A stretch of 64,000 bases of DNA, taken from assembly GCF_024055795.1 (NCBI RefSeq), contig NZ_JAMXMY010000006.1, positions 186,001 through 250,000 of the forward strand. Direction: 5' to 3'. The DNA comes from Actinoallomurus purpureus. Its GTDB lineage: Bacteria > Actinomycetota > Actinomycetes > Streptosporangiales > Streptosporangiaceae. The notes under the pieces were generated by a model. The model was not told the DNA's origin, did no database searches, and saw nothing but the letters and a program-made list of their open reading frames with translations. Within the stretch, counting starts at the first letter, position 1, and each line of letters starts with the position of its first letter. This document shows, one piece after another, positions 1-64,000 of the stretch. The translations under genes and the position numbers were made by a program.

Positions 1-202
1 CGGAGATTATCCAGATAATTCCCCTGAATAACGCCTGCATCCGGACATTCCGACTAGGCGGGGGGAGGGGGATGGATCCCTTGCGTCACCGGCGTCCCGG
101 ACGTCGAACGATGTCCCGCCAAACGCATCGCCGCGACCGTTTCCGGACATTGACAAATAGGGCGACTGACATGGGCAAGAACGGCTGACTACACTCTTCG
201 CT

Positions 203-607
203 GTGGGCCGTCATGTCTCGCCTGAGCGCAGGCGGTCGCTCCGCGGGGCGACGATCGTCGCCTTCACCGGGATCGCCGTGCTGGTCGGCGCCCTGGGTTT
301 CGCCGGCTATTCCATCTGGGCGCACGTCCGCGACCCGGAGCCGGCGCGGCACACGACCGCCGCCACCACGACCGCGACGCTGGCCCTGACCGTCACCGGT
401 TCCCAGTGCCAGGTGTTCGTCGGCGTCCCCGGCGGCGACATCCTGGTCAACCGCACCCTCGTGCACGGGCAGGCCGTACGGTTCGACGACGCGCGCCTCA
501 ACGTCGTGCTGAGCGACGCCGGAGCGGTCCAGATATACGTCAACGGCGTCCGGCGCCCGCCCGGCGAGCCGGGCCGGCGCGCCGAGTTCACCGCCGTGCG
601 CGGCTGA
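203..607 (+). CDS. Membrane-anchored protein with RodZ C-terminal-like (DUF4115) domain
   Basis: The 134-residue product has a basic N-terminus, one membrane helix at about residues 16-40, a Thr/Ala-rich linker, and a compact beta-rich domain from about residue 58. That domain begins ALTVTGSQCQVFVGVPGG and ends with a VQIYVNG segment, which resembles the DUF4115 domain at the C-terminus of RodZ. The N-terminal helix-turn-helix of true RodZ is absent, so this is a short relative and not a cell-shape protein by this evidence. The GTG start has no clear Shine-Dalgarno sequence, and leaderless translation is possible. The gene stands alone, convergent with the CopC-like gene. The domain call is moderate and the function is unknown. 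Confidence 0.6.
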   Translation: MGRHVSPERRRSLRGATIVAFTGIAVLVGALGFAGYSIWAHVRDPEPARHTTAATTTATLALTVTGSQCQVFVGVPGGDILVNRTLVHGQAVRFDDARLNVVLSDAGAVQIYVNGVRRPPGEPGRRAEFTAVRG

Positions 608-655
608 GGCGCCGGCCCCCGGCAGCGCCGGGGGCCGGTCCGTGGTCGTCGCCGG

Positions 656-1261
656 TCAGGTCCGCGCGGCGCGGCGTCTGCGGAGGAGCACGCCGACGCC
701 GGCCACCGCAGCGACGATGACGGCGCCCAGGCCGACCCACCACCAGCCGGCGCTCGACGTGTCGGTGGTCCGCCGCGCGGCCGGGGTGCTCGACGGCACG
801 GCCGCCGCAGGGGCCGCCGACCCGGCCGTCGAGGAGCCGGTCGCCGGAGAACCGGCGGTCGGCGATGGCGACGTCCCGCCCACGACCGTGAACTTGTAGT
901 CGCCGGTGACCGGGTGACCGTCGTCGGCGACGACGCGCCAGCCGACCGTGTAGACGCCCGGCGGGAGGACACCTGCGACCTGCTCGGTCACCGTGGCGTC
1001 CGTCGCGTGCGCCTTGCCGGACTCGTGGTGGCCGCCCTTGGCATCGAGCACGACGATGCCGGGGAACCTCACCGCCTCGGCGAAGGTCAGCTTGATCCGG
1101 GCCGGGGACGGCACCTTCGAGCCCTTGGCGGGCACGGCGGCGGTCAGTGTGGTGTGGGCGTCGGCGGGGGCGGCCGTGAGAAGGCCGGTGACGGCCACCG
1201 CGGCGATCGCGGCGGCGAGCCGGCTTACCGGCCTCCGGCCGGCACGGACCGGGATGCGCAT
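656..1261 (-). CDS. copC: CopC-domain copper resistance protein, exported and membrane-anchored
   Basis: The 201-residue protein has a signal peptide (about 1-35, ending PADAH), a CopC immunoglobulin-like domain (about 36-128), a Ser/Thr/Pro/Ala-rich spacer, and a C-terminal helix followed by RRRRR that anchors it outside the membrane. The mature N-terminus starts with His (HTTLTAAVPAKGSKV), as in the CopC/YobA family, where that residue helps bind Cu(II). A second motif, DDGHPVTGDYKFTV, carries the conserved Asp and His. It lies 73 nt downstream of a membrane protein gene on the same strand, a pairing seen in actinobacterial copper clusters. No CopD fusion is present. The family call is firm; a copper role is known for the family, not shown here. 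Confidence 0.88.
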   Translation of the reverse strand: MRIPVRAGRRPVSRLAAAIAAVAVTGLLTAAPADAHTTLTAAVPAKGSKVPSPARIKLTFAEAVRFPGIVVLDAKGGHHESGKAHATDATVTEQVAGVLPPGVYTVGWRVVADDGHPVTGDYKFTVVGGTSPSPTAGSPATGSSTAGSAAPAAAVPSSTPAARRTTDTSSAGWWWVGLGAVIVAAVAGVGVLLRRRRAART

Positions 1262-1301
1262 GGGAGTTCTCCGTTCGTGATGCTCGCTGAGCGTGCTGAT
1301 G

Positions 1302-1322
1302 ACCGGATCCGGCGGATCCGGT
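1302..1322. promoter_or_regulatory. Perfect palindrome upstream of copC
   Basis: Two 10-bp arms (ACCGGATCCG and its complement) surround a single G. The palindrome lies between the stop of the membrane gene at 1335 and the copC start at 1261. It could be an operator for copC or an intercistronic hairpin. There is no T-run on either side, so a classical terminator is less likely. Confidence 0.45.
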
Positions 1323-1334
1323 GCGGCGAGGCGT

Positions 1335-1898
1335 TCAGCGGAACGCCGGGAACGGAGCGGGCGGCCCGCGCCGGGTGAGGACGTGACGGAGGACGCGTTC
1401 GGAGGGGCGGCCCACCGAGTCGGCGAGGACGTGCCCGCCCGGTGCCGGCAGGGGAACGGGCGACGACAGGAGCGCCCGCAACGGCCGGATGACGGCGGCC
1501 GCAGCCCTCCTGGCCAGCCGCCACACGGCGCGCTCTCCGCGCCGCAGCCACCAGGCCGAGGCGACGGCCGCCGTCACGTGCGCGAGCGTCATCGCCCGGG
1601 TGCCGGGGGAGGCGAGGGCCGCCGGATGGTGGGCCATGTGCTGACCGTGCTGTGCCGCGGTGAACAGCACGTGCAGCATGAACTGCCCGCCGAGCAGCCC
1701 GGCCAGGATCGTGCCCAGGGACCGCTCGGTGCCCGCGAGGACGACGGCCACGATAGTCAGCCCCACCAGCCCGGCCCCGATCGCGGCCGGTGGCACGGCC
1801 TCATGGGAGGCCGTCACATGCCCCACGACGGCCAAGGCGACGCACACGGCGGCGAACACCACCGCGCGGGCGAGACGGAGGACCGGATCGTTGGGCAT
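1335..1898 (-). CDS. Integral membrane protein of a CopC-associated type
   Basis: I take the ATG at 1898 because GGGAGGATGAAGGGG precedes it, giving 187 residues. Four hydrophobic segments fill about residues 8-105, and the tail is basic and Arg/Ala/Pro-rich. The loop AAQHGQHMAHH is rich in His and Met, which suggests metal contact. It is the first gene of a probable two-gene unit with the CopC gene. Proteins of this shape are common beside copC or ycnI in actinomycetes, but I do not recognise a named family with certainty. The link to copper is inferred from the neighbour and the loop only. Confidence 0.6.
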   Translation of the reverse strand: MPNDPVLRLARAVVFAAVCVALAVVGHVTASHEAVPPAAIGAGLVGLTIVAVVLAGTERSLGTILAGLLGGQFMLHVLFTAAQHGQHMAHHPAALASPGTRAMTLAHVTAAVASAWWLRRGERAVWRLARRAAAAVIRPLRALLSSPVPLPAPGGHVLADSVGRPSERVLRHVLTRRGPPAPFPAFR

Positions 1899-2093
1899 GA
1901 CCCCTTCATCCTCCCACCGCCTGTACGGGGTACCCCAAAGGGGCCCAACGGCCCTCCGCCGGGCCTGCGGGGTGGTGGACGTAACCATGCTCCCTACCGG
2001 GCCGCCATGGCGCTTCGCCACCTTGGTCGGACCGTAGTCATCGAGCGTGCCAATAGAGCACGGCGACGAACACGGCAACGAAGAGGAGCTCAC

Positions 2094-2234
2094 ATGCCTT
2101 ACAACGAGCATTGGAAGCGGAATCTCCCCACCCGCCAAGAGCTCATCCAGCAGAGGCGTGCCCAGGCCGGGACGACGACCACGGGGTCGGAGAAGCCCAG
2201 CGGAGAGGCCCAGGGCGGTTCGAACAACGGCTGA
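2094..2234 (+). CDS. Small hydrophilic protein, 46 aa
   Basis: A short gene begins ATG with a strong Shine-Dalgarno (AAGAGGAGCTCAC-ATG) and encodes a 46-residue protein starting MPYNEHWKRNLPTRQELIQQ. It is charged at the N-terminus and Gly/Ser/Thr-rich at the C-terminus, with no signal peptide or membrane helix. A near-ideal rho-independent terminator follows 18 nt after the stop, which supports an independent, well-defined transcript. The gene is divergent from the copC-associated membrane gene. I do not recognise the family. The ribosome site and terminator make a real expressed gene likely. Confidence 0.68.
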   Translation: MPYNEHWKRNLPTRQELIQQRRAQAGTTTTGSEKPSGEAQGGSNNG

Positions 2235-2252
2235 GCGAAAGCGGCCGTGACC

Positions 2253-2280
2253 GGCGCCCCCCTCTGGGGGGCGCCTTTTT
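2253..2280 (+). terminator. Rho-independent terminator after the 46-aa gene
   Basis: A perfect 10-bp stem (GGCGCCCCCC with GGGGGGCGCC) around a TCT loop is followed by TTTTT. This is the clearest intrinsic terminator in the window. Confidence 0.9.
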
Positions 2281-2528
2281 CGTCCCCAAGCGGGCATCGG
2301 AGCTCAAGCCGCATCGCCCTGGCCCTTCCGTCCTCCCACCGCACCGCTCCGGTGACGCTTCGGCCGTGGCTATTGACGACGGGATCATCCGTATCTAATT
2401 TTCATACGACCGACTCATCCTGTTGGTTCTTTTCACCGATGAGTGTTTAGGCTGCTATGGGACGCACCGAGCCGGACACTCGTCTCCGACCACCGGCCCG
2501 GCGTGGCCGAGCCGAGGGAGATCCACCG

Positions 2529-3788
2529 ATGACGACACGACGCGGAATGCTTCGCGGAATCGCGGTCGCCGGAGCGGCCGTCCCGTTCGCCTCACTAAAT
2601 CCCCGGGCCGCGCAGGCCTCGCCCGGCGGAGGGGTGCGCACGGGGTTCGAGGTGCTGCGGGCCGGTGGCTACCGTGAGTTGCGCGGCCAGAAGATCGGTG
2701 TCGTGGCCAACCCGACCGCGGTGATCCGCGACCTGAGCCACGAGGTCGACGTCATGCACGGCGCGTCCGGCCTGAACCTCGTCGCGGTCTTCGGCCCCGA
2801 GCACGGGTTCCGCGGCTCGGCGCAGGCCGGCGGGTCTGAGGGCTCCTACAAGGACCCGCGCACCGGGATCCCCGTCTACGACGCCTACGCCAAGACCCCC
2901 CAGCAGATCGCGGACGACTTCACCAAGGCCGGCGTCGACACGGTGGTCTTCGACATCCAGGATGCCGGCGCGCGCTTCTACACCTATGTCTGGACGATGT
3001 ACGACTGCATGCGCGCGGCCATCCTGGCGGGCAAGCGCTTCGTCGTGCTGGACCGGCCGAACCCCCTCGGCGGCCTGGAGGCGACCGGCCCCGTCCTCCA
3101 CCCCGAGTACGCCTCGGGCGTGGGGCGTGAGCCGATCGCCCAGCAGCACGGCATGACCGTCGGTGAGCTCGCCCGCCTCTTCGACGGGGAGTTCCTGAGC
3201 GGGAAGGCGAAGCCGGAGGTCGCGGGGATGCGCGGGTGGCGCCGCGGCATGACGTACGAGGAGACGGGCCTGCCGTGGGTGCCGCCCTCCCCGAACATGC
3301 CGACGGTCGACACGGCGGTCGCCTATCCGGGCATGGGCCTGTTCGAGGCGGTGAACCTCTCGGAGGGACGCGGCACGACCCTTCCGTTCCAGATGGTCGG
3401 CGCGCCGTACGTCGACTGGCACTGGGTCGACGACCTGAACGGCCTGGGCCTGCCCGGCGTGCGGTTCCGCGAGGCGTACTTCGTGCCCACCTTCTCCAAG
3501 TGGCAGAACCAGAACTGCGGCGGCGTGCAGCTGGTCGTCACCGACCGCCGGCGCTACGACCCGATCCGCACGGCCCTCGCCATGATCATCAGCGCCCGGA
3601 GGCTCTACCCGAAGGACTTCGCCTGGCGGGAGAGCAAGGCCCCGTACTGGATCGACAAGCTCACCGGCTCCGACCAGGTCCGCACCGCCATCGACGGCGG
3701 CGCGAAGGTCGACCAGGTCGTCGCCGGATGGCAGGACGATCTCGCGCGGTTCCGCGCCCGGCGGGCTCGCTACCTGCTGTACCGCTGA
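2529..3788 (+). CDS. NamZ-like exo-beta-N-acetylmuramidase (DUF1343), Tat-exported
   Basis: The 419-residue protein is a DUF1343 member. The family includes NamZ, which releases terminal MurNAc from peptidoglycan fragments. I place the start at the ATG at 2529, after GAGGGAG; the frame is open further upstream. The N-terminus has a Tat-type signal (TTRRGMLRG, then a hydrophobic stretch ending AAQA). Family hallmarks visible are IGVVANPTAV, FGPEHGFRG, VVFDIQDAGARFYTYVWTM, DRPNPLGG and NLSEGRGTTLPFQ. It is followed 37 nt later by a secreted serine hydrolase, so the pair probably works outside the cell on wall fragments. Family assignment is strong; substrate is taken from the family. Confidence 0.9.
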   Translation: MTTRRGMLRGIAVAGAAVPFASLNPRAAQASPGGGVRTGFEVLRAGGYRELRGQKIGVVANPTAVIRDLSHEVDVMHGASGLNLVAVFGPEHGFRGSAQAGGSEGSYKDPRTGIPVYDAYAKTPQQIADDFTKAGVDTVVFDIQDAGARFYTYVWTMYDCMRAAILAGKRFVVLDRPNPLGGLEATGPVLHPEYASGVGREPIAQQHGMTVGELARLFDGEFLSGKAKPEVAGMRGWRRGMTYEETGLPWVPPSPNMPTVDTAVAYPGMGLFEAVNLSEGRGTTLPFQMVGAPYVDWHWVDDLNGLGLPGVRFREAYFVPTFSKWQNQNCGGVQLVVTDRRRYDPIRTALAMIISARRLYPKDFAWRESKAPYWIDKLTGSDQVRTAIDGGAKVDQVVAGWQDDLARFRARRARYLLYR

Positions 3789-3825
3789 CGACCCTCCACC
3801 CCCCGCCGCGCCCCCAGGAGAGACG

Positions 3826-5592
3826 ATGCGCCGTGCCCTGCCGATCTTCCTTGCCCTCGCGGGCCTGTGCGCACCGGCTGCGGCGGCCCACGCCGACCCG
3901 GTGAAGGGGGCGTCGGCCCCCGCGCGGACGAGCGCCGCCGGGCCGCCGACCGTCACCGCCGCCGACCTGCGCTTCACCCCCGGCCGGACGCTCCGGTACG
4001 GCTCCCCGCAGCGGGCCGGGCTGCTGCCCGACGCGGTCGCGGCGATCGCCGAGGACGCGGCCGGCTACATGAACCCCTCACCGACGTACCCGCTCTACCC
4101 GGGCGCCGTCGTCCTCGCCGCCCGGAACGGCGTCGTCGCCGCTCAGGACGCGATGGGGTACGCGCTGCGGTACGCCGACGACAAGCCCACCGAACTGCCG
4201 CGTGACCAGTGGATACTGATGCGCAAGGACACGATCTTCGACCTGGCGTCCATGTCGAAGCTGTTCACGACCGTCGCGGCGATCCAGCAGATCGAGCGCG
4301 GCCGCATCGACCTGAACGCCACCGTCGCGTCGTACCTCCCCGGCTTCGGCCAGAACGGCAAGGACGCGATCACGATCCGCGAACTGCTCACCCACACGAG
4401 CGGCCTGCGACCGGACCTGCCCTTCTACAACTACACGGGCCGGACGGCACAGGAGGCGGCGCTGTTCGCGGACACGCCGCAGGCCAGGCCCGGCACCGCC
4501 TACATCTACTCCGACCTCAACATGATCACCATGCAGTTCGTGCTGGAGAAGGTGACCGGGAGGACCCTGGACGCCCTCGTCAGGGACGGCATCACCCGGC
4601 CGCTCGGCATGCGCGACACCGGCTACAACCCGCCTGCGGCGGAGCGGCCGCGGATCGCCGCCACGGAGTACGAGCACAAGCCGTACGCGGCGCTGGACCG
4701 TGGCCTCGTCTGGGGCCAGGTCCACGACGAGAACTCCTACGCGCTCGGCGGGGTCGCCGGACACGCCGGGGTGTTCTCCACCGCCCACGACATCGCGATC
4801 TTCGCCCAGATGATCCTCGACGGCGGCCGGTACGGCCACGCCCGCGTCCTGGACGACACGTCCGTCCGGCTGCTGTTCACCGACTTCAACACGGCGTTCC
4901 CCGGCAACGCCCACGGGCTCGGCTTCGAGCTCGGCCTGCGCTGGTACGAGGACGCGATGACCTCCCCGGTCACCATCGGGCACACCGGCTACACCGGCAC
5001 CAGCCTCGTGATCGACCCGATCTCCCGGTCTTTCGTGATCCTGCTGACCAACCGGGTGCACCCCAGCCGCAACTGGGGCAGCATCAACCCCGCGCGGCGC
5101 ACCGTCGCCCATGACGTGGCCCGGGCGGTCCCCGTACGGCCCGCCGAGGGCCGCGACGCCTGGTTCTCCCAGATGGCGGACGGCACGACCGCGACCCTGA
5201 CCGCGCCGATGCCCACGAGTGCCGCCCGGCTGTCCTTCGACCTCTGGTACGACACCGAGGAGACCGACACGGGCGTGCTCGAGACGTCACCGGACGGGAA
5301 GACCTGGACGCCCGCGCCGCTGTCCCTGCGCGCCGGGCGCACCGCGTGGACCGTCGCCGGGGCGTTCTCCGGCTTCGCCGGGCGGAGCTGGGCCACGGCC
5401 ACCGCGACACTGCCGGCGGGGACCACCTCGGTGCGCTGGCGCTACACGACCGACGCGGCGTACGAGGGGCGGGGCGTGTACGTCGACGGCGTACGGGCGC
5501 GGGACACCGCCGGGCGCCTGGTCTTCGACGGCGAACGCCCCGCCGACGCCGCCCGCTTCCAGCCCGCCGGCTGGATCCGCAGCTCCGACTGA
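3826..5592 (+). CDS. Secreted serine hydrolase, class C beta-lactamase-like fold, with C-terminal beta domain
   Basis: The 588-residue product has a Sec signal (about 1-24) and a beta-lactamase/penicillin-binding fold to about residue 430. The catalytic S-x-x-K is SMSK at 142-145; a YSDLN segment fits the second motif and HTGYTG the third (HTG in place of KTG). From about 450 a beta-rich domain resembles the carbohydrate-binding or immunoglobulin-like tails of secreted hydrolases. It lies in the same direction just downstream of the NamZ-like gene, so a role in wall-fragment hydrolysis or as an esterase/DD-peptidase is likely; resistance is not implied. Its last codons (AARFQPAGWIRS) recur as a detached copy at 7901-7940. 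Confidence 0.86.
   Translation: MRRALPIFLALAGLCAPAAAAHADPVKGASAPARTSAAGPPTVTAADLRFTPGRTLRYGSPQRAGLLPDAVAAIAEDAAGYMNPSPTYPLYPGAVVLAARNGVVAAQDAMGYALRYADDKPTELPRDQWILMRKDTIFDLASMSKLFTTVAAIQQIERGRIDLNATVASYLPGFGQNGKDAITIRELLTHTSGLRPDLPFYNYTGRTAQEAALFADTPQARPGTAYIYSDLNMITMQFVLEKVTGRTLDALVRDGITRPLGMRDTGYNPPAAERPRIAATEYEHKPYAALDRGLVWGQVHDENSYALGGVAGHAGVFSTAHDIAIFAQMILDGGRYGHARVLDDTSVRLLFTDFNTAFPGNAHGLGFELGLRWYEDAMTSPVTIGHTGYTGTSLVIDPISRSFVILLTNRVHPSRNWGSINPARRTVAHDVARAVPVRPAEGRDAWFSQMADGTTATLTAPMPTSAARLSFDLWYDTEETDTGVLETSPDGKTWTPAPLSLRAGRTAWTVAGAFSGFAGRSWATATATLPAGTTSVRWRYTTDAAYEGRGVYVDGVRARDTAGRLVFDGERPADAARFQPAGWIRSSD
5544..5583 (+). repeat. 40-bp direct repeat, copy 1 (inside the hydrolase 3' end)
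   Basis: These 40 bases are identical to 7901-7940 and encode DAARFQPAGWIRS at the C-terminus of the secreted hydrolase. The two copies bound the ATPase, XRE, DUF397 and transposase-remnant segment, as a target-site or attachment duplication would. Confidence 0.85.
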
Positions 5593-5599
5593 AGTTTCT

Positions 5600-5635
5600 G
5601 CCGACCGCGCCGGAGGTCCGGCCGGCGCGGTCGGC
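5600..5635 (+). terminator. Hairpin after the secreted hydrolase gene
   Basis: A 14-bp perfect stem (GCCGACCGCGCCGG with its complement) around an 8-nt loop lies 7 nt beyond the stop. There is no T-run, as is usual for terminators in very GC-rich actinomycetes. It may also serve the oncoming ATPase gene. Confidence 0.7.
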
Positions 5636-5665
5636 GCCTTCCGGGGTCTGTAGCGTCGAGAGACC

Positions 5666-6049
5666 TCACGACTCCAGCACCGCGAAGACGACCTTGCCGA
5701 CGTTGCCGGCGAGGGGACGGACGCCCCAGCGTCGGCTGAGCTGCTCCACGACGAACAACCCCCGACCCGACTCGTCGGCCGGCTCCGCCTCTTGTACGCG
5801 TGGCATGGTGCCGGCGGCGTCCTCCACCTCCAGCCACAGCGCACCGTCGTCGGTGCGGGCAAGACGTACGGTGACCTCGTCTCCTGAGGCATAGCGGACG
5901 GTGTTGGTGACGAGCTCGCTCGCCACCAGGCATGCCACGTAGTCGTCCATGTCCCAGTCGTCCAGTGCGAGGCGGACGAACCTGCGAACCTCCGCCACGG
6001 CCTCCGGGCACCGCTTCACGACGATCTCGACTTGCGCCGCCTCCATCAT
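5666..6049 (-). CDS. ATP-binding protein of the anti-sigma (RsbW/HATPase_c_2) type
   Basis: The 127-residue product is a stand-alone GHKL ATPase domain. It shows the N-box LVASELVTNTVRYA, then WLEVEDAAG (G1 box) and DESGRGLFVVEQLSRRWG (G2 box), as in the many RsbW-like regulators of streptomycetes. I choose the second Met at 6049 because GGAGGGG lies 4 nt before it. It is divergent from the XRE regulator gene, with a 139-bp intergenic stretch holding a palindrome. In actinomycetes such ATPases commonly sit beside XRE/DUF397 pairs. Partner sigma factor or target is not visible. Family call is strong, precise role unknown. Confidence 0.85.
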   Translation of the reverse strand: MMEAAQVEIVVKRCPEAVAEVRRFVRLALDDWDMDDYVACLVASELVTNTVRYASGDEVTVRLARTDDGALWLEVEDAAGTMPRVQEAEPADESGRGLFVVEQLSRRWGVRPLAGNVGKVVFAVLES

Positions 6050-6115
6050 GCGACCCCTCCATGACTGATGGTGATGTGCCAATCACATGAAGTCGCATTC
6101 CGGCCTATGATGTGT

Positions 6116-6135
6116 CTGCCACTCAGACGTGGCAG
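6116..6135. promoter_or_regulatory. Inverted repeat before the XRE gene, probable operator
   Basis: CTGCCAC and GTGGCAG arms are separated by TCAGAC, with GTGGCAAG recurring just downstream. A second palindrome (GTCTG/CAGAC) overlaps it. The position between the divergent ATPase and XRE genes suits autoregulation; this is inferred. Confidence 0.5.
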
Positions 6136-6188
6136 GTAGTGGCAAGTCGCTGGCTGAAATCGGAAGGTTCCACCGAGAGGCAGGTGCC

Positions 6189-6989
6189 ATGCCGCCCCGC
6201 CGTCAGGGTTACCGTCAGTCGCCCGCACTCGTCGCCTTCGGCCGTCAGATGCGCCGAAGGCGTGAGGCGAAAGGTCTCAAGCAGGAGGCCATCGCTCGCT
6301 TGACGAGGGTGAGTGCTCCCCAGGTGAGCAAGATCGAGGCCGGGAAGAAGCGCGCCACCCGATCTTTTGTGGGAGTCGTCGATGAAATGCTCGAAGCGGG
6401 TGGGGCGCTGATCAGCCTGTGGGAGGACTTGAACGAAGACGGCCACCCGGTACCGATCTGGTTCGACTGGCCGCAGATAGAGGCAGACGCTATTGAGCTG
6501 ACGTGCTATCAGCTATCGGTGATGGCCGGGCTGGCGCAGTCGGCGGCCTACGCGACGGCGATCCTCAACGGTAATGAGAAGGCTGTGGACGCGCGTTTGG
6601 AACGCCAGAAGCTCTTCGACAAGGAGAATGCTCCTACCGTGGCGCTGTTGGTCGACGAGCAGTCTCTGTACCGGCCGGTCGGCACGGCCGAAACTATGCG
6701 TGACCAACTGCACCACCTGCTCTCACTGAGTGAGCGCCCGAACGTGACGGTGCAGGTCGTGGCCGGCAGCGGCGAACACTCCGGGAACGGCAGCAGCTTC
6801 GTCGTCGCGACGATGGCCGATATGAGCCGGGTAGCCTATGTGGAGACGGTTATACGAGGACTCGCAACGGATGACCCTGCGGACCTCGCAACGCTTTCGC
6901 GTGTTCTGGTCGATCTCCGAAACAGAACGCTTCCAGGGCACATGTCACGGGACCTCATCAGGAAGGTGGCCGAAGAGCGATGGACCTAA
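6189..6989 (+). CDS. XRE-family helix-turn-helix regulator with DUF5753 domain
   Basis: The 266-residue protein has an N-terminal Cro/CI-type helix-turn-helix (about residues 12-65; RRRREAKGLKQEAIARL then SAPQVSKIEAGKK) and a DUF5753 domain over the rest. DUF5753 regulators pair with small DUF397 proteins throughout the actinomycetes, and here a DUF397 start codon overlaps the stop. I use the ATG at 6189 because the DNA-binding domain begins right after it; an upstream GTG would add 20 residues. GC content is lower than in neighbouring genes, in keeping with a mobile segment. The regulated process is unknown. Confidence 0.9.
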   Translation: MPPRRQGYRQSPALVAFGRQMRRRREAKGLKQEAIARLTRVSAPQVSKIEAGKKRATRSFVGVVDEMLEAGGALISLWEDLNEDGHPVPIWFDWPQIEADAIELTCYQLSVMAGLAQSAAYATAILNGNEKAVDARLERQKLFDKENAPTVALLVDEQSLYRPVGTAETMRDQLHHLLSLSERPNVTVQVVAGSGEHSGNGSSFVVATMADMSRVAYVETVIRGLATDDPADLATLSRVLVDLRNRTLPGHMSRDLIRKVAEERWT

Positions 6990-7135
6990 GTGGTGTGGAG
7001 TGGCGTAAGACGGCGCGAAGCTTGAACAACGGCGGCGAGTGCGTCGAGGTTGCCGCTCTCCTCGGCGTGGCGGCGGTCCGTGACAGCGCGGTTGCTGGCG
7101 GCTCCGTGCTCGCGGAGACCTCTGCGGCAAGCTGA
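6980..7135 (+). CDS. DUF397 protein, C-terminally shortened
   Basis: The ATG overlaps the XRE stop by 10 nt, the usual arrangement of these pairs. The 51-residue product begins MDLSGVEWRKTARSLNNGGE and continues CVEVAAL and VAAVRDS, which match the W-x-K-S-S-x-S and CVEVA motifs of DUF397. It then stops early: family members usually continue to about 60-70 residues with an F-x-x-x-x-W-x-x-F tail, which is missing. The stop lies exactly where transposase-derived sequence begins, so the 3' end was probably replaced by insertion. Family call is strong; whether the short form works is uncertain. Confidence 0.78.
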   Translation: MDLSGVEWRKTARSLNNGGECVEVAALLGVAAVRDSAVAGGSVLAETSAAS

Positions 7136-7136
7136 G

Positions 7137-7470
7137 GCGACCGTAATCGGCTCGGCCGCCCCCCCACCGCCCCGGCCGCTTTGGCGGTGCGTCATCGCAG
7201 AGAACAGCACCAGTCGCCCGTCGGCGCCCCAGGACCCGTGCAGGTCCTTGCCGTTCAGCGCGATCGCCCGGCGGCCTCGTCACAGCCGGCGTGCTCGCGT
7301 AGCCATGCCCCCACCGCCCGGTCCAGCGCATCGGCATCCAGCGCGATCAGCGCCCGCCGCAGTGTTCCCGCACTCGGCGCCACTCGCCGCCGGCGCACCG
7401 GATGCCAGCGCACGCCCAACAGCGCCGGCAACGATTGCGGCAGGTCAGCAGCCACCGACCCCGTGATCAC
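7137..7470 (-). pseudogene. ISAs1-family transposase remnant, N-terminal part, frameshifted
   Basis: The first frame starts near 7470 and reads DLPQSLPALLGVRWHPVRRR with TLRRALIALDADALDRAVG, the N-terminal associated domain of ISAs1-type transposases. It stops at 7255. A second frame carries on with AIALNGKDLHGSWGADGRLV, equivalent to the family motif AVDGKTLRGS. The rest of the catalytic domain is missing and no terminal inverted repeats are evident. It is a decayed fragment abutting the shortened DUF397 gene. Confidence 0.7.
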
Positions 7471-7619
7471 AGAGAGAAGGTCATCTTCGTTTCACCAGTC
7501 TGATGGGGAATCAGCCTCGAAATCGTCCCGGGGGACCCGTGTGTTTCCACGGCGTCTACTCAGACGAGAAAATTGTCGTCTCAGTGGACGGCGGCTGAGG
7601 CGGTGACGTGCCGTCGGCG

Positions 7620-7830
7620 CCCATTACATGGGCATTTATCACACGAGGCCAGGGCGATAACGGGCGGTGCCGGCGCGGGTGTGCGCGGCGTCGATGGTGA
7701 CCGGCACCCCCGGCGGGCGTCCCCCACTCGGCGCGGCGAACCGCTACCCGACCGGATCTCGGCGAGCACCCGGCAACCGCGACAGCTCCTACGGCGGACC
7801 GGCTGCCTACTGGCCACGCTAAGTAGTCGC
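7620..7830 (-). pseudogene. Second transposase scrap with a catalytic-Asp motif
   Basis: The minus strand near 7653-7725 reads GVPVTIDAAHTRAGTARYR and then stops, which resembles the GVVVTADALHTQR catalytic motif of ISAs1 transposases. Upstream codons are broken. On the transcript this piece would come before the N-terminal piece at 7137-7470, which is the wrong order for one element, so two insertions or a rearrangement are implied. This is a weak call. Confidence 0.45.
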
Positions 7831-7900
7831 GCTGAGCCTCGTCGGGCTGCCCGCCGATCGGCGAGGAACTCGCCGGCATACGCGCATTCGCGGCGCGGGT

Positions 7901-7940
7901 CGACGCCGCCCGCTTCCAGCCCGCCGGCTGGATCCGCAGC
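7901..7940 (+). repeat. 40-bp direct repeat, copy 2 (detached gene 3' end)
   Basis: This copy is identical to 5544-5583. It sits in a short open stretch reading RAFAARVDAARFQPAGWIRS, then AN and a stop at the same relative place as in the intact gene. No promoter or start belongs to it. It marks the right edge of the 2.3-kb accessory segment. Confidence 0.85.
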
Positions 7941-8011
7941 GCGAACTGAAACCGCGCGGTGTGACCGATCTGACGCTCGGCCACGGTTCCGAGCTGGCTC
8001 GATTGGCTATG

Positions 8012-8121
8012 GTGGTGGGCGAGGGGAGTACTTCCCAGCGCCCACCCGGCCAATACGGACCCCCCATGGGGTCCCCGGGCGGCGGCCCGCTCCGCGACGG
8101 CGGGTGAAGGAGACCTCGGAC
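8012..8121 (+). ncRNA. yybP-ykoY-like manganese riboswitch
   Basis: The leader of the TerC gene contains GGGGAGTA at 8023-8030, a strong hairpin (GGACCCCCCATGGGGTCC) at about 8057-8074, and CGGGTGAAGGAGACCTC at 8101-8117, the two conserved internal-loop blocks of the yybP-ykoY aptamer. The class senses Mn(II) and very often precedes TerC/Alx genes. The coding start lies 25 nt downstream, so translational control is plausible. Recognised by eye from the motifs; no covariance score was run. Confidence 0.78.
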
Positions 8122-8145
8122 GCTTCAACGTTCCGGGAGTTTTCC

Positions 8146-9126
8146 ATGTCCCAATCGATCGCCTCACCACTGCTGTGGACGATCACCATCGCGGGTGTGC
8201 TCGCCCTGTTCGCGATCGACCTGGTCCTGACGCGCCGCCCGCACACGCCTTCGTTGCGCGAGTCGCTGACGTGGTCGGGCTTCTACGTGGCGCTGCCGAT
8301 CCTGTTCGGCGTCTTCGTTTGGAAGTGGTTCGGGGCGTCGACCGGCACCGAGTACTTCACCGGCTACCTGGTCGAGAAGTCGCTGTCGGTGGACAACCTG
8401 TTCGTCTTCATGTTGCTGCTGGCGGCGTTCGCCGTGCCCACCGCGCTCTCCCAGCGGGTCCTGCTCTACGGCATCGCGGGCGCCCTGGTGCTCCGCGCGA
8501 TCTTCATCGCGATCGGGGCGGCGGCGCTGCAGGCGGTCGACTGGGCGTTCCTGCTCTTCGGCGCGATCCTCCTCGTCACCGCCATCAAGATCCTCAAGGA
8601 CGCGGTCAAGGGCACGGACCACGACGTCGATGTCTCATCGCTGCGTTCCGTGCGTCTGCTGCGCCGCGTCATGCCGGTGACCGACGACTACCGGGGACCG
8701 AGGATGCTCGCCCGGCAGGGCGGCCGACGGGCGCTGACCCCGTTCGCACTCGTCGTGGTGGCGGTGTTCAGCGCCGACGTGGTGTTCGCCGTCGACTCCA
8801 TCCCCGCCGTGTACGGCATCACCCAGGACCCGTACCTCGTGTTCACGGCCAACGCCTTCTCCCTGTTCGGGCTGCGCGCGCTGTACTTCGTGCTGCAGAG
8901 CACGCTGAGCAAGCTCGTCCACCTGGCGTACGGCCTCGCCGTGATCCTCGCGTTCATCGGCGTCAAGCTCGTGCTGCACTGGGCGCACGGCCCTTGGCCG
9001 TCGGTGCCGGAGGTCCCCACGCCGCTGTCGCTGGCCGTCATCGTCATGACGCTCCTGACCGTGACGGCGACCAGCCTGTACGCCCGGCGGCGCGCGCCGG
9101 CCCGGCTGAGCGCCGCCGAGGAGTGA
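8146..9126 (+). CDS. TerC/Alx family membrane protein, probable Mn(II) exporter
   Basis: The 326-residue protein has about nine membrane helices and the TerC-family core: EYFTGYLVEKSLSVDNLFVF near residue 68, then SADVVFAVDSIPAVYGIT and NAFSLFGLRALYFVL. Acidic residues of the VDN and AVDSIPA motifs are those linked to metal transport in Alx/MeeF-type exporters. The presence of a manganese-type riboswitch directly upstream favours Mn homeostasis over tellurite resistance. Start is the ATG at 8146, and the nearest purine-rich block is GGGAG 6 nt upstream. Family is firm; substrate is inferred from leader and family. Confidence 0.9.
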   Translation: MSQSIASPLLWTITIAGVLALFAIDLVLTRRPHTPSLRESLTWSGFYVALPILFGVFVWKWFGASTGTEYFTGYLVEKSLSVDNLFVFMLLLAAFAVPTALSQRVLLYGIAGALVLRAIFIAIGAAALQAVDWAFLLFGAILLVTAIKILKDAVKGTDHDVDVSSLRSVRLLRRVMPVTDDYRGPRMLARQGGRRALTPFALVVVAVFSADVVFAVDSIPAVYGITQDPYLVFTANAFSLFGLRALYFVLQSTLSKLVHLAYGLAVILAFIGVKLVLHWAHGPWPSVPEVPTPLSLAVIVMTLLTVTATSLYARRRAPARLSAAEE

Positions 9127-9210
9127 GCAGAACCGGTATAGGGGCATGGGCGGGGCCTGAGCCGTCCCCTGGCAGACGCTGACATGTGCGTCCCCGATCG
9201 GCCTCAGAGC

Positions 9211-9248
9211 TTGAGTTCCCCACGGTCGGGTATAGGATTGCCTATACT
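9211..9248 (+). promoter_or_regulatory. Promoter/operator of the toxin-antitoxin operon
   Basis: GTATAGG at 9230-9236 and CCTATAC at 9241-9247 form a perfect inverted repeat spaced by ATTG. A TTGAGT box at 9211 and TAGGAT at 9233 could be -35 and -10; TATACT at 9243 is an alternative -10 that would give a nearly leaderless transcript. A third GTATAGG lies at 9136. Binding by the antitoxin is the expected mode of control. Confidence 0.6.
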
Positions 9249-9256
9249 CCCTGGTT

Positions 9257-9640
9257 GTGGAGGAGCGCACAAGCGACTGGGACATTTACCTCGTCAATGA
9301 GGTTCGCAACTGGTTGGAGGGCATCCGTACCGAAGACCCTGTTACGTTCGATTTGATCGAAGATGCCATCTACGCGTTAAGCCGCTCGGGTCCGGCGCTG
9401 AAGCGCCCGCTGGTGGGAAGCATCGCCGGATCGACGATCAAGAACCTCAAGGAGCTACGGCCGGGCTCGGCGGGCCGTAGCGAAATTAGGATCTTGTTCG
9501 TGTTCGACCCATGGCGATCAGCGATCTTGCTCGTGGCGGGAGACAAGTCCGGAAACTGGCGGCGGTGGTATCGGCAGGCGATCCCCTTGGCAGAGGAGCG
9601 CTACGACATCTACCTCAAGGAGCGAGCGGAGGAGTTGTGA
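9257..9640 (+). CDS. HigB/Gp49-like (RelE-superfamily) toxin
   Basis: The 127-residue protein matches phage-derived Gp49-like/HigB toxins: WLEGIRTEDPVTFDLIEDAI, a central GSTIKNLKELRPG and a SEIRILFVFDPWRSAILLVAGDK segment with the Arg and hydrophobic beta-strands of the mRNA-interferase fold. The gene begins at GTG 9257 right behind an operator-like palindrome, and its stop overlaps the antitoxin start (TGATG). Toxin-first order is typical of HigBA-type modules. Ribosome-dependent mRNA cleavage is the family activity and is not shown here. Confidence 0.87.
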   Translation: MEERTSDWDIYLVNEVRNWLEGIRTEDPVTFDLIEDAIYALSRSGPALKRPLVGSIAGSTIKNLKELRPGSAGRSEIRILFVFDPWRSAILLVAGDKSGNWRRWYRQAIPLAEERYDIYLKERAEEL

Positions 9641-9969
9641 TGCCGAGTTATCAGAAGTGGGATCGCGATGCCTATGTCGAGCGAGTCGGCGGTCCCGAGG
9701 AGGCCGAGCGCCGACACCGGGCGCTGATGGCGCGGGTGGATGCTCATCAACTCGGGGAGATTCGCAGAGAACGCGGGCTGACCCAGGCCGATGTCGCGCA
9801 GATCATGGGCGTCAGCAAGGGCCGTGTCAGCCAGATCGAACGGGGTGAGGTCTTCACCGTCGACGTCGTCGCCCGATACGTGGCCGCGCTGGGAGGCACC
9901 CTGAAGCTGACGGCCGATTTTGGCGATCATGCTTACACGGTGAGTAGTGAACAGCTGAAGGCAAGCTGA
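9640..9969 (+). CDS. HigA-type XRE antitoxin
   Basis: The 109-residue protein has a helix-turn-helix at about residues 38-70 (IRRERGLTQADVAQIMGVSK then GRVSQIERGE). Its N-terminal region MPSYQKWDRDAYVERVGG probably contacts the toxin. The start overlaps the toxin stop, so translation is coupled. It would neutralise the toxin and bind the GTATAGG palindrome upstream. The gene ends at a convergent hairpin shared with tex. Confidence 0.88.
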   Translation: MPSYQKWDRDAYVERVGGPEEAERRHRALMARVDAHQLGEIRRERGLTQADVAQIMGVSKGRVSQIERGEVFTVDVVARYVAALGGTLKLTADFGDHAYTVSSEQLKAS

Positions 9970-9994
9970 CCGACGTCCCGACTCAATCAGTGAC

Positions 9995-10035
9995 CCCTGG
10001 CGGTCACGGCCGTCTTCGCACGGTGACCGCCAGGG
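9995..10035. terminator. Bidirectional hairpin between antitoxin and tex
   Basis: A 13-bp perfect stem (CCCTGGCGGTCAC with its complement) with a 15-nt loop sits between the two convergent genes. No T-run is present on either strand. Confidence 0.7.
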
Positions 10036-10042
10036 AATCGGG

Positions 10043-12403
10043 TCAGCGGCCGCCGAGGCCCTTGTCGAGGCCGGCGCGGCGCAGGGCGTCGGCCATCGCG
10101 CCTCCGCCGCCTCCGCCGGAGCCGCCGCGGTCGCCACCGGAGCCGCCGCGGTCGCGCCGCTGGCGTTCCGTACGGTCGCCGCCGTCACGACGGCCACCGC
10201 CCTGGCGGTTCCCGCCGCCGTCGCTGCGTCCGGAGCCGCCCTTCGGACGAGGCTCTTCCTCGTCGAGGCGCAGGGTGAGCGAGATGCGGTTGCGCGGGAT
10301 GTCGACGTCGAGGACCTTCACGCGGACGACGTCACCGGACTTGACCACGTCGCGCGGGTCCTTGACGAACGTCCGGGACATCGCGGAGACGTGGACCAGG
10401 CCGTCCTGGTGCACGCCGATGTCCACGAACGCACCGAAGGCGGCGACGTTCGTGACGACGCCTTCCAGCACCATCCCGGGCTCGAGGTCCGCGACCTTGT
10501 CCACGCCCTCCTTGAACGTCGCCGTCTTGAACGCCGGACGCGGGTCGCGGCCCGGCTTGTCCAGCTCCTTCAGGATGTCGGTGACCGTCGGTAGTCCGAA
10601 CGTGTCGTCGACGAACTCCTGCGGCTTCAGGGAGCGCAGCGCGGCGCTGTTGCCGATCAGCGACTTCATGTCGCCACCGGTCGTCTTCAGCATGCGCCGC
10701 ACGACCGGGTACGCCTCCGGGTGAACTGCGGAGCCGTCCAGCGGGTCGTCGCCGCCCTGGATGCGCAGGAAGCCCGCACACTGCTCGAAGGCCTTCGGGC
10801 CGAGCCGGGGCACGCTCTTCAGTGTCTCGCGGGCGCGGAACGGGCCGTTGGCGTCGCGGTGCGACACGATGTTCTCGGCGAGGCCGGAGCCGATGCCGGA
10901 CACGCGGGTCAGCAGGGGCACCGACGCGGTGTTGACGTCGACGCCGACGGCGTTGACACAGTCCTCGACGACCGCGTCGAGCGACCGGGACAGCTTCAGC
11001 TCGGAGACGTCGTGCTGGTACTGGCCCACACCGATCGACTTGGGGTCGATCTTGACGAGCTCGGCGAGCGGGTCCTGGAGCCGGCGGGCGATCGAGACCG
11101 CGCCGCGCAGCGAGACGTCCATGGCGGGCAGCTCGCGCGAGGCGTACGGGGAGGCGGAGTAGACCGACGCCCCCGCCTCCGACACCACGATCTTGGTGAC
11201 CTTCGGGTGCTTCGTGATCAGGTCCGCCGCGAGCTGGTCGGTCTCGCGGGACGCGGTGCCGTTGCCGATCGAGACCAGGTCGACGTCGTGCTTCTCGACG
11301 AGCCGCCCGAGGACGTCGAGGGCGTCGTTCCAGCGGCCGTGCGGCTTGTGCGGATAGATGGTCTCGGTCGCGACGACCTTGCCGGTCGGGTCGACGACCG
11401 CGACCTTCACGCCGGTGCGGAACCCCGGGTCCAGGCCCATCGTCGTCCGGCTGCCCGCCGGCGCGGCCAGCAGCAGGTCGCGCAGGTTGGTGGCGAACAC
11501 CCGCACCGCCTCGTCCTCGGCCTCCTGCCGCAGCCGCAGCCGCAGGTCCAGGTCGAGGTGGACGAGGATGCGGGTCCGCCACGCCCAGCGCACGGCGTCC
11601 ACCAGCCACCGGGCGCTCCCCGGGACGCCGAAGCGGTGCGCGATGGCCAGCTCGTAGGGGTTCGGCCGGGCCGGATCGGCCTCCTCGGCGCCGGGCTCCA
11701 GCGTGAGGCCGAGGACGTCCTCCTTCTCCCCCCGGAACAGCGCGAGGATCCGGTGCGAGGGCAGCTGCGACAGCGGCTCGGCGAAGTCGAAGTAGTCGGA
11801 GAACTTCGCGCCGGCCTCCTCCTTGCCCTCCCGCACCTTCGCGACCATGCGGCCCTTCGACCAGACGCGCTCGCGCAGGTCGCCGATGAGGTCGGCGTCC
11901 TCGGCGAACCGCTCGACGAGGATCGCGCGGGCGCCGTCCAGGGCGCCCGCGACGTCGAGGTCGGCGTTGGTGTACGCCGCCGCCTCGGCCTGCGGGTCGA
12001 GGCCCGGGTCGGCGAGGAGCGCGTCGGCGAGCGGCTCGAGGCCCGCCTCCCGCGCGATCTGCGCCTTCGTACGGCGCTTCGGCTTGTAGGGCAGGTAGAT
12101 GTCCTCGAGGCGCGCCTTGGTCTCGGCGGCCGTGATCTGCGCTCGGAGCGCGTCGTCGAGCTTGCCCTGCGACTCGATCGACTCCAGGATCGCCGCGCGC
12201 CGCTCGTCGAGCTCCCTCAGGTAGCGCAGCCGTTCTTCGAGCGTGCGCAGCTGCGCGTCGTCGAGCGTGCCCGTCGCCTCCTTCCGGTAACGAGCGATGA
12301 ACGGCACGGTGGCCCCACCGTCGAGCAGCTCGACGGCGACCTGAACCTGCCGCTCGCGCACTCCGAGCTCTTCGGCGATCTTCTGGTGAATCGACGTCGA
12401 CAC
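10043..12403 (-). CDS. tex: Tex-family transcription accessory protein with S1 domain and Gly/Arg-rich tail
   Basis: The 786-residue protein carries the full Tex architecture: helical N-terminal region, YqgF-like domain ([19 protein letters not shown]), helix-hairpin-helix region ([20 protein letters not shown]) and a C-terminal S1 RNA-binding domain ([20 protein letters not shown]). It is a housekeeping nucleic-acid-binding factor. After the S1 domain, from about residue 720, comes a 65-residue extension very rich in Gly, Arg and Ser ending GLDKGLGGR, which is common in actinobacterial versions and could bind RNA. The ATG at 12403 begins [15 protein letters not shown], the normal family start. 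Expression control is not visible. Confidence 0.95.
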
Positions 12404-12581
12404 GATTTCTGACCCGACCTCTCACTGAGCTTCGGGAAGCATTCTGCAGCCATCGGCCCCCGTTGTCGCGCCGTGCCGCCGACACGGGGACGGTTCCGGG
12501 CGGCGGAAAATCCCCGCGCACCGCTCCGAACGCCGGAGATAGGCTGAGATCTCCTCGTGATCATGTACGGGAGGCGGCGGG

Positions 12582-13214
12582 ATGACGGATGTGACGGCGT
12601 TCACGGAGATCACCTCTGAGGAGGAGCTGCGGGACCTGCTCGGTGAGCCGCTGCCACGCGCCGTCGCGAAGGAACGCGTCCGGCTGCACGAACGCGACCG
12701 CGAGTGGCTGGCGGCCTCGCCGTTCTGCCTGATCGCGACCGCCGACGCCACCGGCGCCTGTGACGTGTCCCCGAAAGGGGACCCGCCCGGCTTCACCCAC
12801 GTCATCGACGACGTCACCATCGCCATCCCGGACCGTCCCGGCAACCGGCGCGCCGACGGATTCCGCAACATCCTGGCGAACCCGCACGTCGGCCTGGTGT
12901 ACCTCGTCCCCGGCCGGGGCGAGACGCTCCGCATCAACGGCCGGGCCCGGCTCCTGCGCGACGCCCCCTTCTTCGACGAGATGATCGTCAAGGGGCACCG
13001 GCCCCACCTGGCGATCGTCGTGGAGATCGAGCAGATCTTCTTCCACTGCGCCAAGGCGTTCCTCCGCTCGGCGCTGTGGAAGCCCGAGACCTGGAACCCC
13101 GACGCGCTCCCGTCGCAGGCCAGCATCGTCAAGAGCGTCCAGCACACCGAGGAGACGTTGGAGGAGCTGGAACGCCACTACGGCCCCGACTACGCCAAGC
13201 GCCTGTACGGCTGA
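12582..13214 (+). CDS. PPOX-class FMN/F420-fold protein (MSMEG_1061-like)
   Basis: The 210-residue product belongs to the pyridoxamine 5'-phosphate oxidase-like split-barrel family of the MSMEG_1061 type. Landmarks are FCLIATADATGACDVSPKGD near residue 47, IPDRPGNRRADGFRNILANP and TLRINGRARLLRD, all typical of flavin binding in this subfamily. Members reduce or bind small molecules with flavin; the substrate is not known. It starts at ATG 12582 behind GGGAGGCGGG. It is divergent from tex and convergent with the DUF2277 gene. Confidence 0.87.
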   Translation: MTDVTAFTEITSEEELRDLLGEPLPRAVAKERVRLHERDREWLAASPFCLIATADATGACDVSPKGDPPGFTHVIDDVTIAIPDRPGNRRADGFRNILANPHVGLVYLVPGRGETLRINGRARLLRDAPFFDEMIVKGHRPHLAIVVEIEQIFFHCAKAFLRSALWKPETWNPDALPSQASIVKSVQHTEETLEELERHYGPDYAKRLYG

Positions 13215-13278
13215 GTGATGGGTGCCGGGCACTGGCCACGATCGCCGTGAATCGGGCCTGCAGGCCCTTCGGGCCCGG

Positions 13279-13494
13279 TCACCGGCGGGCGCCGCGCACC
13301 TCCAGGTCGGCGAGCAACTCGGCGGTCGCCCGGGTCACCTCCTCGACGGCGCGGTCGAAGACGGCCTGATTGTGCGCTGCCGGGCTCCGGAACCCCGACA
13401 CCTTCCGGACGTACTGCAGCGCGGCCGCGCGGATGTCCTCGTCGGTGACCTCTTCGGCGGCCGGCGGCCGCAGCGTCTTGATGCTTCTGCACAT
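13279..13494 (-). CDS. DUF2277 small protein
   Basis: The 71-residue protein starts MCRSIKTLRPPAAEEVTDED and contains AAALQYVRKVSGFRSPAAHN, the signature of DUF2277. I use the ATG at 13494 because the family begins M-C-R; a GTG 15 nt upstream is possible. It is divergent from the large AAA+ gene, with 97 bp between the starts. Function of the family is unknown. Confidence 0.88.
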   Translation of the reverse strand: MCRSIKTLRPPAAEEVTDEDIRAAALQYVRKVSGFRSPAAHNQAVFDRAVEEVTRATAELLADLEVRGARR

Positions 13495-13591
13495 GACCTC
13501 ATCGTGCACCCCGGCTCGGACATCCGGCCCGATCCGCGATCAACTCACCGTAGGCTGCTGTCCGGTTTTCTATGGTGACTGGGGGATTGTG

Positions 13592-16243
13592 GTGCGGCTG
13601 CCGGGGCATCTGGAGCTACTGCTCACCGATGAGCCGATCCTCGACATCTACTCCTTCGGCCCGTGGCGTGTGCCCGACGGGCTCTTCGAGGAGATCGCCG
13701 AGCGGATCGACGCGCTCCTCGCCGATCCGCGCTGCGCGGACCTCACGACCAACGATCACAAACTGCTGACGCTGCCCGCCTCACTGGTCGCGGCGGAGCT
13801 GTACCAGATCATCGGCTTCCTGCCCGGAGTGAGCGCGATCCGGGCGGGTTCCCACTGCCAGCTGTACGAACGCCTGCTCGGCCGGCATCTCAGCGATCCC
13901 GCACCGCTGACCACGTTGAACACTCGGTGGAGCACCACGACCAACACCTGGCGGCCGCCGATCGACTGGCTGGTCGACGCACCGGACCGCGAACTCGCGA
14001 TCCGGCTCGCCCGCGACTGCCTGGCCGTGCTGGAAGGGATCGAACCGCTCGAAGGCAGGCGCCGCGCGCTGATCCGGCTGTACGACGACCCGCCGGACTG
14101 CGACGTGAACCTGTCCAAGAGCGAACTGCGCGCGCACTGGGCCGCGCGCGCCGATGACGAGATCATCGCGGAGGTACCCGAGCTGGCCGGGCCCATCGGC
14201 TACCTGGAATGGGTGTGCTCCGGGCTCCGGGCGGCGTACGACCACCTGGCCGGTGTGGTGCCGCGCTCCGGATCCGTGGGGACCCACCTGAGCCGGCTGC
14301 TGTTGCAGTGCGGCGTCGACCGCGTGCCCGTCGAGCTCTCCATCGTGCTCGGCGACGACCTCTACAAGGAGGTGTGCGCGCGCTTCCGGCGCGAACGGCG
14401 TGGTTTCCGGGCCGGCGCGTGGCAGGAGGAGAGCCGGCTCTGGCTCACCGAGGCGCTGGTCGAGGGCGCGGCCGACGCCTGCCGGGCCTGGCTGGACATG
14501 GCGACCCGGTTCGTGGTCTGCGCGCAGGGCCTGCCCGACGAAGCGCAGCGCACCGGTGCGGACCACACGCCGATCGACCAGTTCCAGCGCGACCTCCGCC
14601 GCCTGTACGCCCCCCGCCGACGCGTCGTCAACCCGCTCACCGCGAAGCTCGGGAACGGCCGGAAGGGCACGTCGGTCGCCCGCGACGAGGGCGCCGCACG
14701 CCCCGACCTGGCCACCGGCCTCGTGGACCAGCCCGAGCTCACGACCCTGCTCCAGGAGATCACCGAGGGGACCTCGACCGTACGGCTGCTCCTGGCCGGG
14801 CCGGAGGGCACCGGCCGGCGCCTCGCCGTGCAGGAGCTGGCGAAGACGCTGGAGCTGCCCCGCAGCCCGCTCTGGCTCACGCACACCCTGTTCGCAGGCA
14901 AGCCCCTCTTCGACGCCGCCGCGAGACTGCACGCCGACGTCCGCGACTGCGCCGGGGAGCGGCTGCTGGTCATCGACGGTCTGGACGAGTTCGCCGCCGA
15001 GGCCGGCGACGGCCAGGCGCTGATCACCGAACTGCACCGGCTGCTGGCGGTGCATGAGGACCTCCACCTGGTCGCGCTGTGCGGCGCGGACGGGGAGCAG
15101 CGGATCCGCGCGGCCGACCCGGCCCTGCTCGACAGGTTCCGCGTCGCTCGTACCCGGCCCTTCACGGTCGAGGGGTACACCGAGCTGTTCGACCGCGAGG
15201 TGCGGCGGCGCGGCGCGCGGACGTACAAGCGTGCCCGTGACGCCGCCGGTGAGCTGATCGCCGCGACACCGCCGACGCAGACCCTCCGCAACGCCCGCCT
15301 GGTGGCGCGTCTGGCGGACGTCGCGGTCGAGGCGGCGCGGGAGCGTACGGAGCAGGGCGCCGAGCTCATCGTCAAGCGCGCCGACGTCCCCCGCGCCTTC
15401 GGCGACGCCGACGACCCGCTGGCAGAGCTCGAGGCCCTGACCGGCCTCGAGGTGATCAAGCAGGAGATCGGCCTGCTCATCGCGACCACGCGCGCCGAGC
15501 GGCTGCGCGAGGAGCAGGGACTGAGCGGCACCGCTCCGACGCGGCACATGGTGTTCACCGGCGACCCCGGCACCGGCAAGACCATGGTGGCCCGGCTGCT
15601 GGCCCGCATCTACAAGCAGCTCGGCGTGCTGTCCTCCGGCCACCTGGTCGAGGCATCCCGCGCGCATCTGGTGGGCGAGTACATCGGCCAGACGGCCCCG
15701 CGGACCCGCCGGCTCGTCGAGAGGGCCATGGGCGGAGTGCTCTTCATCGATGAGGCATACACGCTCACCCAGCCGTCGTTCAAGAGCGACTTCGGCCTGG
15801 AGGCCCTCGCGGAGCTGGTCAAGCTCATGGAGGACGACCGGGACGACCTGATCGTCATCGTCGCCGGGTACGAGCGGGAGATGGCCGACTTCCTGACCGC
15901 CAATCCCGGGCTGGACTCCCGTTTCCCCAAAGTGCTGCACTTCGCCGACTACACCGACGACGAGTTGTGCGGCGTGTTCGAACGGCTGGCCGACGACGAC
16001 GGCTTCGTCCTCGCACCGGAGGTCGCCGACGCGCTGCGGGCCCTGCTCCGCCGTACGGAACGCGGTCCGTCGTTCGGCAACGGACGATTCATGCGCAACC
16101 TGCTCGACGCCGCCGTCGCACGCCAGGCGCAGCGCGTCACCGGCCTCGACCGGCCCTCGCGGACGGACCTCGTCACCCTGCGCGCCGAGGATCTGCCGTC
16201 CCGCCCCGCGCCCGCGGATGACGGGTTCGGCCTCTACCTGTGA
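13592..16243 (+). CDS. Multi-module AAA+ ATPase (CbxX/CfqX type) with degenerate N-terminal modules
   Basis: The 883-residue protein has three parts. Residues about 1-300 have no obvious enzyme motif; 216-285 weakly recalls a Fic fold without its active-site HPFxxGNGR loop. Residues about 370-590 look like a decayed AAA domain: GPEGTGRR at 403-410 replaces a Walker A, while LLVIDGLDEF (Walker B-like) is at about 458-467. Residues about 615-870 are an intact CbxX/CfqX AAA+ domain with GDPGTGKT at 657-664, FIDEAY at 718-723 and an NGRFMRN motif. I choose GTG 13592 (GGGGG 6 nt upstream); 13589 is also possible. CbxX proteins remodel partners; this partner is unknown. Its last 60 bases recur at 16804. 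Confidence 0.83.
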   Translation: MRLPGHLELLLTDEPILDIYSFGPWRVPDGLFEEIAERIDALLADPRCADLTTNDHKLLTLPASLVAAELYQIIGFLPGVSAIRAGSHCQLYERLLGRHLSDPAPLTTLNTRWSTTTNTWRPPIDWLVDAPDRELAIRLARDCLAVLEGIEPLEGRRRALIRLYDDPPDCDVNLSKSELRAHWAARADDEIIAEVPELAGPIGYLEWVCSGLRAAYDHLAGVVPRSGSVGTHLSRLLLQCGVDRVPVELSIVLGDDLYKEVCARFRRERRGFRAGAWQEESRLWLTEALVEGAADACRAWLDMATRFVVCAQGLPDEAQRTGADHTPIDQFQRDLRRLYAPRRRVVNPLTAKLGNGRKGTSVARDEGAARPDLATGLVDQPELTTLLQEITEGTSTVRLLLAGPEGTGRRLAVQELAKTLELPRSPLWLTHTLFAGKPLFDAAARLHADVRDCAGERLLVIDGLDEFAAEAGDGQALITELHRLLAVHEDLHLVALCGADGEQRIRAADPALLDRFRVARTRPFTVEGYTELFDREVRRRGARTYKRARDAAGELIAATPPTQTLRNARLVARLADVAVEAARERTEQGAELIVKRADVPRAFGDADDPLAELEALTGLEVIKQEIGLLIATTRAERLREEQGLSGTAPTRHMVFTGDPGTGKTMVARLLARIYKQLGVLSSGHLVEASRAHLVGEYIGQTAPRTRRLVERAMGGVLFIDEAYTLTQPSFKSDFGLEALAELVKLMEDDRDDLIVIVAGYEREMADFLTANPGLDSRFPKVLHFADYTDDELCGVFERLADDDGFVLAPEVADALRALLRRTERGPSFGNGRFMRNLLDAAVARQAQRVTGLDRPSRTDLVTLRAEDLPSRPAPADDGFGLYL
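16184..16243 (+). repeat. Duplicated AAA+ gene tail, copy 1
   Basis: This is the last 60 bases of the AAA+ gene, encoding AEDLPSRPAPADDGFGLYL plus stop. It matches 16804-16863 at 57 of 60 positions. Confidence 0.85.
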
Positions 16244-16358
16244 CGGGCGGCCACCTGTGGCCTGAACTCCCTCGAGCACGTGCGGGCTTCCGTCCCTCGG
16301 CGGCTACCCGCATACTCGGGACCGCCACCCGCAAGCACTCCGACTGGGCAGGACCGCA

Positions 16359-16781
16359 ATGACCGATATCGAAAGCGCGCCTGAAGCCGCCGTCGAGGCG
16401 GCAAGCGAGACCGTCGAGGCGGCCAGAAGCCTGTTGGAGCGACTGGCCGACCGGCTCGGCGGCAAGGCATCGGTGACCGCCGTCTTCGGCGAACCCGTCG
16501 TCAGCGACGGCGTGACCGTGATCCCGGTGGCCCAGACCGTTTACGGCTTCGGTGCCGGCGCGGGGCGCGAGACCGGACCGGCCAAGATTGGCGAGGGCGG
16601 CGGAGGGGGAGGCGGCGGCTATGCCAGGCCCCTCGGCTTCATAGAGATCAAGGACGGCACGGCCACCTACAAGCCGATTCGCGACCCCTGGACGGACATC
16701 GTCATTCCAATAACGCTTGTCCTTGCCGGCACCCTCGCGCCGAGGCTCGCCCGCGCCATTGGTCGGCGCCGCCGACGCTGA
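16359..16781 (+). CDS. GerW/YtfJ-family protein
   Basis: The 140-residue product belongs to the GerW (YtfJ) family: an N-terminal helix with ARSLLERLADRLGG, then SVTAVFGEPVVSDGVTVIPV, a Gly-rich segment (GEGGGGGGGGYARPLGFIEI) and a C-terminal hydrophobic stretch ending in RRRRR. In Bacillus GerW is needed for germination; in streptomycetes many copies exist with unclear roles. It lies between the intact AAA+ gene and the detached second copy of that gene's 3' end, in the same direction. The 115-bp gap before it may hold its own promoter. Family call strong. Confidence 0.88.
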   Translation: MTDIESAPEAAVEAASETVEAARSLLERLADRLGGKASVTAVFGEPVVSDGVTVIPVAQTVYGFGAGAGRETGPAKIGEGGGGGGGGYARPLGFIEIKDGTATYKPIRDPWTDIVIPITLVLAGTLAPRLARAIGRRRRR

Positions 16782-16803
16782 CACGCAAGAGCCGGATCCC
16801 AGA

Positions 16804-16863
16804 GCCGAGGACCTGCCGTCCCGCCCCGCGCCCGCCGATGACGGGTTCGGCCTCTACCTCTGA
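16804..16863 (+). pseudogene. Detached second copy of the AAA+ gene 3' end
   Basis: These 60 bases encode the identical 19-residue tail and stop as the AAA+ gene, with three differences that are all synonymous third-position changes (GAT/GAC, GCG/GCC, CTG/CTC). The rest of a gene is absent. The silent pattern says this tail diverged while still part of a working protein, so it is probably the remnant of a tandem paralogue most of which was lost. Confidence 0.75.
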
Positions 16864-17054
16864 CCGGCGGCGTCAGCCGATGACCCGGCCCGGGGACGTT
16901 GCCGATGGCGGGTGGCGGACGCGATGTTCGGTGAACGACGGGTCTCCGTTGGGTATTGCGGCGTTCGTCCCCTCTGGAGAGCGCGTTCACCGAGCATTCG
17001 GTACGGCGCCGTGAGATCGGAGGGAGCCGAGATGCTTTGGGCGCTCTCAAGACA

Positions 17055-17177
17055 GGACGGGCCGTGTACCTCCAGGACGGTGGCCGGGATGGCCTCGCTG
17101 GTGACCAGCACGCCTTCGAGCGTGGCCGAACCGTGCCGGTACGCGACGGGCCGGGTGATCACGGGTGGCGCGGTCAT
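17055..17177 (-). pseudogene. Truncated dienelactone-hydrolase-like gene start behind clpP
   Basis: The ATG at 17177 overlaps the clpP stop (ATGA). The first 40 residues, MTAPPVITRPVAYRHGSATL then EGVLVTSEAIPATVLEVHG, resemble the N-terminus of actinobacterial dienelactone hydrolase family proteins up to the first catalytic-fold strand and its HG. After that the frame runs to 16854 without any family similarity, and the nucleophile and catalytic His are absent. The gene is therefore a broken remnant that was once coupled to clpP. Confidence 0.6.
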
Positions 17178-17797
17178 CGGGTGAGCAGCTGGTCGGCGGA
17201 GCGCACCACGTGGTCGACGAAGCCGTACTCGCGGGCCTCCTCGGCGGTGAAGTAACGATCGCGGTCGGAGTCGGCCTCGATCCGCTCGACAGGCTGCCCG
17301 GTGTGGTGGGCGATGCGCTCGAGCATCAGGCGCTTGACCGCACGCATGTGCTCCGCCTGGATCCGGATGTCCGCCGCGACGCCCCGGATCCCGCCGGAGG
17401 GCTGGTGCATGAGGATGCTGGTGTGGGGGAGGGCGTACCGCTTGCCCGGTGCGCCCGCGCACAGCAGGAACTGCCCCATCGAGGCGGTGAAGCCCATCGA
17501 CAGGGTGGCCACGTCGTTCGGGATGAACTGCATGATGTCGTAGATCGCCATGCCGGCCGTCACCGAGCCGCCGGGCGAGTTGATGTACAGGTGGATGTCG
17601 CGCTGCCGGTCCTCGGCCGACAGCAGCAGCATCTCGGCGCAGATCCGGTTCGCGATCTCGTCGTCGACCTCCTGGCCGAGCACGATGATGCGCTCGCGCA
17701 GCAACCGCTGAAACACCTGCTCTCCCATCTGCGGCGCGGGAGGAGCCTCGGCGGTGCGGGCGGTCGGTTCGAGGAGTATCTGCGGGAAGACGGTCAT
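17174..17797 (-). CDS. clpP: ClpP-family serine protease (paralogue)
   Basis: The 207-residue protein is a full-length ClpP. The catalytic Ser is in GFTASMGQFLL, the His in LMHQPSGGIRG and the Asp in DSDRDRYFTAEEA. The N-terminus LGQEVDDEIANRICAEMLLL is standard. The replacement of the usual GQAAS by GFTAS and a lone position away from clpX or tig suggest an accessory paralogue, as actinomycetes carry several. A LysR gene is divergent with 89 bp between starts, and a broken hydrolase gene follows. It would form tetradecamers with other ClpP and need a Clp ATPase; partner unknown. Confidence 0.92.
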   Translation of the reverse strand: MTVFPQILLEPTARTAEAPPAPQMGEQVFQRLLRERIIVLGQEVDDEIANRICAEMLLLSAEDRQRDIHLYINSPGGSVTAGMAIYDIMQFIPNDVATLSMGFTASMGQFLLCAGAPGKRYALPHTSILMHQPSGGIRGVAADIRIQAEHMRAVKRLMLERIAHHTGQPVERIEADSDRDRYFTAEEAREYGFVDHVVRSADQLLTR

Positions 17798-17886
17798 GGC
17801 GTCAGGAAACCGGCAGCTCAGACGGCATGTCCAACAACTTCTCAGGCCGCTTTGACAGCCCGTGGTTGTTGATCGACTCTGTCCCC

Positions 17887-18855
17887 ATGGATCCCGACCT
17901 GCAGGGGATGCGGGCCTTCGTCGTCGTCGCCGAGGAGTTGCACTTCGGGCGGGCCGCCGACCGCCTCTTCCTCACCCAGCAGGGGCTGTCCAAGCGCATC
18001 CGCCGTCTGGAGAACGCCCTGGCAGTGCCGCTGTTCGAGCGCACGACGCGCCGGGTCGGGCTCACCGCGGCCGGTCGGCGGTTCCTGCCGCTCGCCCGGG
18101 AGGCCGTCGCCGCGTACGACACCGCCGTGGCCGCCGTCCGTGAGACGGACGCGCTGCTGCGCGTCGAGGTGTTCGCTGAGCGCTTCACGCCGTTGCGGAT
18201 CTTGCGGGAGGCGGTCGGGCGGACGCCGGGCCTGCGGGTGGAGCCCACGATGCGGCAGGGGCTGCCGGCCGCGCTGCCCGCAGTGTTGAGCGGCGAACTC
18301 GACGCGGCGTTCGGCCGCGTGCACGACCTCGGCCGGCCCTGGCCCGCGGAGCTCGACCACCGTCCCATGCACATCGAGCCCCTTCACGCCTTCGTCGACG
18401 AGGCGCATCCGCTCGCCGGCCGATCCGTCCTGCGGCTGCCCGACCTCCGGGAGGCGGGTATCGCGATGCCCGATCCCGGTGGTGCCGAGGAATGGCGCGG
18501 CTATCTCCTCCGGCTCCGCGACGAGCTCGGTGTTCCCGTGCGGTTCACCGAGCTCGCGATCGGGGTCCGCGACTACGGGGAGCAGATGCGGCGTGAGACA
18601 CGCGCCGTGATGCTCAGCGAGGCGGGCACCGACCTGCCCGACGACCCGCGCATGCGGCGGATCCCGCTGATCGAGCCGGTGCCACTGCACGTGTGGTCTG
18701 TCACCTGGCATCGCCGGAACCGCGATCCCCGGTTGCGCAGGCTGCTCGAGGCGCTGCCCGTCCCGTCCGTTCCCGATGCCGACGACGGCCGCTTCTGGCT
18801 GCCCGAATTCGACCGCTCGGCCCTTGCGGGAGGCGACGCCGTCCCGGCTCCCTGA
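17887..18855 (+). CDS. LysR-family transcriptional regulator
   Basis: The 322-residue product has the LysR winged helix ([20 protein letters not shown] then [20 protein letters not shown]) and an effector domain from about residue 90. I start at ATG 17887, where the family alignment begins; an earlier ATG at 17827 would add 20 residues. The inverted pair CAACAAC at 17832 and GTTGTTG at 17865 lies between it and clpP and may be its operator. LysR regulators usually control the divergent gene, here clpP and the now broken hydrolase. Effector unknown. Confidence 0.9.
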
Positions 18856-19039
18856 TCCGCTCGGTGGCGCTACGCGGTCGGCGGTGTGCGGGGGCGCCAG
18901 CGGTACCTGGCGCCCCTGGGCCGTCTCGTTCAGCCGCGTTCACTCAAGCGAGGAAATCGTCTCGCCTGATTAAACACCCCTGAGAGGACACCCTCGCCCC
19001 CCGCCCGATTCGCCGGAGACACGGGATACAGTTCCGGGC

Positions 19040-19705
19040 ATGCCTCAGCCAGTGCTCTTCGAGATGGACGACCCTGACGACGAATTCACCTCAGATGAAC
19101 GCGCCTTTGTCGCAGAACTGTCCGATCGGTTGGGCGCGCTTCTCGACAGTCCCGAATACGGGTCGGCCTTCCGAGATGAAGAGGGGGACGCGCTCGTTAC
19201 GGCCGTGAGCCTGACGGATCCGGAGGCTCGACTCAGCCTGGTCGACCTGGGCACGCACCTCGCGAACGGCAGGGTCCGCGGTGACCGGCTCCACAACCAG
19301 CTCTACTTTCTTCCCGAAAGCCCCTCCTCTTGGGCTCTGGACGAGACCGGCGACGTCGGCGAACTGGCGCGGCGTTCCGCGGAATGGTTCGCGAGGATGC
19401 TGCGACGCCCCATCGTCCTTTACGTCTGGCTGCACGAGAGGTATGCCTACGCTGCCCGCTATGCCTTCGCCGACAGGGATGAAACGCTCTGCCAGAGCTA
19501 CATCAAGCAGCTGGCACCCGTCGGGCAGACGGAACGCCTGATCGCGGACGGGCATGTCTGGGGGAAGGGATGGATTCAGACGATAGGACTGCCCGTTCCC
19601 AGCCTCTACCTGCACATCCGCGGTGATCTGGAACTCGCGTCCCTGCCCTCTGGTGTTTCGCAGGAGAGCAAGCGCGGCCCGCTCTCCGGCACCTGGTACC
19701 AATGA
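19040..19705 (+). CDS. Hypothetical protein, 221 aa
   Basis: An acidic soluble protein beginning MPQPVLFEMDDPDDEFTSDE, with no signal peptide, membrane helix or motif I recognise. Segments such as NQLYFLPESPSSWALDETGD, RRPIVLYVWLHERYAYAARY and ETLCQSYIKQLAPVG look like a single folded domain and are not low complexity. GC and codon use are a little lower than neighbours. It is isolated between the LysR gene and the convergent oxidoreductase operon. Nothing in the context gives a job. Coding status is well supported by composition and length. Confidence 0.72.
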   Translation: MPQPVLFEMDDPDDEFTSDERAFVAELSDRLGALLDSPEYGSAFRDEEGDALVTAVSLTDPEARLSLVDLGTHLANGRVRGDRLHNQLYFLPESPSSWALDETGDVGELARRSAEWFARMLRRPIVLYVWLHERYAYAARYAFADRDETLCQSYIKQLAPVGQTERLIADGHVWGKGWIQTIGLPVPSLYLHIRGDLELASLPSGVSQESKRGPLSGTWYQ

Positions 19706-19778
19706 CCAGAGCCCACTGGAGACGCCACCACCGACCCCGCCTCCGTCTGGCACATTGTCTCGGTCAGGGACCGACCGT

Positions 19779-21953
19779 TCACGTGAGGAGTTTTTCGAGG
19801 GTGATCGGCAGGTCGCGGACGCGTTTGCCGGTGGCGTTGTAGATGGCGTTGGCGACGGCGCCGGCGGCCCCGACGATCCCGAACTCGCCGATGCCGCGGG
19901 CGCCGAGCGGGCTGAGCAGCGTGTCCGGGTAGTCCAGGAAGTGCACGTCGATACGCGGAATGTCGGCGTTGACCGGCACGAGATACGACGCGAGGTCGGC
20001 GTTGGCGATCCGGCCGGTGGCCGGCTCCAGGCGGGTCTCCTCCAGCAGGGCGTGGCCGATGCCCATGACCACACCGCCGATGATCTGGTTGCGCGCGGTC
20101 TTCTCGTTGACGATCCGGCCGGCGTCGAGGACGGTCAGCCAGCGGGAGACGCGCGGTTCGCCGGTCCAGGCGTTCACCCGGACCTCGCAGAAGTGCGCGC
20201 CGAACGACCGGAACCCGTGCGTCTTGTCGCCGTTCTTCGCGGACGTGGCGGTCGCCTCGACGCCGGGGACGTCCAGCGAGGTCAGCAGCGAGCCGAACGG
20301 CACGGACAGGTCCCCGGCCTTGAGCCGACCGTCCTCGAAGCGGACGCTGTCGGCGGCCTTCCCATGGAACGGGGACCTCTCGTCCTGGACGGCGAGGGCG
20401 ATCATGGCGGTCTTCGCGGCCTCCGTCGCGAGCTGGACGGCCGGTCCGTTGGTCGAGGTCGAGCCGGAGCCTCCGGCGTTCGCGGCGACCGGGGAGGAGG
20501 AGTCGCCGAGGTCGGGCCGGATGCGCCCGACCGGGATGCCGAGGCTCTCGGCGGCGAGGATCGCCCACACGGTGGACTGCCCGGTGCCGAGGTCGGCCCC
20601 GGTGCCCGACACCACGGCGGTGCCGCCCGCCAGCAGCCGCACCTTGACCGACGCCTGGGCCCGCGACGCGCCGTACGTCGCGGTCGCCATGCCCAGCCCG
20701 ACGAGCCAGTCGCCGTCGGTGACCGCGCCGGGCGTCGGTCTCCGCCGCGACCAGCCGAATCGTTCCGCGCCGATCCGGTAGCACTCGTCGAGGTGCTTGC
20801 TCGACCACGGCAGGCCGCTGCTCGGCACGACGGGGGAGTCGTTCTTCCGGCGCAGTTCCAGGGGGTCCATGCCGAGCTTGACGGCGAGCTCGTCGACCGC
20901 GCTCTCCAGCGCGAAGGAGCCGTTCGCCTCCTGCGGCGCCCGCATGATCGTGGTGACGGGTACGTCCAGCGTGACGATCTTCCGGCTGACGCGGATGTTG
21001 GGCGAGGCGTACATCGACAGGCACAGGTTGGCGACCGGCTCGTAGAAGCCGTTCGACGCCGACTTGCTGGAGACGCCGTCGTTCTTGATCGCCTTGAGCG
21101 TGCCGTCCCTGGCCGCGCCGAGCGACACGGTCTGCTGCGAGGCCGGCCGGTGCCCGACGACCGTGAACGTCTGCTCCCGCGTGAGGGCGGTCTTCACCGG
21201 GCGGCCCAGCGCCCGGGCCGCGGCGGCGGTCAGTGGGGTGTGTGCCCAGATGCCCCACTTGTTGCCGAAGCCACCGCCGACGTACGGGTTGCGGACATGG
21301 ATCTTGGACGTGTCGATGCCCAGCGCCTCCGCGATCCGGGCGACCACCAGCATGACGCCCTGGGTCGCCGTGTAGAGCGTCAGGTGGTCGCCGTCCCAGG
21401 CCGCGACGGTCGGGTGGGGCTCCATGGCGTTGTGGTTCTGCATCGAGGCGGTGTAAGTCGCCGAGACCGTGATCTCGCTCGCGTTCAGGGCGTCGTCGAT
21501 GGAGCCGACGCCCGGCGCGAGGACCTCCGAGATCGGCGACCCGCTCGGCGGGTCGGTCGCCGAGGCCAGGCCGTCGTGGAAGGACGCGGCGGCGGGGCGC
21601 GCGTCGTACCGGACCTGGATCAGCGACGCCGCGTCGCGGGCCTGCTCGAACGTCTCGGCCACGACCAAGCCGATCGCCTGGCCGAAGTAGCGGACGTTCT
21701 TGTCCTGCAGTGGCGGGGTCAGCTCGTCGTTCTGCTCCTTGGTGTAGCGGTACAGCTTCAGCGGGTCGAACGGGGTGTACACCGCGAGCACACCCGGCGC
21801 CTTCGACGCCGCGGCGGTGTCCATGCTCACGATCGTGCCGCGCGCGACCGTGCTGGTGACGAGGTACCCATAGGCCAGGCGGTCGAGGCGGTTGTCGGCG
21901 GCGTACGTCGCGGCGCCGGTGACCTTGAGCCGCCCGTCGACGCGATCCGTCAT
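19779..21953 (-). CDS. Molybdopterin-binding subunit of a PaoC/xanthine-dehydrogenase-family oxidoreductase
   Basis: The 724-residue protein is the large subunit of the xanthine oxidase family. Visible motifs are QNHNAMEPHPTVAAW, NPYVGGGFGNKWG, a MRAPQEANGSFALESAVDEL segment and GARGIGEFGIVGAAGAVANA near the C-terminus, where the Glu is the catalytic base. The split three-subunit layout and Tat-type small subunit point to the periplasmic PaoABC (YagTSR) type, which oxidises aldehydes. The start ATG at 21953 overlaps the FAD-subunit stop. It is the last gene of the apparent four-gene run. Substrate is inferred from architecture. Confidence 0.92.
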   Translation of the reverse strand: MTDRVDGRLKVTGAATYAADNRLDRLAYGYLVTSTVARGTIVSMDTAAASKAPGVLAVYTPFDPLKLYRYTKEQNDELTPPLQDKNVRYFGQAIGLVVAETFEQARDAASLIQVRYDARPAAASFHDGLASATDPPSGSPISEVLAPGVGSIDDALNASEITVSATYTASMQNHNAMEPHPTVAAWDGDHLTLYTATQGVMLVVARIAEALGIDTSKIHVRNPYVGGGFGNKWGIWAHTPLTAAAARALGRPVKTALTREQTFTVVGHRPASQQTVSLGAARDGTLKAIKNDGVSSKSASNGFYEPVANLCLSMYASPNIRVSRKIVTLDVPVTTIMRAPQEANGSFALESAVDELAVKLGMDPLELRRKNDSPVVPSSGLPWSSKHLDECYRIGAERFGWSRRRPTPGAVTDGDWLVGLGMATATYGASRAQASVKVRLLAGGTAVVSGTGADLGTGQSTVWAILAAESLGIPVGRIRPDLGDSSSPVAANAGGSGSTSTNGPAVQLATEAAKTAMIALAVQDERSPFHGKAADSVRFEDGRLKAGDLSVPFGSLLTSLDVPGVEATATSAKNGDKTHGFRSFGAHFCEVRVNAWTGEPRVSRWLTVLDAGRIVNEKTARNQIIGGVVMGIGHALLEETRLEPATGRIANADLASYLVPVNADIPRIDVHFLDYPDTLLSPLGARGIGEFGIVGAAGAVANAIYNATGKRVRDLPITLEKLLT

Positions 21954-22918
21954 GACCCGCCCTCCAGGCTCATGAGGGCGCGGACGATCGTGCGCTTCAG
22001 CAGGGTCACCTTGAACGCGTTCTCCGTCAGCGGCCGCGCGCCGTCGGCGGCCGACGCGGCGGCCTCCTCGAAGGAGGCGCGTGTCGGCGGCCGGCCGCGC
22101 AGCGCGGCCTCGACGGCGGGCAGCCGCCACGGCACGGTGCCGACGCCGCCCGCCGCGACCCGCGCCTCATGGATCACGCCGCCGCGCATGTCGAGCGCCA
22201 CGGCGGCCGAGGCGAGCGCGAATTCGTACGAGCTCCGGTCCCGTACCTTGACGTAGGTGGAGTGGCGTGCCCAGGGGCGGCGGGGCACGACCACCTCGGT
22301 GATCAGCTCGCCCGGCCGCAGGTCGTTCTCCACCTGCGGGGTGTCACCGGGCAGCCGGTAGAACGCGGCGAGCCGGACCAGGCGCTCGCCGGCGTGGCTC
22401 ACCAGGCGGACCGAGGCGTCGAGCGCGACGAGCGCCACGGCCAGGTCGCTCGGATGCGTGGCGACGCACGCGTCGCTGGTGCCGAGGACGGCGTGCGTAC
22501 GGTTGTCACCGGTCCGCGCCGGGCAGCCGCTGCCGGGCTGCCGCCGGTTACAGGGCGTGTGGACGTCACGGAAGTACCCGCAACGGGTGCGCTGCAGCAG
22601 GTTGCCGCCGATGCTCGCCATGGTGCGCAGCTGCGGCGACGCGCTCTGCGCCAGGGCCTCCGCGATGACCGGGTGCACCGCGGGGTGCCGGGCGACGTCG
22701 CTCATCCGCTCCAGCGCGCCGATGCGTAGGCCGTCGCGGGTCGACCGGATCCCGCGCAGCGGCAGGCGGTTGATGTCGACGACGCGATCCGGGGTCAGCA
22801 CGTCGAGCTTCATCAGGTCGACCAGCGTCGTGCCGCCGGCGAGGAACGCCGAGTCAGGCGCCGCCAGCCGCAGCGCCTCCGGGAGCGTACGGGCGGCGGC
22901 GAAGCCGAACGCGTGCAT
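21950..22918 (-). CDS. FAD-binding subunit with extra FeS motif (PaoB type)
   Basis: The 322-residue protein is the FAD subunit (CO dehydrogenase flavoprotein family): FLAGGTTLVDLMKLDVLTPD near the N-terminus for FAD and ASIGGNLLQRTRCGYFRD. It also has CGYFRDVHTPCNRRQPGSGC, the Cys-rich insertion that in PaoB binds an additional [4Fe-4S] cluster, so the complex is of the PaoABC kind. It overlaps both neighbours by a few bases, so translation is coupled. Start ATG 22918 begins MHAFGFAAARTLPEALRL, as in the family. Confidence 0.91.
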   Translation of the reverse strand: MHAFGFAAARTLPEALRLAAPDSAFLAGGTTLVDLMKLDVLTPDRVVDINRLPLRGIRSTRDGLRIGALERMSDVARHPAVHPVIAEALAQSASPQLRTMASIGGNLLQRTRCGYFRDVHTPCNRRQPGSGCPARTGDNRTHAVLGTSDACVATHPSDLAVALVALDASVRLVSHAGERLVRLAAFYRLPGDTPQVENDLRPGELITEVVVPRRPWARHSTYVKVRDRSSYEFALASAAVALDMRGGVIHEARVAAGGVGTVPWRLPAVEAALRGRPPTRASFEEAAASAADGARPLTENAFKVTLLKRTIVRALMSLEGGS

Positions 22919-23511
22919 CAGTCCGCCCTCCGTGCCGTCTTGATCGCCTCGACGATGCCGGGGTAGGCGCCGCAGCGGCAGATGTTGCCGGACATCGCCT
23001 CCCGGATCTCCTCGTCGGTCCATGCGTGCCCCTCCTTCAGGAGGGCGGCGGCCGACATGATCTGGCCGGACGTGCAGAACCCGCACTGGAACCCGTCGCA
23101 CTCGACGAACGCGCGCTGCACCGGGTGCAGATCGTCGCCGTCGGCGAGACCCTCGATCGTGGTGACCTTCCGGCCGTCGGCCGTCGCGGCCAGGGTGAGG
23201 CAGGACAGGACGCGCCGGCCGTCGACGTGCACCGTGCACGCCCCGCACTGCCCCCGGTCGCATCCCTTCTTGGTGCCGGTCAGGCCGAGCCGTTCGCGCA
23301 GCGCGTCCAGGAGCGTCACACGGGGATCGACGTGGAGCTTCTCGGCCGTGCCGTTCACCGTGATCGCCACGTCGACGGCACCGTCGTCGTCCGCCGCCCG
23401 TGCGGCCGGGGCCGGAGCCGTGGTCAGCACGACCCCGGCCGACGCCGCCGCCGTCGTGCCGAAGAACCGACGTCGTGACAGGCCGCCACCGCGGGGCGTT
23501 TCGCCGCCCAT
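22918..23511 (-). CDS. Tat-exported [2Fe-2S] subunit (PaoA type)
   Basis: The 197-residue protein has a Tat signal (LSRRRFFGTTAAASAG, cleaved after about ARA) followed by the two [2Fe-2S] domains: GCDRGQCGACTVHVDG plus a later Cys in RVLSC, and CDGFQCGFCTSGQ with NICRCGAYPG. Only this subunit carries a signal, so it would carry the folded FAD and molybdopterin subunits across the membrane, as YagT does. I use ATG 23511; the frame runs 39 nt further up into the alpha-galactosidase stop region. Its start lies one base after the alpha-galactosidase stop. Confidence 0.92.
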   Translation of the reverse strand: MGGETPRGGGLSRRRFFGTTAAASAGVVLTTAPAPAARAADDDGAVDVAITVNGTAEKLHVDPRVTLLDALRERLGLTGTKKGCDRGQCGACTVHVDGRRVLSCLTLAATADGRKVTTIEGLADGDDLHPVQRAFVECDGFQCGFCTSGQIMSAAALLKEGHAWTDEEIREAMSGNICRCGAYPGIVEAIKTARRAD

Positions 23512-23512
23512 G

Positions 23513-25546
23513 TCAGCTCCCGCAGGTGAGCACGGGGATCGCCCAGTCACCGCGGTCGTAGCTGTTGGTGTCGCCGCCGATCGTGGTGACGATCTTCAGG
23601 TACGACGCGCCGGTCAGCCCGCCGGACAGGTGCACGGCGCCGTCCTGCCAGGTCCGGAGCCCGCTGTCGGCGACCTTCGTGCCGTCGGCCCAGATCTCGA
23701 ACGTCACGGTGCTCTGGCCCGCGACCGTCCGGGGGTCGCGCTCGTCGTCCACGCCGACGTCGGCGGTGAGGGAACCGCACCGGCCGTTCAGGAAGTACAC
23801 GATCTCGGCCGGCGCGTGGGTGCCCAGCCCCTTGGCGTAGACCGTGCCGTTGATCGTGAGCGGCTTGCCGTCACCGGGTTTCGCGCCGCCGTTGGACATG
23901 TCGTGCTCGACCGGTCCGTAGCCGTTGTGCGCCGTGGCCCAGTCGTCGGTTCCCAGGTCGGTCGTCCCGCCGGGCACCGGCTTTGGCACGATCAGGTCCT
24001 CGGTGGCCGACAGCCGCGCCCCCGGCAGACCGTACGACAGGCGCGCGGTGAGCGACCGGGCGCCCGGCGACTCCGGCGCCGGCGGCGTGACGCGCCACCG
24101 GCTCTTCATCGTCGCGCCGGTCGGCAGCAGGGTCGCGCGGGTACGGCCGACCGGTTCGGCCCTCCACCCGGCGGGGAGGTCGAGGGACGGCCGGGCGTTG
24201 ATCACCGGTGCGCGGCCCAGGTTGGTCGTCGTGACGTCGGCGGTGAACGTGCGCCCGGCCGGGGTGATCGTCCCCGGGATGCCGGTGATCTCCGGCGGCA
24301 GGTCCAGCCCGAACGCGGCGGCGGGCGGCTGGAAGGCCCAGCCCCGGGAGTCGCCGCGGACGCGGTACATCACGGTGCCGTGTGGCGGCACGACCCCGGA
24401 GATCGAACCGGCGGTCTCGGCGTCCTTGTGGGCCCACAGGTCGCGCAGGACGTACGCGGGCCGCTTCGGCAGGCCCAGCGCGCTCGCCGTGGTGCCGAAC
24501 GAGGCGCTGCTGTCGGTCTCGTTGAACAGGGTGACGGCGACGTCGCCGCCCCGCAGCGGCTTGGTGAGGACCCAGTGCCCGCCGTCGCTCGACAGGACCG
24601 TGCCCTGCGCACCGAGCGGGTCCTGGTCGACGGCGATGACGTCCTTGTTCTCCAGGATGCTCAGCGTCTCCGGCGTCGCCTTGCGCAGGTCGGTGCCGAT
24701 GAGCAGCGGCGCCGCCATGATCGACCAGAGGCTGAAGTGCGAGCGGTACTCCCGGGCGGTCATCCCACCGTTGCCGACCTCCAGCATGTCCGGGTCGTTC
24801 CAGTGCCCCGGACCGGCGTACGGCGCGAGCGGCGCGTTCTGCTTGAAGATGTTGAGGAGGGAGCTCCAGCTGTCACTGATGTCCCCGGTCGTGCGCCACA
24901 GGTGGCCGACGTCCTTGCCCCACTCCCAGGGCTTGTTCTGGCCCCACTCACAGAGACTGAACACGATCGGCCGGCCGGTCTTCTCCAGCGCGTCGCGCAT
25001 CTTCGTGTAGCGCTCCAGCGCGGGCCGGTCCTGGTTGTTGCAGTTGTCGTACTTCAGGTAGTCCACGCCCCAGTCGGCGAACGTCCGGGCGTCGACGTCC
25101 TCGTGGTCCAGGGCGCCCGGCATGGTCTTGGCGCACGTCTGCGTCCCTGCGCTGGTGTAGATCCCGAGCTTGAGGCCCTTGGCGTGGACGTGGTCGGCGA
25201 CCCACTTGATCCCGTGCGGGAAGGTCTGCCGGTTCGGCACGAGGCGGCCGGTCCGCGGGTCGCGGTCGGGGGCGGCCCAGCAGTCGTCGATGTTGACGTA
25301 GGTGTACCCGGCGTCCTTGAGTCCGGAGCTCACGAAGTAGTCGGCGGTCTCGGTGATCAGTTTCTCGTCGACGTTGCAGCCGAAGGCGTTCCAGTCGTTG
25401 AAGCCCATCGGTGGTGTCCTGGCCAGCCCGTCGTCCAGGGCGTGGGCGGGCGGTGCCGTGGTCAGGGACTCGGTGATCGCCAGGGCGGTGGATCCGGTGA
25501 GCAGAGAGAGCCCGAGAAGGGCTGCGGACAGGCGGCGGCGGGGCAT
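23513..25546 (-). CDS. Secreted GH27 alpha-galactosidase with NEW3 and NPCBM domains
   Basis: The 677-residue protein has a signal peptide (about 1-35, ending AHA), a GH27 barrel (about 40-430), a NEW3 beta domain and a C-terminal NPCBM carbohydrate-binding domain (NGTVYAKGLGTHAPAEIVYF). The nucleophile Asp is in YLKYDNC and the acid/base Asp in WRTTGDISDSW. It removes terminal alpha-galactose from oligosaccharides or plant polymers outside the cell. Start ATG 25546 has AGGAG 9 nt upstream, and a good promoter lies 50 nt further up. It is immediately followed by the PaoABC-type genes, an unexpected partner. Confidence 0.93.
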   Translation of the reverse strand: MPRRRLSAALLGLSLLTGSTALAITESLTTAPPAHALDDGLARTPPMGFNDWNAFGCNVDEKLITETADYFVSSGLKDAGYTYVNIDDCWAAPDRDPRTGRLVPNRQTFPHGIKWVADHVHAKGLKLGIYTSAGTQTCAKTMPGALDHEDVDARTFADWGVDYLKYDNCNNQDRPALERYTKMRDALEKTGRPIVFSLCEWGQNKPWEWGKDVGHLWRTTGDISDSWSSLLNIFKQNAPLAPYAGPGHWNDPDMLEVGNGGMTAREYRSHFSLWSIMAAPLLIGTDLRKATPETLSILENKDVIAVDQDPLGAQGTVLSSDGGHWVLTKPLRGGDVAVTLFNETDSSASFGTTASALGLPKRPAYVLRDLWAHKDAETAGSISGVVPPHGTVMYRVRGDSRGWAFQPPAAAFGLDLPPEITGIPGTITPAGRTFTADVTTTNLGRAPVINARPSLDLPAGWRAEPVGRTRATLLPTGATMKSRWRVTPPAPESPGARSLTARLSYGLPGARLSATEDLIVPKPVPGGTTDLGTDDWATAHNGYGPVEHDMSNGGAKPGDGKPLTINGTVYAKGLGTHAPAEIVYFLNGRCGSLTADVGVDDERDPRTVAGQSTVTFEIWADGTKVADSGLRTWQDGAVHLSGGLTGASYLKIVTTIGGDTNSYDRGDWAIPVLTCGS

Positions 25547-25594
25547 TGGGGGAGACTCCTTCGCCGTGGGCCGGAAGGTCCGGAGGCTGGCAGA

Positions 25595-25632
25595 AACATA
25601 GGATCTATCCACGGAGTTGGTCAAGGATCCTT
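25595..25632 (-). promoter_or_regulatory. Promoter and palindromic operator of the alpha-galactosidase operon
   Basis: On the minus strand TTGACC (25624-25619) and TATGTT (25600-25595) are separated by 18 nt, a good sigma-70-type promoter. The 10-bp palindrome AAGGATCCTT at 25623-25632 touches the -35 box and is a likely repressor site. No cognate regulator is adjacent. Confidence 0.65.
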
Positions 25633-25891
25633 ACTGACCGCCATCGGCCTCGACCTCGGCGTTTTCCCTGTATGTGAACGAGTTTCGGTTATCGCCTGGG
25701 CTGGAGTCCGAATATGTCATCCGAGCTCTCAAGGTACTTTTGGCCGTCTTTGGCATCGTCGACCGATGTCTTTGCCGTTCGCCGGATCGGAGGCACGTCC
25801 GAGGGGGGAGGTGATTCCACGGTGGCCCGCACGACACCCCCGTTCCCCCGCCGTTCGCGGTCCTGGTGACCGCCGAGGGAAGGAGGCGACC

Positions 25892-26083
25892 ATGCGCAAG
25901 GTCGCAGACTGCCGTGAGATGCCGAGCGAGTCCGGCTGCACCCTCACCATCAGCGGGGAAGAGGACGAGGTCGTCCGCGCCGCCGTGCAGCACGCGATCT
26001 CCGTGCACGGCCACGCCGACAGCCCGGAACTCCGTGATCAGATCCGGAACATGCTCAAGGACGAGGCGGCGGTGCCCCACTGA
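25892..26083 (+). CDS. DUF1059 small protein
   Basis: The 63-residue protein begins MRKVADCREMPSESGCTLTI and continues SGEEDEVVRAAVQHAISVHG, matching DUF1059. A strong Shine-Dalgarno (GGAAGGAGG) precedes the ATG by 7 nt. The family is small, soluble, has two conserved Cys near the N-terminus and no assigned function. It is a single gene between the alpha-galactosidase operon and the alkylation-repair genes. Confidence 0.9.
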   Translation: MRKVADCREMPSESGCTLTISGEEDEVVRAAVQHAISVHGHADSPELRDQIRNMLKDEAAVPH

Positions 26084-26209
26084 GGGAGCTTTCGGCGGGG
26101 AGTCGCACGTGCCCGGTCGTGGCCCGGCCGGTAATCGGCTGGTTCGTGGGGACGTCGACGTCCGATGGTGGCTGGCGGGACCGGTCCGGCCGCCGCCAGA
26201 GTGGGTGTC

Positions 26210-27688
26210 GTGATCGATGAGGAGGACGCGTACGCGCTGCTCCGCAGCCGGGACCGCCGGTTCGACGGCCGGATCTTCGTGGCCGTGGTGACGACGGGAA
26301 TCTACTGCCGGCCGAGTTGCCCGGCGGTGATGCCGAAGCGGGAGAACACCCGGTTCTTTCCGTCGCCGGCAACGGCCCAGCAGGCGGGCTTCCGCGCGTG
26401 CAGGCGGTGCCGTCCGGACGCGGCTCCCGGCTCGCCGGAGTGGAACGTCCGCGCCGACCTAGTGGGCCGGGCGATGCGGTTGATCACCGACGGCCTGGTC
26501 GACCGGGAGGGGGTCTCGGGGCTCGCCGCCCGGCTCGGCTACAGCGAACGGCAGCTGCACCGCCAGCTCGTCGCCGAGGTCGGCGCCGGTCCGCAGGCGC
26601 TCGCCCGTGCACAGCGGGCACAGGCCGCCCGGATCCTCCTCGAACGCACGGACCTGCCGGTCAGCGACGTGGCGTTCGCGGCCGGATTCGCCAGCATCCG
26701 GCAGTTCAACCACACGGTGCGGCAGGCGTACGGGACGACCCCGACGGGCCTGCGAGCGGTGCGGAACGCCCGCGCGGCGACGCCCGCCCCGGGCGCGATC
26801 GACCTCCGGCTGGCCTACCGCCCGCCGCTGGATCTCGCCGCGCTGTTCGGTTTCCTGGCCGAGCGGGCGGTCGCCGGGATCGAGGACGCCGACGACGGCC
26901 TGTACCGCAGGTCGCTCGATCTCCCACGGGGCTCCGGCGTCGTCGCGCTGCGCGATGCCGGGGACGGCCTTCACGTGCACTGCGAGCTGCGGCTGGAGGA
27001 CCTGCGGGATCTGTCCGCCGCGGTGAGCCGCTGCCGCCGGCTCCTGGACCTGGACACCGACCCATGGGAGGTGGCGGACGTCCTCGGCGAGGACCCGCTG
27101 CTGGCACCCCTGATCGGCGCGGCGCCGGGCCGTCGCGTGCCGGGTCACGCCAACGCCGCGGAGCTCGCCGTCCGTGCCGTCTTCGAGCGGTACGCCGGCG
27201 TCATGGCGGCCCGGGAGCTCGCCGCCGGCCTGGTCCGACGGCTGGGCCGCCCTCTGATCGCACCGGTGGGCGCCGTGACTCATGTCTTCCCCGGTCCGGC
27301 GGCGATCGCCGGGGCGGAGCCTGCCGGCCTGGGACTGCCGGACTCCATCCACCGGGTACTGATGGCCCTGACGGATCGCCTCGCCACCGAAGCGATCGTC
27401 CTCGATCCGGGAGCCGACCGGGAGGAGACCGAACGCGGACTCCGCACGGTTCCGGGGATCGACGCGTGGACGGCCGGCTACATCCGGATCCGTGCGCTCG
27501 GCGACCCCGACGTTCTGCTCCCGGCCGATCCCGGCGTCCGCCGGGCGCTGGACCTGCTCGGAGCCCCCGTTGCCGGCGCGGAAGAGGACGCACGGCGGTG
27601 GCGCCCATGGCGGTCCTACGCCGTGCAGCACCTGTGGTCGGTCGCGGCGGCGACGGTGCGGGAACCGACGGGGAGCCTTCGTCGATGA
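26210..27688 (+). CDS. Bifunctional Ada-AraC/AlkA DNA alkylation repair protein
   Basis: The 492-residue protein fuses an Ada zinc-binding methyl-acceptor domain (TGIYCRPSCPA and FRACRRCRPD supply four Cys), an AraC-type helix-turn-helix (about residues 90-190, VSDVAFAAGFASIRQFN), and an AlkA-type 3-methyladenine glycosylase (AlkA N domain, then a helix-hairpin-helix with LRTVPGIDAWTAGYIRIR and the catalytic Asp in LGDPDVLLPAD). It senses methyl phosphotriesters, activates its own operon and excises alkylated purines. Start is uncertain; GTG 26210 or an earlier GTG. Its stop overlaps the Ogt start by ATGA. This fusion is common in actinobacteria. Confidence 0.92.
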   Translation: MIDEEDAYALLRSRDRRFDGRIFVAVVTTGIYCRPSCPAVMPKRENTRFFPSPATAQQAGFRACRRCRPDAAPGSPEWNVRADLVGRAMRLITDGLVDREGVSGLAARLGYSERQLHRQLVAEVGAGPQALARAQRAQAARILLERTDLPVSDVAFAAGFASIRQFNHTVRQAYGTTPTGLRAVRNARAATPAPGAIDLRLAYRPPLDLAALFGFLAERAVAGIEDADDGLYRRSLDLPRGSGVVALRDAGDGLHVHCELRLEDLRDLSAAVSRCRRLLDLDTDPWEVADVLGEDPLLAPLIGAAPGRRVPGHANAAELAVRAVFERYAGVMAARELAAGLVRRLGRPLIAPVGAVTHVFPGPAAIAGAEPAGLGLPDSIHRVLMALTDRLATEAIVLDPGADREETERGLRTVPGIDAWTAGYIRIRALGDPDVLLPADPGVRRALDLLGAPVAGAEEDARRWRPWRSYAVQHLWSVAAATVREPTGSLRR

Positions 27689-28242
27689 GCCGCACGAGAC
27701 CACGGGGCGTCCGTTTCCTGCCGCCCGCTCCCGATGCCGTGCCGTGTCGCACGGTCCTGGACTCGCCGCTGGGCGAGCTGGTCCTGACCGGCGACGGCCG
27801 GGCGCTCCGCCGCCTGGACCTCTGGGCGGACACCGGGCCTGTTCCCCTGGCCGGACGCTCCGGTGACGTGGTGCTCGCCGCCGCCGTCGATCAGCTGTGT
27901 GCGTATTTCGCCGGCGAACTCACGGCGTTCGACCTGCCGATCGCGCCGTCCGGGACGGACTTCCAGCAGCGGGTCTGGCGACGGCTTGCCGCGATCCCGT
28001 ACGGCGAGACCCTCACGTACGGCCGGATCGCCGCCGACATCGGGCGGCCTGGCGCGGCCCGCGCCGTCGGCGCCGCGGGCGGGCGGACGCCCGTACCGAT
28101 CATCCTGCCGTGCCACCGGGTGATCGCGGCCTCGGGCGCTCTGGTCCGCTACGGGCTCGGCGGTGTGGGGGCCAAGCGCCACCTCCTGGATCTGGAGAGC
28201 GGCCTTGTGAACGCCGTCCCGAGGGCCGGGCGCGGGCGCTGA
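27685..28242 (+). CDS. ogt: Methylated-DNA-protein-cysteine methyltransferase (Ogt type)
   Basis: The 185-residue suicide enzyme takes the methyl group from O6-methylguanine onto the Cys of PCHRVIA. The DNA-binding core TDFQQRVWRRLAAIPYGETL and TYGRIAADIG is normal. Just before the active site the sequence is AVGAAGGRTPVPIILPCHRV, whereas the family nearly always has Asn in place of that Thr (N-P, the hinge Asn) and usually another Asn earlier. The gene overlaps the Ada-AlkA stop, forming a repair operon induced by alkylation. Family is sure; the substitutions may affect efficiency. Confidence 0.92.
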   Translation: MSRTRPRGVRFLPPAPDAVPCRTVLDSPLGELVLTGDGRALRRLDLWADTGPVPLAGRSGDVVLAAAVDQLCAYFAGELTAFDLPIAPSGTDFQQRVWRRLAAIPYGETLTYGRIAADIGRPGAARAVGAAGGRTPVPIILPCHRVIAASGALVRYGLGGVGAKRHLLDLESGLVNAVPRAGRGR

Positions 28243-28311
28243 AGCGGCCCTCGCGGGGAACCGGCCCCATCGACGCCGGTGATCGTGAAATGTACGGCGG
28301 AGAGGACGGAC

Positions 28312-29643
28312 GTGCGCGACTATGCGGCGGTGCTGGCCGGGCGGGATTTCCGCCGGCTGTGGTCGGGGGCCTCGATCTCCACGATCGGTGACGGGATGAC
28401 CCTGGTCGCGCTCTCGTGGCTGGTGCTCGACCGGCACGGGACAGGCCGACTGGGGCTGCTCGCGGTGTGTTACACCGTCCCGGTCGTTCTCGGCGGCCCG
28501 GTCGCGGGTCTCCTGCTCGACCGGTTCGACAAGCGGGCGGTCCTCGCCGCCGACAGCGTGATCCGGGCCGCGGCGGTGGCGTCGATCCCGGTACTGACCA
28601 CGATGGGACGGATGCCGTCCTGGTTGCCGTTCGCGGTTGCGGCGGTCCACGGCCTGCTCAAGATGGTGCCCATGGCCGGAGTGCCGGCCGCCATTCCGGA
28701 CCTGGTCGACGCGGCCGGGCTCGACACCGCCAACGCACTGGAGTCGATCAGTTACGCCGTCTCCGGGATCGTGGGCTACGCACTGGCCGGCACCCTCATC
28801 GCCACGATGGGGGCCGCGAACGTCCTGGCGCTCGACGCGGCGTCCTACGCGGTGTTCGCCGTCGCGGCCCGTACGGTTCGCCGGCCGTTGCGGCCGCCGG
28901 CGCGGACCGAGGACGCCGAGGCCGGGACCGCCGGGCCGGAGATCGCGGCATCCGGGGACGCCGCTCCGGGCGGTGGACCGACCGCCGCGACCGTCCGGAC
29001 GGGCTTGGCGCGGATCGGGCGGGACCGGGTGCTCGTCGCGACGACGCTCGCCTTCATGGCGTTCAACATCGCCGAAGGCGCACTCGTCCTGGTCGCCGGT
29101 CCCTGGCTGGCCAAGGACCGGCTGCCGGGCGGGCCGGGCGCGCTCGCGCTGCTGCTGGGTGCGCTGTCCGCCGGAGAGCTCCTCGGAGGTGTCCTCGCCG
29201 GGGCCTGGCGGCCCGGGCGCGATCGGCTGAGGGCGATCGCGGCCGCCCAGATCGCCGCGGCGACCGGATTCCTCGCGGTGCTCACCGTGCCGCACCGGGT
29301 CACGGTCGCGGCCGGTTTCCTGCTGATCGGGCTGTGCGGCGTGCCGATGACCGTATGGGCGCAGTCGCTGCGGATGGAACGCGTGCCGGCGCGGATGCGC
29401 GGCCGGGTCTTCGGCATACTCCGGACCCTGATGCAGGCGACACCGCCGATCGGCGCGGCCCTGGTCACACCGCTGCTGAGCCGGGGGAGCCTCGGCGTGG
29501 CGGCGATCGGCATGGCCCTCGTCGCCGGTGTGCCGGCGCTGGCGCTGCTCATGCCGCAGGTCCGGGGCGCCGCCGGCGATGGCCCGCCCCGACCGGCCGA
29601 ATCGGGATCGGAGGCATTGGATCTGACGCTCATCGAAGATTGA
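28312..29643 (+). CDS. MFS transporter of the MFS_3 / enterobactin-exporter-like type
   Basis: The 443-residue protein has about 12 membrane helices. It begins RDYAAVLAGRDFRRLWSGAS, the normal start of this MFS group, and has GPVAGLLLDRFDKRAVL as the loop 2-3 motif. The C-terminal 40 residues are hydrophilic. I place the start at GTG 28312, preceded by GGAGAGGAC; a GTG at 28279 would add 11 residues. It follows the repair operon by 69 bp and might be read through, but a separate promoter is possible. Such exporters expel small drugs or siderophores; substrate unknown. Confidence 0.85.
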   Translation: MRDYAAVLAGRDFRRLWSGASISTIGDGMTLVALSWLVLDRHGTGRLGLLAVCYTVPVVLGGPVAGLLLDRFDKRAVLAADSVIRAAAVASIPVLTTMGRMPSWLPFAVAAVHGLLKMVPMAGVPAAIPDLVDAAGLDTANALESISYAVSGIVGYALAGTLIATMGAANVLALDAASYAVFAVAARTVRRPLRPPARTEDAEAGTAGPEIAASGDAAPGGGPTAATVRTGLARIGRDRVLVATTLAFMAFNIAEGALVLVAGPWLAKDRLPGGPGALALLLGALSAGELLGGVLAGAWRPGRDRLRAIAAAQIAAATGFLAVLTVPHRVTVAAGFLLIGLCGVPMTVWAQSLRMERVPARMRGRVFGILRTLMQATPPIGAALVTPLLSRGSLGVAAIGMALVAGVPALALLMPQVRGAAGDGPPRPAESGSEALDLTLIED

Positions 29644-29652
29644 TCGCCTGGC

Positions 29653-30080
29653 CCGGGCTGCCCTCGAAGACCCCCGGACGGCACGCGCCCGGGGTCTTCC
29701 GGCGGTTGCTGCCCCCGGTGATGGGCAGCATCGTGGAGTTCGGCTCCCGGGGCGGGCAGGTGGACCTTCGCATGTACATCAGCGGCGACACCCTGATGTA
29801 CGACGAGCTGGCCGAGATCCCCCGCCGGTACCCGGACATCGACGTGGGGATCGTCCATCTGGGCGGCACGAAGGTGCTCGGCGCCCTGCTGGTCACCATG
29901 GACGGCCGGCAGGGCGCCGACTGGGTCGAGCTGGTTGGCTGCCGCCGGGTGGTCCCGATCCACCACAACGACTACACCGCGTTCACGTCCCCGCTGTCGG
30001 ACTTCGACGCCGAGGTACGCCGGCGCGGCCTCGACGACACGGTGCGCGTCCTGCAGCGCGGAGCGGTCATCGACCTCTGA
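29653..30080 (+). pseudogene. C-terminal fragment of an MBL-fold (UlaG-like) hydrolase
   Basis: The open frame ending at 30080 encodes the second half of a metallo-beta-lactamase-fold protein: PGRHAPGVFRRLLPPVMGS, MYISGDTLMYDELAEIPRRY, GIVHLGGTKVLGALLVTMDG and VVPIHHNDYTAF. The conserved Asp of SGDT and the late His are present, but the N-terminal half with the HxHxDH metal motif is not found upstream, where the MFS gene ends at 29643. No start codon with a ribosome site is evident. It looks like a deletion remnant. Confidence 0.72.
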
Positions 30081-30179
30081 GCGACCGGCCGATCCGGCAC
30101 GCCCGGCGGGGGCCCCGCCGCCATGGCGCGGCGGCCTACCCGGGGCGGACACCGGGGGACGTCACCGGGACCGCCGGGT

Positions 30180-31244
30180 TCACCCGCCGCCGACGGCGAG
30201 CAGGCCGACGATCCCCAGGGCGTACAGCGCGAGCACCGTGCGGCTGTCCACGCCCATCCGCAGGCGCCGGCGCCGGGGCCGGAAGATGAGCCCCGCCATG
30301 TAGACGAGCGTGAGGAGGGAACCCAGCGCGGTGAGGTAGATGTCGGACCGGTGCGCGTCGGGCAGCACCGGCCCGCCGGAGATCAGCGACGCGGCCAGGA
30401 ACAGCACCGGCAGGAAGGCGTTCCCGCCGAAGATGTCGCTGATCGCCAGCTGGTAGTCGCCCATCCGGGTGGAGGTCAGCCCGGTACTGATCTCCGGGAG
30501 TGCGGTGGCCGCGGCCAGCACGGTCGCGCCGAACGCCACGCCGCTCATGCCGAGCCGGCCGAAGAGCTCCTCACCGCTGCGCTCGATGACGACGCCGGCG
30601 ACCAGTGTGGCGATGGCGGCGATGCCGAACACCAGCGCCGCCCGGCGCGTGCCGATCCCCGAGGAAGTGGCGTGCGCCTCCTTCTTGGTCTTCGAGTGGC
30701 CTTTCGGCTCGGGCTGGGTGTCGGGCGCGTCACCGCCCTCGTGCCACGGCAGGCCCCGGCCCGCCCGCTTCAGCAGCAGGAGGCCGGCCAGCCAGACGAT
30801 CGCGATCAGGACGGGCGCGGGCGCCAGCCGGGCGAACTCCAGGTCGCCGGGCATCTGGGTGCCCATGACGACGACCGCCAGCACCGCGACCACCAGCGCG
30901 CCCTCCAGGACGAGGCTGAGGCTGGCCGCGACGTACGTCAGCGGGGCGCGCCCGCCACCGAAGGCGTCCAGGACGACCAGCACGACCGTCTGCAGCGCGA
31001 TGCCGCCGAGGATGTTGCCGACCGCGACGTCGAGATGGTGGGATATCGCGGCGCTCACGGTGATCGCCGCCTCCGGGAGGTTGGTCGCGACCGCGAGCAG
31101 GATCAGCCCGCCGAGCGCGCTGCCCAGGTGCAGCCGTTCCGACAGGACGTCCGTGGTGTCCGACAGCCGTATCCCGGCGGACCAGATCACCCCGGCACTG
31201 AGCACGAACAACGCCAGCAACACCAGCGACGGCAGATCACCCAT
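30180..31244 (-). CDS. Sodium/calcium exchanger family cation antiporter
   Basis: The 354-residue membrane protein has two Na_Ca_ex halves. The alpha repeats are LILLAVATNLPEAAITVSAA (residues about 46-65) and FGATVLAAATALPEISTGLT in the second half, each with the key Glu-x-x-x-Thr/Ser pattern. A hydrophilic loop with GHSKTKKEAHATSSG joins the halves. It would exchange Ca(II) or another cation for protons or sodium. Start ATG 31244 begins MGDLPSLVLLALFVLSAGVI. The gene is alone; the next minus-strand gene (Ppx/GppA) is 380 bp upstream. Confidence 0.88.
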   Translation of the reverse strand: MGDLPSLVLLALFVLSAGVIWSAGIRLSDTTDVLSERLHLGSALGGLILLAVATNLPEAAITVSAAISHHLDVAVGNILGGIALQTVVLVVLDAFGGGRAPLTYVAASLSLVLEGALVVAVLAVVVMGTQMPGDLEFARLAPAPVLIAIVWLAGLLLLKRAGRGLPWHEGGDAPDTQPEPKGHSKTKKEAHATSSGIGTRRAALVFGIAAIATLVAGVVIERSGEELFGRLGMSGVAFGATVLAAATALPEISTGLTSTRMGDYQLAISDIFGGNAFLPVLFLAASLISGGPVLPDAHRSDIYLTALGSLLTLVYMAGLIFRPRRRRLRMGVDSRTVLALYALGIVGLLAVGGG

Positions 31245-31476
31245 GACGAGCGCTCTGCCCGCTGATTTCCGATTCCATCCGGGGAGGGTATCCGGCCCGC
31301 CGGGAGAATTCCGGGTCGCGGGCGGGAACAAACGGTCCCCCGAGCCCTGTTACACCTCTCGTGGCCGGTGTGCCTGGTGTCCCCGGGCCTCATCTATCGC
31401 CTTCGCGGAATACCGTTCGGCTGGAGCCGCGTTGTGCATTTCGCCGAGAGGCGACCCGCACACCGGTACACACATC

Positions 31477-31519
31477 GAGGGCCCCACCGGGCGACGTCCC
31501 GGCGGGGCCCTCGTCCTTT
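31477..31519 (+). terminator. Orphan plus-strand terminator
   Basis: A compound hairpin (outer arms GAGGGCCCC/GGGGCCCTC, inner arms CCGGG/CCCGG) is followed by TCCTTTC on the plus strand. No plus-strand gene lies directly upstream, so it may end a short RNA from about 31380-31476, or act on the minus strand between Ppx/GppA and the exchanger. Confidence 0.6.
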
Positions 31520-31625
31520 CACGGCCCGCCGCGACGCGTCCGCGCCCGGACCCGCCCGCTTGACGGCGACGCGATGCGCAGGAGAACCTACGCGGCCCGC
31601 CGCGAGGTCTCCCGCCGGACGGGCG

Positions 31626-32636
31626 TCAGGCCCCGGTGCTCGCGACGGAGCGCAGGCGCGGCCGGCAGGCGGGAAGCGGCCGCGCGAGATGCCCGATGTC
31701 CTCCGTCCGGTCGGCCTCCACCTCCAGCCGCTGAAGCCGGCGCAGGGCGATCCCCTCCCGCAGCGCCCAGGGACAGATCTCCAGGCGGCTCAACCCCAGG
31801 GCCGCCATGATCTCGTCCGCCACGATCGCGCCGGCGAGGATATGGCGGGCGCGCGAGCGCGAGACGCCCTTGAGTCGTGCGCGTTCCTCGGCCGTCATCC
31901 GCGCCAGGCGGGGGATCCGCCGTCGAAGCGCCGAACGCTCCAGCACCCGGCTGTCGTCCGCGCCCTGTCCCCCGGAGAGCCTGGCGAGCTGCGTGAAGAT
32001 CTTCGAGGTGGCGACCGCGTGATGGCCGGATGATCCGTCGGTCAGCCGGTCGGCGCCGTAGGCGGTCAACCGGCCCGCCACATGCGCGCGGAGCCGTTCG
32101 ACCTGCTTGCCGCGCGGAGGATCGCCGCGCAGGTGGTCGCGGGTGAGCCGGCCGGCGCCGAGCGGCATCGACAGGGCGGCGTCGGCCTCGGCACCGTCCC
32201 CGGTTGCGATCTCCATCGAGCCGCCTCCGATGTCGGCGAGCACGATCGGCCCGACGGACCAGCCGTACCACGCGCGCACGGCGAGGAAGGTCAGGCGCGC
32301 CTCGTCACGCCCGGACAGGAACCCGAGCTCCACGCCCGTGTCCACGGCGACCTGGTCGAGGATCTCCTCCCGGTTGGCGGCGTCGCGGATCGCGGACGTC
32401 ACGAAGGCGATCAACTCGACGGCGCCCATCCGCGCGGCCTCGCGCGCGGTCGCGGCCACCGACGCCACCACCCGGTCGACGCCCACTCCGCTGATCCGGC
32501 CACCGGTCGTGATCGCCCCGGCCAGCCGGGTCGGCTCTTTGACGGAGACGATGGTCCGGATCGGCGCGCCCGCGACGAGGTCGACGACCTTCAGATGGGC
32601 GGCGTTGGATCCGACGTCCAAGATGGCGGTGCGCAT
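31626..32636 (-). CDS. Ppx/GppA-family phosphatase
   Basis: The 336-residue protein is a short Ppx/GppA: AILDVGSNAAHLKVVDLVAG at the N-terminus, FVTSAIRDAANREEIL, and the phosphate-binding loop IVLADIGGGSMEIATGDG. The C-terminal HD-like domain of E. coli Ppx is missing, as in mycobacterial Ppx1/Ppx2. Members hydrolyse inorganic polyphosphate or pppGpp; the usual conserved Thr of DxGSNTxR-L is Ala here (SNAAHL), which is also seen in some actinobacterial members. Start ATG 32636. The gene is divergent from the S4-domain gene. Confidence 0.9.
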   Translation of the reverse strand: MRTAILDVGSNAAHLKVVDLVAGAPIRTIVSVKEPTRLAGAITTGGRISGVGVDRVVASVAATAREAARMGAVELIAFVTSAIRDAANREEILDQVAVDTGVELGFLSGRDEARLTFLAVRAWYGWSVGPIVLADIGGGSMEIATGDGAEADAALSMPLGAGRLTRDHLRGDPPRGKQVERLRAHVAGRLTAYGADRLTDGSSGHHAVATSKIFTQLARLSGGQGADDSRVLERSALRRRIPRLARMTAEERARLKGVSRSRARHILAGAIVADEIMAALGLSRLEICPWALREGIALRRLQRLEVEADRTEDIGHLARPLPACRPRLRSVASTGA

Positions 32637-32757
32637 GACCGCCTGATTACCCGGCTGCCGCCGAGTGAAGCATTGTGCCCGGTTCACGCCATGCCGAAAC
32701 GACGGTTACGGCACCGTCCTTCGCGGGCTCCTGAGGTCGGGGGCTAAGGTCGGTGCT

Positions 32758-33147
32758 ATGGCGGCGGATCAGGAGACCGTACGGGTCGATGTGTGGATCT
32801 GGTCGGTGCGGCTGGTGAAGACCCGCTCGCTGGCCACGGCCGCCTGCCGGGCCGGTCACGTCCGGGTCAACGACGAACGCGTCAAGCCCGCCACCGCCGT
32901 ACGGCCCGGGGACCAGGTGCGGCTGCGCCTGGCCGGGCGAGAGCGGATCGTCGTGGTGCGGCGCGCCGTCCGCAAACGGGTCGGGGCGCCCGTCGCCGTC
33001 GAGTGCTACACCGACCACAGCCCGCCGCCGCCCCCGCGCGGGGCCCTGCTCCCGATCGCGCGGCGCGAGCGCGGCGCCGGGCGGCCCACCAAGCGGGATC
33101 GCCGGGAGCTCGAACGCCTTCTGGGCCGCCGGACCGGCCGGGGCTGA
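32758..33147 (+). CDS. S4-domain RNA-binding protein (Hsp15/HslR-like)
   Basis: The 129-residue protein has an S4 domain in its first 60 residues: VRVDVWIWSVRLVKTRSLAT, CRAGHVRVNDERVKPATAVR, PGDQVRLRL. The C-terminus is basic with GRPTKRDRRELERLLGR, typical of Hsp15-like proteins that rescue stalled 50S subunits carrying nascent chains. Start ATG 32758 is 10 nt past GGTCGGTG; there is no strong ribosome site. Tandem repeats follow the gene. Confidence 0.88.
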   Translation: MAADQETVRVDVWIWSVRLVKTRSLATAACRAGHVRVNDERVKPATAVRPGDQVRLRLAGRERIVVVRRAVRKRVGAPVAVECYTDHSPPPPPRGALLPIARRERGAGRPTKRDRRELERLLGRRTGRG

Positions 33148-33203
33148 GCGCGCCGCACCGCGGAGGGCTCGTCCGCGCGCCGCACGGTGGTGCGTACGGG
33201 GGG

Positions 33204-33395
33204 GCCGTGCCGGTCTGCGGAAGAGCGGTGCGCGCCGGGCGCACGGCACGAGTGCCACCCGGCGCGCGGACCCTGCGCCGGACCACACAGTGCGTGAGTG
33301 CCGTGCCGGTTTGTGGGAGATCGGTGTGCGCGCCGGACCACACAGTGCGTGAGTGCCGTGCCGGTTTGTGGGAGATCGGTGTGCGCGCCGGACAG
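33204..33395. repeat. 55-bp tandem repeats after the S4 gene
   Basis: Two perfect 55-bp units lie at 33275-33329 and 33330-33384, each starting GCGCCGGACCACACAGTGCG, with the start of a third unit at 33385. A decayed 36-bp relative is at about 33204-33239. The stretch of 313 bp between the S4 gene and the PQQ-propeller gene holds nothing else I can support. Units are adjacent with no spacers, so this is not a CRISPR array. Confidence 0.9.
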
Positions 33396-33460
33396 CGGGC
33401 GTGAACGCCGTACGGCCGGTGCGGCCGGTGCGGCCGGTCACGCGCTCGGCCGACTCCCCG

Positions 33461-34852
33461 TCAGCGGACGCTGACGGCGGTGACGCCGTGCGTCGTGGGG
33501 ACGAGGACGAGCGACCCGGCGAGGGTCGGTGAGGCGAACCGGGTCACCGACCCGACGCGGCGGGACCCGAGCGAACGCCCGTCGGACTGCGACAGGGCGT
33601 GCAGGACGCCGGCTTCGGAGTCGAGGGTCCAGACCGCGCCGCCCCCGACGACCGGTGATCCCTTGACGTTGGCCGGCGCGGTCCAGACGCGGCGCAGCTC
33701 GCCGCCACCGGTGACGTCCACGCGCTGCAGCCCGTTCTCGCAGGGCAGGAAGACCGAGGAGCCGTTTCTGGCCATGCCGCCGAAGGAGACGCAGCCGGGC
33801 AGGGAGGCGCGCTGGCCGCCGATGCCACCGAGGTCACGCGCGTCGAGCAGGTACACGTCGCCCGTCTTCCCGGCGATGAGCACCCGCCCGCCGGGCAGCA
33901 GCAGCGGACCGGTCGAGCCGAGGTCCTGGTCCTCGCTGTTCTCCTGACCCCAGCTCTTGGGCGCGAAGTACGAGACGCGGCGTGTCAGGTCGGGGGACAG
34001 CCGCAGCACCGAGTCGCTGCCGTCGTACGCTCCGCCCGTGCTCGCGCCGTTGCCGACGGCGACGTAGACGTCGCCGGACGCGTCGACGGCCGGGCCGGAG
34101 GGCGCCCAGATGCCTCCCATCCGGCGGGTCGGGACGGCGTAGGAGGCGACGGCGCCGGCGCCGTCGGTGCGGGAGGCGGCGACGTAGCCGACGTAGTTCC
34201 CGCAGTCGCCGTCGAGCCCGCCGAACGGGACGTACACCCTGCCGCCGGCGACCGCCAGGGCTCCACGCTGCTGCTCCGCCGTGCGGTCCCGGCCGGCCGC
34301 CACGTCGAGGCCGCGGGTGAACCGGACCCGTCCGTCCGTGGCGTTCAGCCCGACGAGGGTGTGGTGCGCCCCGGTGGTCTCCATGGCCACGAACACCGTG
34401 CGCGTGGCCGCGTCGTACGCCGGCGTCCCCGTGATCCCGAGCGGGTCGATGTTCCCGCAGGGCAGCTCCGAACGGGGCACGGGCGTGCCGAGGTTTCGCT
34501 TCCAGACCTGACGGCCGGTCGCCGGGTCGAGCGCGTAGACGGTGTCGTTCTCCGTGCCGACATACGCCGTACCGGCCACGACGATCGGCTGCCCGTACAC
34601 CGCGCCGTCCAGCCTCGCCGTCCAGGCGTCCCCGAGCGTGCGGGGAGCGGGGAAGCCGGCGGCGAACCCCGACCGGTCATTGGCGCCGTGGTACGTCGGC
34701 CAGGACGCGGTCGCCCGTACGGGTGCCGACGCGCTCGCCACGGATCCGTCCGGGGTCGGCGAACCGGCGTCGGGCTTCGACCCGCCACCGGAACCGCACG
34801 CCGTGGCGGCGGTGAGGACGATGAGTGCGGCGCCGTACGCGACCCTGCCCAT
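33461..34852 (-). CDS. PQQ-like beta-propeller lipoprotein
   Basis: The 463-residue protein has a lipoprotein-type signal (MGRVAYGAALIVLTAATAC, then GSGGG) and a beta-propeller made of PQQ/WD-like blades: YVGTENDTVYALDPATGRQV, VFVAMETTGAHHTLVGLNAT, DVYLLDARDLGGIGG. No PQQ-enzyme catalytic residues or cytochrome site are seen, so it is a binding or scaffold protein on the outer face and not a dehydrogenase. Start ATG 34852 is chosen so that the signal begins at once. It is divergent from the lysin pair. Ligand unknown. Confidence 0.84.
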   Translation of the reverse strand: MGRVAYGAALIVLTAATACGSGGGSKPDAGSPTPDGSVASASAPVRATASWPTYHGANDRSGFAAGFPAPRTLGDAWTARLDGAVYGQPIVVAGTAYVGTENDTVYALDPATGRQVWKRNLGTPVPRSELPCGNIDPLGITGTPAYDAATRTVFVAMETTGAHHTLVGLNATDGRVRFTRGLDVAAGRDRTAEQQRGALAVAGGRVYVPFGGLDGDCGNYVGYVAASRTDGAGAVASYAVPTRRMGGIWAPSGPAVDASGDVYVAVGNGASTGGAYDGSDSVLRLSPDLTRRVSYFAPKSWGQENSEDQDLGSTGPLLLPGGRVLIAGKTGDVYLLDARDLGGIGGQRASLPGCVSFGGMARNGSSVFLPCENGLQRVDVTGGGELRRVWTAPANVKGSPVVGGGAVWTLDSEAGVLHALSQSDGRSLGSRRVGSVTRFASPTLAGSLVLVPTTHGVTAVSVR

Positions 34853-34973
34853 GGGCCCATTGTCACCACAGTCCGGCGACGGCGACACGGTGATCCGCCG
34901 ACTCCATCGATTCGATCAGGGAGGCGCGGGGGCGGCCTGGCCACGGCATCGACCGGGGGGCGATTGCAGGCAT

Positions 34974-35040
34974 GGCCGGATCGTGGGGTCGGGGAACGGC
35001 CGCGTCGTGGGGGCGGGGAACGGCCGGATCGGCGACGGGG
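34974..35040. repeat. 24-bp tandem repeat in the gap before the lysin pair
   Basis: Two units, 34974-34997 and 34998-35021, begin GGCCGGATCGTGGGG and GGCCGCGTCGTGGGG and differ at three positions; a third unit starts at 35022 and fades. It lies in a 367-bp gap between divergent genes, where I see no gene. A promoter for the lysin pair is probably to its right. Confidence 0.7.
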
Positions 35041-35219
35041 CAAGGGCCGGCCGTGGCCCGGTCCTCCGTGCGGCGTGGTGAGGGGCCGGGGGGAGCGGTC
35101 CAGGAGATGCAGCCGTGGCGTCATCACCTTCTTGCCCGTCCATTAAGCGCAGCGTGGCGACCCCGATACTGACGGCATTGTTTGCGGACTGTCATCATCT
35201 GTTCAACGGGGGGTGAGCA

Positions 35220-35726
35220 ATGCCTGGAAGTGAAGCATTCTTGGCGATGGCCAAGACACAGATCGGTCCGCGAAGACGGGCCGACGGCAGCACGAAGTAC
35301 GGCGACTGGTTCGCCGAGCTCATCGGGGACCCGGCCTACCGCAGCGGTGACTTCTGCGCGATGGGCCTGCTGTGGTGCGCCTGGAGGACCGACCAGGTCC
35401 TGGCCCTGGGCGGCGTACACCGAGAGTGGGCGTGGGTGCCGTCGTGGTGGCGGCACTGGCAGGACGCCGGCCGGTCGACGCAACGGCCCGCTCGCGGCCG
35501 GATCGCCTTCTTCGATTTCAATTCGACCGGCGATCCCGAACACGTCGGAGCCGTTCTGCAGGACAACGGGAACGGCTCGATCATCACCATCGAGTTCAAC
35601 ACCCTGAACGGCTGGTGCGCCATTCGGGGCCGTCGGCTGGCGGACGTCCTCGGCTTCGGCGACCCGGAGTGGCAAGGCCGACGGGTGACGGTCGTGGCGG
35701 GCGGCGACTCCTGCTGGAGGGGCTGA
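35220..35726 (+). CDS. CHAP-domain amidase/endopeptidase without signal peptide
   Basis: The 168-residue protein is a CHAP domain: Cys46 in SGDFCAMGLLWCAW, a GRIAFFDFNSTGDPEHVGAV block with His108, and IEFNTLNGWCAIRGRRLADV. It would cut peptidoglycan amide bonds. No Sec or Tat signal is present, which is usual for phage endolysins and unusual for a housekeeping hydrolase. The ATG follows GGGGGGTGAG. The stop is one base before the GH25 start, so the two are a bicistron acting on peptide and glycan bonds respectively. No holin or phage genes are nearby. Confidence 0.82.
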   Translation: MPGSEAFLAMAKTQIGPRRRADGSTKYGDWFAELIGDPAYRSGDFCAMGLLWCAWRTDQVLALGGVHREWAWVPSWWRHWQDAGRSTQRPARGRIAFFDFNSTGDPEHVGAVLQDNGNGSIITIEFNTLNGWCAIRGRRLADVLGFGDPEWQGRRVTVVAGGDSCWRG

Positions 35727-35727
35727 C

Positions 35728-36717
35728 ATGCTCCGCGGCGCCGACATCTCGGCATGGCAGGGCACGCCAGACCTGGGGTCGCTGGCGAAGCGGTACGGCT
35801 GGTCTTTCGTCTTCATCAAGGCCACCGAGGGCGCCGCGTTCAGTGACTCCAGGTTCGCCGCCGACTGGGCTCATGCGAAGGCCGCCGGGCTCGTCCGCGG
35901 CGCCTACCATTTCGCGCGCCCCGAACAGTCGCCTGCCTCCGTCCAGGCCGATCGGCTGGTCGGCGCCGCGAGGCCCGGAGCCGGTGACCTGCTGTGCCTG
36001 GATCTCGAGCGTTCCGCGCTGGGGCAGGCGGAGACGAACGCCTGGGCCAAGGCGTTCGCCGCCCGGCTGCGGCAGCGGGCTCCCGGGGTCACGACGGTGC
36101 TGTATCTCGGCGGTTCCTACGCCGGGAACGCCACCGGCCGAGGGCTCGCCGACCATTTCGACCTGTGGTGGTACCCGCAGTACCCCGGCTCCGGGACGAC
36201 CACGAACTGGCCGCGCTCATTCAGCCCCTGGCTGCCCGCCGGGCTGACGGTGGGCTGGAAGCGGCCGCACATCTGGCAGTGGACCGACGCGTTCGCCGGG
36301 GAGTTCGACGCGAACGTCAGCCGGCTCACGATCGAGGAGCTCGCCGGAGTGGGCGGGCGACAGGAGGGGGACATGCCGTACGGAGGACAACTGCCGGCCG
36401 GTAAGGGCGGCGAGCTGGAGATCTCCTTCCCCAGGGGATTCCCAAGGGCCATCGGGCTGGTCTACGACAACAGCCTGTCGATCCCCGAGCTGGGGGTCGC
36501 ACCGCAGCCGACCGGCGAGGTGCGCATCGCGGTGCATCGCAAGGACGGCACGCACCAGCTCATCGAGGCGAAGGTCGGGATGGGGACCGTCGACGCCCAC
36601 CAACCGGACAAGACGTTCAAGACGGTCGAGTACTTCGACCATCCGGAGGACGTCGACTACGTCGTGCTGATCCGGCGCGATGAGGGCACACGACCCATCG
36701 GCTGGGACATGAGCTGA
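35728..36717 (+). CDS. GH25 lysozyme with unknown C-terminal domain, no signal peptide
   Basis: The 329-residue protein has a GH25 muramidase domain (about 1-210): MLRGADISAWQG with the first Asp, FIKATEGAAFSDSRFAADW, GAYHFARP, the catalytic DLERS, and a WQWTDAFAGEFDANVSRL end. Residues about 222-329 form a separate beta-rich domain (GGELEISFPRGFPRAIGLVY to YVVLIRRDEGTRPIGWD) that I do not recognise; it may bind wall polymers. Like its CHAP partner it lacks an export signal, so lysis, a phage tail role or a contractile particle are possible. A terminator follows directly. Confidence 0.85.
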   Translation: MLRGADISAWQGTPDLGSLAKRYGWSFVFIKATEGAAFSDSRFAADWAHAKAAGLVRGAYHFARPEQSPASVQADRLVGAARPGAGDLLCLDLERSALGQAETNAWAKAFAARLRQRAPGVTTVLYLGGSYAGNATGRGLADHFDLWWYPQYPGSGTTTNWPRSFSPWLPAGLTVGWKRPHIWQWTDAFAGEFDANVSRLTIEELAGVGGRQEGDMPYGGQLPAGKGGELEISFPRGFPRAIGLVYDNSLSIPELGVAPQPTGEVRIAVHRKDGTHQLIEAKVGMGTVDAHQPDKTFKTVEYFDHPEDVDYVVLIRRDEGTRPIGWDMS

Positions 36718-36727
36718 CCGATCCGGT

Positions 36728-36759
36728 GGGCGCCCCCCGGTCGTTTCTGGGGGGCGCCC
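36728..36759 (+). terminator. Hairpin after the lysin pair
   Basis: An 11-bp perfect stem (GGGCGCCCCCC/GGGGGGCGCCC) around GGTCGTTTCT begins 10 nt after the stop. No T-run follows. The rest of the 450-bp gap to the LacI gene shows no gene. Confidence 0.8.
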
Positions 36760-37128
36760 GCGTCGGCAGGTGCGACCGCTCGTCTCGGGCGCACGTGCCG
36801 CCGACCGGCGGCCGGCTCACTCGGCCAAGTCCGCGTACGCGGATCCGATCGAGCCTGTCCGACGCCGGCGGTTCCGTCCAGGGGGGTGCGACGGGGCCGG
36901 CCGCTGTCGTACGGGGCGGGCCTGTAGGGGGTCGACGGCGCTGTCCAGCCGGTGCCCGGCCCGTGAGCGGCCGGGTAATCGCCCACGGGCCGGGCACACG
37001 TTCTCACTGGCCGAGAGCCGCGGGTGCCGACCTTCGGCCGCTGGCCGGATCGCCGCCGAACAGCGCGCCTCTCAGCGCCTTCGATCCCTGGTCTTTTCCG
37101 CCTCCTCCAGGCGTACCGAAAAAAACCT

Positions 37129-37138
37129 AAAACGTTTT
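37129..37138. promoter_or_regulatory. LacI-type operator before the regulator gene
   Basis: AAAACGTTTT is a perfect palindrome within an A/T-rich patch (CCTAAAACGTTTTCGG) 28 nt before the LacI-type gene. The central CG and flanks fit LacI/CcpA-family sites of sugar-utilisation genes. Confidence 0.65.
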
Positions 37139-37165
37139 CGGTAACGTAAGCTCGTTTCCTGAGCG

Positions 37166-38301
37166 ATGTCAACGCCGAGATTCTGGGACGTACCGAAATG
37201 GGTTCACGTGGATTCTGAGCGGCAACGCCCGGTCACGATCAGCGATGTCGCGGCGCACGCGGGAGTGTCGATCGCCACGGTGTCCAAGGCGCTCAACAAC
37301 CGCGCGCAGGTGCGGGCGGAGACCCGCCAGCGGGTGCTCGAGGCCGCCTCAGAGCTCGGCTTCCAGCCGAACGCGCTGGCCCGTGGCCTGCTGACCGGCC
37401 AGACCCGCACCGTCGGCCTGCTCACCAGCGACAGCGTCGGACGGTTCGGGATCCCGGTGCTGCTCGGCGCCGAAGAGGCATTCGGGGCCGGGGAGATGGC
37501 CGTGCTGCTGTGCGACGCGCGCGGTGACGCGATCCGCGAGCAGCACCACCTGCGGACACTGCTCGGCCGCCGCGTCGACGGCCTCATCGTCGTGGGCCAG
37601 AGCACCGACCCGCGTCCCTCGCTCAGCCACGACCTGCCCGTTCCCGTCGTCTACGCGTACGCCCCGTCGGAGGACCCGCAGGACGTCTCATTCGTGCCCG
37701 ACGACGTCCAGGGCGCACGGACCGCCGTGGAGCACCTGCTGACGCTGGGCCGCCGCCGCATCGCCCACATCACCGGGCCGACGCACTACGCGGCCGCGCG
37801 GGATCGTGCCACGGGCGTACGGGCGTACGGGCGGCCCTGGCCGACGCCGATCTGGCCCTGTCCGGCGAGCCGCTGTACGGCGCCTGGTCCCAGCGCTGGG
37901 GCCGCCAGGCCGCCGAGATCGTGCTGCGCGCCGACCCGCGGGTCGACGGGGTGATGTGCGGCAGCGACCAGATCGCCGCGGGCTTTATCGAGGCGGCCCG
38001 CGAGCGGGGCCTGCGCATCCCGGACGACGTCGCCGTCGTCGGTTACGACAACTGGGAGGTGCTGTCCACCGAGACCCGCCCCCCGCTCACCACCATCGAC
38101 ATGAACCTCGAGAGTCTGGGCCGGACGGCCGCCCAGCACCTGTTCGCGGCCATCGACGGGCGCGCCACGCCGGGCGTGCGCCGCATGCCCTGCCGGCTGA
38201 TCATCCGCGACTCGACCGCTCCTGCCGTGGTCCATGAAAGACCCTTGCCAGCTTCTGGACGATCATCAACAATTGGGGCACCTCCGCCGGTGGCCGGGTA
38301 G
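37166..38301 (+). pseudogene. LacI-family repressor, frameshifted by an 8-bp duplication
   Basis: The first frame gives the LacI helix-turn-helix (VTISDVAAHAGVSIATVSKA then LNNRAQV) and most of the sugar-binding fold up to AARDRATGVRA, then garbles. The rest, AALADADLALSGEPLYGAWS and GVMCGSDQIAAG, RIPDDVAVVGYDNWEVL, TTIDMNLESLGRTAAQ, lies in another frame to 38301. The break is at GCGTACGG repeated exactly twice (37815-37822, 37823-37830); removing one copy restores a continuous LacI protein of about 375 residues. It precedes a large secreted hydrolase gene it probably repressed. It may be a real loss, a slippage switch, or a sequence error. Confidence 0.85.
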
Positions 38302-38370
38302 GCGCACTTCTTACGGACGGCGCTTCCACTGTCGTGAGTCCTTGCCACGCCTACCCGTAATGGGGGTTCT

Positions 38371-41127
38371 GTGCGGCGCTCACGAGTCCTGTTCCTGCTG
38401 TCCGCGGCCCTGCTCCTCACGACCGTGCTGTCCATTCTCAGTACGGCCGAGGCCGCGGTGTCCTTCTCCTCGACCGTCGTGAATCAGAACGGCGGCAACT
38501 GCATGGACGTGCCATGGGGTTCGTCCGATGACATTCAGCTCATTCAGTGGTCCTGTAATAACGGGACCAATCAGAGTTTCACCTTCTCCCCGGTCTCGGG
38601 CACCACCGACCAGTACACGATCGGCACCGTGGCGACGGGCAAGTGCGCAGGTGTCTCGGGTGCCTCGACCGCCGACAACGCCACCGTCGGCCAGTCGGCC
38701 TGCAGCGGGCAGAACAGTCAGAAGTTCCAGCTGGTGCCGGTCTCGGCGAGTAACAAGACCTTCAACCTCAAAGCCGTTCACTCCGGCAAGTGCGTCGTGC
38801 CATCGGGTGACTCCTCGGCCTCCAACACCGGCCTGGTCCAGCTGCCCTGCAGCACGGCGAGCTCCCGGACCTGGCAGGTGCCGAACTACGCCGCCCAGGG
38901 CGGCGGCGGAACCGGCAGTTATGAGGGCTTCCCGGCCCTGCCCGCCTACAACGTCTGCGGGAACTCCAGCCTCGGGCGGTCGTACGGGACGAACTTCCCC
39001 ACCCCCAACGACCCGTACTCCCAGGGCTACTACAACACCAGCGCGCTCGGCTGGGACGGCAACTACTGGCCGGTGACGACCTTCCTGTCCGGGTCGTACT
39101 TCGCGCGCGGGGTCAACAGTGTCTACAACTCGCAGTACTGCGGCGGCATGTACTCCTTCAGCGCCTACAACTACGGCGGCACCCACGCGGCGCAGTCGGT
39201 CCAGTGGACCATGGACAACGGCTACCTGCCCGCCCTGAAGACGCAGTTCACCAGCGGCTCGGTCACCATCGCCATCAAGAACTTCGCGAACAAGGTGACG
39301 TTGAACGGCAGCACCTTCATGCTGATCTACACCCGGGTCTCGGTGACCAACAAGGGCTCAGGCTCGGTGACCGTGCCGCCCGGCGGGTCCGGGCCCAACC
39401 TTGTGCGCCTGACCAGTTCGTCGCTCGACACCGTCGCCGCGGGTGCGACCAGCAACCATGACTTCGTGGCCGCGGTCGACAACTTCGGCAGCGGGGCGGC
39501 CTTCCCCAGCACCAGCACGCTGGCCTCCAGCGCGCCGGACTACGACACCGCCTACAGCCAGATGGCGTCGTACTGGAACGGCCGGCTGGGCGAGCTCAAC
39601 ACCTTCGCGCTGCCCAACATCACCCTGCCGGGCACCGGAAACCTGGCCAACCCGGGTACCGCGATGACCAACGCGTACAAGGCGGCCACGGCCTACAACC
39701 TGATCATGCAGGTGGGCAAGGCGCAGTTCTCGGCCGCCAACAACTACGCGTACATCCTCAACCACGACGTGCCCGGCGAGCTGATCGCCAAGCTGTCGAC
39801 GGGCGACTTCCACGACGCGCAGAACCTCCTGCTCACCGCCCGGATCTCCGAGAAGGAGGGCTGGGACGAGAAGGGCGCGAACTGGTACTGGGACGGGGTC
39901 TGGAAGACGCCGCAGATCTGGGCGATCTACCTGGCGAAGACGGGCGACACCTCCTTCGTCAACAGCTACTTCCATGACGACTCCGGCGGCTCCAGCGCGT
40001 GGGGCCCCAGCCTCTACACGATGATGCACACCAACTACCAGGGCCAGCTCGACAGCGACGGCACGCTGCAGAGCAACTTCGACAACGACTCGACCGGCAA
40101 ATGGCTGTTCAGCAACTACTCCGCGCTGATCGGCCTCGCGTCCTACAAGTACATCGCCACCAGGCTCGGCCTGACCTCGGAGGCGACGTACGCGGACACC
40201 GCCTACACCAACCTGCTGAACGCGCTGAACAAGGTCGTGGGCAACAACCAGTCGGCCAACGGGTTCAACTACCTGCCGTGCGAGGTCGACAAGCCCAACA
40301 GCGCCAACCGCTGTAACACGTTCAACGACGCCAACTGGGCGTCGCCGGCCTGGGCCGGGCAGAACCAGTTCGACACCATGCTGATGGGCGGCGCGCTCAA
40401 CGGGATCGTCGGCGACGCCGGCCAGATCGACCGCATGTACCAGTGGGGCTTCGCCCGGCTGTCCGCGCAGGGCTATCCCTATCCGACCTTCGGCGCCTTC
40501 AACGGCTACTCCACCGGATACAACACCTTCTACGCATCCGACGGCCTCTACAGCAACAACTACCGCGACCTGCCGATCACCAGCTACGCCTGGCAGCTCG
40601 CCACCACGACCGGCGGCCCCAACGCCTGGTGGGAGGCCAACGGCAGCGGCCCGAGCTCGTCGAATCCGTGGGCCGGTAACCACGCGGGTCCGCAGTTCGG
40701 CGCCTGCCCGTACGCGTGGCCGCTCGCCGGCCAGCAACTGGGGCTCCTCAACTCCATCGTCGCCGAGGGCCTGGCGGCCAGTGGCTCAGGCCCGTACACC
40801 TACAGCCGGCCCCTCTACATCGGACGCGGCATCCCGAACTCCTGGCTCGCCGCGGGCCAGACCATCTCGGTGAGCAACCTGACCTCGTCGTACAACGTCA
40901 GCAGCGGTGCGCGCAGCACGTACGGGGTCTCGATCGCGGTCACGAATCCGGGAGCCCGGGTGATCACCGTGAACATCACCGGCACCCCGCCCGGCGGCAC
41001 CGCCTACATCTCGCTGCCGGTCTTCTCCAGTTCCACGGTGACCTCGGTGACCGGCGGTAGCTACAACTCCGGCACCCACACGGTGACGGCCACCGGAAAC
41101 ACGATCACCATCAACCTCAACAACTGA
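38371..41127 (+). CDS. Large secreted glycoside-hydrolase-like protein with N-terminal ricin-type lectin
   Basis: The 918-residue protein has a signal peptide (about 1-29, ending AEA), then a ricin B/CBM13 lectin domain (about 30-172) with repeats such as DIQLIQWSCNNGTNQSF and STADNATVGQSACSGQNSQK. A spacer GGGGTGSYEG leads into a 700-residue catalytic-like region rich in Asn, Tyr and Trp, with helical segments (YLAKTGDTSFVNSYF, GANWYWDGVWKTPQIWAIYL) typical of (alpha/alpha)6-barrel glycosidases, and a C-terminal beta domain. I cannot name the GH family. Start is GTG 38371. The neighbouring LacI-type regulator supports a sugar-polymer role. Confidence 0.75.
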   Translation: MRRSRVLFLLSAALLLTTVLSILSTAEAAVSFSSTVVNQNGGNCMDVPWGSSDDIQLIQWSCNNGTNQSFTFSPVSGTTDQYTIGTVATGKCAGVSGASTADNATVGQSACSGQNSQKFQLVPVSASNKTFNLKAVHSGKCVVPSGDSSASNTGLVQLPCSTASSRTWQVPNYAAQGGGGTGSYEGFPALPAYNVCGNSSLGRSYGTNFPTPNDPYSQGYYNTSALGWDGNYWPVTTFLSGSYFARGVNSVYNSQYCGGMYSFSAYNYGGTHAAQSVQWTMDNGYLPALKTQFTSGSVTIAIKNFANKVTLNGSTFMLIYTRVSVTNKGSGSVTVPPGGSGPNLVRLTSSSLDTVAAGATSNHDFVAAVDNFGSGAAFPSTSTLASSAPDYDTAYSQMASYWNGRLGELNTFALPNITLPGTGNLANPGTAMTNAYKAATAYNLIMQVGKAQFSAANNYAYILNHDVPGELIAKLSTGDFHDAQNLLLTARISEKEGWDEKGANWYWDGVWKTPQIWAIYLAKTGDTSFVNSYFHDDSGGSSAWGPSLYTMMHTNYQGQLDSDGTLQSNFDNDSTGKWLFSNYSALIGLASYKYIATRLGLTSEATYADTAYTNLLNALNKVVGNNQSANGFNYLPCEVDKPNSANRCNTFNDANWASPAWAGQNQFDTMLMGGALNGIVGDAGQIDRMYQWGFARLSAQGYPYPTFGAFNGYSTGYNTFYASDGLYSNNYRDLPITSYAWQLATTTGGPNAWWEANGSGPSSSNPWAGNHAGPQFGACPYAWPLAGQQLGLLNSIVAEGLAASGSGPYTYSRPLYIGRGIPNSWLAAGQTISVSNLTSSYNVSSGARSTYGVSIAVTNPGARVITVNITGTPPGGTAYISLPVFSSSTVTSVTGGSYNSGTHTVTATGNTITINLNN

Positions 41128-41134
41128 CGGCGGC

Positions 41135-41169
41135 GACCGTGCCGGGCGGCGACGCCGCCCGGCACGGTC
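41135..41169 (+). terminator. Hairpin after the lectin-hydrolase gene
   Basis: A 16-bp perfect stem (GACCGTGCCGGGCGGC with its complement) with a 3-nt loop starts 8 nt after the stop. It is very stable and has no T-run. Confidence 0.82.
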
Positions 41170-41226
41170 CACGGGCGATCGAACCTCATGACGTCACGTC
41201 CCCGGTCAGCCGCGCCGCGTCGGTCG

Positions 41227-41709
41227 TCACGGTCGTGTGGTGACCGGTCGGGAGTGGTCCTCTCTCTTGCGAGCGCGGTAGGCGGCGGCGTTCACCCGGT
41301 GGCGGCACTTGGTGGAGCACCAGTCTCGGCGTGCCCCCCGCGAACGATCGATGTAGACCTGTGTGCACTCTGGTCTGCCGCACTCCTTGAGCAACTGTGC
41401 GTCCGGCCCGCTGAGGATGTCGATGGCGGCCCGTGCGACGGACGACATCGCCTGTTCCGGGGTGGCGTCGATCCGACGCCCTACGGCGGTGAGCTGCGGG
41501 ATCGTGCAGGGTGTCCGCGCCGTCTCGTTCACGAGGGAGAGCGAACTCTCGTCATAACCCTCGTTCGCGAGCCTTGTCGCGATGAGCGAGTGGATCGCCT
41601 CCCGGAGCGCCACGGCTTTCGGGACATCGGACGGCCGGGAGCCCGTGTCCCCGTCGACCATCCCGGACTCGCGAAACCACGAGTCCAGGCTGCTCGCCGA
41701 CGTCAGCAT
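41227..41709 (-). pseudogene. CGNR zinc-finger/ABATE regulator lacking its N-terminus
   Basis: The remaining 160 residues have the family C-terminus: LLKECGRPECTQVYIDRSRG and RRDWCSTKCRHRVNAAAYRA, the Cys-x4-Cys and Cys-x3-Cys zinc site of CGNR proteins, preceded by part of the ABATE domain. Family members are about 190-200 residues and begin with a F-x-GG-x-LxLDFxNT segment, which is absent; similarity begins about NVAPREMLTSASSLDSW. Its 5' end abuts a second gene that has also lost its start, at about 41.71-41.75 kb. The fragment might still be translated from the Met at 41709. Confidence 0.72.
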
Positions 41710-41741
41710 CTCCCGTGGCGCGACGTTGCGCCGGGCGCGCA

Positions 41742-42214
41742 GCGTTCCGAAGGCCGAGTTGGCGTGGTGGTACCAGTACTACTTCGCCACGGAGAGGGGT
41801 CGGCTCGGCCTCGAGCAGAACCGCCACGATTTCACGAAGCTGATCTGGAAGAACGTCTCTCCGACGTGGGAGTTCGACGATGCCACGTTCGATCGCACCG
41901 CGGCGGCCTTCGACAACCCCGACTACGTGAGCATCGTGATTCACAACTACCGCTGGCGCCTGGGCCTGGCCGACGGCGACCCGCGATACGACCGTCTCGA
42001 GAAGCGACTCGCGGCAGGTCCCGTCATCGCCGTACCGACGATCACCCTTGACGGTGAGCTGGATCCCTTCACACCTGCCGGAGACGGTGCGGCTTATCGC
42101 AGCAAGTTCTCCGGCGAATACGCGCACCGGACGCTGAAGGGCATCGGCCACAACGTTCCCCAGGAAGCGCCCGAAGCCTTCGCCGACGCCGTCGTCGAAG
42201 TCGACGGTTTCTGA
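41742..42214 (+). pseudogene. C-terminal half of an alpha/beta hydrolase
   Basis: From about 41745 the frame encodes AELAWWYQYYFATERGRLGL, IWKNVSPTWEFDDATF and FDNPDYVSIVIHNYRWRLGL, then TITLDGELDPFTPAGDG and the catalytic-His segment GIGHNVPQEAPEAFADAVVE. This is the second half of an epoxide-hydrolase-like protein of about 290 residues; the oxyanion loop and nucleophile elbow GxSxG are missing. Upstream codons belong to the opposing CGNR gene. No start or ribosome site is evident. It is a remnant left by a deletion. Confidence 0.75.
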
Positions 42215-42274
42215 ACGGCGCCGGCAAAAGACGACCACCACGCCCGACGGGCGGCTCTCCAACGGAGGATCCCC

Positions 42275-42361
42275 ATGCATATTCCCAGAGCGCTGATGGC
42301 TGCGTCGGTGGCCCTGATCACGGTCGCCGTCACTCTCGGCTGCTTCGCCGACCTCTTCTGA
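42275..42361 (+). CDS. 28-residue hydrophobic peptide with strong ribosome site
   Basis: The ATG follows GGAGG by 6 nt. The product begins MHIPRALMAASVALITVAVT and ends LGCFADLF: a basic start, a 16-residue hydrophobic helix, and a lipobox-like VTLGC. It could be a small membrane peptide or a truncated signal-peptide remnant. A hairpin lies 16 nt after the stop, which supports a discrete unit. No similarity is recognised. Confidence 0.5.
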   Translation: MHIPRALMAASVALITVAVTLGCFADLF

Positions 42362-42377
42362 CCGCGCCCCCGAACGC

Positions 42378-42398
42378 CCGTTCCGCCAGGCGGAACGG
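42378..42398 (+). terminator. Hairpin after the 28-residue peptide gene
   Basis: CCGTTCCGCC and GGCGGAACGG are perfect arms around a single A; the functional loop would be 3-5 nt. No T-run follows. It may serve the convergent ZIP gene too. Confidence 0.6.
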
Positions 42399-42489
42399 AC
42401 GGTCGCGTACGGCCCTGACTTCCCCAGGAGCGTCCGAAGGCCCTGGACAAGGTGGGATCGCCGCAGCGGCCGGGGAACCCGGCGGCAGG

Positions 42490-43326
42490 TCAGGCGCCTG
42501 CGGCCGTCACGATGGCGTCGGTGGCGAAACCGGCCAGCACGCCGAGCAGGATGCCCCAGGTGGTCAGCGTCTTCAGCGCCTGTTTGCGGGCCACCGCCAG
42601 GAGTTCGATGACGACGTAAAGGATGGATCCGGCGGCCAGGGTGAGGAATCCGATGGAGACCGTGTCGTTGACGACGTGCTGGCCGACAAGAGTCCCCAGG
42701 AAGGTGGGGCCGCCACCGATGAGGCCGAGCAGGGCGAGGTAGCCCCATGAGGGGAGGCGGCCCGCGGCGGCCATGGGCGCGACGATCCCGAATCCCTCGG
42801 TGGCGTTGTGCAGGCCGAATCCGATGATGAGCAGGACGGCGAGTTGTAGCTCGCCGTGGGCGGCGGAGTTGCCGATCGCCAGGCCTTCGGCGAAGTTGTG
42901 CAGCCCGATACCGATCGCGATCATCATGGGCAGGTCGCCGAGACGCGACAGGCCGGTGGGCCGAACCCGCAGTTCCGTCGCCGACGCGGCACCGGGCCCG
43001 GACGGCCTGGAAGCCGCCGGTGCGGTGCGGCGAGCGACCATGCGGTCGAAATGGACCAGGCCGACCAGCCCGACGCCGAAGCACAGCGCGAACACGGCCC
43101 CGTTGCCGGTCGCCGCGCCGTAGTGGTGATGGCCGAGCGCGGTGTCGATCGGCTCCCAGGCGTGAGTGAGCACGTCCCACAGCAGGAAGATCAGGATGCC
43201 GGTGGCGGCCGCGTTCAGCAGGGCTCTGACCTTGGGCAGGGGTGAACGCAGCCGACCGATCGGCAGGCCCAGATAGATGGTGAAGCCGGCTATCGCTCCG
43301 AGCAGCGCGACCTGTGCGGAACCCAT
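42490..43326 (-). CDS. ZIP-family divalent metal transporter
   Basis: The 278-residue membrane protein has about eight helices. The metal-path motifs are HNFAEGLAIGNS in helix 4 and HNATEGFGIVAP in helix 5, both HNxxEG as in ZIP importers of zinc, iron or manganese. A loop GHHHYG between helices and a cytosolic stretch about residues 100-125 may bind metal. Start ATG 43326. A near-consensus DtxR/IdeR box sits 60 bp upstream, so iron or manganese status probably controls it; zinc regulation would normally show a Zur box instead. Confidence 0.9.
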   Translation of the reverse strand: MGSAQVALLGAIAGFTIYLGLPIGRLRSPLPKVRALLNAAATGILIFLLWDVLTHAWEPIDTALGHHHYGAATGNGAVFALCFGVGLVGLVHFDRMVARRTAPAASRPSGPGAASATELRVRPTGLSRLGDLPMMIAIGIGLHNFAEGLAIGNSAAHGELQLAVLLIIGFGLHNATEGFGIVAPMAAAGRLPSWGYLALLGLIGGGPTFLGTLVGQHVVNDTVSIGFLTLAAGSILYVVIELLAVARKQALKTLTTWGILLGVLAGFATDAIVTAAGA

Positions 43327-43385
43327 GAGGACACTCCGAGAGTCGGGAGGATGGACGCCTCTCGCCGCACTTTCGTGCGTGCTGG

Positions 43386-43404
43386 AAAGGTGAGCCTAAC
43401 CTTA
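43386..43404 (-). promoter_or_regulatory. DtxR/IdeR-type metal box upstream of the ZIP gene
   Basis: On the minus strand the 19 bases read TAAGGTTAGGCTCACCTTT, a close match to the iron box TTAGGTTAGGCTAACCTAA of DtxR and IdeR. It lies 60 bp before the ZIP start, where it would overlap the promoter. Fe(II)- or Mn(II)-loaded repressor would shut the gene when metal is plentiful. Confidence 0.8.
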
Positions 43405-43538
43405 CTACTACTCGAATCGTAGCAACCGATCGGCACCCCGCTCTCCTGGCGCGGCAGTGCGCTGTAGCGGCAGCTCATCCTTCGGGGCTGGTCCGCCGAC
43501 GCGGTCCAACGGCTCGCGGCACCGACGTGTCAGGTCCG

Positions 43539-44564
43539 CTACGGGCGGCTGGCGCCGTTGTAGTGGGAGACCCAGTACGGGTTGGACATGCTGTCCAGCC
43601 GGATGACCTCCCCCGTTCGCGGTGCGTGGATGAACTTGCCGCCGCCGACGTATATGCCCTCGTGGCCCATGTCGTCGAAGTAGACGAGGTCGCCGGCCTG
43701 TAGGTCGGACTTGGAGACGTGGCGGGTGGCGTTGTACTGGTCGGGGACGACGCGAGGGAGGTTCACGCCCGCGGCGCGCCAGGACATCATCGTCAGCCCG
43801 GAACAGTCATAGCCCTTCGGGCCGGTGCCGCCCCAGATGTAGGGCTTGCCGAGCTGGGCGTAGGCGTACTGCACGGCCATACGCGCGGGCCCGGATGCGG
43901 GTCCGTTGTAGGTGCCTCCGCCGCCCGAGCCGCCGGCCTTGGTGGGCTCGCCCGCCTGGCGCAACAGGCCCTTCTGCTTGGCGATGGCCTTCTCGACCGT
44001 GGCCTTGCGCTTTTTCAGCGCGGCCGCCTTCTGCGAGACGGTCTGGTAAGCGGATTGGGCCTCGGCCTGTTCGCGGCGCAGGCGCTGAGTGGAGGCCAGG
44101 AACGCTGCGAGCTCCTGGCCGCGGTTGTTCGACAGCTGGGTGAAGGTCGACATCTGACTCAGCGCCGCGTCCGGATTCTTGGAAGCGAGCAGCGTGGCGG
44201 TCCTCGAGTCCAGGCTGCCGTTCTTGTACGCGTCGGCGGCGATCTGCGCGGCTCGCGCGCGCAGTCCCTCGTAGACGTGCCTCTCGCCCTTCGTCTGGCT
44301 GCCCAGCACCGTGAGCTTCTTCTTCGCGGCGTCCAGTTCGGTCTTGGCCTTGTTGTACTGATCAACGATTTTGTCGACCTGGCCGTTGAGCTTCTCCAAC
44401 TGCTTCTTCGCGGCTGCGGCCGACGGCTTGGGGCCGGCCTCGGCCGGGGCCGCCGTGAGCGTTACGGCGGCCGTGACCGAGAGCGCCGCGTACAACCGGA
44501 GCGATCGGCGCAGCCGGGAGCGATCCGCGGCGTGCTCGTTCGTGACGGGGTGGAAGAACGCCAC
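43539..44564 (-). CDS. NlpC/P60 peptidoglycan endopeptidase (RipA-like)
   Basis: The 341-residue protein has a signal peptide (about 1-44, ending AEA), a long coiled-coil region (about 50-205, KKQLEKLNGQVDKIVDQYNK) and a C-terminal NlpC/P60 domain. The catalytic Cys is in GYDCSGLTMMSWRAAG, the His in MGHEGIYVGGGKFIHAP. It would cleave wall peptide cross-links during growth or division, with the coiled coil autoinhibiting. The GTG start at 44564 follows GGAGAGGAG. A ydaO/c-di-AMP riboswitch lies just upstream, as for many actinobacterial wall hydrolases. Confidence 0.93.
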   Translation of the reverse strand: MAFFHPVTNEHAADRSRLRRSLRLYAALSVTAAVTLTAAPAEAGPKPSAAAAKKQLEKLNGQVDKIVDQYNKAKTELDAAKKKLTVLGSQTKGERHVYEGLRARAAQIAADAYKNGSLDSRTATLLASKNPDAALSQMSTFTQLSNNRGQELAAFLASTQRLRREQAEAQSAYQTVSQKAAALKKRKATVEKAIAKQKGLLRQAGEPTKAGGSGGGGTYNGPASGPARMAVQYAYAQLGKPYIWGGTGPKGYDCSGLTMMSWRAAGVNLPRVVPDQYNATRHVSKSDLQAGDLVYFDDMGHEGIYVGGGKFIHAPRTGEVIRLDSMSNPYWVSHYNGASRP

Positions 44565-44582
44565 CTGAGAACTCCTCTCCTT

Positions 44583-44722
44583 GGCCGCCTACCGGGTCAG
44601 CTGTCGGGCTCGGGCCGGAGTAGCCCTACCGGGTGCTCGTGCGCTCCGGATTCGCCCCGGGAGTCGGGTCCCCGGTTCCCCTGAGGGATTCGGCGGTCGG
44701 CCGTGCCTCGTGTGAAGCAGGG
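44583..44722 (-). ncRNA. c-di-AMP (ydaO/yuaA) riboswitch
   Basis: Read on the minus strand the leader contains, in order, GAATCCCTCAGGGGAACC, GGGGCGAATCCGGAGCGCAC, CACCCGGTAGGGCTAC and CCCGACAGCTGACCCGGTAG, the conserved blocks of the ydaO aptamer. It ends just before the ribosome site of the NlpC/P60 gene. High c-di-AMP would turn the gene off. Recognised from motifs by eye; no model score. Confidence 0.87.
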
Positions 44723-44943
44723 GGCAGCCGATCTCTGACGGAGTGTAGGAGATCTTTTCGGTCTTCTGCTACCTGATGGAGCGATTACGTGGAGCTCGGT
44801 CGATCGCCGAAACGGCGGGGATGCGGGGGGCGTCGGTAGAGGCGCATGTCGGGGATGGTGGGCCTGGTGGCGGCCGGGCGCGCCCCTGATCCGGCATCGC
44901 CGGACCCGGGGAACCCAGCGAAGAGCCACGCTAGGATCCTCCT

Positions 44944-45309
44944 ATGGCTTGTAGGAGATCGGTCCTGGCGAGGGGGAGTGTCACGCAGCCGTACGTGGCG
45001 GTGCTCGTGATCGCGGCTCCGGGAGCCACCGAGGCCAGGTCGGCGGTGGAGAGGCGACTACGTCACCGCGGGTGGCCTCGGACCTCGTCGCCGGCGAATG
45101 CCGGATTGCTCATCGTGTGCGGCGAACCGGGTCAGACGCTGAGCCGTACGGTGCAGGCGATCTGGGACGACATGCCGGGGCCTCGCACCATGACATGGCT
45201 CCGGGAAGCCGCATCGGCCGCCGAGATCGATGCGACGCTGGACCGGGCGGCGCAGCGGCTGGCCGACATTCAGGAGCAGTGGCCGGACGCTCTCGTCCGG
45301 AACGGCTGA
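44944..45309 (+). CDS. Hypothetical protein, 121 aa
   Basis: A soluble protein with a beta-alpha pattern: PYVAVLVIAAPGATEARSAV, NAGLLIVCGEPGQTLSRTVQ, AIWDDMPGPRTMTWL and a helical end ASAAEIDATLDRAAQRLADI. I do not recognise the family. Start is uncertain: ATG 44944 gives a poor N-terminus and GTG near 44980 is plausible. It stands alone between the divergent NlpC/P60 unit and the convergent hydrolase gene. Confidence 0.6.
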   Translation: MACRRSVLARGSVTQPYVAVLVIAAPGATEARSAVERRLRHRGWPRTSSPANAGLLIVCGEPGQTLSRTVQAIWDDMPGPRTMTWLREAASAAEIDATLDRAAQRLADIQEQWPDALVRNG

Positions 45310-45359
45310 ACTCTCTTAACCCAAGGGTGGATTCCAGGCGAAGGCGGTCCCCGTCGCCC

Positions 45360-46166
45360 TCAGCGGTCCGCGAGAGCATGCACGAGCTCGCTGGCGAAGC
45401 CGAGGGGTTCGGTCATGGCGCCGACGTGACCGCCGGGCAGCTCGACCACCTGCCGGCCGAGTCGCTCGCCCAGTTCTACGGTCGCTTCACGGCAGGGGCG
45501 GCCACGCGATTCCCGCCCGACCGCCATGACGATCCGCTCGGCGTGTGCGGCGAGCAGGTCCAGATCGAGGTCCGTCGCGGGGTATTGGCGCAGCTCATGC
45601 TCGAACCAGTAGGTGGCGTTGGCGAGTGCACGCTGGTTTTTGAGGTCGATCGCGCGGGCCATGGCGAGCCGGTCCGACACGGCGAGGGTCTCCTCGCGGA
45701 ATTGCTTGAGCGCCGCCTCCGCCCCGGATCGATGGTAGAGGTCGTAGGTCCCGAAGAAGAAGTCCACCCATTTCTGCCCATTGGGCAGCAGCCGGACCGC
45801 AGGGGGCTCGAAGGGCACGAGTACGCGGACCATGTCCGGATGGTGTGTCAGGAGTTCCAGCGTGACGATCGCGCCGGAGCTGGCGCCGAAGACGACGGCT
45901 GGTTCGTCGCTGAGGTGCTCGACCAGGCGCCGGAGGTCGTCGGCGTCGGTCGCGAGGCGGCGATCGTAGTCCTGTGGCCCCTCCAGATCGCTGCGCGAAA
46001 AGCCGCGCCGATCGTAGAGAGCGACGGTGTAGCGGGCCGCGAGATGCTCCGCCACCCGGCGGAAACTCTCGGCCGTCCCGCTGGCGCCAGGGGACATGAC
46101 CATGAGGGGCCCGCTGCCGTGGGTCTCGTAGTAGATACGGGCTGCGGGGACGCGGAGAGTACTCAT
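45360..46166 (-). CDS. Alpha/beta hydrolase
   Basis: The 268-residue protein has the classical fold: YETHGSGPLMVMSPGASGTA, YDRRGFSRSD, the nucleophile elbow VFGASSGAIVTLELL (G-A-S-S-G with the second Ser as nucleophile), and GGHVGAMTEP with the catalytic His. It resembles the broad hydrolase/esterase set with no assigned substrate. Its ATG overlaps the stop of the DUF2218 gene (ATGA), and a divergent TetR gene controls the unit by position. Start ATG 46166. Confidence 0.87.
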   Translation of the reverse strand: MSTLRVPAARIYYETHGSGPLMVMSPGASGTAESFRRVAEHLAARYTVALYDRRGFSRSDLEGPQDYDRRLATDADDLRRLVEHLSDEPAVVFGASSGAIVTLELLTHHPDMVRVLVPFEPPAVRLLPNGQKWVDFFFGTYDLYHRSGAEAALKQFREETLAVSDRLAMARAIDLKNQRALANATYWFEHELRQYPATDLDLDLLAAHAERIVMAVGRESRGRPCREATVELGERLGRQVVELPGGHVGAMTEPLGFASELVHALADR

Positions 46167-46552
46167 TGCCCGTCCTCTTCCGTGGGCGCGGGGTCGGAGG
46201 CTTCGGGCTGACGCCACGTCACGGTCAGGGCATCGCGGTGGCTGAACCTCTCCAGATCCCGGTCGATGACGTCTCGAATCTGGCGCAGACCGTCCTCGCT
46301 GGGTGCCTCGATGCGCAGGGTGAGAGTCTTCATCTCGGCCGCGAGCGTGCACTGGCCCCAGGGAGTAAAGGTGACAGTGCCGCGGGTGTCAGACCATCGG
46401 GCATCGACCTGCACCTGGCGACGGGTCGTCGGGCCGTGCAGGTGCATGCGAGGCGTGTGTCTCCCGCTGCCCACGGCGGCGGCGTGCTTACAGAACTGGA
46501 TCAGATAGCGGCTCGCCCGCTCGGTCTCGATCTGGGCTTCCAGGATCAGCAT
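46163..46552 (-). CDS. DUF2218 protein
   Basis: The 129-residue protein matches DUF2218: TERASRYLIQFCKHAAA, a TRGTVTFTPWGQCTLAAEMK core and LERFSHRDALTVTWRQPEAS. In proteobacteria and actinobacteria it often sits with siderophore-interacting or iron-related genes; here it is paired with a hydrolase. Start ATG 46552 begins MLILEAQIETERASRY, as the family does. It is the first gene of the operon, 164 bp from the divergent TetR gene. Confidence 0.86.
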   Translation of the reverse strand: MLILEAQIETERASRYLIQFCKHAAAVGSGRHTPRMHLHGPTTRRQVQVDARWSDTRGTVTFTPWGQCTLAAEMKTLTLRIEAPSEDGLRQIRDVIDRDLERFSHRDALTVTWRQPEASDPAPTEEDGQ

Positions 46553-46645
46553 CGCATTCCTTCCAACTGCCGTGGCGACGAAAACAGCGCCCCGGGGTGA
46601 CCTGCAGGGGCTGGCGGCTGAGATAGGGACGTCGGTCGGCACCGA

Positions 46646-46696
46646 GTTTTATCAATACAAGTTGTCTCTGTCAACGACAGACTGTTTTGCTATGGA
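46646..46696. promoter_or_regulatory. Overlapping divergent promoters with TetR operator
   Basis: On the minus strand TTGACA (46674-46669) and TAAAAC (46651-46646) are 17 nt apart. On the plus strand CTGTCA (46669) and TATGGA (46691) are 16 nt apart. The palindrome TCTGTC-AAC-GACAGA at 46667-46681 covers both -35 boxes, so one repressor could close both directions. Confidence 0.68.
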
Positions 46697-46715
46697 CGAC
46701 ATGTATGATCCAGGC

Positions 46716-47294
46716 ATGCCGAAGTTGTGGACTGAGACGATCGACGCGCACCGGGCCGCGGTACGGGATGCGGCGTTGGACGCCACAGCACGGCTGGTGG
46801 CAGAACATGGGCTGGCTTCGCTGACGATGTCGCAGATTGCCGAGCGGGCGGGAATCGGACGTGCGACGCTGTACAAGTACTTCCCGGACGCCAACGCCGT
46901 CCTCGCCGCCTGGCACGAGCGCCAGATCACCACGCATCTCAGCCAACTCGCCGCCGTCGCCGATACCGCCGACCCGGCCGTCGTGCGCCTGAAATCCGTC
47001 CTTCAGGCCTACGCCCAGATCCAGCACCGCTCGGCCGGACACCACAGCAGCGAACTGGCTACGCTGCTCCACCGCGGTGAGCACGTCGATCATGCACAGG
47101 AACGACTACGTGGTTTCGTCGAAGACCTGATCGATGAGGCCGCACAGGCGGGCGACCTGCGCGACGACGTGGACGCAGGCGAACTCGCCGTTTTCTGCCT
47201 GCACTCCCTCACCGCGGCCGGCGCCGTGCCCGGCCAGGACGCCGTCCATCGCCTCATCGCCGTCACGCTGTCCGGACTGCGCCCAGCACGTTAA
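46716..47294 (+). CDS. TetR-family transcriptional regulator
   Basis: The 192-residue protein has the TetR DNA-binding domain (about residues 12-60: RDAALDATARLVAEHGLASL then TMSQIAERAGIGRATLYKYF) and a C-terminal ligand domain (about 75-190). I choose ATG 46716, since the palindromic operator and promoter lie just upstream of it. It is divergent from the DUF2218-hydrolase operon, which it probably represses along with itself. Ligand unknown. Confidence 0.91.
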   Translation: MPKLWTETIDAHRAAVRDAALDATARLVAEHGLASLTMSQIAERAGIGRATLYKYFPDANAVLAAWHERQITTHLSQLAAVADTADPAVVRLKSVLQAYAQIQHRSAGHHSSELATLLHRGEHVDHAQERLRGFVEDLIDEAAQAGDLRDDVDAGELAVFCLHSLTAAGAVPGQDAVHRLIAVTLSGLRPAR

Positions 47295-47454
47295 ACGCCC
47301 CGACCCGATCCGTGCGGTGCCCCACGGCGGGCGTTTCGCGGCCTGAACGTGTGCCCCTTCGCTGATCGTAGCCAGGACGTCCCGAAAACGCTCGAATCCG
47401 AGGAACTCGCGCCACCGCTTGCGCTTGCGGCAGCACTTCCCGGTAGCCAGGTCG

Positions 47455-48387
47455 TCAGCAGAAGAACGGCATCTCGGCGAGCCAGCCTGCCGAGATCAGG
47501 GCCGGGAGAGCGACCGAGGTCACCGCCATGACCAACGTCAGGCGCCGGAGGCGACCATTGTCGGCGATGGCGGTCGGCGTTTCGAGCCGGGCGAGCCGAC
47601 GATCGATCTCTGACCTGCGGGCACTGTGGGCGGCCAGCCCACCGAGCGGGCTCGGGGCGATCGCCAGTTTCCGGAGCGCGACGGCGACCGTGCCCCGGCC
47701 GCACCGCCGCGCCGCGACGTCGTCGGCGGCCATCTCCAGCAGGATGGGCAGGCAACGGCGTCCTTCACGAAAGGTCGGCAGCCAGAACAGCGCGGCCGCC
47801 AGCGCGTCGACGGTCGTGAGGAACAGGTGGTGGCGGTAGCGCAAATGTGCCCGTTCGTGAGCCAGGACCGCCTGAAGCTGAACGTCGTCCAGTTGGTCGA
47901 GGGCCCCGCTGCTCACCACGATCGGGCGCTTGCGCGACGGCACGCAGTAGGCGACCGGCAGCGGGTGATCGAGAACGCAGACATCGTCGATGTCGCCGGG
48001 AAGGCGTACGACGAACTGCAGCGCCTCCTGATGGCGGCGGCGCTGGGCCACGGTGCGGCGGTATCGGGTCACGGCCACATACGTCGCGGCGATCGCGCTG
48101 AGCAGGAGGGCCCCGTTGAAGGCGTACGCCGCGGGGGCACCGGATCCGTCGTGATGGTGCCAGCAGTTGGCCGCCCACTCTGCGGCCCGGTGCGCCAGAC
48201 CATGCCGGCCGGTCGAAACCAGCGCGACCACTCCGACAAGGCCGGCAAGCGTGCCCGCCAGGGCTCCCAGCCACGCGAGTGCGGCGACCCGGGGAATCCG
48301 CTGACACCAGGCGCTCCGGCTCAGCAGCGGCCCGGCACCGACGCCGAGAGCGAGGGTGATCGCACCGAGTTCGGCGAGCGGGCTCAC
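47455..48387 (-). CDS. M56-family (BlaR1-like) membrane metallopeptidase
   Basis: The 310-residue protein has four or so membrane helices and a zinc protease core: LAHERAHLRYRHH with HERAH at 177-181 (HExxH), followed by EMAADDVAARRCG with the third-ligand Glu. The penicillin-sensing C-terminal domain of BlaR1 is absent, so it is a short M56 protein. The gene overlaps the BlaI stop by 4 nt. M56 members cleave BlaI-type repressors in response to a signal; here the nearby DUF305 and DUF6153 proteins hint at a metal or redox signal. Confidence 0.88.
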   Translation of the reverse strand: MSPLAELGAITLALGVGAGPLLSRSAWCQRIPRVAALAWLGALAGTLAGLVGVVALVSTGRHGLAHRAAEWAANCWHHHDGSGAPAAYAFNGALLLSAIAATYVAVTRYRRTVAQRRRHQEALQFVVRLPGDIDDVCVLDHPLPVAYCVPSRKRPIVVSSGALDQLDDVQLQAVLAHERAHLRYRHHLFLTTVDALAAALFWLPTFREGRRCLPILLEMAADDVAARRCGRGTVAVALRKLAIAPSPLGGLAAHSARRSEIDRRLARLETPTAIADNGRLRRLTLVMAVTSVALPALISAGWLAEMPFFC

Positions 48388-48794
48388 GACCGCGATTCCG
48401 TCGGCGCCGAACGCTGCGCGAGCTCCATCAGGAGCCGGTGCGCGTCCTGCGGATCGATGGTCTCGGCGAACCGGGCCAGGACCGGTCCGCGGTCGGTGGT
48501 CTCGGCCAGCGCCTCGGCCATCACCTGCGCGACGTGATCCTCACGGCTGCGCGTCGGAGCGTACCGCCAGGCGTTCCGGTCGGCCGTACGAGACAGGAAG
48601 CCCTTCTGGACGAGCCGGTCGGCGACGGTCTGCACGGTCGTGTACGCCGATCGTTTGGCCGATCCGGCGTTCACCTTCTCCATGAGCTCGCGGATCAGCA
48701 ATGGCTTCTGGGCGTCCCACAGCGCCTCCATGATCGCTCGCTCGAGCGGCCCCGCGATCGCCACCTGTCCGTCTCCCTCCCCGACCCGCACCAT
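48384..48794 (-). CDS. BlaI/MecI-family repressor
   Basis: The 136-residue protein is a winged-helix BlaI-type regulator: LERAIMEALWDAQKPLLIRE, KRSAYTTVQTVADRLVQKGF (recognition region), then LSRTADRNAWRYAPTRSRED and a C-terminal dimerisation helix. It lies upstream of and overlaps the M56 protease gene, the standard sensor-repressor pair. GTGATCGATAGGTCAC before the start may be its operator. ATG 48794. Confidence 0.9.
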   Translation of the reverse strand: MVRVGEGDGQVAIAGPLERAIMEALWDAQKPLLIRELMEKVNAGSAKRSAYTTVQTVADRLVQKGFLSRTADRNAWRYAPTRSREDHVAQVMAEALAETTDRGPVLARFAETIDPQDAHRLLMELAQRSAPTESRS

Positions 48795-48945
48795 TGTGAC
48801 CTATCGATCACCCGGGCCTCCTCCACATTAGGAGGCCTTCGCGTCACACGGACGCTGCGGTAGGCGTGGTCGCCCGCCTCTGCGGCGATGCGCCTCGTCC
48901 TCGGGCGATGTCGCGGCGGCCGGCTCGCCGAGCCGTCTTGCGAGG

Positions 48946-48977
48946 GGGAGGGGCGGTCGGCGTCGGCCGCCCCTCCC
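48946..48977 (-). terminator. Hairpin after the DUF305 gene
   Basis: An 11-bp perfect stem (GGGAGGGGCGG with its complement) with a 10-nt loop begins 6 nt past the DUF305 stop on the minus strand. No T-run. Confidence 0.75.
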
Positions 48978-48983
48978 GAGGGC

Positions 48984-49589
48984 TCACATGTTCTTGAGCA
49001 GGTTCCGCATCGTGGTGATCTCGGTGCTCTGTGAACCGACGATCGAGCCGGCCAGGGCCTTGGCGTCGGTGTTCGACCCCTGGGCCTGCTCCGCCTTGGC
49101 CATGGCGATGGCGCCCTGGTGATGCTTGATCATCATCTGCAGGAACGCCTTGTCGAAGGCCTTGCCGGACAGGGTGTCGAGCTTCTTCATGTCCTGATCG
49201 GACATCATCCCCTCACCCATGTGGTGCATGCCGCCCGGCGAGGGCGACGAAGCGCCCCAGGCCTTCAGCCAGCCGGTCATCTTGTCGATCTCCGGCTGCT
49301 GGGCGTTCTCGATCTGGGTGGCCAGCTTCTTCACCTCGGGCGCGGACGCCTTCGTGGCGGCCTGCTTGGCCATGGTGATCGCCTGCTGGTGGTGCGGGAC
49401 CATCATCTGCGCGAACATCACGTCCTGGCCGTTGTGGCCGGCGGTCGCCGGAGCCGAGCTCATGCTCATGGACGGGCCCATGGAGTGACCGCTCATCGGC
49501 TGACCGGAGTCCTTCTTGTCGCCTCCGCCGCACGCGGCGAGGGTGAGCGCGGCGATTGGGACGACGAGCAGGGAGAAAGCGCGTTTCAT
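48984..49589 (-). CDS. DUF305 lipoprotein
   Basis: The 201-residue protein has a lipoprotein signal (LLVVPIAALTLAAC, then GGGDKK), a Met/His-rich spacer (MSGHSMGPSMSMSS) and a DUF305 ferritin-like helical domain with paired motifs MMVPHHQQAITMAKQA and MIKHHQGAIAMAKAEQ. DUF305 proteins often accompany copper resistance genes. A DUF6153 gene lies 72 bp upstream on the same strand. Start ATG 49589. Confidence 0.91.
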   Translation of the reverse strand: MKRAFSLLVVPIAALTLAACGGGDKKDSGQPMSGHSMGPSMSMSSAPATAGHNGQDVMFAQMMVPHHQQAITMAKQAATKASAPEVKKLATQIENAQQPEIDKMTGWLKAWGASSPSPGGMHHMGEGMMSDQDMKKLDTLSGKAFDKAFLQMMIKHHQGAIAMAKAEQAQGSNTDAKALAGSIVGSQSTEITTMRNLLKNM

Positions 49590-49661
49590 CGATCTTCGAC
49601 CTTCCGTATTCGGAGCGTGCTGAATCGAGCGTCACGGGTCATCGGCGGACCCGGACGCCTG

Positions 49662-50081
49662 TCACAGCCGGAGTACGGAAAGTTGGAAGACTGATGGTCC
49701 AGGCGGTGCTCGGCCTCGGCTGCCGCTTCCGAGCCCGGCCGGGCTGACCGTTGCGACGGGCCGCCTGCTACGGCCGACGAAGACGGCGTACAGGATCAGC
49801 AACGCGGCCACGACCAACAGGGCCAGGCATATCTGGCCGCCTGGGTGCTTGTGGCCGGGCGCGTCGTGCGACGGTGGGACGGACATGTCGTGCCCGGTCT
49901 CGGCGCTCGTGTGACCCATACCGGGCATCACGACGGCGACCGTGGCCGGGCGCATCTCCACGGGACTGGCGGTCGCCTGAAGCCCGTGCATCGCGAACAG
50001 GCCGAGCATCGTCAGCGCCAAGAGCAGCAGGTGGCCCGGCGATACCGCCAAAGCGTGCGGCCTGCGCTGCCTGCTGCTCAT
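49662..50081 (-). CDS. DUF6153-like membrane protein with His/Met-rich loop
   Basis: The 139-residue protein has a first helix (LLLLALTMLGLFAMHGLQA), an extracellular loop rich in His, Met and Pro (VMPGMGHTSAETGHDM, then SVPPSHDAPGHKHPGGQ), a second helix (ICLALLVVAALLILYAVF) and a basic Pro-rich tail. This is the DUF6153 pattern, frequent next to DUF305 in actinomycetes. Metal binding by the loop is a fair inference. Start ATG 50081. Confidence 0.8.
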   Translation of the reverse strand: MSSRQRRPHALAVSPGHLLLLALTMLGLFAMHGLQATASPVEMRPATVAVVMPGMGHTSAETGHDMSVPPSHDAPGHKHPGGQICLALLVVAALLILYAVFVGRSRRPVATVSPAGLGSGSRGRAPPGPSVFQLSVLRL

Positions 50082-50185
50082 GTCCCCTGACCATACCGGA
50101 GGCGCCCTGTGCGCTCGCCCACGGCGCGATTCGCCGGTTCGTGGTCGAGCCGGCCAGGTTCAAGGACGGGCCTCGCGATCGGTTG

Positions 50186-51070
50186 CTACGTCGCGGTCGG
50201 GTCTTCTCCGATGAACTCTTCAAGTGCCGGGTTGACCTGTGCGGGGCAGTCCTCGTGCGCTGAGTGGCCGCAGCCGGGGAGGATGCGTACCGTGGCCTGG
50301 GGTAGCCGCCGCGTGAATCGTCCGGCGAGTGTGGCGGGAAGATAGCGGTCTTCGGCTCCCCAGATCAGCAGCACCGGAGCATGGATTCTGCTGAGTTCAC
50401 GCTCGGTGTCGGCCCACCGTACGCGGCGTTGCAGGCGCAGGATGAGGCGCCTGTTGGCGGGTCGCCGGGCCGCATCCCAGGTCCTTCGTACCTTCTCCGT
50501 GGTGACCCTGTCCGGGTGGGCGAAGGACTTACGCAGCATGCGCGCGACGTCGGCCTCTCGCAGGAATCTGGTGGCGAGTTCGCCGATGAGCGGGTATTCG
50601 AGGATGCGCCAGTCCCAGGTGTCCTTGACGTCCAATCCGGTCGGGCCGATGAGTGCGAGCCGGGTCACCCGTTCCGGGTGCGATTCAGCGAACCGCAGCG
50701 CCCACCCTCCACCCCAGGAGTGACCCACGAGTGCGGCCTGGGGCAGGCCGACGGCGTCAAGGAAGACGCCGACCGCGTCGGCCATCGCGTCGGTCGTACA
50801 GGCGAAGCCGGGGTCGAGGACCTCGGTGTAGCCGTGCCCTGGTGGGTCGAACGCGTAGACCGTATGGCGGTGGGCCAGTGCGGGGATCAGTTCGCGGTAG
50901 CTGCAGAGCCATTCGCCGCCGCCGGGGATCAAGACGACAGGGGAGCCGGTGCCCGTACGAACGTAGTGAAACCGGAAGCGCGGGGTGTCGGCGAACCGGG
51001 ATTCGACGTCCAGGCCAGGGATCAGTGCCGTGGATATGTGGTCGTGTTCGCCCGGAGTGTCAATGGACAT
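50186..51070 (-). CDS. Alpha/beta hydrolase, third gene of the MFS operon
   Basis: The 294-residue protein has PVVLIPGGGEWLCSYRELIP, FDPPGHGYTE, the elbow LVGHSWGGGWALRFAESHPE (nucleophile Ser in GHSWG), an Asp in IWGAEDRYLP and the His in GCGHSAHEDCP. The full triad is present. Its start overlaps the end of the second MFS gene by 11 nt, so all three are probably one transcript. Substrate unknown; coupling with exporters suggests inactivation or processing of an exported compound. Confidence 0.88.
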   Translation of the reverse strand: MSIDTPGEHDHISTALIPGLDVESRFADTPRFRFHYVRTGTGSPVVLIPGGGEWLCSYRELIPALAHRHTVYAFDPPGHGYTEVLDPGFACTTDAMADAVGVFLDAVGLPQAALVGHSWGGGWALRFAESHPERVTRLALIGPTGLDVKDTWDWRILEYPLIGELATRFLREADVARMLRKSFAHPDRVTTEKVRRTWDAARRPANRRLILRLQRRVRWADTERELSRIHAPVLLIWGAEDRYLPATLAGRFTRRLPQATVRILPGCGHSAHEDCPAQVNPALEEFIGEDPTAT

Positions 51071-52487
51071 GCGGGCCACCGGTGATCTGGGGCTTGCCGG
51101 GCGGGAGGATGCCTACCGCGACCGCGGCGCCGATCGCGGCGGCCGCCGTGCAGACACCGAACGCGTTCGTGAACCCGGCGGATGTCCCGGCCTGAATACC
51201 GGCGGCCGCGACGGTCGACACGACCGCGACGCCGATCGAGCCGCCGACCTCGTGGAAGGTGTTGACGACGGCGGACGCGAGCCCGGCTTCTTGGTGAGGG
51301 ACGAAGGCCAATGCCGTGGTGGTGGCCGCGACGAACACCGCGCCGAGGCCGACGGCAGCGATCACGAAGCCGGGGAGCAGGCCGCTGTAGACGTCGGCGC
51401 GATCGGACAGACGTGTCAGCGCTCCGGCCCCGATCGCCGCCAGGACGAGTCCGGTCGCGGTGACGGGGCGGCCGCCGATCCGGCCGATGAGCCGGCTGCC
51501 GAGGTGGGCGCCGATCGCTGTCGCCGCCGCGACCGGCAGGAACAACAGTCCGGTCTTCAGGGCGCTGAAGCCGCGTGCGTGCTGGAGGTACAGCGAGCCC
51601 AGGAAGAAGAAGGAGATGAGCAGGCCGGTGGCGATCAGCATCAAGAAGGCGCCGGCCACCACTGATCGGTGGGCGAACATCCGCAGATCCATCAGCGGCG
51701 TCCGGCTGGACCGCTCGATCAGCGCGAACACCCCGTACAGGATGACGGCGGCCGCCAGGGAGATGAGAATGGCGCCGCCGCCCCAGCCCGCGTCACCGGC
51801 TTTGACCAGCCCGTAGATGAGAGCGGCGGTGGCGGTGGTGACGGCGAGTGCTCCGGGGAGGTCGATGCGTCGCGCAGCCGGGTTCGACGCGGAGGTCGGA
51901 AGGAGCGCCGGCAGCGAGATGAAGACGAGCGCGCCGACCGGGACGTTCACGAAGAACACCCACTGCCAGCCGGGGCCGGCGGTGAGGGCACCGCCGAGCA
52001 GGACGCCTATCGCCGACCCGGCTCCTCCGATCGCCGCCCAGATCCCGAGAGCCTTGTTGCGTTCGGTGCCGTGGAACGTCGTGGTGACGATCGCCAGAGC
52101 GGCCGGGGACAGCAGCGCCGCGCCGATTCCCTGGGCGAGGCGGCCGGTGATCAGCGTGGTTCCGTCGCTCGCCAGGCCGGTGGTCAGCGAGGCGAGCGTG
52201 AAGACGGCCAGACCTGTCAACACCATCCGGCGTGCGCCGAACGCGTCCGCCAGGCGCCCGCCCAGCAGCATCAGCCCGCCGAAGCACAGGGTGTAGGCGG
52301 TCACCGCCCAGGTCAGGGCCTCTCGCCCGAGGTGCAGGTCCTGCCCCATGCTCGGCAGCGCGACGTTCACCACGGTCACGTCCAGGATCAGCATGAACTG
52401 CGCCAGGCTGAGCAGGGCGAGCGCCGGCCAACGCCGCGGGTCGGGCGGTGTCTCGACGTGAGCATGCGCGGATGCGGTGTGATTCAT
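51060..52487 (-). CDS. MFS transporter, DHA2 (EmrB/QacA) type
   Basis: The 475-residue protein has 14 predicted helices. Motif C-like and DHA2 marks include LAQFMLILDVTVVNVALPSM, GGRLADAFGARRMVLTG, and FHGTERNKALGIWAAIGGAG. It would export drugs or metabolites with proton influx. The gene overlaps the first MFS gene by ATGA and the hydrolase by 11 nt. It shares the same general family as its neighbour but is not a close copy. Confidence 0.9.
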   Translation of the reverse strand: MNHTASAHAHVETPPDPRRWPALALLSLAQFMLILDVTVVNVALPSMGQDLHLGREALTWAVTAYTLCFGGLMLLGGRLADAFGARRMVLTGLAVFTLASLTTGLASDGTTLITGRLAQGIGAALLSPAALAIVTTTFHGTERNKALGIWAAIGGAGSAIGVLLGGALTAGPGWQWVFFVNVPVGALVFISLPALLPTSASNPAARRIDLPGALAVTTATAALIYGLVKAGDAGWGGGAILISLAAAVILYGVFALIERSSRTPLMDLRMFAHRSVVAGAFLMLIATGLLISFFFLGSLYLQHARGFSALKTGLLFLPVAAATAIGAHLGSRLIGRIGGRPVTATGLVLAAIGAGALTRLSDRADVYSGLLPGFVIAAVGLGAVFVAATTTALAFVPHQEAGLASAVVNTFHEVGGSIGVAVVSTVAAAGIQAGTSAGFTNAFGVCTAAAAIGAAVAVGILPPGKPQITGGPHVH

Positions 52488-53998
52488 CGGTTGTCTCCAA
52501 CAGATCGGCCTGCCGAGCGCCGAGGGAAGAGCAGCAGTGCCATCACGGTGCCGACTGCGGTGATGCCGACTCCGGTGAGCATCGCGGGATGCATCCCGGC
52601 GACGAACGCCTCACGGACGGTGGGGGCCAGGCCGGGGACGTGCAGCGCCGCGGCCGGTGAGGCCTTGACCGATGCGGGGCTGTGGGCGGGTAGGTGCCTG
52701 CCGTACGTGTCGGACAGCAGGCTGCCCATCACCGCCACCCCGGTGGCGGCACCGAGTTGGATCGCGGCGCTGTTCGTCGCCGATCCGACCCCGAGATCGG
52801 CTTCGGGCAGCGATCCCACGATGGCGTCGGAGGTCGCGGTGATGATGAAGCCGGCGCCGCCACCCAGCAGCAGCATCGCGAACAGTGCTCGCCCGTACCC
52901 GTCTCCGGGGGACGTCGTGCCGAGTATCGCCAGACTCGACAGGGTCAACGCCATGCCCGCGGCCGATACCCAGCGGCCTCCGATCCGTTGTCCGAGGACA
53001 CCCGCCAGCGGCCCGGCCACCAGGGTCACCAGCGCCGTGGGGGCCAGCCGCAGGCCGGTTTCCCGCGCCGGATAGCCGAGGACGAACTGTAGGTACTGCA
53101 CGAGCACGAACAGCGTGCCGATCAGCGCGAATGCTCCGAGCAGGATGAGCAGGTCGCCGACCGCGAGGTGCCGGTGCCGGAAGATCCCGAGCGGCAGCAT
53201 CGGGTGCCCGCTACGACGCTCCCATGCGACGAACGCGACGGTGAGCACCACCGCGATGGCCCCGACGCCCACTACCGCCGGGCTGCCCCAGCCTCGCGAA
53301 GGGCCTTCGATGATCGCCCACACCAGCGTGGCCGGTCCGGTGACGGACAACAGCACGCCGAGCGGATCCAGGCGGCGTGGCCCCACGGCCCGCGACCGGG
53401 GGATCACGGCGGCGGCCGCCAGCAGCCCCAGCACGCCGATCGGCAGGTTGATCAAGAACACGGATCCCCACCAGAACCGGCCGAGGAGCCAGCCACCGAC
53501 GAGCGGGCCGACCGCGATACCCAGGCCGACGGCGGCCGACCAGATCCCGATGGCCTTGGCCCGCTCGACCGGGTCGCCGAACACGTTGCCGATGATCGCC
53601 AGGGTGGACGGCATGATCAGCGCCTCACCCACTCCCATGGCACCCCGGGCGACCATCAGCGTGGCGACCGATCCGGCGTACGCCGCGACCACGGACGCCC
53701 CGGTGAACAGCACGATCCCGGCCAGGAACACGCGCTTGCGGCCGAGCCGGTCGGCGAGGCTCCCGCAGAACAGCATGAGCCCGGCGGCCATCAGCGCATA
53801 CACGTCGACGATCCACTGCAGATCGCTGGTCGAAGCGCGCAACTCGATCGAAAGGGTGGGCAGAGCGACGTTCAGCACCGTCGTGTCCAGCCCGACGATC
53901 AACAGGCTGACCCCAAGAACCGCGAGCGTCAGCCACCGTCGACGATCCGATCGGCCGGTACGACCTCGATCGAGCCGTTCCTCCGTCCGATTACTCAC
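52484..53998 (-). CDS. MFS transporter, DHA2 type, first gene of the operon
   Basis: The 504-residue protein has 14 predicted helices with LIVGLDTTVLNVALPTLSIE, GSLADRLGRKRVFLAGI and NVFGDPVERAKAIGIWSAAV. I choose GTG 53998 because AAGGGAGTCC precedes it; the frame is open 27 codons further up. It leads a three-gene operon (two DHA2 exporters and a hydrolase), divergent from an AraC-type gene 208 bp away. Two tandem DHA2 pumps may form alternatives or a pair. Substrate not deduced. Confidence 0.9.
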   Translation of the reverse strand: MSNRTEERLDRGRTGRSDRRRWLTLAVLGVSLLIVGLDTTVLNVALPTLSIELRASTSDLQWIVDVYALMAAGLMLFCGSLADRLGRKRVFLAGIVLFTGASVVAAYAGSVATLMVARGAMGVGEALIMPSTLAIIGNVFGDPVERAKAIGIWSAAVGLGIAVGPLVGGWLLGRFWWGSVFLINLPIGVLGLLAAAAVIPRSRAVGPRRLDPLGVLLSVTGPATLVWAIIEGPSRGWGSPAVVGVGAIAVVLTVAFVAWERRSGHPMLPLGIFRHRHLAVGDLLILLGAFALIGTLFVLVQYLQFVLGYPARETGLRLAPTALVTLVAGPLAGVLGQRIGGRWVSAAGMALTLSSLAILGTTSPGDGYGRALFAMLLLGGGAGFIITATSDAIVGSLPEADLGVGSATNSAAIQLGAATGVAVMGSLLSDTYGRHLPAHSPASVKASPAAALHVPGLAPTVREAFVAGMHPAMLTGVGITAVGTVMALLLFPRRSAGRSVGDNR

Positions 53999-54205
53999 AG
54001 GACTCCCTTTCGCGTAGACGCCGACGAGGAGCACGTCTTTACCCCTCGGGGGTATGATCTCGAAGTGGCCGGGCACCATTTGGTTCGCGAACCTGGGGTC
54101 CCGGTCTGGCGATCACGTTACGAAGGGCATGGCGCGAGGGAGGAGGACCGTACATGCCAAGGTCGGTCCGAAACGCGACAGGAAGACGGCCGAGGTAGCC
54201 CGCAG

Positions 54206-55207
54206 ATGTCGACGTCACCCCATACCGAGCCCGGGCGCGACGATTCGGTGGCCGTCAGCATGGCCAGGCTGCTCCTCGCCGCGGCCGAACACGCCGGCGC
54301 CGATCGGCGAGCCCTCGTCAGAGTGGCCGGCCTGTCCGAAACGGTCCTCGCCGATGACGAGGCGCGGATCACCGTCGAGCAGTCGATGCGCCTTTGGGAG
54401 GCCATCTCGGCGAGCGTGGCGCATCCGCACGTCGGCCTACGGATCGCCGACTTCTATCGGCCCGGCATGCTGGACCTGTTCGACTACCTGTTCACCAGCG
54501 CCGCCACGCTGGGCGACGGCCTCCAGTTGACCAGCCGCTACATGCACTTGGTCGGCCACAGCTGGGCCGTCGACGTGACATCCCGAGACGGCACGGTGAC
54601 CGTCTCCCACCGAGCGCTGCACGCGGAGGATCGGGTCCGCGCCCTCGCCGGCGAGTTCTCCCTCGGCGTCCTGCTGAACCGGGCGCGACGCGCTGCCGGA
54701 CGTCCCGTCACGCCGCTGGCCATCGGATTCGACCATCCAGCTCCGCCGAATCGCGGCGCCTACGTGGAAGCGTTCGGCACCGAGCGGATCGACTTCGGGT
54801 TGCCGGCCACCACCTTCACCCTGAGCGCCTCGGATCTGGATCTGCCGCTGCGTGGCGCGGACCCCGCCCTGGCCGCCGTCCTACGCCGCTACGCCGCCAC
54901 ATTCAGCCCGGCCGCACCGATCACGACCTGGCAGGATCGGCTGCGGCGACTGATCGGTGACCATCTGGCAGACGGGACCGCGACGCTCGAGGTGATCGCC
55001 GGCGAGCTAGCCATGAGCCCGAGGACCTTGCAGCGCCGTCTCGCCGAGTCCGGTACGACCTGGCGCCAGGAGATCGACGCCGTCCGCGAGGAACACGCAC
55101 GGACGCTCCTTCGCGAGAACAACCCCGGCAAATATCGCCTCGCCGCCAGTCTCGGCTACTCCGACACACGGGCGCTCCGGCGGGCCATGCGCCGCTGGTC
55201 TGCGTAA
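54206..55207 (+). CDS. AraC-family regulator with Arabinose_bd-type N-domain
   Basis: The 333-residue protein has an N-terminal ligand domain of the type seen in OruR/ArgR-like AraC proteins (GADRRALVRVAGLSETVLAD, FYRPGMLDLFDYLFTSAAT) and a C-terminal pair of helix-turn-helix motifs (GTATLEVIAGELAMSPRTLQ, YRLAASLGYSDTRALRRAMR). It is divergent from the MFS operon and probably activates it. Start ATG 54206 fits the family N-terminus. Effector unknown. Confidence 0.87.
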   Translation: MSTSPHTEPGRDDSVAVSMARLLLAAAEHAGADRRALVRVAGLSETVLADDEARITVEQSMRLWEAISASVAHPHVGLRIADFYRPGMLDLFDYLFTSAATLGDGLQLTSRYMHLVGHSWAVDVTSRDGTVTVSHRALHAEDRVRALAGEFSLGVLLNRARRAAGRPVTPLAIGFDHPAPPNRGAYVEAFGTERIDFGLPATTFTLSASDLDLPLRGADPALAAVLRRYAATFSPAAPITTWQDRLRRLIGDHLADGTATLEVIAGELAMSPRTLQRRLAESGTTWRQEIDAVREEHARTLLRENNPGKYRLAASLGYSDTRALRRAMRRWSA

Positions 55208-55597
55208 ACGTGCAGGGCGCATCCCTGCTTCATGGCGAGCGGCCGAAGGCGGCCTCGCTGCGCAGAGGGATTCCAGGTGCCATGGACGGCGAAGTCCGGT
55301 CATCGCCACCCGGACGAGCCGGCGCACCGCAGCCTGAGAGGGCAGGCCGACGGCCGCATTGAGGGCGTGCAGGATCGCCTCATGAGTCCTTCCGAAGGTT
55401 CCACACGCCGGCGGTAGAAAAGCCGGTCCGAGGATGATGGTCACTGCTTGGCGCGGCGTAATGTAGGCGGTGGTGTGCTGCGGGCAAGATCGAACGCCAA
55501 CACCGATCTCGTGCTCATGTCGCAGTACGAAACTGTATAGCCTGCTACGAAAATCTCTTGGTCGTCAGTTGCCTTTGGGATTTTTTGCTTTGTGCTA

Positions 55598-55609
55598 GAA
55601 ACGCGTTTC
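55598..55609. promoter_or_regulatory. 12-bp perfect palindrome before the reductase gene
   Basis: GAAACGCGTTTC lies 25 bp before the ATG of the reductase gene, just after a T-rich patch (GGGATTTTTTGC) that is unusually A/T-rich for this window. It suits a repressor site over the transcription start. The preceding gap (55208-55597) shows no gene. Confidence 0.55.
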
Positions 55610-55634
55610 GAGGGGTGTCCGTTGGGGAGTCGTT

Positions 55635-56615
55635 ATGCGTGCCATCGTCATCGAGAAATTCGGTGGACCGGACTGCCTGGTCTACACCGAACTTCCCGAC
55701 CCTGAACCCATCGCAGGTCATGTCGTCATCGAGATCAAGGCATTCGGCATCAACCACGCCGAAATGCATATGCGCAGCGGCGAATGGGCGGAAGCGGCGA
55801 AGGTGAGCGGCATTGAATGCGTCGGGCTGGTAAAGTCCTGCCCCGGTGGAGAGTTTCCTATCGGCGCGAAGGTCGCGGCGCTCATGGGCGGTCTCGGGCG
55901 TACCATCAACGGCAGCTATGCCGACTACACCCGAGCACCCGTATCGAACGTGGCGCTCATCGAGTCCGATCTGCCCTGGGATCAGCTCGCCGTCATCCCA
56001 GAGACCTATGCGACCGCTTGGACCTGTCTGTTCCGTAACCTGGAGATCACCCAGGGGCAAACCCTGCTCATCCGCGGTGCGACATCCTCCTTCGGCCAAG
56101 CCGCGATCGGCCTTGCGGTCAATGCCGGCGCACGAGTCATCGCTACCACCCGCAACCCCGAGCGCTTTGCCATGCTGGAGGAACTCGGGGCGCAGCGCGC
56201 CGAGCTGGAGGGGCCCGAACTCTCTCAGCGAATCGCCGAGGCCAAGCAACTCGACGCAGTGCTCGACCTGGTGGGCAACAGCACCATCCTCGATTCCCTG
56301 GCGATGCTACGGCGCGGCGGCCGCGCCTGCCTGGCCGGCTGGCTGGGCGGCCTCGACCCGATTCCCGACTTCAACCCGTTGCTGCAAATGGCAAGTGGCG
56401 TCTATCTGACCTTCTTTGGGAGTTTCGTGTTTGGAACGCCCGGCTTCCCGCTGTCCGACGTTCCCTTGCAGGCAATCGCCGAGCAGGTGGCGGCGGGCCG
56501 GCTCAAGGCCAAGCCGTCGCGCGTGTTCCGTTTCGAGGAGGTACGTGAGGCCCACCGCGTGATGGAGGCCAACCAGGCCAAAGGAAAGATGGTAGTCGTT
56601 AACGACCGAACGTAA
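55635..56615 (+). CDS. Zinc-type medium-chain dehydrogenase/quinone oxidoreductase-like protein
   Basis: The 326-residue protein is an MDR-family reductase without the catalytic Cys zinc ligands: MRAIVIEKFGGPDCLVYTEL, GINHAEMHMRSGEWAEAAKV, the cofactor loop GQTLLIRGATSSFGQAAIGL (A-T-S-S-F-G, a variant of AxxGxxG), and DAVLDLVGNSTILDSLAML. It would use NADPH on quinones or enones. Lower GC and more A/T-ending codons than its neighbours suggest transfer, perhaps from another phylum. It has its own palindromic promoter region. Confidence 0.88.
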   Translation: MRAIVIEKFGGPDCLVYTELPDPEPIAGHVVIEIKAFGINHAEMHMRSGEWAEAAKVSGIECVGLVKSCPGGEFPIGAKVAALMGGLGRTINGSYADYTRAPVSNVALIESDLPWDQLAVIPETYATAWTCLFRNLEITQGQTLLIRGATSSFGQAAIGLAVNAGARVIATTRNPERFAMLEELGAQRAELEGPELSQRIAEAKQLDAVLDLVGNSTILDSLAMLRRGGRACLAGWLGGLDPIPDFNPLLQMASGVYLTFFGSFVFGTPGFPLSDVPLQAIAEQVAAGRLKAKPSRVFRFEEVREAHRVMEANQAKGKMVVVNDRT

Positions 56616-56630
56616 ATTTCGCTGCGCAGG

Positions 56631-57503
56631 TCAGCGCGCCGCCGGTATCCGGCCCATGAAGTCGAGGATCAGCTCGGCGACCTCGTCGCCGGCGCTCTCC
56701 AGCAGGAAGTGCCCACCGTCGAGAAGGTGGATCTCGGCGTCTGGGAGATCTTCGGTGAAGGCGCGGGCACCGTCGGGGCCGAAGATCTCATCGCCCTTGC
56801 CCCACACCGCGAGCACCGGCGGGACGTTGCTGCGCAGGTACTCGTGCAGTGCCGGATACAGCGGTGGGTTGGTCGCGTAGTCGCGGAACAGGGCGAACTG
56901 GATCGCGTCGTTGCCCGGCCGGGACACCAGTGCGAAGTCGTGGTGCCAGGTGTCCGGACTGACGAGGCTCTCGTCCGGCACGCCGGTGAGGTACTGCCAT
57001 CTGATGGCCTCGAGTGTCAGCGCGGTACGGACCTTGCTCTCGGTCTCGGGCGTCTGCTCACGCTGGTAGTCCCACACGGGATTCCAGAAGCTGTCCACGA
57101 AGCCGGCGTCGTAGCCGTTGCCGTTCTGCGTGATGATCGCGGTGATCGCCTGCGGGTCGGCCAGCGCCAGGCGCCAGCCGATCGGGGCACCGTAGTCCTG
57201 GACGTACATGGCGTAGTACGCCACGCCCAGTTGTTCGAGCAACGCCACGGTGAGGTCGGCCAGGGCGTCGAATGTGTAGTCGAATTCGTTGGCCGACGGG
57301 GCGGCGGACAGCCCGAACCCGAGGTGGTCCGGGGCGATCACATGATAGCGGTCGGCCAGCGCGGGGATCAGGTTGCGGAACATGAACGAGCTGGTCGGGA
57401 AGCCGTGCAGGAGCACGATGGCCGGGGCGTCGGCGGGACCGGCCTCCCGGTAGAACAGCCGCTGGCCCTGCACGGTCGCGTATCGGTGATGAACGACGGC
57501 CAT
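56631..57503 (-). CDS. Haloalkane-dehalogenase-like alpha/beta hydrolase
   Basis: The 290-residue protein has IVLLHGFPTSSFMFRNLIPA, APDHLGFGLSAAPSANEFDY, the elbow MYVQDYGAPIGWRLALADPQ with an Asp nucleophile (QDYG, as in epoxide hydrolases and haloalkane dehalogenases), a Trp in WNPVWDY, and the His in LDGGHFLLES. Asp in the elbow in place of Ser sets it apart from the esterases in this window. Hydrolysis of epoxides or alkyl halides is the family activity. Start ATG 57503. The stop faces the reductase gene end, 15 bp apart. Confidence 0.87.
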   Translation of the reverse strand: MAVVHHRYATVQGQRLFYREAGPADAPAIVLLHGFPTSSFMFRNLIPALADRYHVIAPDHLGFGLSAAPSANEFDYTFDALADLTVALLEQLGVAYYAMYVQDYGAPIGWRLALADPQAITAIITQNGNGYDAGFVDSFWNPVWDYQREQTPETESKVRTALTLEAIRWQYLTGVPDESLVSPDTWHHDFALVSRPGNDAIQFALFRDYATNPPLYPALHEYLRSNVPPVLAVWGKGDEIFGPDGARAFTEDLPDAEIHLLDGGHFLLESAGDEVAELILDFMGRIPAAR

Positions 57504-57771
57504 GACTAACCCCTTTGATCGATTTTGGCGGTTGGGCTGTCCACACCCGTCCTCGACGGTGTGCCCCAAGAAGAACCGACTGACGCCGTCGCCGGGTGGG
57601 CGCCCCCTGCAGGGCACGCTGTCGGCCAGTCGGCGAGAGCAGGGCGCATTGGCGGGAGCGTCGGATCTCGTTCCTAGGAGTGACGATGACAGGCGGGAAC
57701 GCCCCCCGTTTTCGACTAAGTCGGTGACAGCAACCTGACCATCTGCAAGGCAACTGGTGAATCATGGAGAC

Positions 57772-58437
57772 ATGGCCAAAGACCCCTTTTTCGACGAAGG
57801 CCACGCGGCGGCCGCGCCCGACCCGGTAGCCGGCGCCCCGACCTCGGCTCCGGACGGTTCCGGCCCGGACCTGACCGTGACCCACACCTCGGAGAGGGCC
57901 CACGCCGTCAAGCCTCCCGAGTCGTCCCGCACGGAAGAGGTCGAAGGGACGCTTACGCGTGAGCTTCGGCCGACCCGGGTGGTGCCGCGTTGGGTCGGCT
58001 GGCTGGTCATCGCCGCCGGTGTCGCCATGTTGCCGTGGATTACCGGCTTGAGTTTCGTCCTGCCCACCAGCCATGAGACGGCCCACTACAACGCCTCATG
58101 GATCGGTTTCGACCTCGGGCTGTGCGCGATGCTCCTGCGCACCGGCTGGCTGGCTCAGAAGGGCCGGGAGCACATCGAGTTGAGCGCGGCGATGACGGGC
58201 ACTCTGCTGTTGGTGGACGCGTGGTTCGATGTGGTGACCGCCGACAGCCGAGGCGAGCTGATGCTCGCGCTGGCACTGGCGTTGTTCGGCGAACTGCCGC
58301 TGGCCGCCTTCTTCCTCTGGATCGCCGGACGCGTCGAATTCCGGCGCCAGCGGCGCGCCGCGGCGCTGGCGAGGCTGCTGCGAAGGCTGCGGAGACGCCG
58401 CTCCGCGGCGGCTCGCGCTCGATCCGCTGGGACCTGA
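57772..58437 (+). CDS. Four-helix membrane protein with disordered N-terminus
   Basis: The 221-residue protein starts with a 75-residue acidic, Pro/Ala-rich region, then four hydrophobic segments: WVGWLVIAAGVAMLPWITGL, YNASWIGFDLGLCAMLLRTG, ELSAAMTGTLLLVDAWFDVV, LMLALALALFGELPLAAFFL. It ends in a very basic tail (RLLRRLRRRRSAAARARS). I do not recognise a named family beyond actinobacterial membrane proteins. ATG 57772 follows ATGGAGAC; GTG 57757 would add five residues. Confidence 0.68.
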   Translation: MAKDPFFDEGHAAAAPDPVAGAPTSAPDGSGPDLTVTHTSERAHAVKPPESSRTEEVEGTLTRELRPTRVVPRWVGWLVIAAGVAMLPWITGLSFVLPTSHETAHYNASWIGFDLGLCAMLLRTGWLAQKGREHIELSAAMTGTLLLVDAWFDVVTADSRGELMLALALALFGELPLAAFFLWIAGRVEFRRQRRAAALARLLRRLRRRRSAAARARSAGT

Positions 58438-58886
58438 TCGCCCAGCAGTACGACCGGATGGTCAAGTACGCCACCGCCCTGCGGCTGCGGCGGCCGCCGC
58501 AGGGCGGCCGCCGCGCTCAAACCTGGAAGACCAGCTCAGCAGCCGGCACGCGAACAGCCATGCCCGAGGTCCTCCTGTCCGTCATGTGAACAACAGTCGC
58601 AGTCGCCAGCCGTCATTTCCGCATACGGCAAGCGGACCGAAACGAGGCGGCGCATCTTCCGGACGCGGCCACACTGGCCGACGCCGCCGGCCCGATCGGC
58701 GGTTCCGCGGCTCGGCTGCTGGACGTCTGGGCGCACGCGGCGCACGGGCAGGCCGGCTAGCGGCCCAGGTCTCACACCACCGGCCCACCGGGCAGAGATC
58801 AGGGTCGACCATAATGACCGCCATGGCCGACGCGGCCACAACGGGGCTCGGTCACTGCCCGGCACGGCGTGCACCGCACGCCTGAA
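58438..58886. other. 450-bp gap with palindrome and a protein-like remnant
   Basis: CTGCGGCGG/CCGCCGCAG is a perfect 18-bp palindrome at 58485-58502, possibly the terminator of the preceding membrane-protein gene. A short plus-strand stretch around 58605-58760 reads RNEAAHLPDAATLADAAGPI and then GGSAARLLDVWAHAAH before a stop, which looks protein-like but has no start codon. I see no supported gene here. Confidence 0.4.
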
Positions 58887-59501
58887 TCAGGTCGCTGTGG
58901 CTGCTTCGGCACGGGAGAGGGCAAGTTCGAGTACGGCCAGTAGCGCGTCCCGGACCGAGCCCGTCTTCCGTGCGTCAAAGACGATCAGCGGTACGTGCGC
59001 GGCGATGTCCAGCGCCCACCGCACCTCGTCCAGAGGGTGCGCGACCTTCCCGTCGAACGCGTTGACCGCGACCACGAACGGGATGTCCTTGTACTCGAAG
59101 TAGTCCACCGCCGCGTAACAGTCGTCCAGGCGGCGGGTGTCCACGATCACCAGACCGCCGAGGGCACCCTCGACCAGGTCGTCCCACATGAAACCGAACC
59201 GCTCCTGGCCCGGTGTGCCGAACAGGTACAGCTTCAATGTCGGGTCGATCGTGATGCAACCGAAGTCCATGGCCACCGTGGTGGTGGTCTTGGCAGGAGT
59301 GTGCGTGAGATCGTCCACGCCCGCCGCGACCTCGGTGATCTCGGCCTCCGTGGTGAGCGGGCGTATCTCGGAGATCGAGCCCACGGCCGTGGTCTTGCCG
59401 ACCCCGAAGCCGCCGGCGATGACCAGCTTGACGGGGAGCGGCGGCCGTTCGGCCGGCGTCGCGGAGTGCGCCCTGTCAGTCGGGGACGGCACGGAGACCA
59501 T
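58887..59501 (-). CDS. cvnD: Conservon GTPase (CvnD)
   Basis: The 204-residue protein is the small GTP-binding member of a conservon: VKLVIAGGFGVGKTTAVGSI (P-loop), a switch region LYLFGTPGQERFGFMWDDLV in place of DxxG, and VVAVNAFDGK as the base-recognition NxxD. CvnD relays state with the histidine-kinase-like CvnA and the adaptor CvnB. It overlaps cvnC by 26 nt as the last gene of the operon. Start ATG 59501. Confidence 0.94.
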   Translation of the reverse strand: MVSVPSPTDRAHSATPAERPPLPVKLVIAGGFGVGKTTAVGSISEIRPLTTEAEITEVAAGVDDLTHTPAKTTTTVAMDFGCITIDPTLKLYLFGTPGQERFGFMWDDLVEGALGGLVIVDTRRLDDCYAAVDYFEYKDIPFVVAVNAFDGKVAHPLDEVRWALDIAAHVPLIVFDARKTGSVRDALLAVLELALSRAEAATAT

Positions 59502-59901
59502 CGATAATCCTTCGTAGTACGGAGACGTCCTGTGTTGCTCTGGCGTTCGGCACGAAGATTTCCAGATACCCGGCGGCGCACAGGTCCTCGGCCAGCACGC
59601 GGGTCACGTTGAGGTGCTGTCGGAGCCGGGCGGCGAGTTCCGCCACCGACTCCGGCCATCGGCAGGCGGCGACGATGTCGCGGTGTTCGAAGGTGAGCGA
59701 GTTGAGGGCGGACAGCCCTGCCGAGGTCGACACGATCTGGGTCTCGAGCGGCATGGGCGGCGCGTTGCCGCCTCCCGACACCCGGCCGGCGGTCAGCAGG
59801 AACGGCCTGATCGCGGGGGCACGGCCGACCGGCTCCGGCGACCCCGAGACATCCTCTGCCGCTTCGTGGGGTCGTGGTACTGGTTCACCGACGGCCATCA
59901 C
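59476..59901 (-). CDS. cvnC: Conservon DUF742 protein (CvnC)
   Basis: The 141-residue protein is the DUF742 subunit: IRPFLLTAGRVSGGG, LETQIVSTSAGLSALNSLTF, EHRDIVAACRWPESVAELAA and LNVTRVLAEDLCAAGYLEIF, a winged-helix-like fold. CvnC joins the membrane complex of CvnA-D. It overlaps cvnD at its end. Start GTG 59901 or the adjacent ATG 59898. Confidence 0.92.
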   Translation of the reverse strand: MMAVGEPVPRPHEAAEDVSGSPEPVGRAPAIRPFLLTAGRVSGGGNAPPMPLETQIVSTSAGLSALNSLTFEHRDIVAACRWPESVAELAARLRQHLNVTRVLAEDLCAAGYLEIFVPNARATQDVSVLRRIIDGLRAVPD

Positions 59902-59948
59902 GATCTCCTCCTCCGTGCCTGTACCCGTGACCCTGGCTGCGGGACGGA

Positions 59949-60425
59949 TCAGCCGGCCGACGCGGCGCCGACGCTCTTCTTCAGCTCCAGCACCAGTTGG
60001 GGGCTGAGCGCGGACCCGACGCGGTTGGCGAAGAGGGTCATCTCGTAGGCGATGTTGCCCAGCTTCGCCTCCTTCGAGGCGACCACGCCGAGGACGGCGC
60101 CGCTTCCGATGGCCGACACCAGCAGATGGCCGCCCTCCAGGTCAATGATGACCTTGTTGAGACCGCCCAGGCCGTAGCTGCCGGAGGCGCCTGCGGCGAG
60201 ACTGATGAGGCCGGACACGATCGCGGCGAGCCGCTCGGAATCGGCCTGGTCGCGCAGCCGGGAGGCCGCGATCAGCAGGCCGTCGGACGATACCGCGATG
60301 GCGTCGACGACACCGGCGGTCTCAGTGGCGAACCGATTGAGCAGCCAGGTGAAGTCGGCTGCGGCGGCTCGCAAGTCCGCGGGTTCCGCCCACTCGGGCT
60401 TGCCTTCACCTGTCGGCGTGGTCAC
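59949..60425 (-). CDS. cvnB: Conservon roadblock/LC7 protein (CvnB)
   Basis: The 158-residue protein is a roadblock/LC7 domain: FTWLLNRFATETAGVVDAIA, VSSDGLLIAASRLRDQADSE and GHLLVSAIGSGAVLGVVASK. Such proteins regulate the partner GTPase, here CvnD. It starts at GTG 60425 within the last 20 nt of cvnA, so it is translationally coupled. It is 47 nt before cvnC. Confidence 0.94.
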   Translation of the reverse strand: MTTPTGEGKPEWAEPADLRAAAADFTWLLNRFATETAGVVDAIAVSSDGLLIAASRLRDQADSERLAAIVSGLISLAAGASGSYGLGGLNKVIIDLEGGHLLVSAIGSGAVLGVVASKEAKLGNIAYEMTLFANRVGSALSPQLVLELKKSVGAASAG

Positions 60426-62874
60426 TGCCCGACTCCTTCCTGGGTTCCTGGTGTGGTGGTGCCGGGTCCGTCTGAGTAAGGGTGCTGTCCTGCTCCGCCT
60501 GGCGTACGGCGGCCTCGAACTCCTCGAGTTCCGAGCGGACCGCGTCGGCGTCGACGGGCCCCCGCTCGGCCGCGATCCCGCCGTCGGCCGGAGCGGCGGC
60601 CATGGCGAGTGTCGCGCCGCGTACCCGCCGCCGCAGCGGCTGCTGGCGGCCCTGCGGCGCGGGCGAGTCGTCGGGGGCGGCGTCGGTCTGCCCCACGCCG
60701 GTGCGGGCCCGGACGCGCCGGGGGAGGCCGGCCTTCGTCAACGGGGCCGCCGGCTGCTGTTCGGGGGCGGCGGGGGCCGGCACGGGCAGGGACGCGGGTG
60801 CGACGGCCTCCGGCTTGGGCCTCACCGGGAGCGCCGTCACGGTCCCGGCCGGGTCCGTGGCCGGGGACGGCGCGGGGTTTTCCGGGTTCATACTCAGCAG
60901 CAGCGCGGAGGGGATCCAGACGGTGCCGGTGATGCCACCACCCGGCGTCCGGCTCAGGGTGACGCGTATGCCCCAGCGCCGGGCGAGGGTGCCGACCACG
61001 AAGAGGCCGAGCACCTTGGTCGGTACGAGGTCGAGCCGTTCCCGGCGGATCAGCCGGGCGTTCTCCTCGGTGAGGCGTTCCGCGCTCATGCCGAGGCCGT
61101 GGTCGACGACCTCGATCAGCGCGCCGCCATCCGGGGTGATGTCGGTCCCGGGCCGGACGACCACCTCGACGGGCGCGTGGGACGGGGAGAACGTGACCGC
61201 GTTCTCCAGCAGTTCGGCGAGCATCAGCGTCAGGTCGCCGATGATGTCGGGCGTGACGGTGGCCTCTGCCCCGGACCGCAGGGACACCCGCTGGAACCCC
61301 TCGATCTGGCCGAGCGCCGCCCGGATGACGTTGGCCATGGTGGTCGGCTGGGCCTCGACGCCGGTCTCGCGGATTCCGGCGAGCAGCATCAGGCTGTCGG
61401 CGTTGCGCTGGAGGCGTACGGCGATGTGGTCGATGCGGTAGAGCCGCTCGAGGACGTCGGGGTCGGTCTCCTCGCGCTCGACGGCGTCGATCAGGATGAG
61501 CTGACGTGAGGTCAGATTGCTGACTCTGCGCCCGACGTTGCCGAACATCTCGGCGACATTGCGGCGGCTCAGCACCTGCCGCTCCAGCAGCTGGGCGGCG
61601 GTGACCTGCACCTGGTTGAACGCCTCGGCCAGCTTGCCGATCTCGTCGCGGACCGGGACCGGGATCGCCTGCGGCCGCAGCGGGGTGCTGTCGGCGGACT
61701 CGTCGTCTGAGACCCGGGCGAGTTCCTCGCCCGCCACGTCGACCACCTGCTGGGCGGTGTCGGTCAGGGTCGCCAGGGGACGGACGACCGAGCGCCGGAC
61801 CAGGACGCAGAAGGTCAGCCAGGCGACGAAGCCGAGCAGCGCCAGACCGAGTAGGACCAACGCCTTCCGCAGAGCGTTCTCAGAGACGGTCTCGGCTTGG
61901 GCGGCGATCTGCCCGATCAGCGACCGCGTGATGCCGAGGCGGGTTTCGGCCTGCCGTGTTCCGGCGGCGATCGCTTGCTGCAGCTGCTCCGGCCGCTGGC
62001 CCTGCAGGGAACTCGGATCGACCTGGAGCTCCGCGAACTGGGACGCGATGCCGTTCTGCTCGGCACTGCGCCTGATTCCGTCCAGCCTCAGGACCTGGCC
62101 TGGGGTGGCGATCTGGACGAATCGGTCGAACTGGTACTCGTAGAGCTTTTGGGCGCCGACCGCGCGGGTGAACTCGGTGATGGCGTTGGCGTCCCGGGTC
62201 TGGGCGGAGAACACACTGCTCTCGAAGGCCGCATGGGCGGCGTCGGCGCGCAGGACCGTGTTGAGCAGATTGACGACCGAGGACGACGAGGTGTCTTCGA
62301 TGCGGCCGAGCCCGATGCCGTCGATCAGATAGTCGACCGCGGAGGCGTATGCGGGGTCGATGTTGGCGGCGGGGACGTAGGTTCGCTCGAGCTTCTCGTG
62401 CAGGACGGCAAGGCCACCGATGTACTGCAGTGCCTGCGCCTCCTCCTTGCCCAGGCTCGACCCGAACGCGGAACGCACGGCGGCGACCTGCGCGTCGGTG
62501 TCCCGCTGTGCCCGGCGATAGGCGGTGGTCGACGGCAGGTCGGCTCCGGGGCGGGCCGACTCGTACTGCACGGACAGCAGGAGCGCCTGCCGGTGTTCGG
62601 CCTGGATGTCGTTGATCAGTCTCGCGACCTGCTCGCTGTCGCGCACCAGCTCCGCGGTCCGGCCGGCGGCCCGGGCCTGCTCCGCCTGACCGTCGACGCC
62701 GACGCCGAGAAGCGCGCCGACGATCGCGATGGGCAGGATCACCAAGACGTTGAGTTTCCGCCGGAACGGCCATCGGTCGAGGACGGCGCCCGCCCTTCGG
62801 CGGAACCGCGGCGTCGGGTGTCCACGCCCGGGCGGGTCGGGTGCGAGCTGCGGCTCAACTGTCTTCGCAGACAC
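60406..62874 (-). CDS. cvnA: Conservon sensor histidine-kinase-like protein (CvnA) with NIT domain
   Basis: The 822-residue protein has a first helix at about residues 30-50 (LNVLVILPIAIVGALLG), an extracellular NIT-type helical sensor (to about 325), a second helix (ALVLLGLALLGFVAWLTFCV), a HAMP-like linker (RRSVVRPLATLTDTAQQV), a DHIAVRLQRNADSLMLLAG segment in place of an H-box, and an HATPase domain (LTLMLAELLENAVTFSPSHA, EVVDHGLGMSAERL). The tail is Pro/Ala-rich. GTG 62874 is chosen because AAGGAGG lies 5 nt before it; TTG 62889 is upstream. It heads the cvnABCD operon and probably scaffolds signal input. Ligand unknown. Confidence 0.93.
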   Translation of the reverse strand: MSAKTVEPQLAPDPPGRGHPTPRFRRRAGAVLDRWPFRRKLNVLVILPIAIVGALLGVGVDGQAEQARAAGRTAELVRDSEQVARLINDIQAEHRQALLLSVQYESARPGADLPSTTAYRRAQRDTDAQVAAVRSAFGSSLGKEEAQALQYIGGLAVLHEKLERTYVPAANIDPAYASAVDYLIDGIGLGRIEDTSSSSVVNLLNTVLRADAAHAAFESSVFSAQTRDANAITEFTRAVGAQKLYEYQFDRFVQIATPGQVLRLDGIRRSAEQNGIASQFAELQVDPSSLQGQRPEQLQQAIAAGTRQAETRLGITRSLIGQIAAQAETVSENALRKALVLLGLALLGFVAWLTFCVLVRRSVVRPLATLTDTAQQVVDVAGEELARVSDDESADSTPLRPQAIPVPVRDEIGKLAEAFNQVQVTAAQLLERQVLSRRNVAEMFGNVGRRVSNLTSRQLILIDAVEREETDPDVLERLYRIDHIAVRLQRNADSLMLLAGIRETGVEAQPTTMANVIRAALGQIEGFQRVSLRSGAEATVTPDIIGDLTLMLAELLENAVTFSPSHAPVEVVVRPGTDITPDGGALIEVVDHGLGMSAERLTEENARLIRRERLDLVPTKVLGLFVVGTLARRWGIRVTLSRTPGGGITGTVWIPSALLLSMNPENPAPSPATDPAGTVTALPVRPKPEAVAPASLPVPAPAAPEQQPAAPLTKAGLPRRVRARTGVGQTDAAPDDSPAPQGRQQPLRRRVRGATLAMAAAPADGGIAAERGPVDADAVRSELEEFEAAVRQAEQDSTLTQTDPAPPHQEPRKESGSDHADR

Positions 62875-63052
62875 CCCGGCCTCCTTCAATGTGCTCTCTA
62901 GCGACGACTGGGGCGTCGTTGCCGTTGGACCGCCGGCGACCGGGGAGCGGAAGTGACCCTGTCGCAGCTCACGCCCGAATACCGGTGAACGGGATCGTGC
63001 GCCACGTGTCCGGACTGCGGGTGCAGGATGCGTAGGTTACCGCTCGCATTAT

Positions 63053-63110
63053 CGTTCACGTAGCCGTTCACGTGTTATGTCCAATGAAGAGTTGGTTACG
63101 AATCATTCGT
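63053..63110 (+). promoter_or_regulatory. CGTTCACG boxes and palindrome before the sugar-binding gene
   Basis: CGTTCACG occurs at 63053-63060 and again at 63065-63072, about one helical turn apart. ACGAAT-C-ATTCGT is a perfect palindrome at 63098-63110, and CGTGAAC follows in inverted sense. They lie about 200-250 bp before the substrate-binding protein gene, in a relatively A/T-rich stretch. The 430-bp gap between cvnA and that gene has no other gene. Confidence 0.5.
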
Positions 63111-63305
63111 GAACTATCTGCCAGCCACAGGGTTTCGTCTATTGGTACGCTCCGTCACCGCGAGCGATGCCGACCGGTGATCCGCCAACTCTTGGCGGTG
63201 TGTCGGAGGCGTCGCTTGGATCGTCGGCGGCGCCCCGACATCCCCCCAGGCACCTGGCGACTCGATCCGTCTCTCCCGCCCCTCTCGCGCCCGCGAGGAG
63301 CCCAT

Positions 63306-64000
63306 ATGCATCCTGCCCGCAAGGCGGCACTGACGTCCGCCGCGCTGCTGGCCATGGCCGTCACCGCCGTCGCCGGCTGCGACGGTGGCTCAGCCATCAC
63401 CGCGTCCCCTGCCGCCGGCTCCTCCGAACCGGGCTGCCCCACCGTCGTGGCCAACGCCAAGCAGGCCGTCGAGAAGGCCGAAGACGTCAACGCCCCCTGG
63501 ACCGGCCCAAGCACCGGGCCGAAGGCCGTCCCCGGCAAGGCCATCGTCTATGTCGCCCAGAGCATGGCCAACCCTGGCGTCGTCGGCGTCGCCCAGGGCG
63601 TCCAGGAAGCCGCCAAGGTCATCGGCTGGGAAGTCCGCGTCATCGACGGCCGGGGCACCCACGCCGGCCTCCAGGCCGCTTTCAGTCAGGCCGTCGCCCT
63701 CAAGCCCGCCGGCATCGTCATCGGGGGCTTCGACCCCAAGTCGACCTCCAAGCAGGTCGAGCGGGCCAACGCCGCCGGCATCCCCCTTATCGGCTGGCAC
63801 GCCGTCGCCAACCCCGGCACCAGCAAGGATCCGAAGCTCTTCAGCAACATCACCACCAAGGTCAAAGACGTCGCGAAGATCAGCGCCGACTGGATCATCG
63901 CCCAGTCCAACGGCCGCGCGGGCGTCGTCCTGTTCACCGACGCCTCGATCCCCTTCGCCAAGAAGAAGTCCGACCTGATCAAAACGGAGCTCGGCATCTG
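63306..64000 (+). CDS. Sugar ABC transporter substrate-binding lipoprotein (cut by window end)
   Basis: The ATG follows GCGAGGAGCC. The first 231 codons encode a lipoprotein signal (LLAMAVTAVAGC, Cys at residue 25) and a type 1 periplasmic sugar-binding fold of the RbsB kind: AIVYVAQSMANPGVVGVAQG, IGWEVRVIDGRGTHAGLQAA, FSQAVALKPAGIVIGGFDPK and AAGIPLIGWHAVANPG. Downstream permease and ATPase genes are expected beyond the window. Codon use is strikingly C-ending (GCC, GTC, AAG), suggesting good expression or a different origin. The 3' end is not seen. Confidence 0.85.
   Translation, partial: MHPARKAALTSAALLAMAVTAVAGCDGGSAITASPAAGSSEPGCPTVVANAKQAVEKAEDVNAPWTGPSTGPKAVPGKAIVYVAQSMANPGVVGVAQGVQEAAKVIGWEVRVIDGRGTHAGLQAAFSQAVALKPAGIVIGGFDPKSTSKQVERANAAGIPLIGWHAVANPGTSKDPKLFSNITTKVKDVAKISADWIIAQSNGRAGVVLFTDASIPFAKKKSDLIKTELGI

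Follow-up and report, generated by a model that had tools for sequence, protein, structure and literature searches.

A gene for a sugar-responsive repressor of the LacI family has probably been inactivated, and recently so, in Actinoallomurus purpureus, by one strand-slippage event that added a single 8-bp unit within its reading frame. As a mutation, this would most likely be ordinary slippage in an accessory repressor. The gene lies in a stretch of 64,000 nucleotides from one contig, called the window here, and coordinates refer to positions in the window unless another contig is named.

The gene is split between two frames of the forward strand. The first open frame (37166-37954) encodes 220 residues in the LacI frame, which comprise the helix-turn-helix and the N-terminal part of the sugar-binding core, followed by 42 foreign residues and a stop codon at 37952-37954. 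A GTG further along, near 37209, may be the real start codon, and homology sets in at that point. The remainder is found in another frame at 37831-38301 (stop codon at 38299-38301) and encodes the C-terminal half of the sugar-binding core. That this is a LacI-family gene, as the initial annotation proposed, is upheld by domain matches. The N-terminal piece, which occupies 37166-37810 ahead of the tract, matches the LacI helix-turn-helix domain (PF00356) with 65.5 bits against a cut-off of 27. The sugar-binding core is matched by PF00532 in the N-terminal piece and by both PF13377 (101 bits) and PF00532 in the C-terminal piece. What is lacking is the single uninterrupted open frame of a LacI/GalR gene, which is broken at the 8-bp duplication. 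Judged from its sequence, the gene is a LacI/GalR member by descent, but not a working one as sequenced.

When aligned with the Lac repressor structure 1efa, the N-terminal piece covers residues 2-196 and the C-terminal piece begins at residue 218. This places the break around residues 197-202 (E. coli Lac repressor numbering), inside the sugar-binding core. The rest of the gene had been described as intact. Apart from the break this holds for most of its length, but not for the very end. Homology of the C-terminal piece ceases at approximately its residue 131-132 (about 38226), and a run-on tail of 24 residues extends past the usual C-terminus. This tail has a GC3 of 0.44 and the composition of non-coding DNA, and the usual stop codon is missing.

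The period-8 tract

The exact tandem pair of GCGTACGG that drew attention to the gene is present, with copies at 37815-37822 and 37823-37830. However, the tract exceeds the extent first given. Tandem Repeats Finder delineates a perfect period-8 array of 23 bp on the forward strand (37811-37833), which consists of 2.9 copies of ACGGGCGT and contains the doubled unit (37815-37830). The 21-mer core of this tract occurs once in the 9.25-Mb genome.

Is such a repeat more than chance would provide? The 8-bp doublet alone is unremarkable, because the window holds three lag-8 runs of at least 8 bases and a mean of 2.85 is seen in 100 windows simulated with a third-order Markov model. The word GCGTACGG alone carries little meaning as well, since it is a preferred word, with 18 matches in the window against 3.5 expected from dinucleotide shuffles. 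The full tract is another matter. Its 15-base lag-8 run is the sole lag-8 run of at least 10 bases in the window, and no lag-8 run of 15 bases was seen in the 100 simulated windows. When all lags of 5-14 are considered, there are two runs of at least 15 bases in the window compared with three across all 100 simulations combined. Chance was rejected as the origin of the 23-bp tract (the 15-base lag-8 run), but not of the 8-bp doublet as such.

A 15-base lag-8 run is the length expected when one extra unit is added to a 7-base run. The precursor would have held two 7-bp direct repeats (ACGGGCG) with starts 8 bp apart, and a single strand slippage would have added one 8-bp unit to it. Direct repeats of 7 bp placed 8 bp apart are a standard slippage substrate. 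Precursors of this kind are also ordinary in this DNA, as 91 runs of at least 7 bases at lags of 4-20 not divisible by 3 are present in the 64-kb window, the tract included.

Other repeats were seen in the window. The second of the two runs of at least 15 bases (lags 5-14) is a 9-bp array at 33413. An intergenic 55-bp tandem repeat with 2.2-2.5 copies occupies 33275-33411. A 22-base piece of it is found genome-wide only at its two places there, and the congener interval that aligns with this repeat is shorter.

Comparison with orthologs

The best 80 of 358 confirmed orthologs were used for comparison, and in all 80 the two parts of lacI are in one frame. The gap between the parts is 12 bp in 73 of them, 9 bp in six and 15 bp in one, as against 20 bp in the window. 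An extra 8-bp unit therefore explains the frame break exactly, and the earlier expectation that one copy fewer would restore the frame is confirmed. In none of these 80 orthologs is there a lag-8 repeat of at least 7 bases at the position of the tract, and none has a frame break there. This makes the lesion a singleton and the repeat private to the lineage, rather than a switch that has been kept. Stop codons are found within seven of the 80 ortholog stretches, each one past the conserved C-terminus, where tblastn ran over it, and the L064 stretch is cut by a contig end. The lacI of Nonomuraea aridisoli (L049) continues for about 70 residues beyond the usual C-terminus, which might reflect a lost stop or a small frameshift at the end.

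The nearest named relatives belong to the Streptosporangiaceae, for example Nonomuraea and Acrocarpospora. LacI repressors from these genera, Planotetraspora and others have the same domain order as the window gene, and the N-terminal part of the window protein is 81-86% identical to its ten closest counterparts among the 80 named loci, L042 and L043 excepted. The neighbourhood differs. The Streptosporangiaceae orthologs adjoin an ABC sugar importer and a GH127-type gene in nine of the 11 loci inspected, whereas the window lacI adjoins a gene with a lectin domain.

Accessory status and flanks

Seven congeners were searched for the repressor. Two of them gave matches at E 1e-50 or better, both with 62% identity, and the other five gave none. 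A relative of the lectin gene was found in one of the seven (33% identity). In a DNA search of 33461-45300 against the same genomes, the left flank was conserved at 75-87% in several, and no ortholog-level match was found for 37166-41127. Loss of the repressor is plausibly tolerated, because the gene is accessory and has no match above 62% identity in the seven congeners.

The right flank has a history of its own. In one congener (G004, locus L152), paired genes for an ABATE/CGNR-type regulator and an alpha/beta-hydrolase are intact and divergently oriented, and the blocks that align with the window are about 0.74 kb apart. In the window these blocks abut, as they would after a deletion of about 0.73 kb, so that both genes appear to have lost their 5' ends at 41748/41756.

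Alternative explanations and the age of the lesion

One alternative is that the second unit is an assembly or sequencing error, in which case the living strain would carry a single unit and its repressor would be intact. We consider this unlikely. Common sequencing reads are all longer than the 23-bp tract, and their typical errors are single-base changes at homopolymers, which argues against an error here. Frameshifts also look rare in this assembly, since no net frameshift separates about 3.9 kb of neighbouring coding DNA (four genes) from two congeners, and at 29 of the genome's 31 lacI-type places the open frame reaches 324 aa or more. A small surplus of altered invariant sites downstream of the break (see below) points the same way. 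Nevertheless, the genome is a draft (9.25 Mb in 52 contigs, 97.9% complete) and the lesion is a singleton frameshift within an otherwise well-kept gene. A survey of frame breaks in 1106 complete genomes expects, in the part of the paper available, that BLASTp-validated singletons among such breaks are mostly sequencing errors and not true indels (PMC3711429), and this keeps the error explanation alive.

Perhaps the repressor was instead lost some time ago and its downstream part is decaying. Part of the evidence fits. Among columns that are invariant in 63 orthologs (the 80 minus L064 and 16 Streptomyces-type loci, L100, L101 and L103-L116), the window protein deviates at three of 48 after the break and at none of 80 before it, and as many deviations after the break occur in only one of the 63 orthologs. 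This is a hint that the break may not be brand new, although a 90% cut-off removes the contrast (five of 135 columns before the break, three of 78 after). The run-on C-terminal tail, the nearby deletion joining two truncated genes and the absence of lacI at the ortholog level from the seven congeners would also be in keeping with an old loss. However, the C-terminal part has no further stop or frame break, and GC3 is 0.89 before the break and 0.95 after it. Its branch is not long either. The ratio of C-part to N-part branch length is 0.67 for the window gene and has a median of 0.96 in 20 orthologs, 13 of which are at least as high; these are the 20 of 63 orthologs with N-terminal tips above 0.05, the other 43 being too short to compare. 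An old pseudogene is thus quite improbable. The initial view of the lesion as recent or artefactual agrees with the GC3 of 0.95 after the break and with the branch length. Its age would be recent, perhaps not of yesterday.

The remaining suggestion, also made in the initial annotation, was that slippage acts as a reversible switch on the repressor, a form of phase variation. A period-8 tandem repeat does sit at the frameshift site and could lose one unit again. However, 2.9 units is short for phase-variable loci, and lacI is not a surface gene. Reversible duplications in capsule genes of the pneumococcus are reportedly described in primary papers by Waite and others. The available part of one later source reports a short tandem duplication within wchA (cap8E) of nontypeable pneumococci, with reversible loss as the outcome of such duplications in capsule genes (PMC4022640). 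The window gene is like wchA in having an exact short tandem duplication, potentially revertible, inside an open frame. It is unlike wchA, a capsule gene with a visible phenotype, in being an actinomycete regulator seen in one isolate. For insertions of up to 9 bp, the same text (PMC4022640) gives a reversion figure of about 1e-5 at most, which argues against a switch. The single-base and IS changes in the available part of PMC13410964 are a weaker parallel. The GeneTack scheme, as given in the available text of PMC3711429, asks for recurrence in five or more members before phase variation is called. A conserved contingency repeat was rejected here, as the repeat is missing from all 80 orthologs (the best 80 of 358) and none of them is frame-broken at that place. 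A switch is therefore very hard to credit, and the same is true of a low-frequency version in which a minority of cells would lose the repressor and express arabinoside-type glycan genes constitutively as a form of bet-hedging.

Recent inactivation by slippage is the reading that we favour. A literature search found no description of this lacI locus, which does not mean that none exists. Annotations should list this gene as a lacI pseudogene with a frameshift, or as a candidate for a read check, and not as a short protein. If both units are real, the locus adds one case to those in which ordinary 7-bp slippage has removed an accessory sugar regulator, and genes under its control might be expressed without inducer in this strain.

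Regulatory consequences

What would follow from inactivation by slippage? The truncated product would keep its DNA-binding domain and lose the C-terminal half of the core. From what is known of the family, the loss of this half means that the product should not fold or dimerise normally. A candidate operator region precedes lacI at 37114-37143 on the forward strand, where the palindrome AAAACGTTTT (37130-37139) lies inside an inverted repeat formed by TACCGAAAA and TTTTCGGTA. This palindrome has only two sites in the 9.25-Mb genome, and both are upstream of lacI-type genes, which suggests autoregulation through it. Its own promoter would then probably be derepressed. The second site (G000:C14:94399-94408; loci L155 and L006) has an ABC transporter gene on one side and a lacI-type gene on the other. 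A kinase-like gene, which we take to resemble a rhamnulokinase gene, comes next after that lacI-type gene.

The effect on the adjacent lectin gene is harder to predict. No operator-like palindrome was found between lacI and the lectin gene, the sole one near lacI being AAAACGTTTT. Because the candidate palindrome precedes lacI and none precedes the lectin gene, derepression of the neighbour, as first proposed, would require cotranscription. A promoter-like site that is a consensus match only (38245-38273, forward strand; TTGCCA, 17 nt, AACAAT) follows the conserved end of lacI and precedes the lectin gene. The premature stop leaves 416 nt untranslated ahead of the lectin gene and, given cotranscription, might lower its expression by polarity. 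Cotranscription would thus derepress the lectin gene, a separate promoter would leave it unchanged, and polarity would lower its expression. An inverted repeat with perfect 10-bp arms (38295-38304 and 38348-38357, forward strand, with 43 nt between) also precedes the lectin gene. A hairpin was rejected there, the fold z-score of -1.27 indicating no significant stability.

Another palindrome, TGTKAGCGCTAACA, is found in 36 of the 154 loci examined, many of them from Nonomuraea. It is absent from the window at up to three mismatches, and was therefore rejected as a shared ortholog operator for the window lacI. With one mismatch allowed, the A. purpureus genome has just two sites for it, which lie around a different lacI-type gene on contig 5. 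For these reasons a regulon of the broken LacI cannot be constructed from it.

The lectin gene and the likely regulon

The adjacent gene (38371-41127, forward strand) encodes a secreted-type protein of 918 aa with a ricin-B lectin domain and a catalytic-type part. It had been called a hydrolase. This label comes from context, since the catalytic part has no match in Pfam (none of eight relatives at E 0.1) or among PDB sequences (at E 1, with a single sequence or a profile). A single-sequence fold model of this part was too poor for use (pLDDT 34.7), and no catalytic domain of a known glycoside hydrolase family was found in the protein. The protein is therefore a putative hydrolase. Many residues of the 730-residue catalytic part are invariant across this product and its relatives (L128-L132 and L134-L137), and the genes for the relatives often adjoin lacI or GH127 genes. 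The group is possibly an undescribed carbohydrate-active family. As a small protein group that lacks Pfam and PDB matches in these searches, it may merit its own study.

A functional link between lacI and the lectin gene is plausible, because a lacI-type gene lies directly upstream on the same strand in four of the ten places, including the window, where the catalytic part or a relative of it is encoded (the window, L131, L132 and L136), and in a divergent orientation in one (L135, by eye). In the stretches examined at the other five places none was seen. Two loci (G009:C12 and G020:C319) have lacI directly upstream of the lectin-gene relative in the same order and strand as the window. They are more distant family members, with 53-55% identity to the window in the N-terminal part of LacI and 55-56% in the catalytic part, and their lacI genes are intact, unlike that of the window.

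What might this repressor control? GH127 was identified by Pfam in ortholog loci L038 and L039, and GH43 in L039. A lectin-gene relative in G058 (72% identity) adjoins a GH127 gene. The GH127 genes and ABC importers beside the orthologs, together with the GH127 gene beside the G058 relative, suggest that the regulon targets arabinoside-type plant glycans. LacI-type regulators of beta-arabinoside genes are named for Bifidobacterium in the available part of PMC5928203, where the palindrome TGTTAGCGCTAACA was not found. The A. purpureus genome also has an intact relative of this lacI on contig 24 (59% and 53% identity over the two parts), with ABC importer genes nearby as well as GH127- and GH43-like genes recognised by eye. 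It may cover part of the lost function.

The other short member among the 31 lacI-type places of this genome is a remnant at G000:C11:115500-119000 (L157) that has only the helix-turn-helix. Inspected by eye, the remnant lies next to reverse-transcriptase-like sequence, as though a mobile intron had interrupted it.
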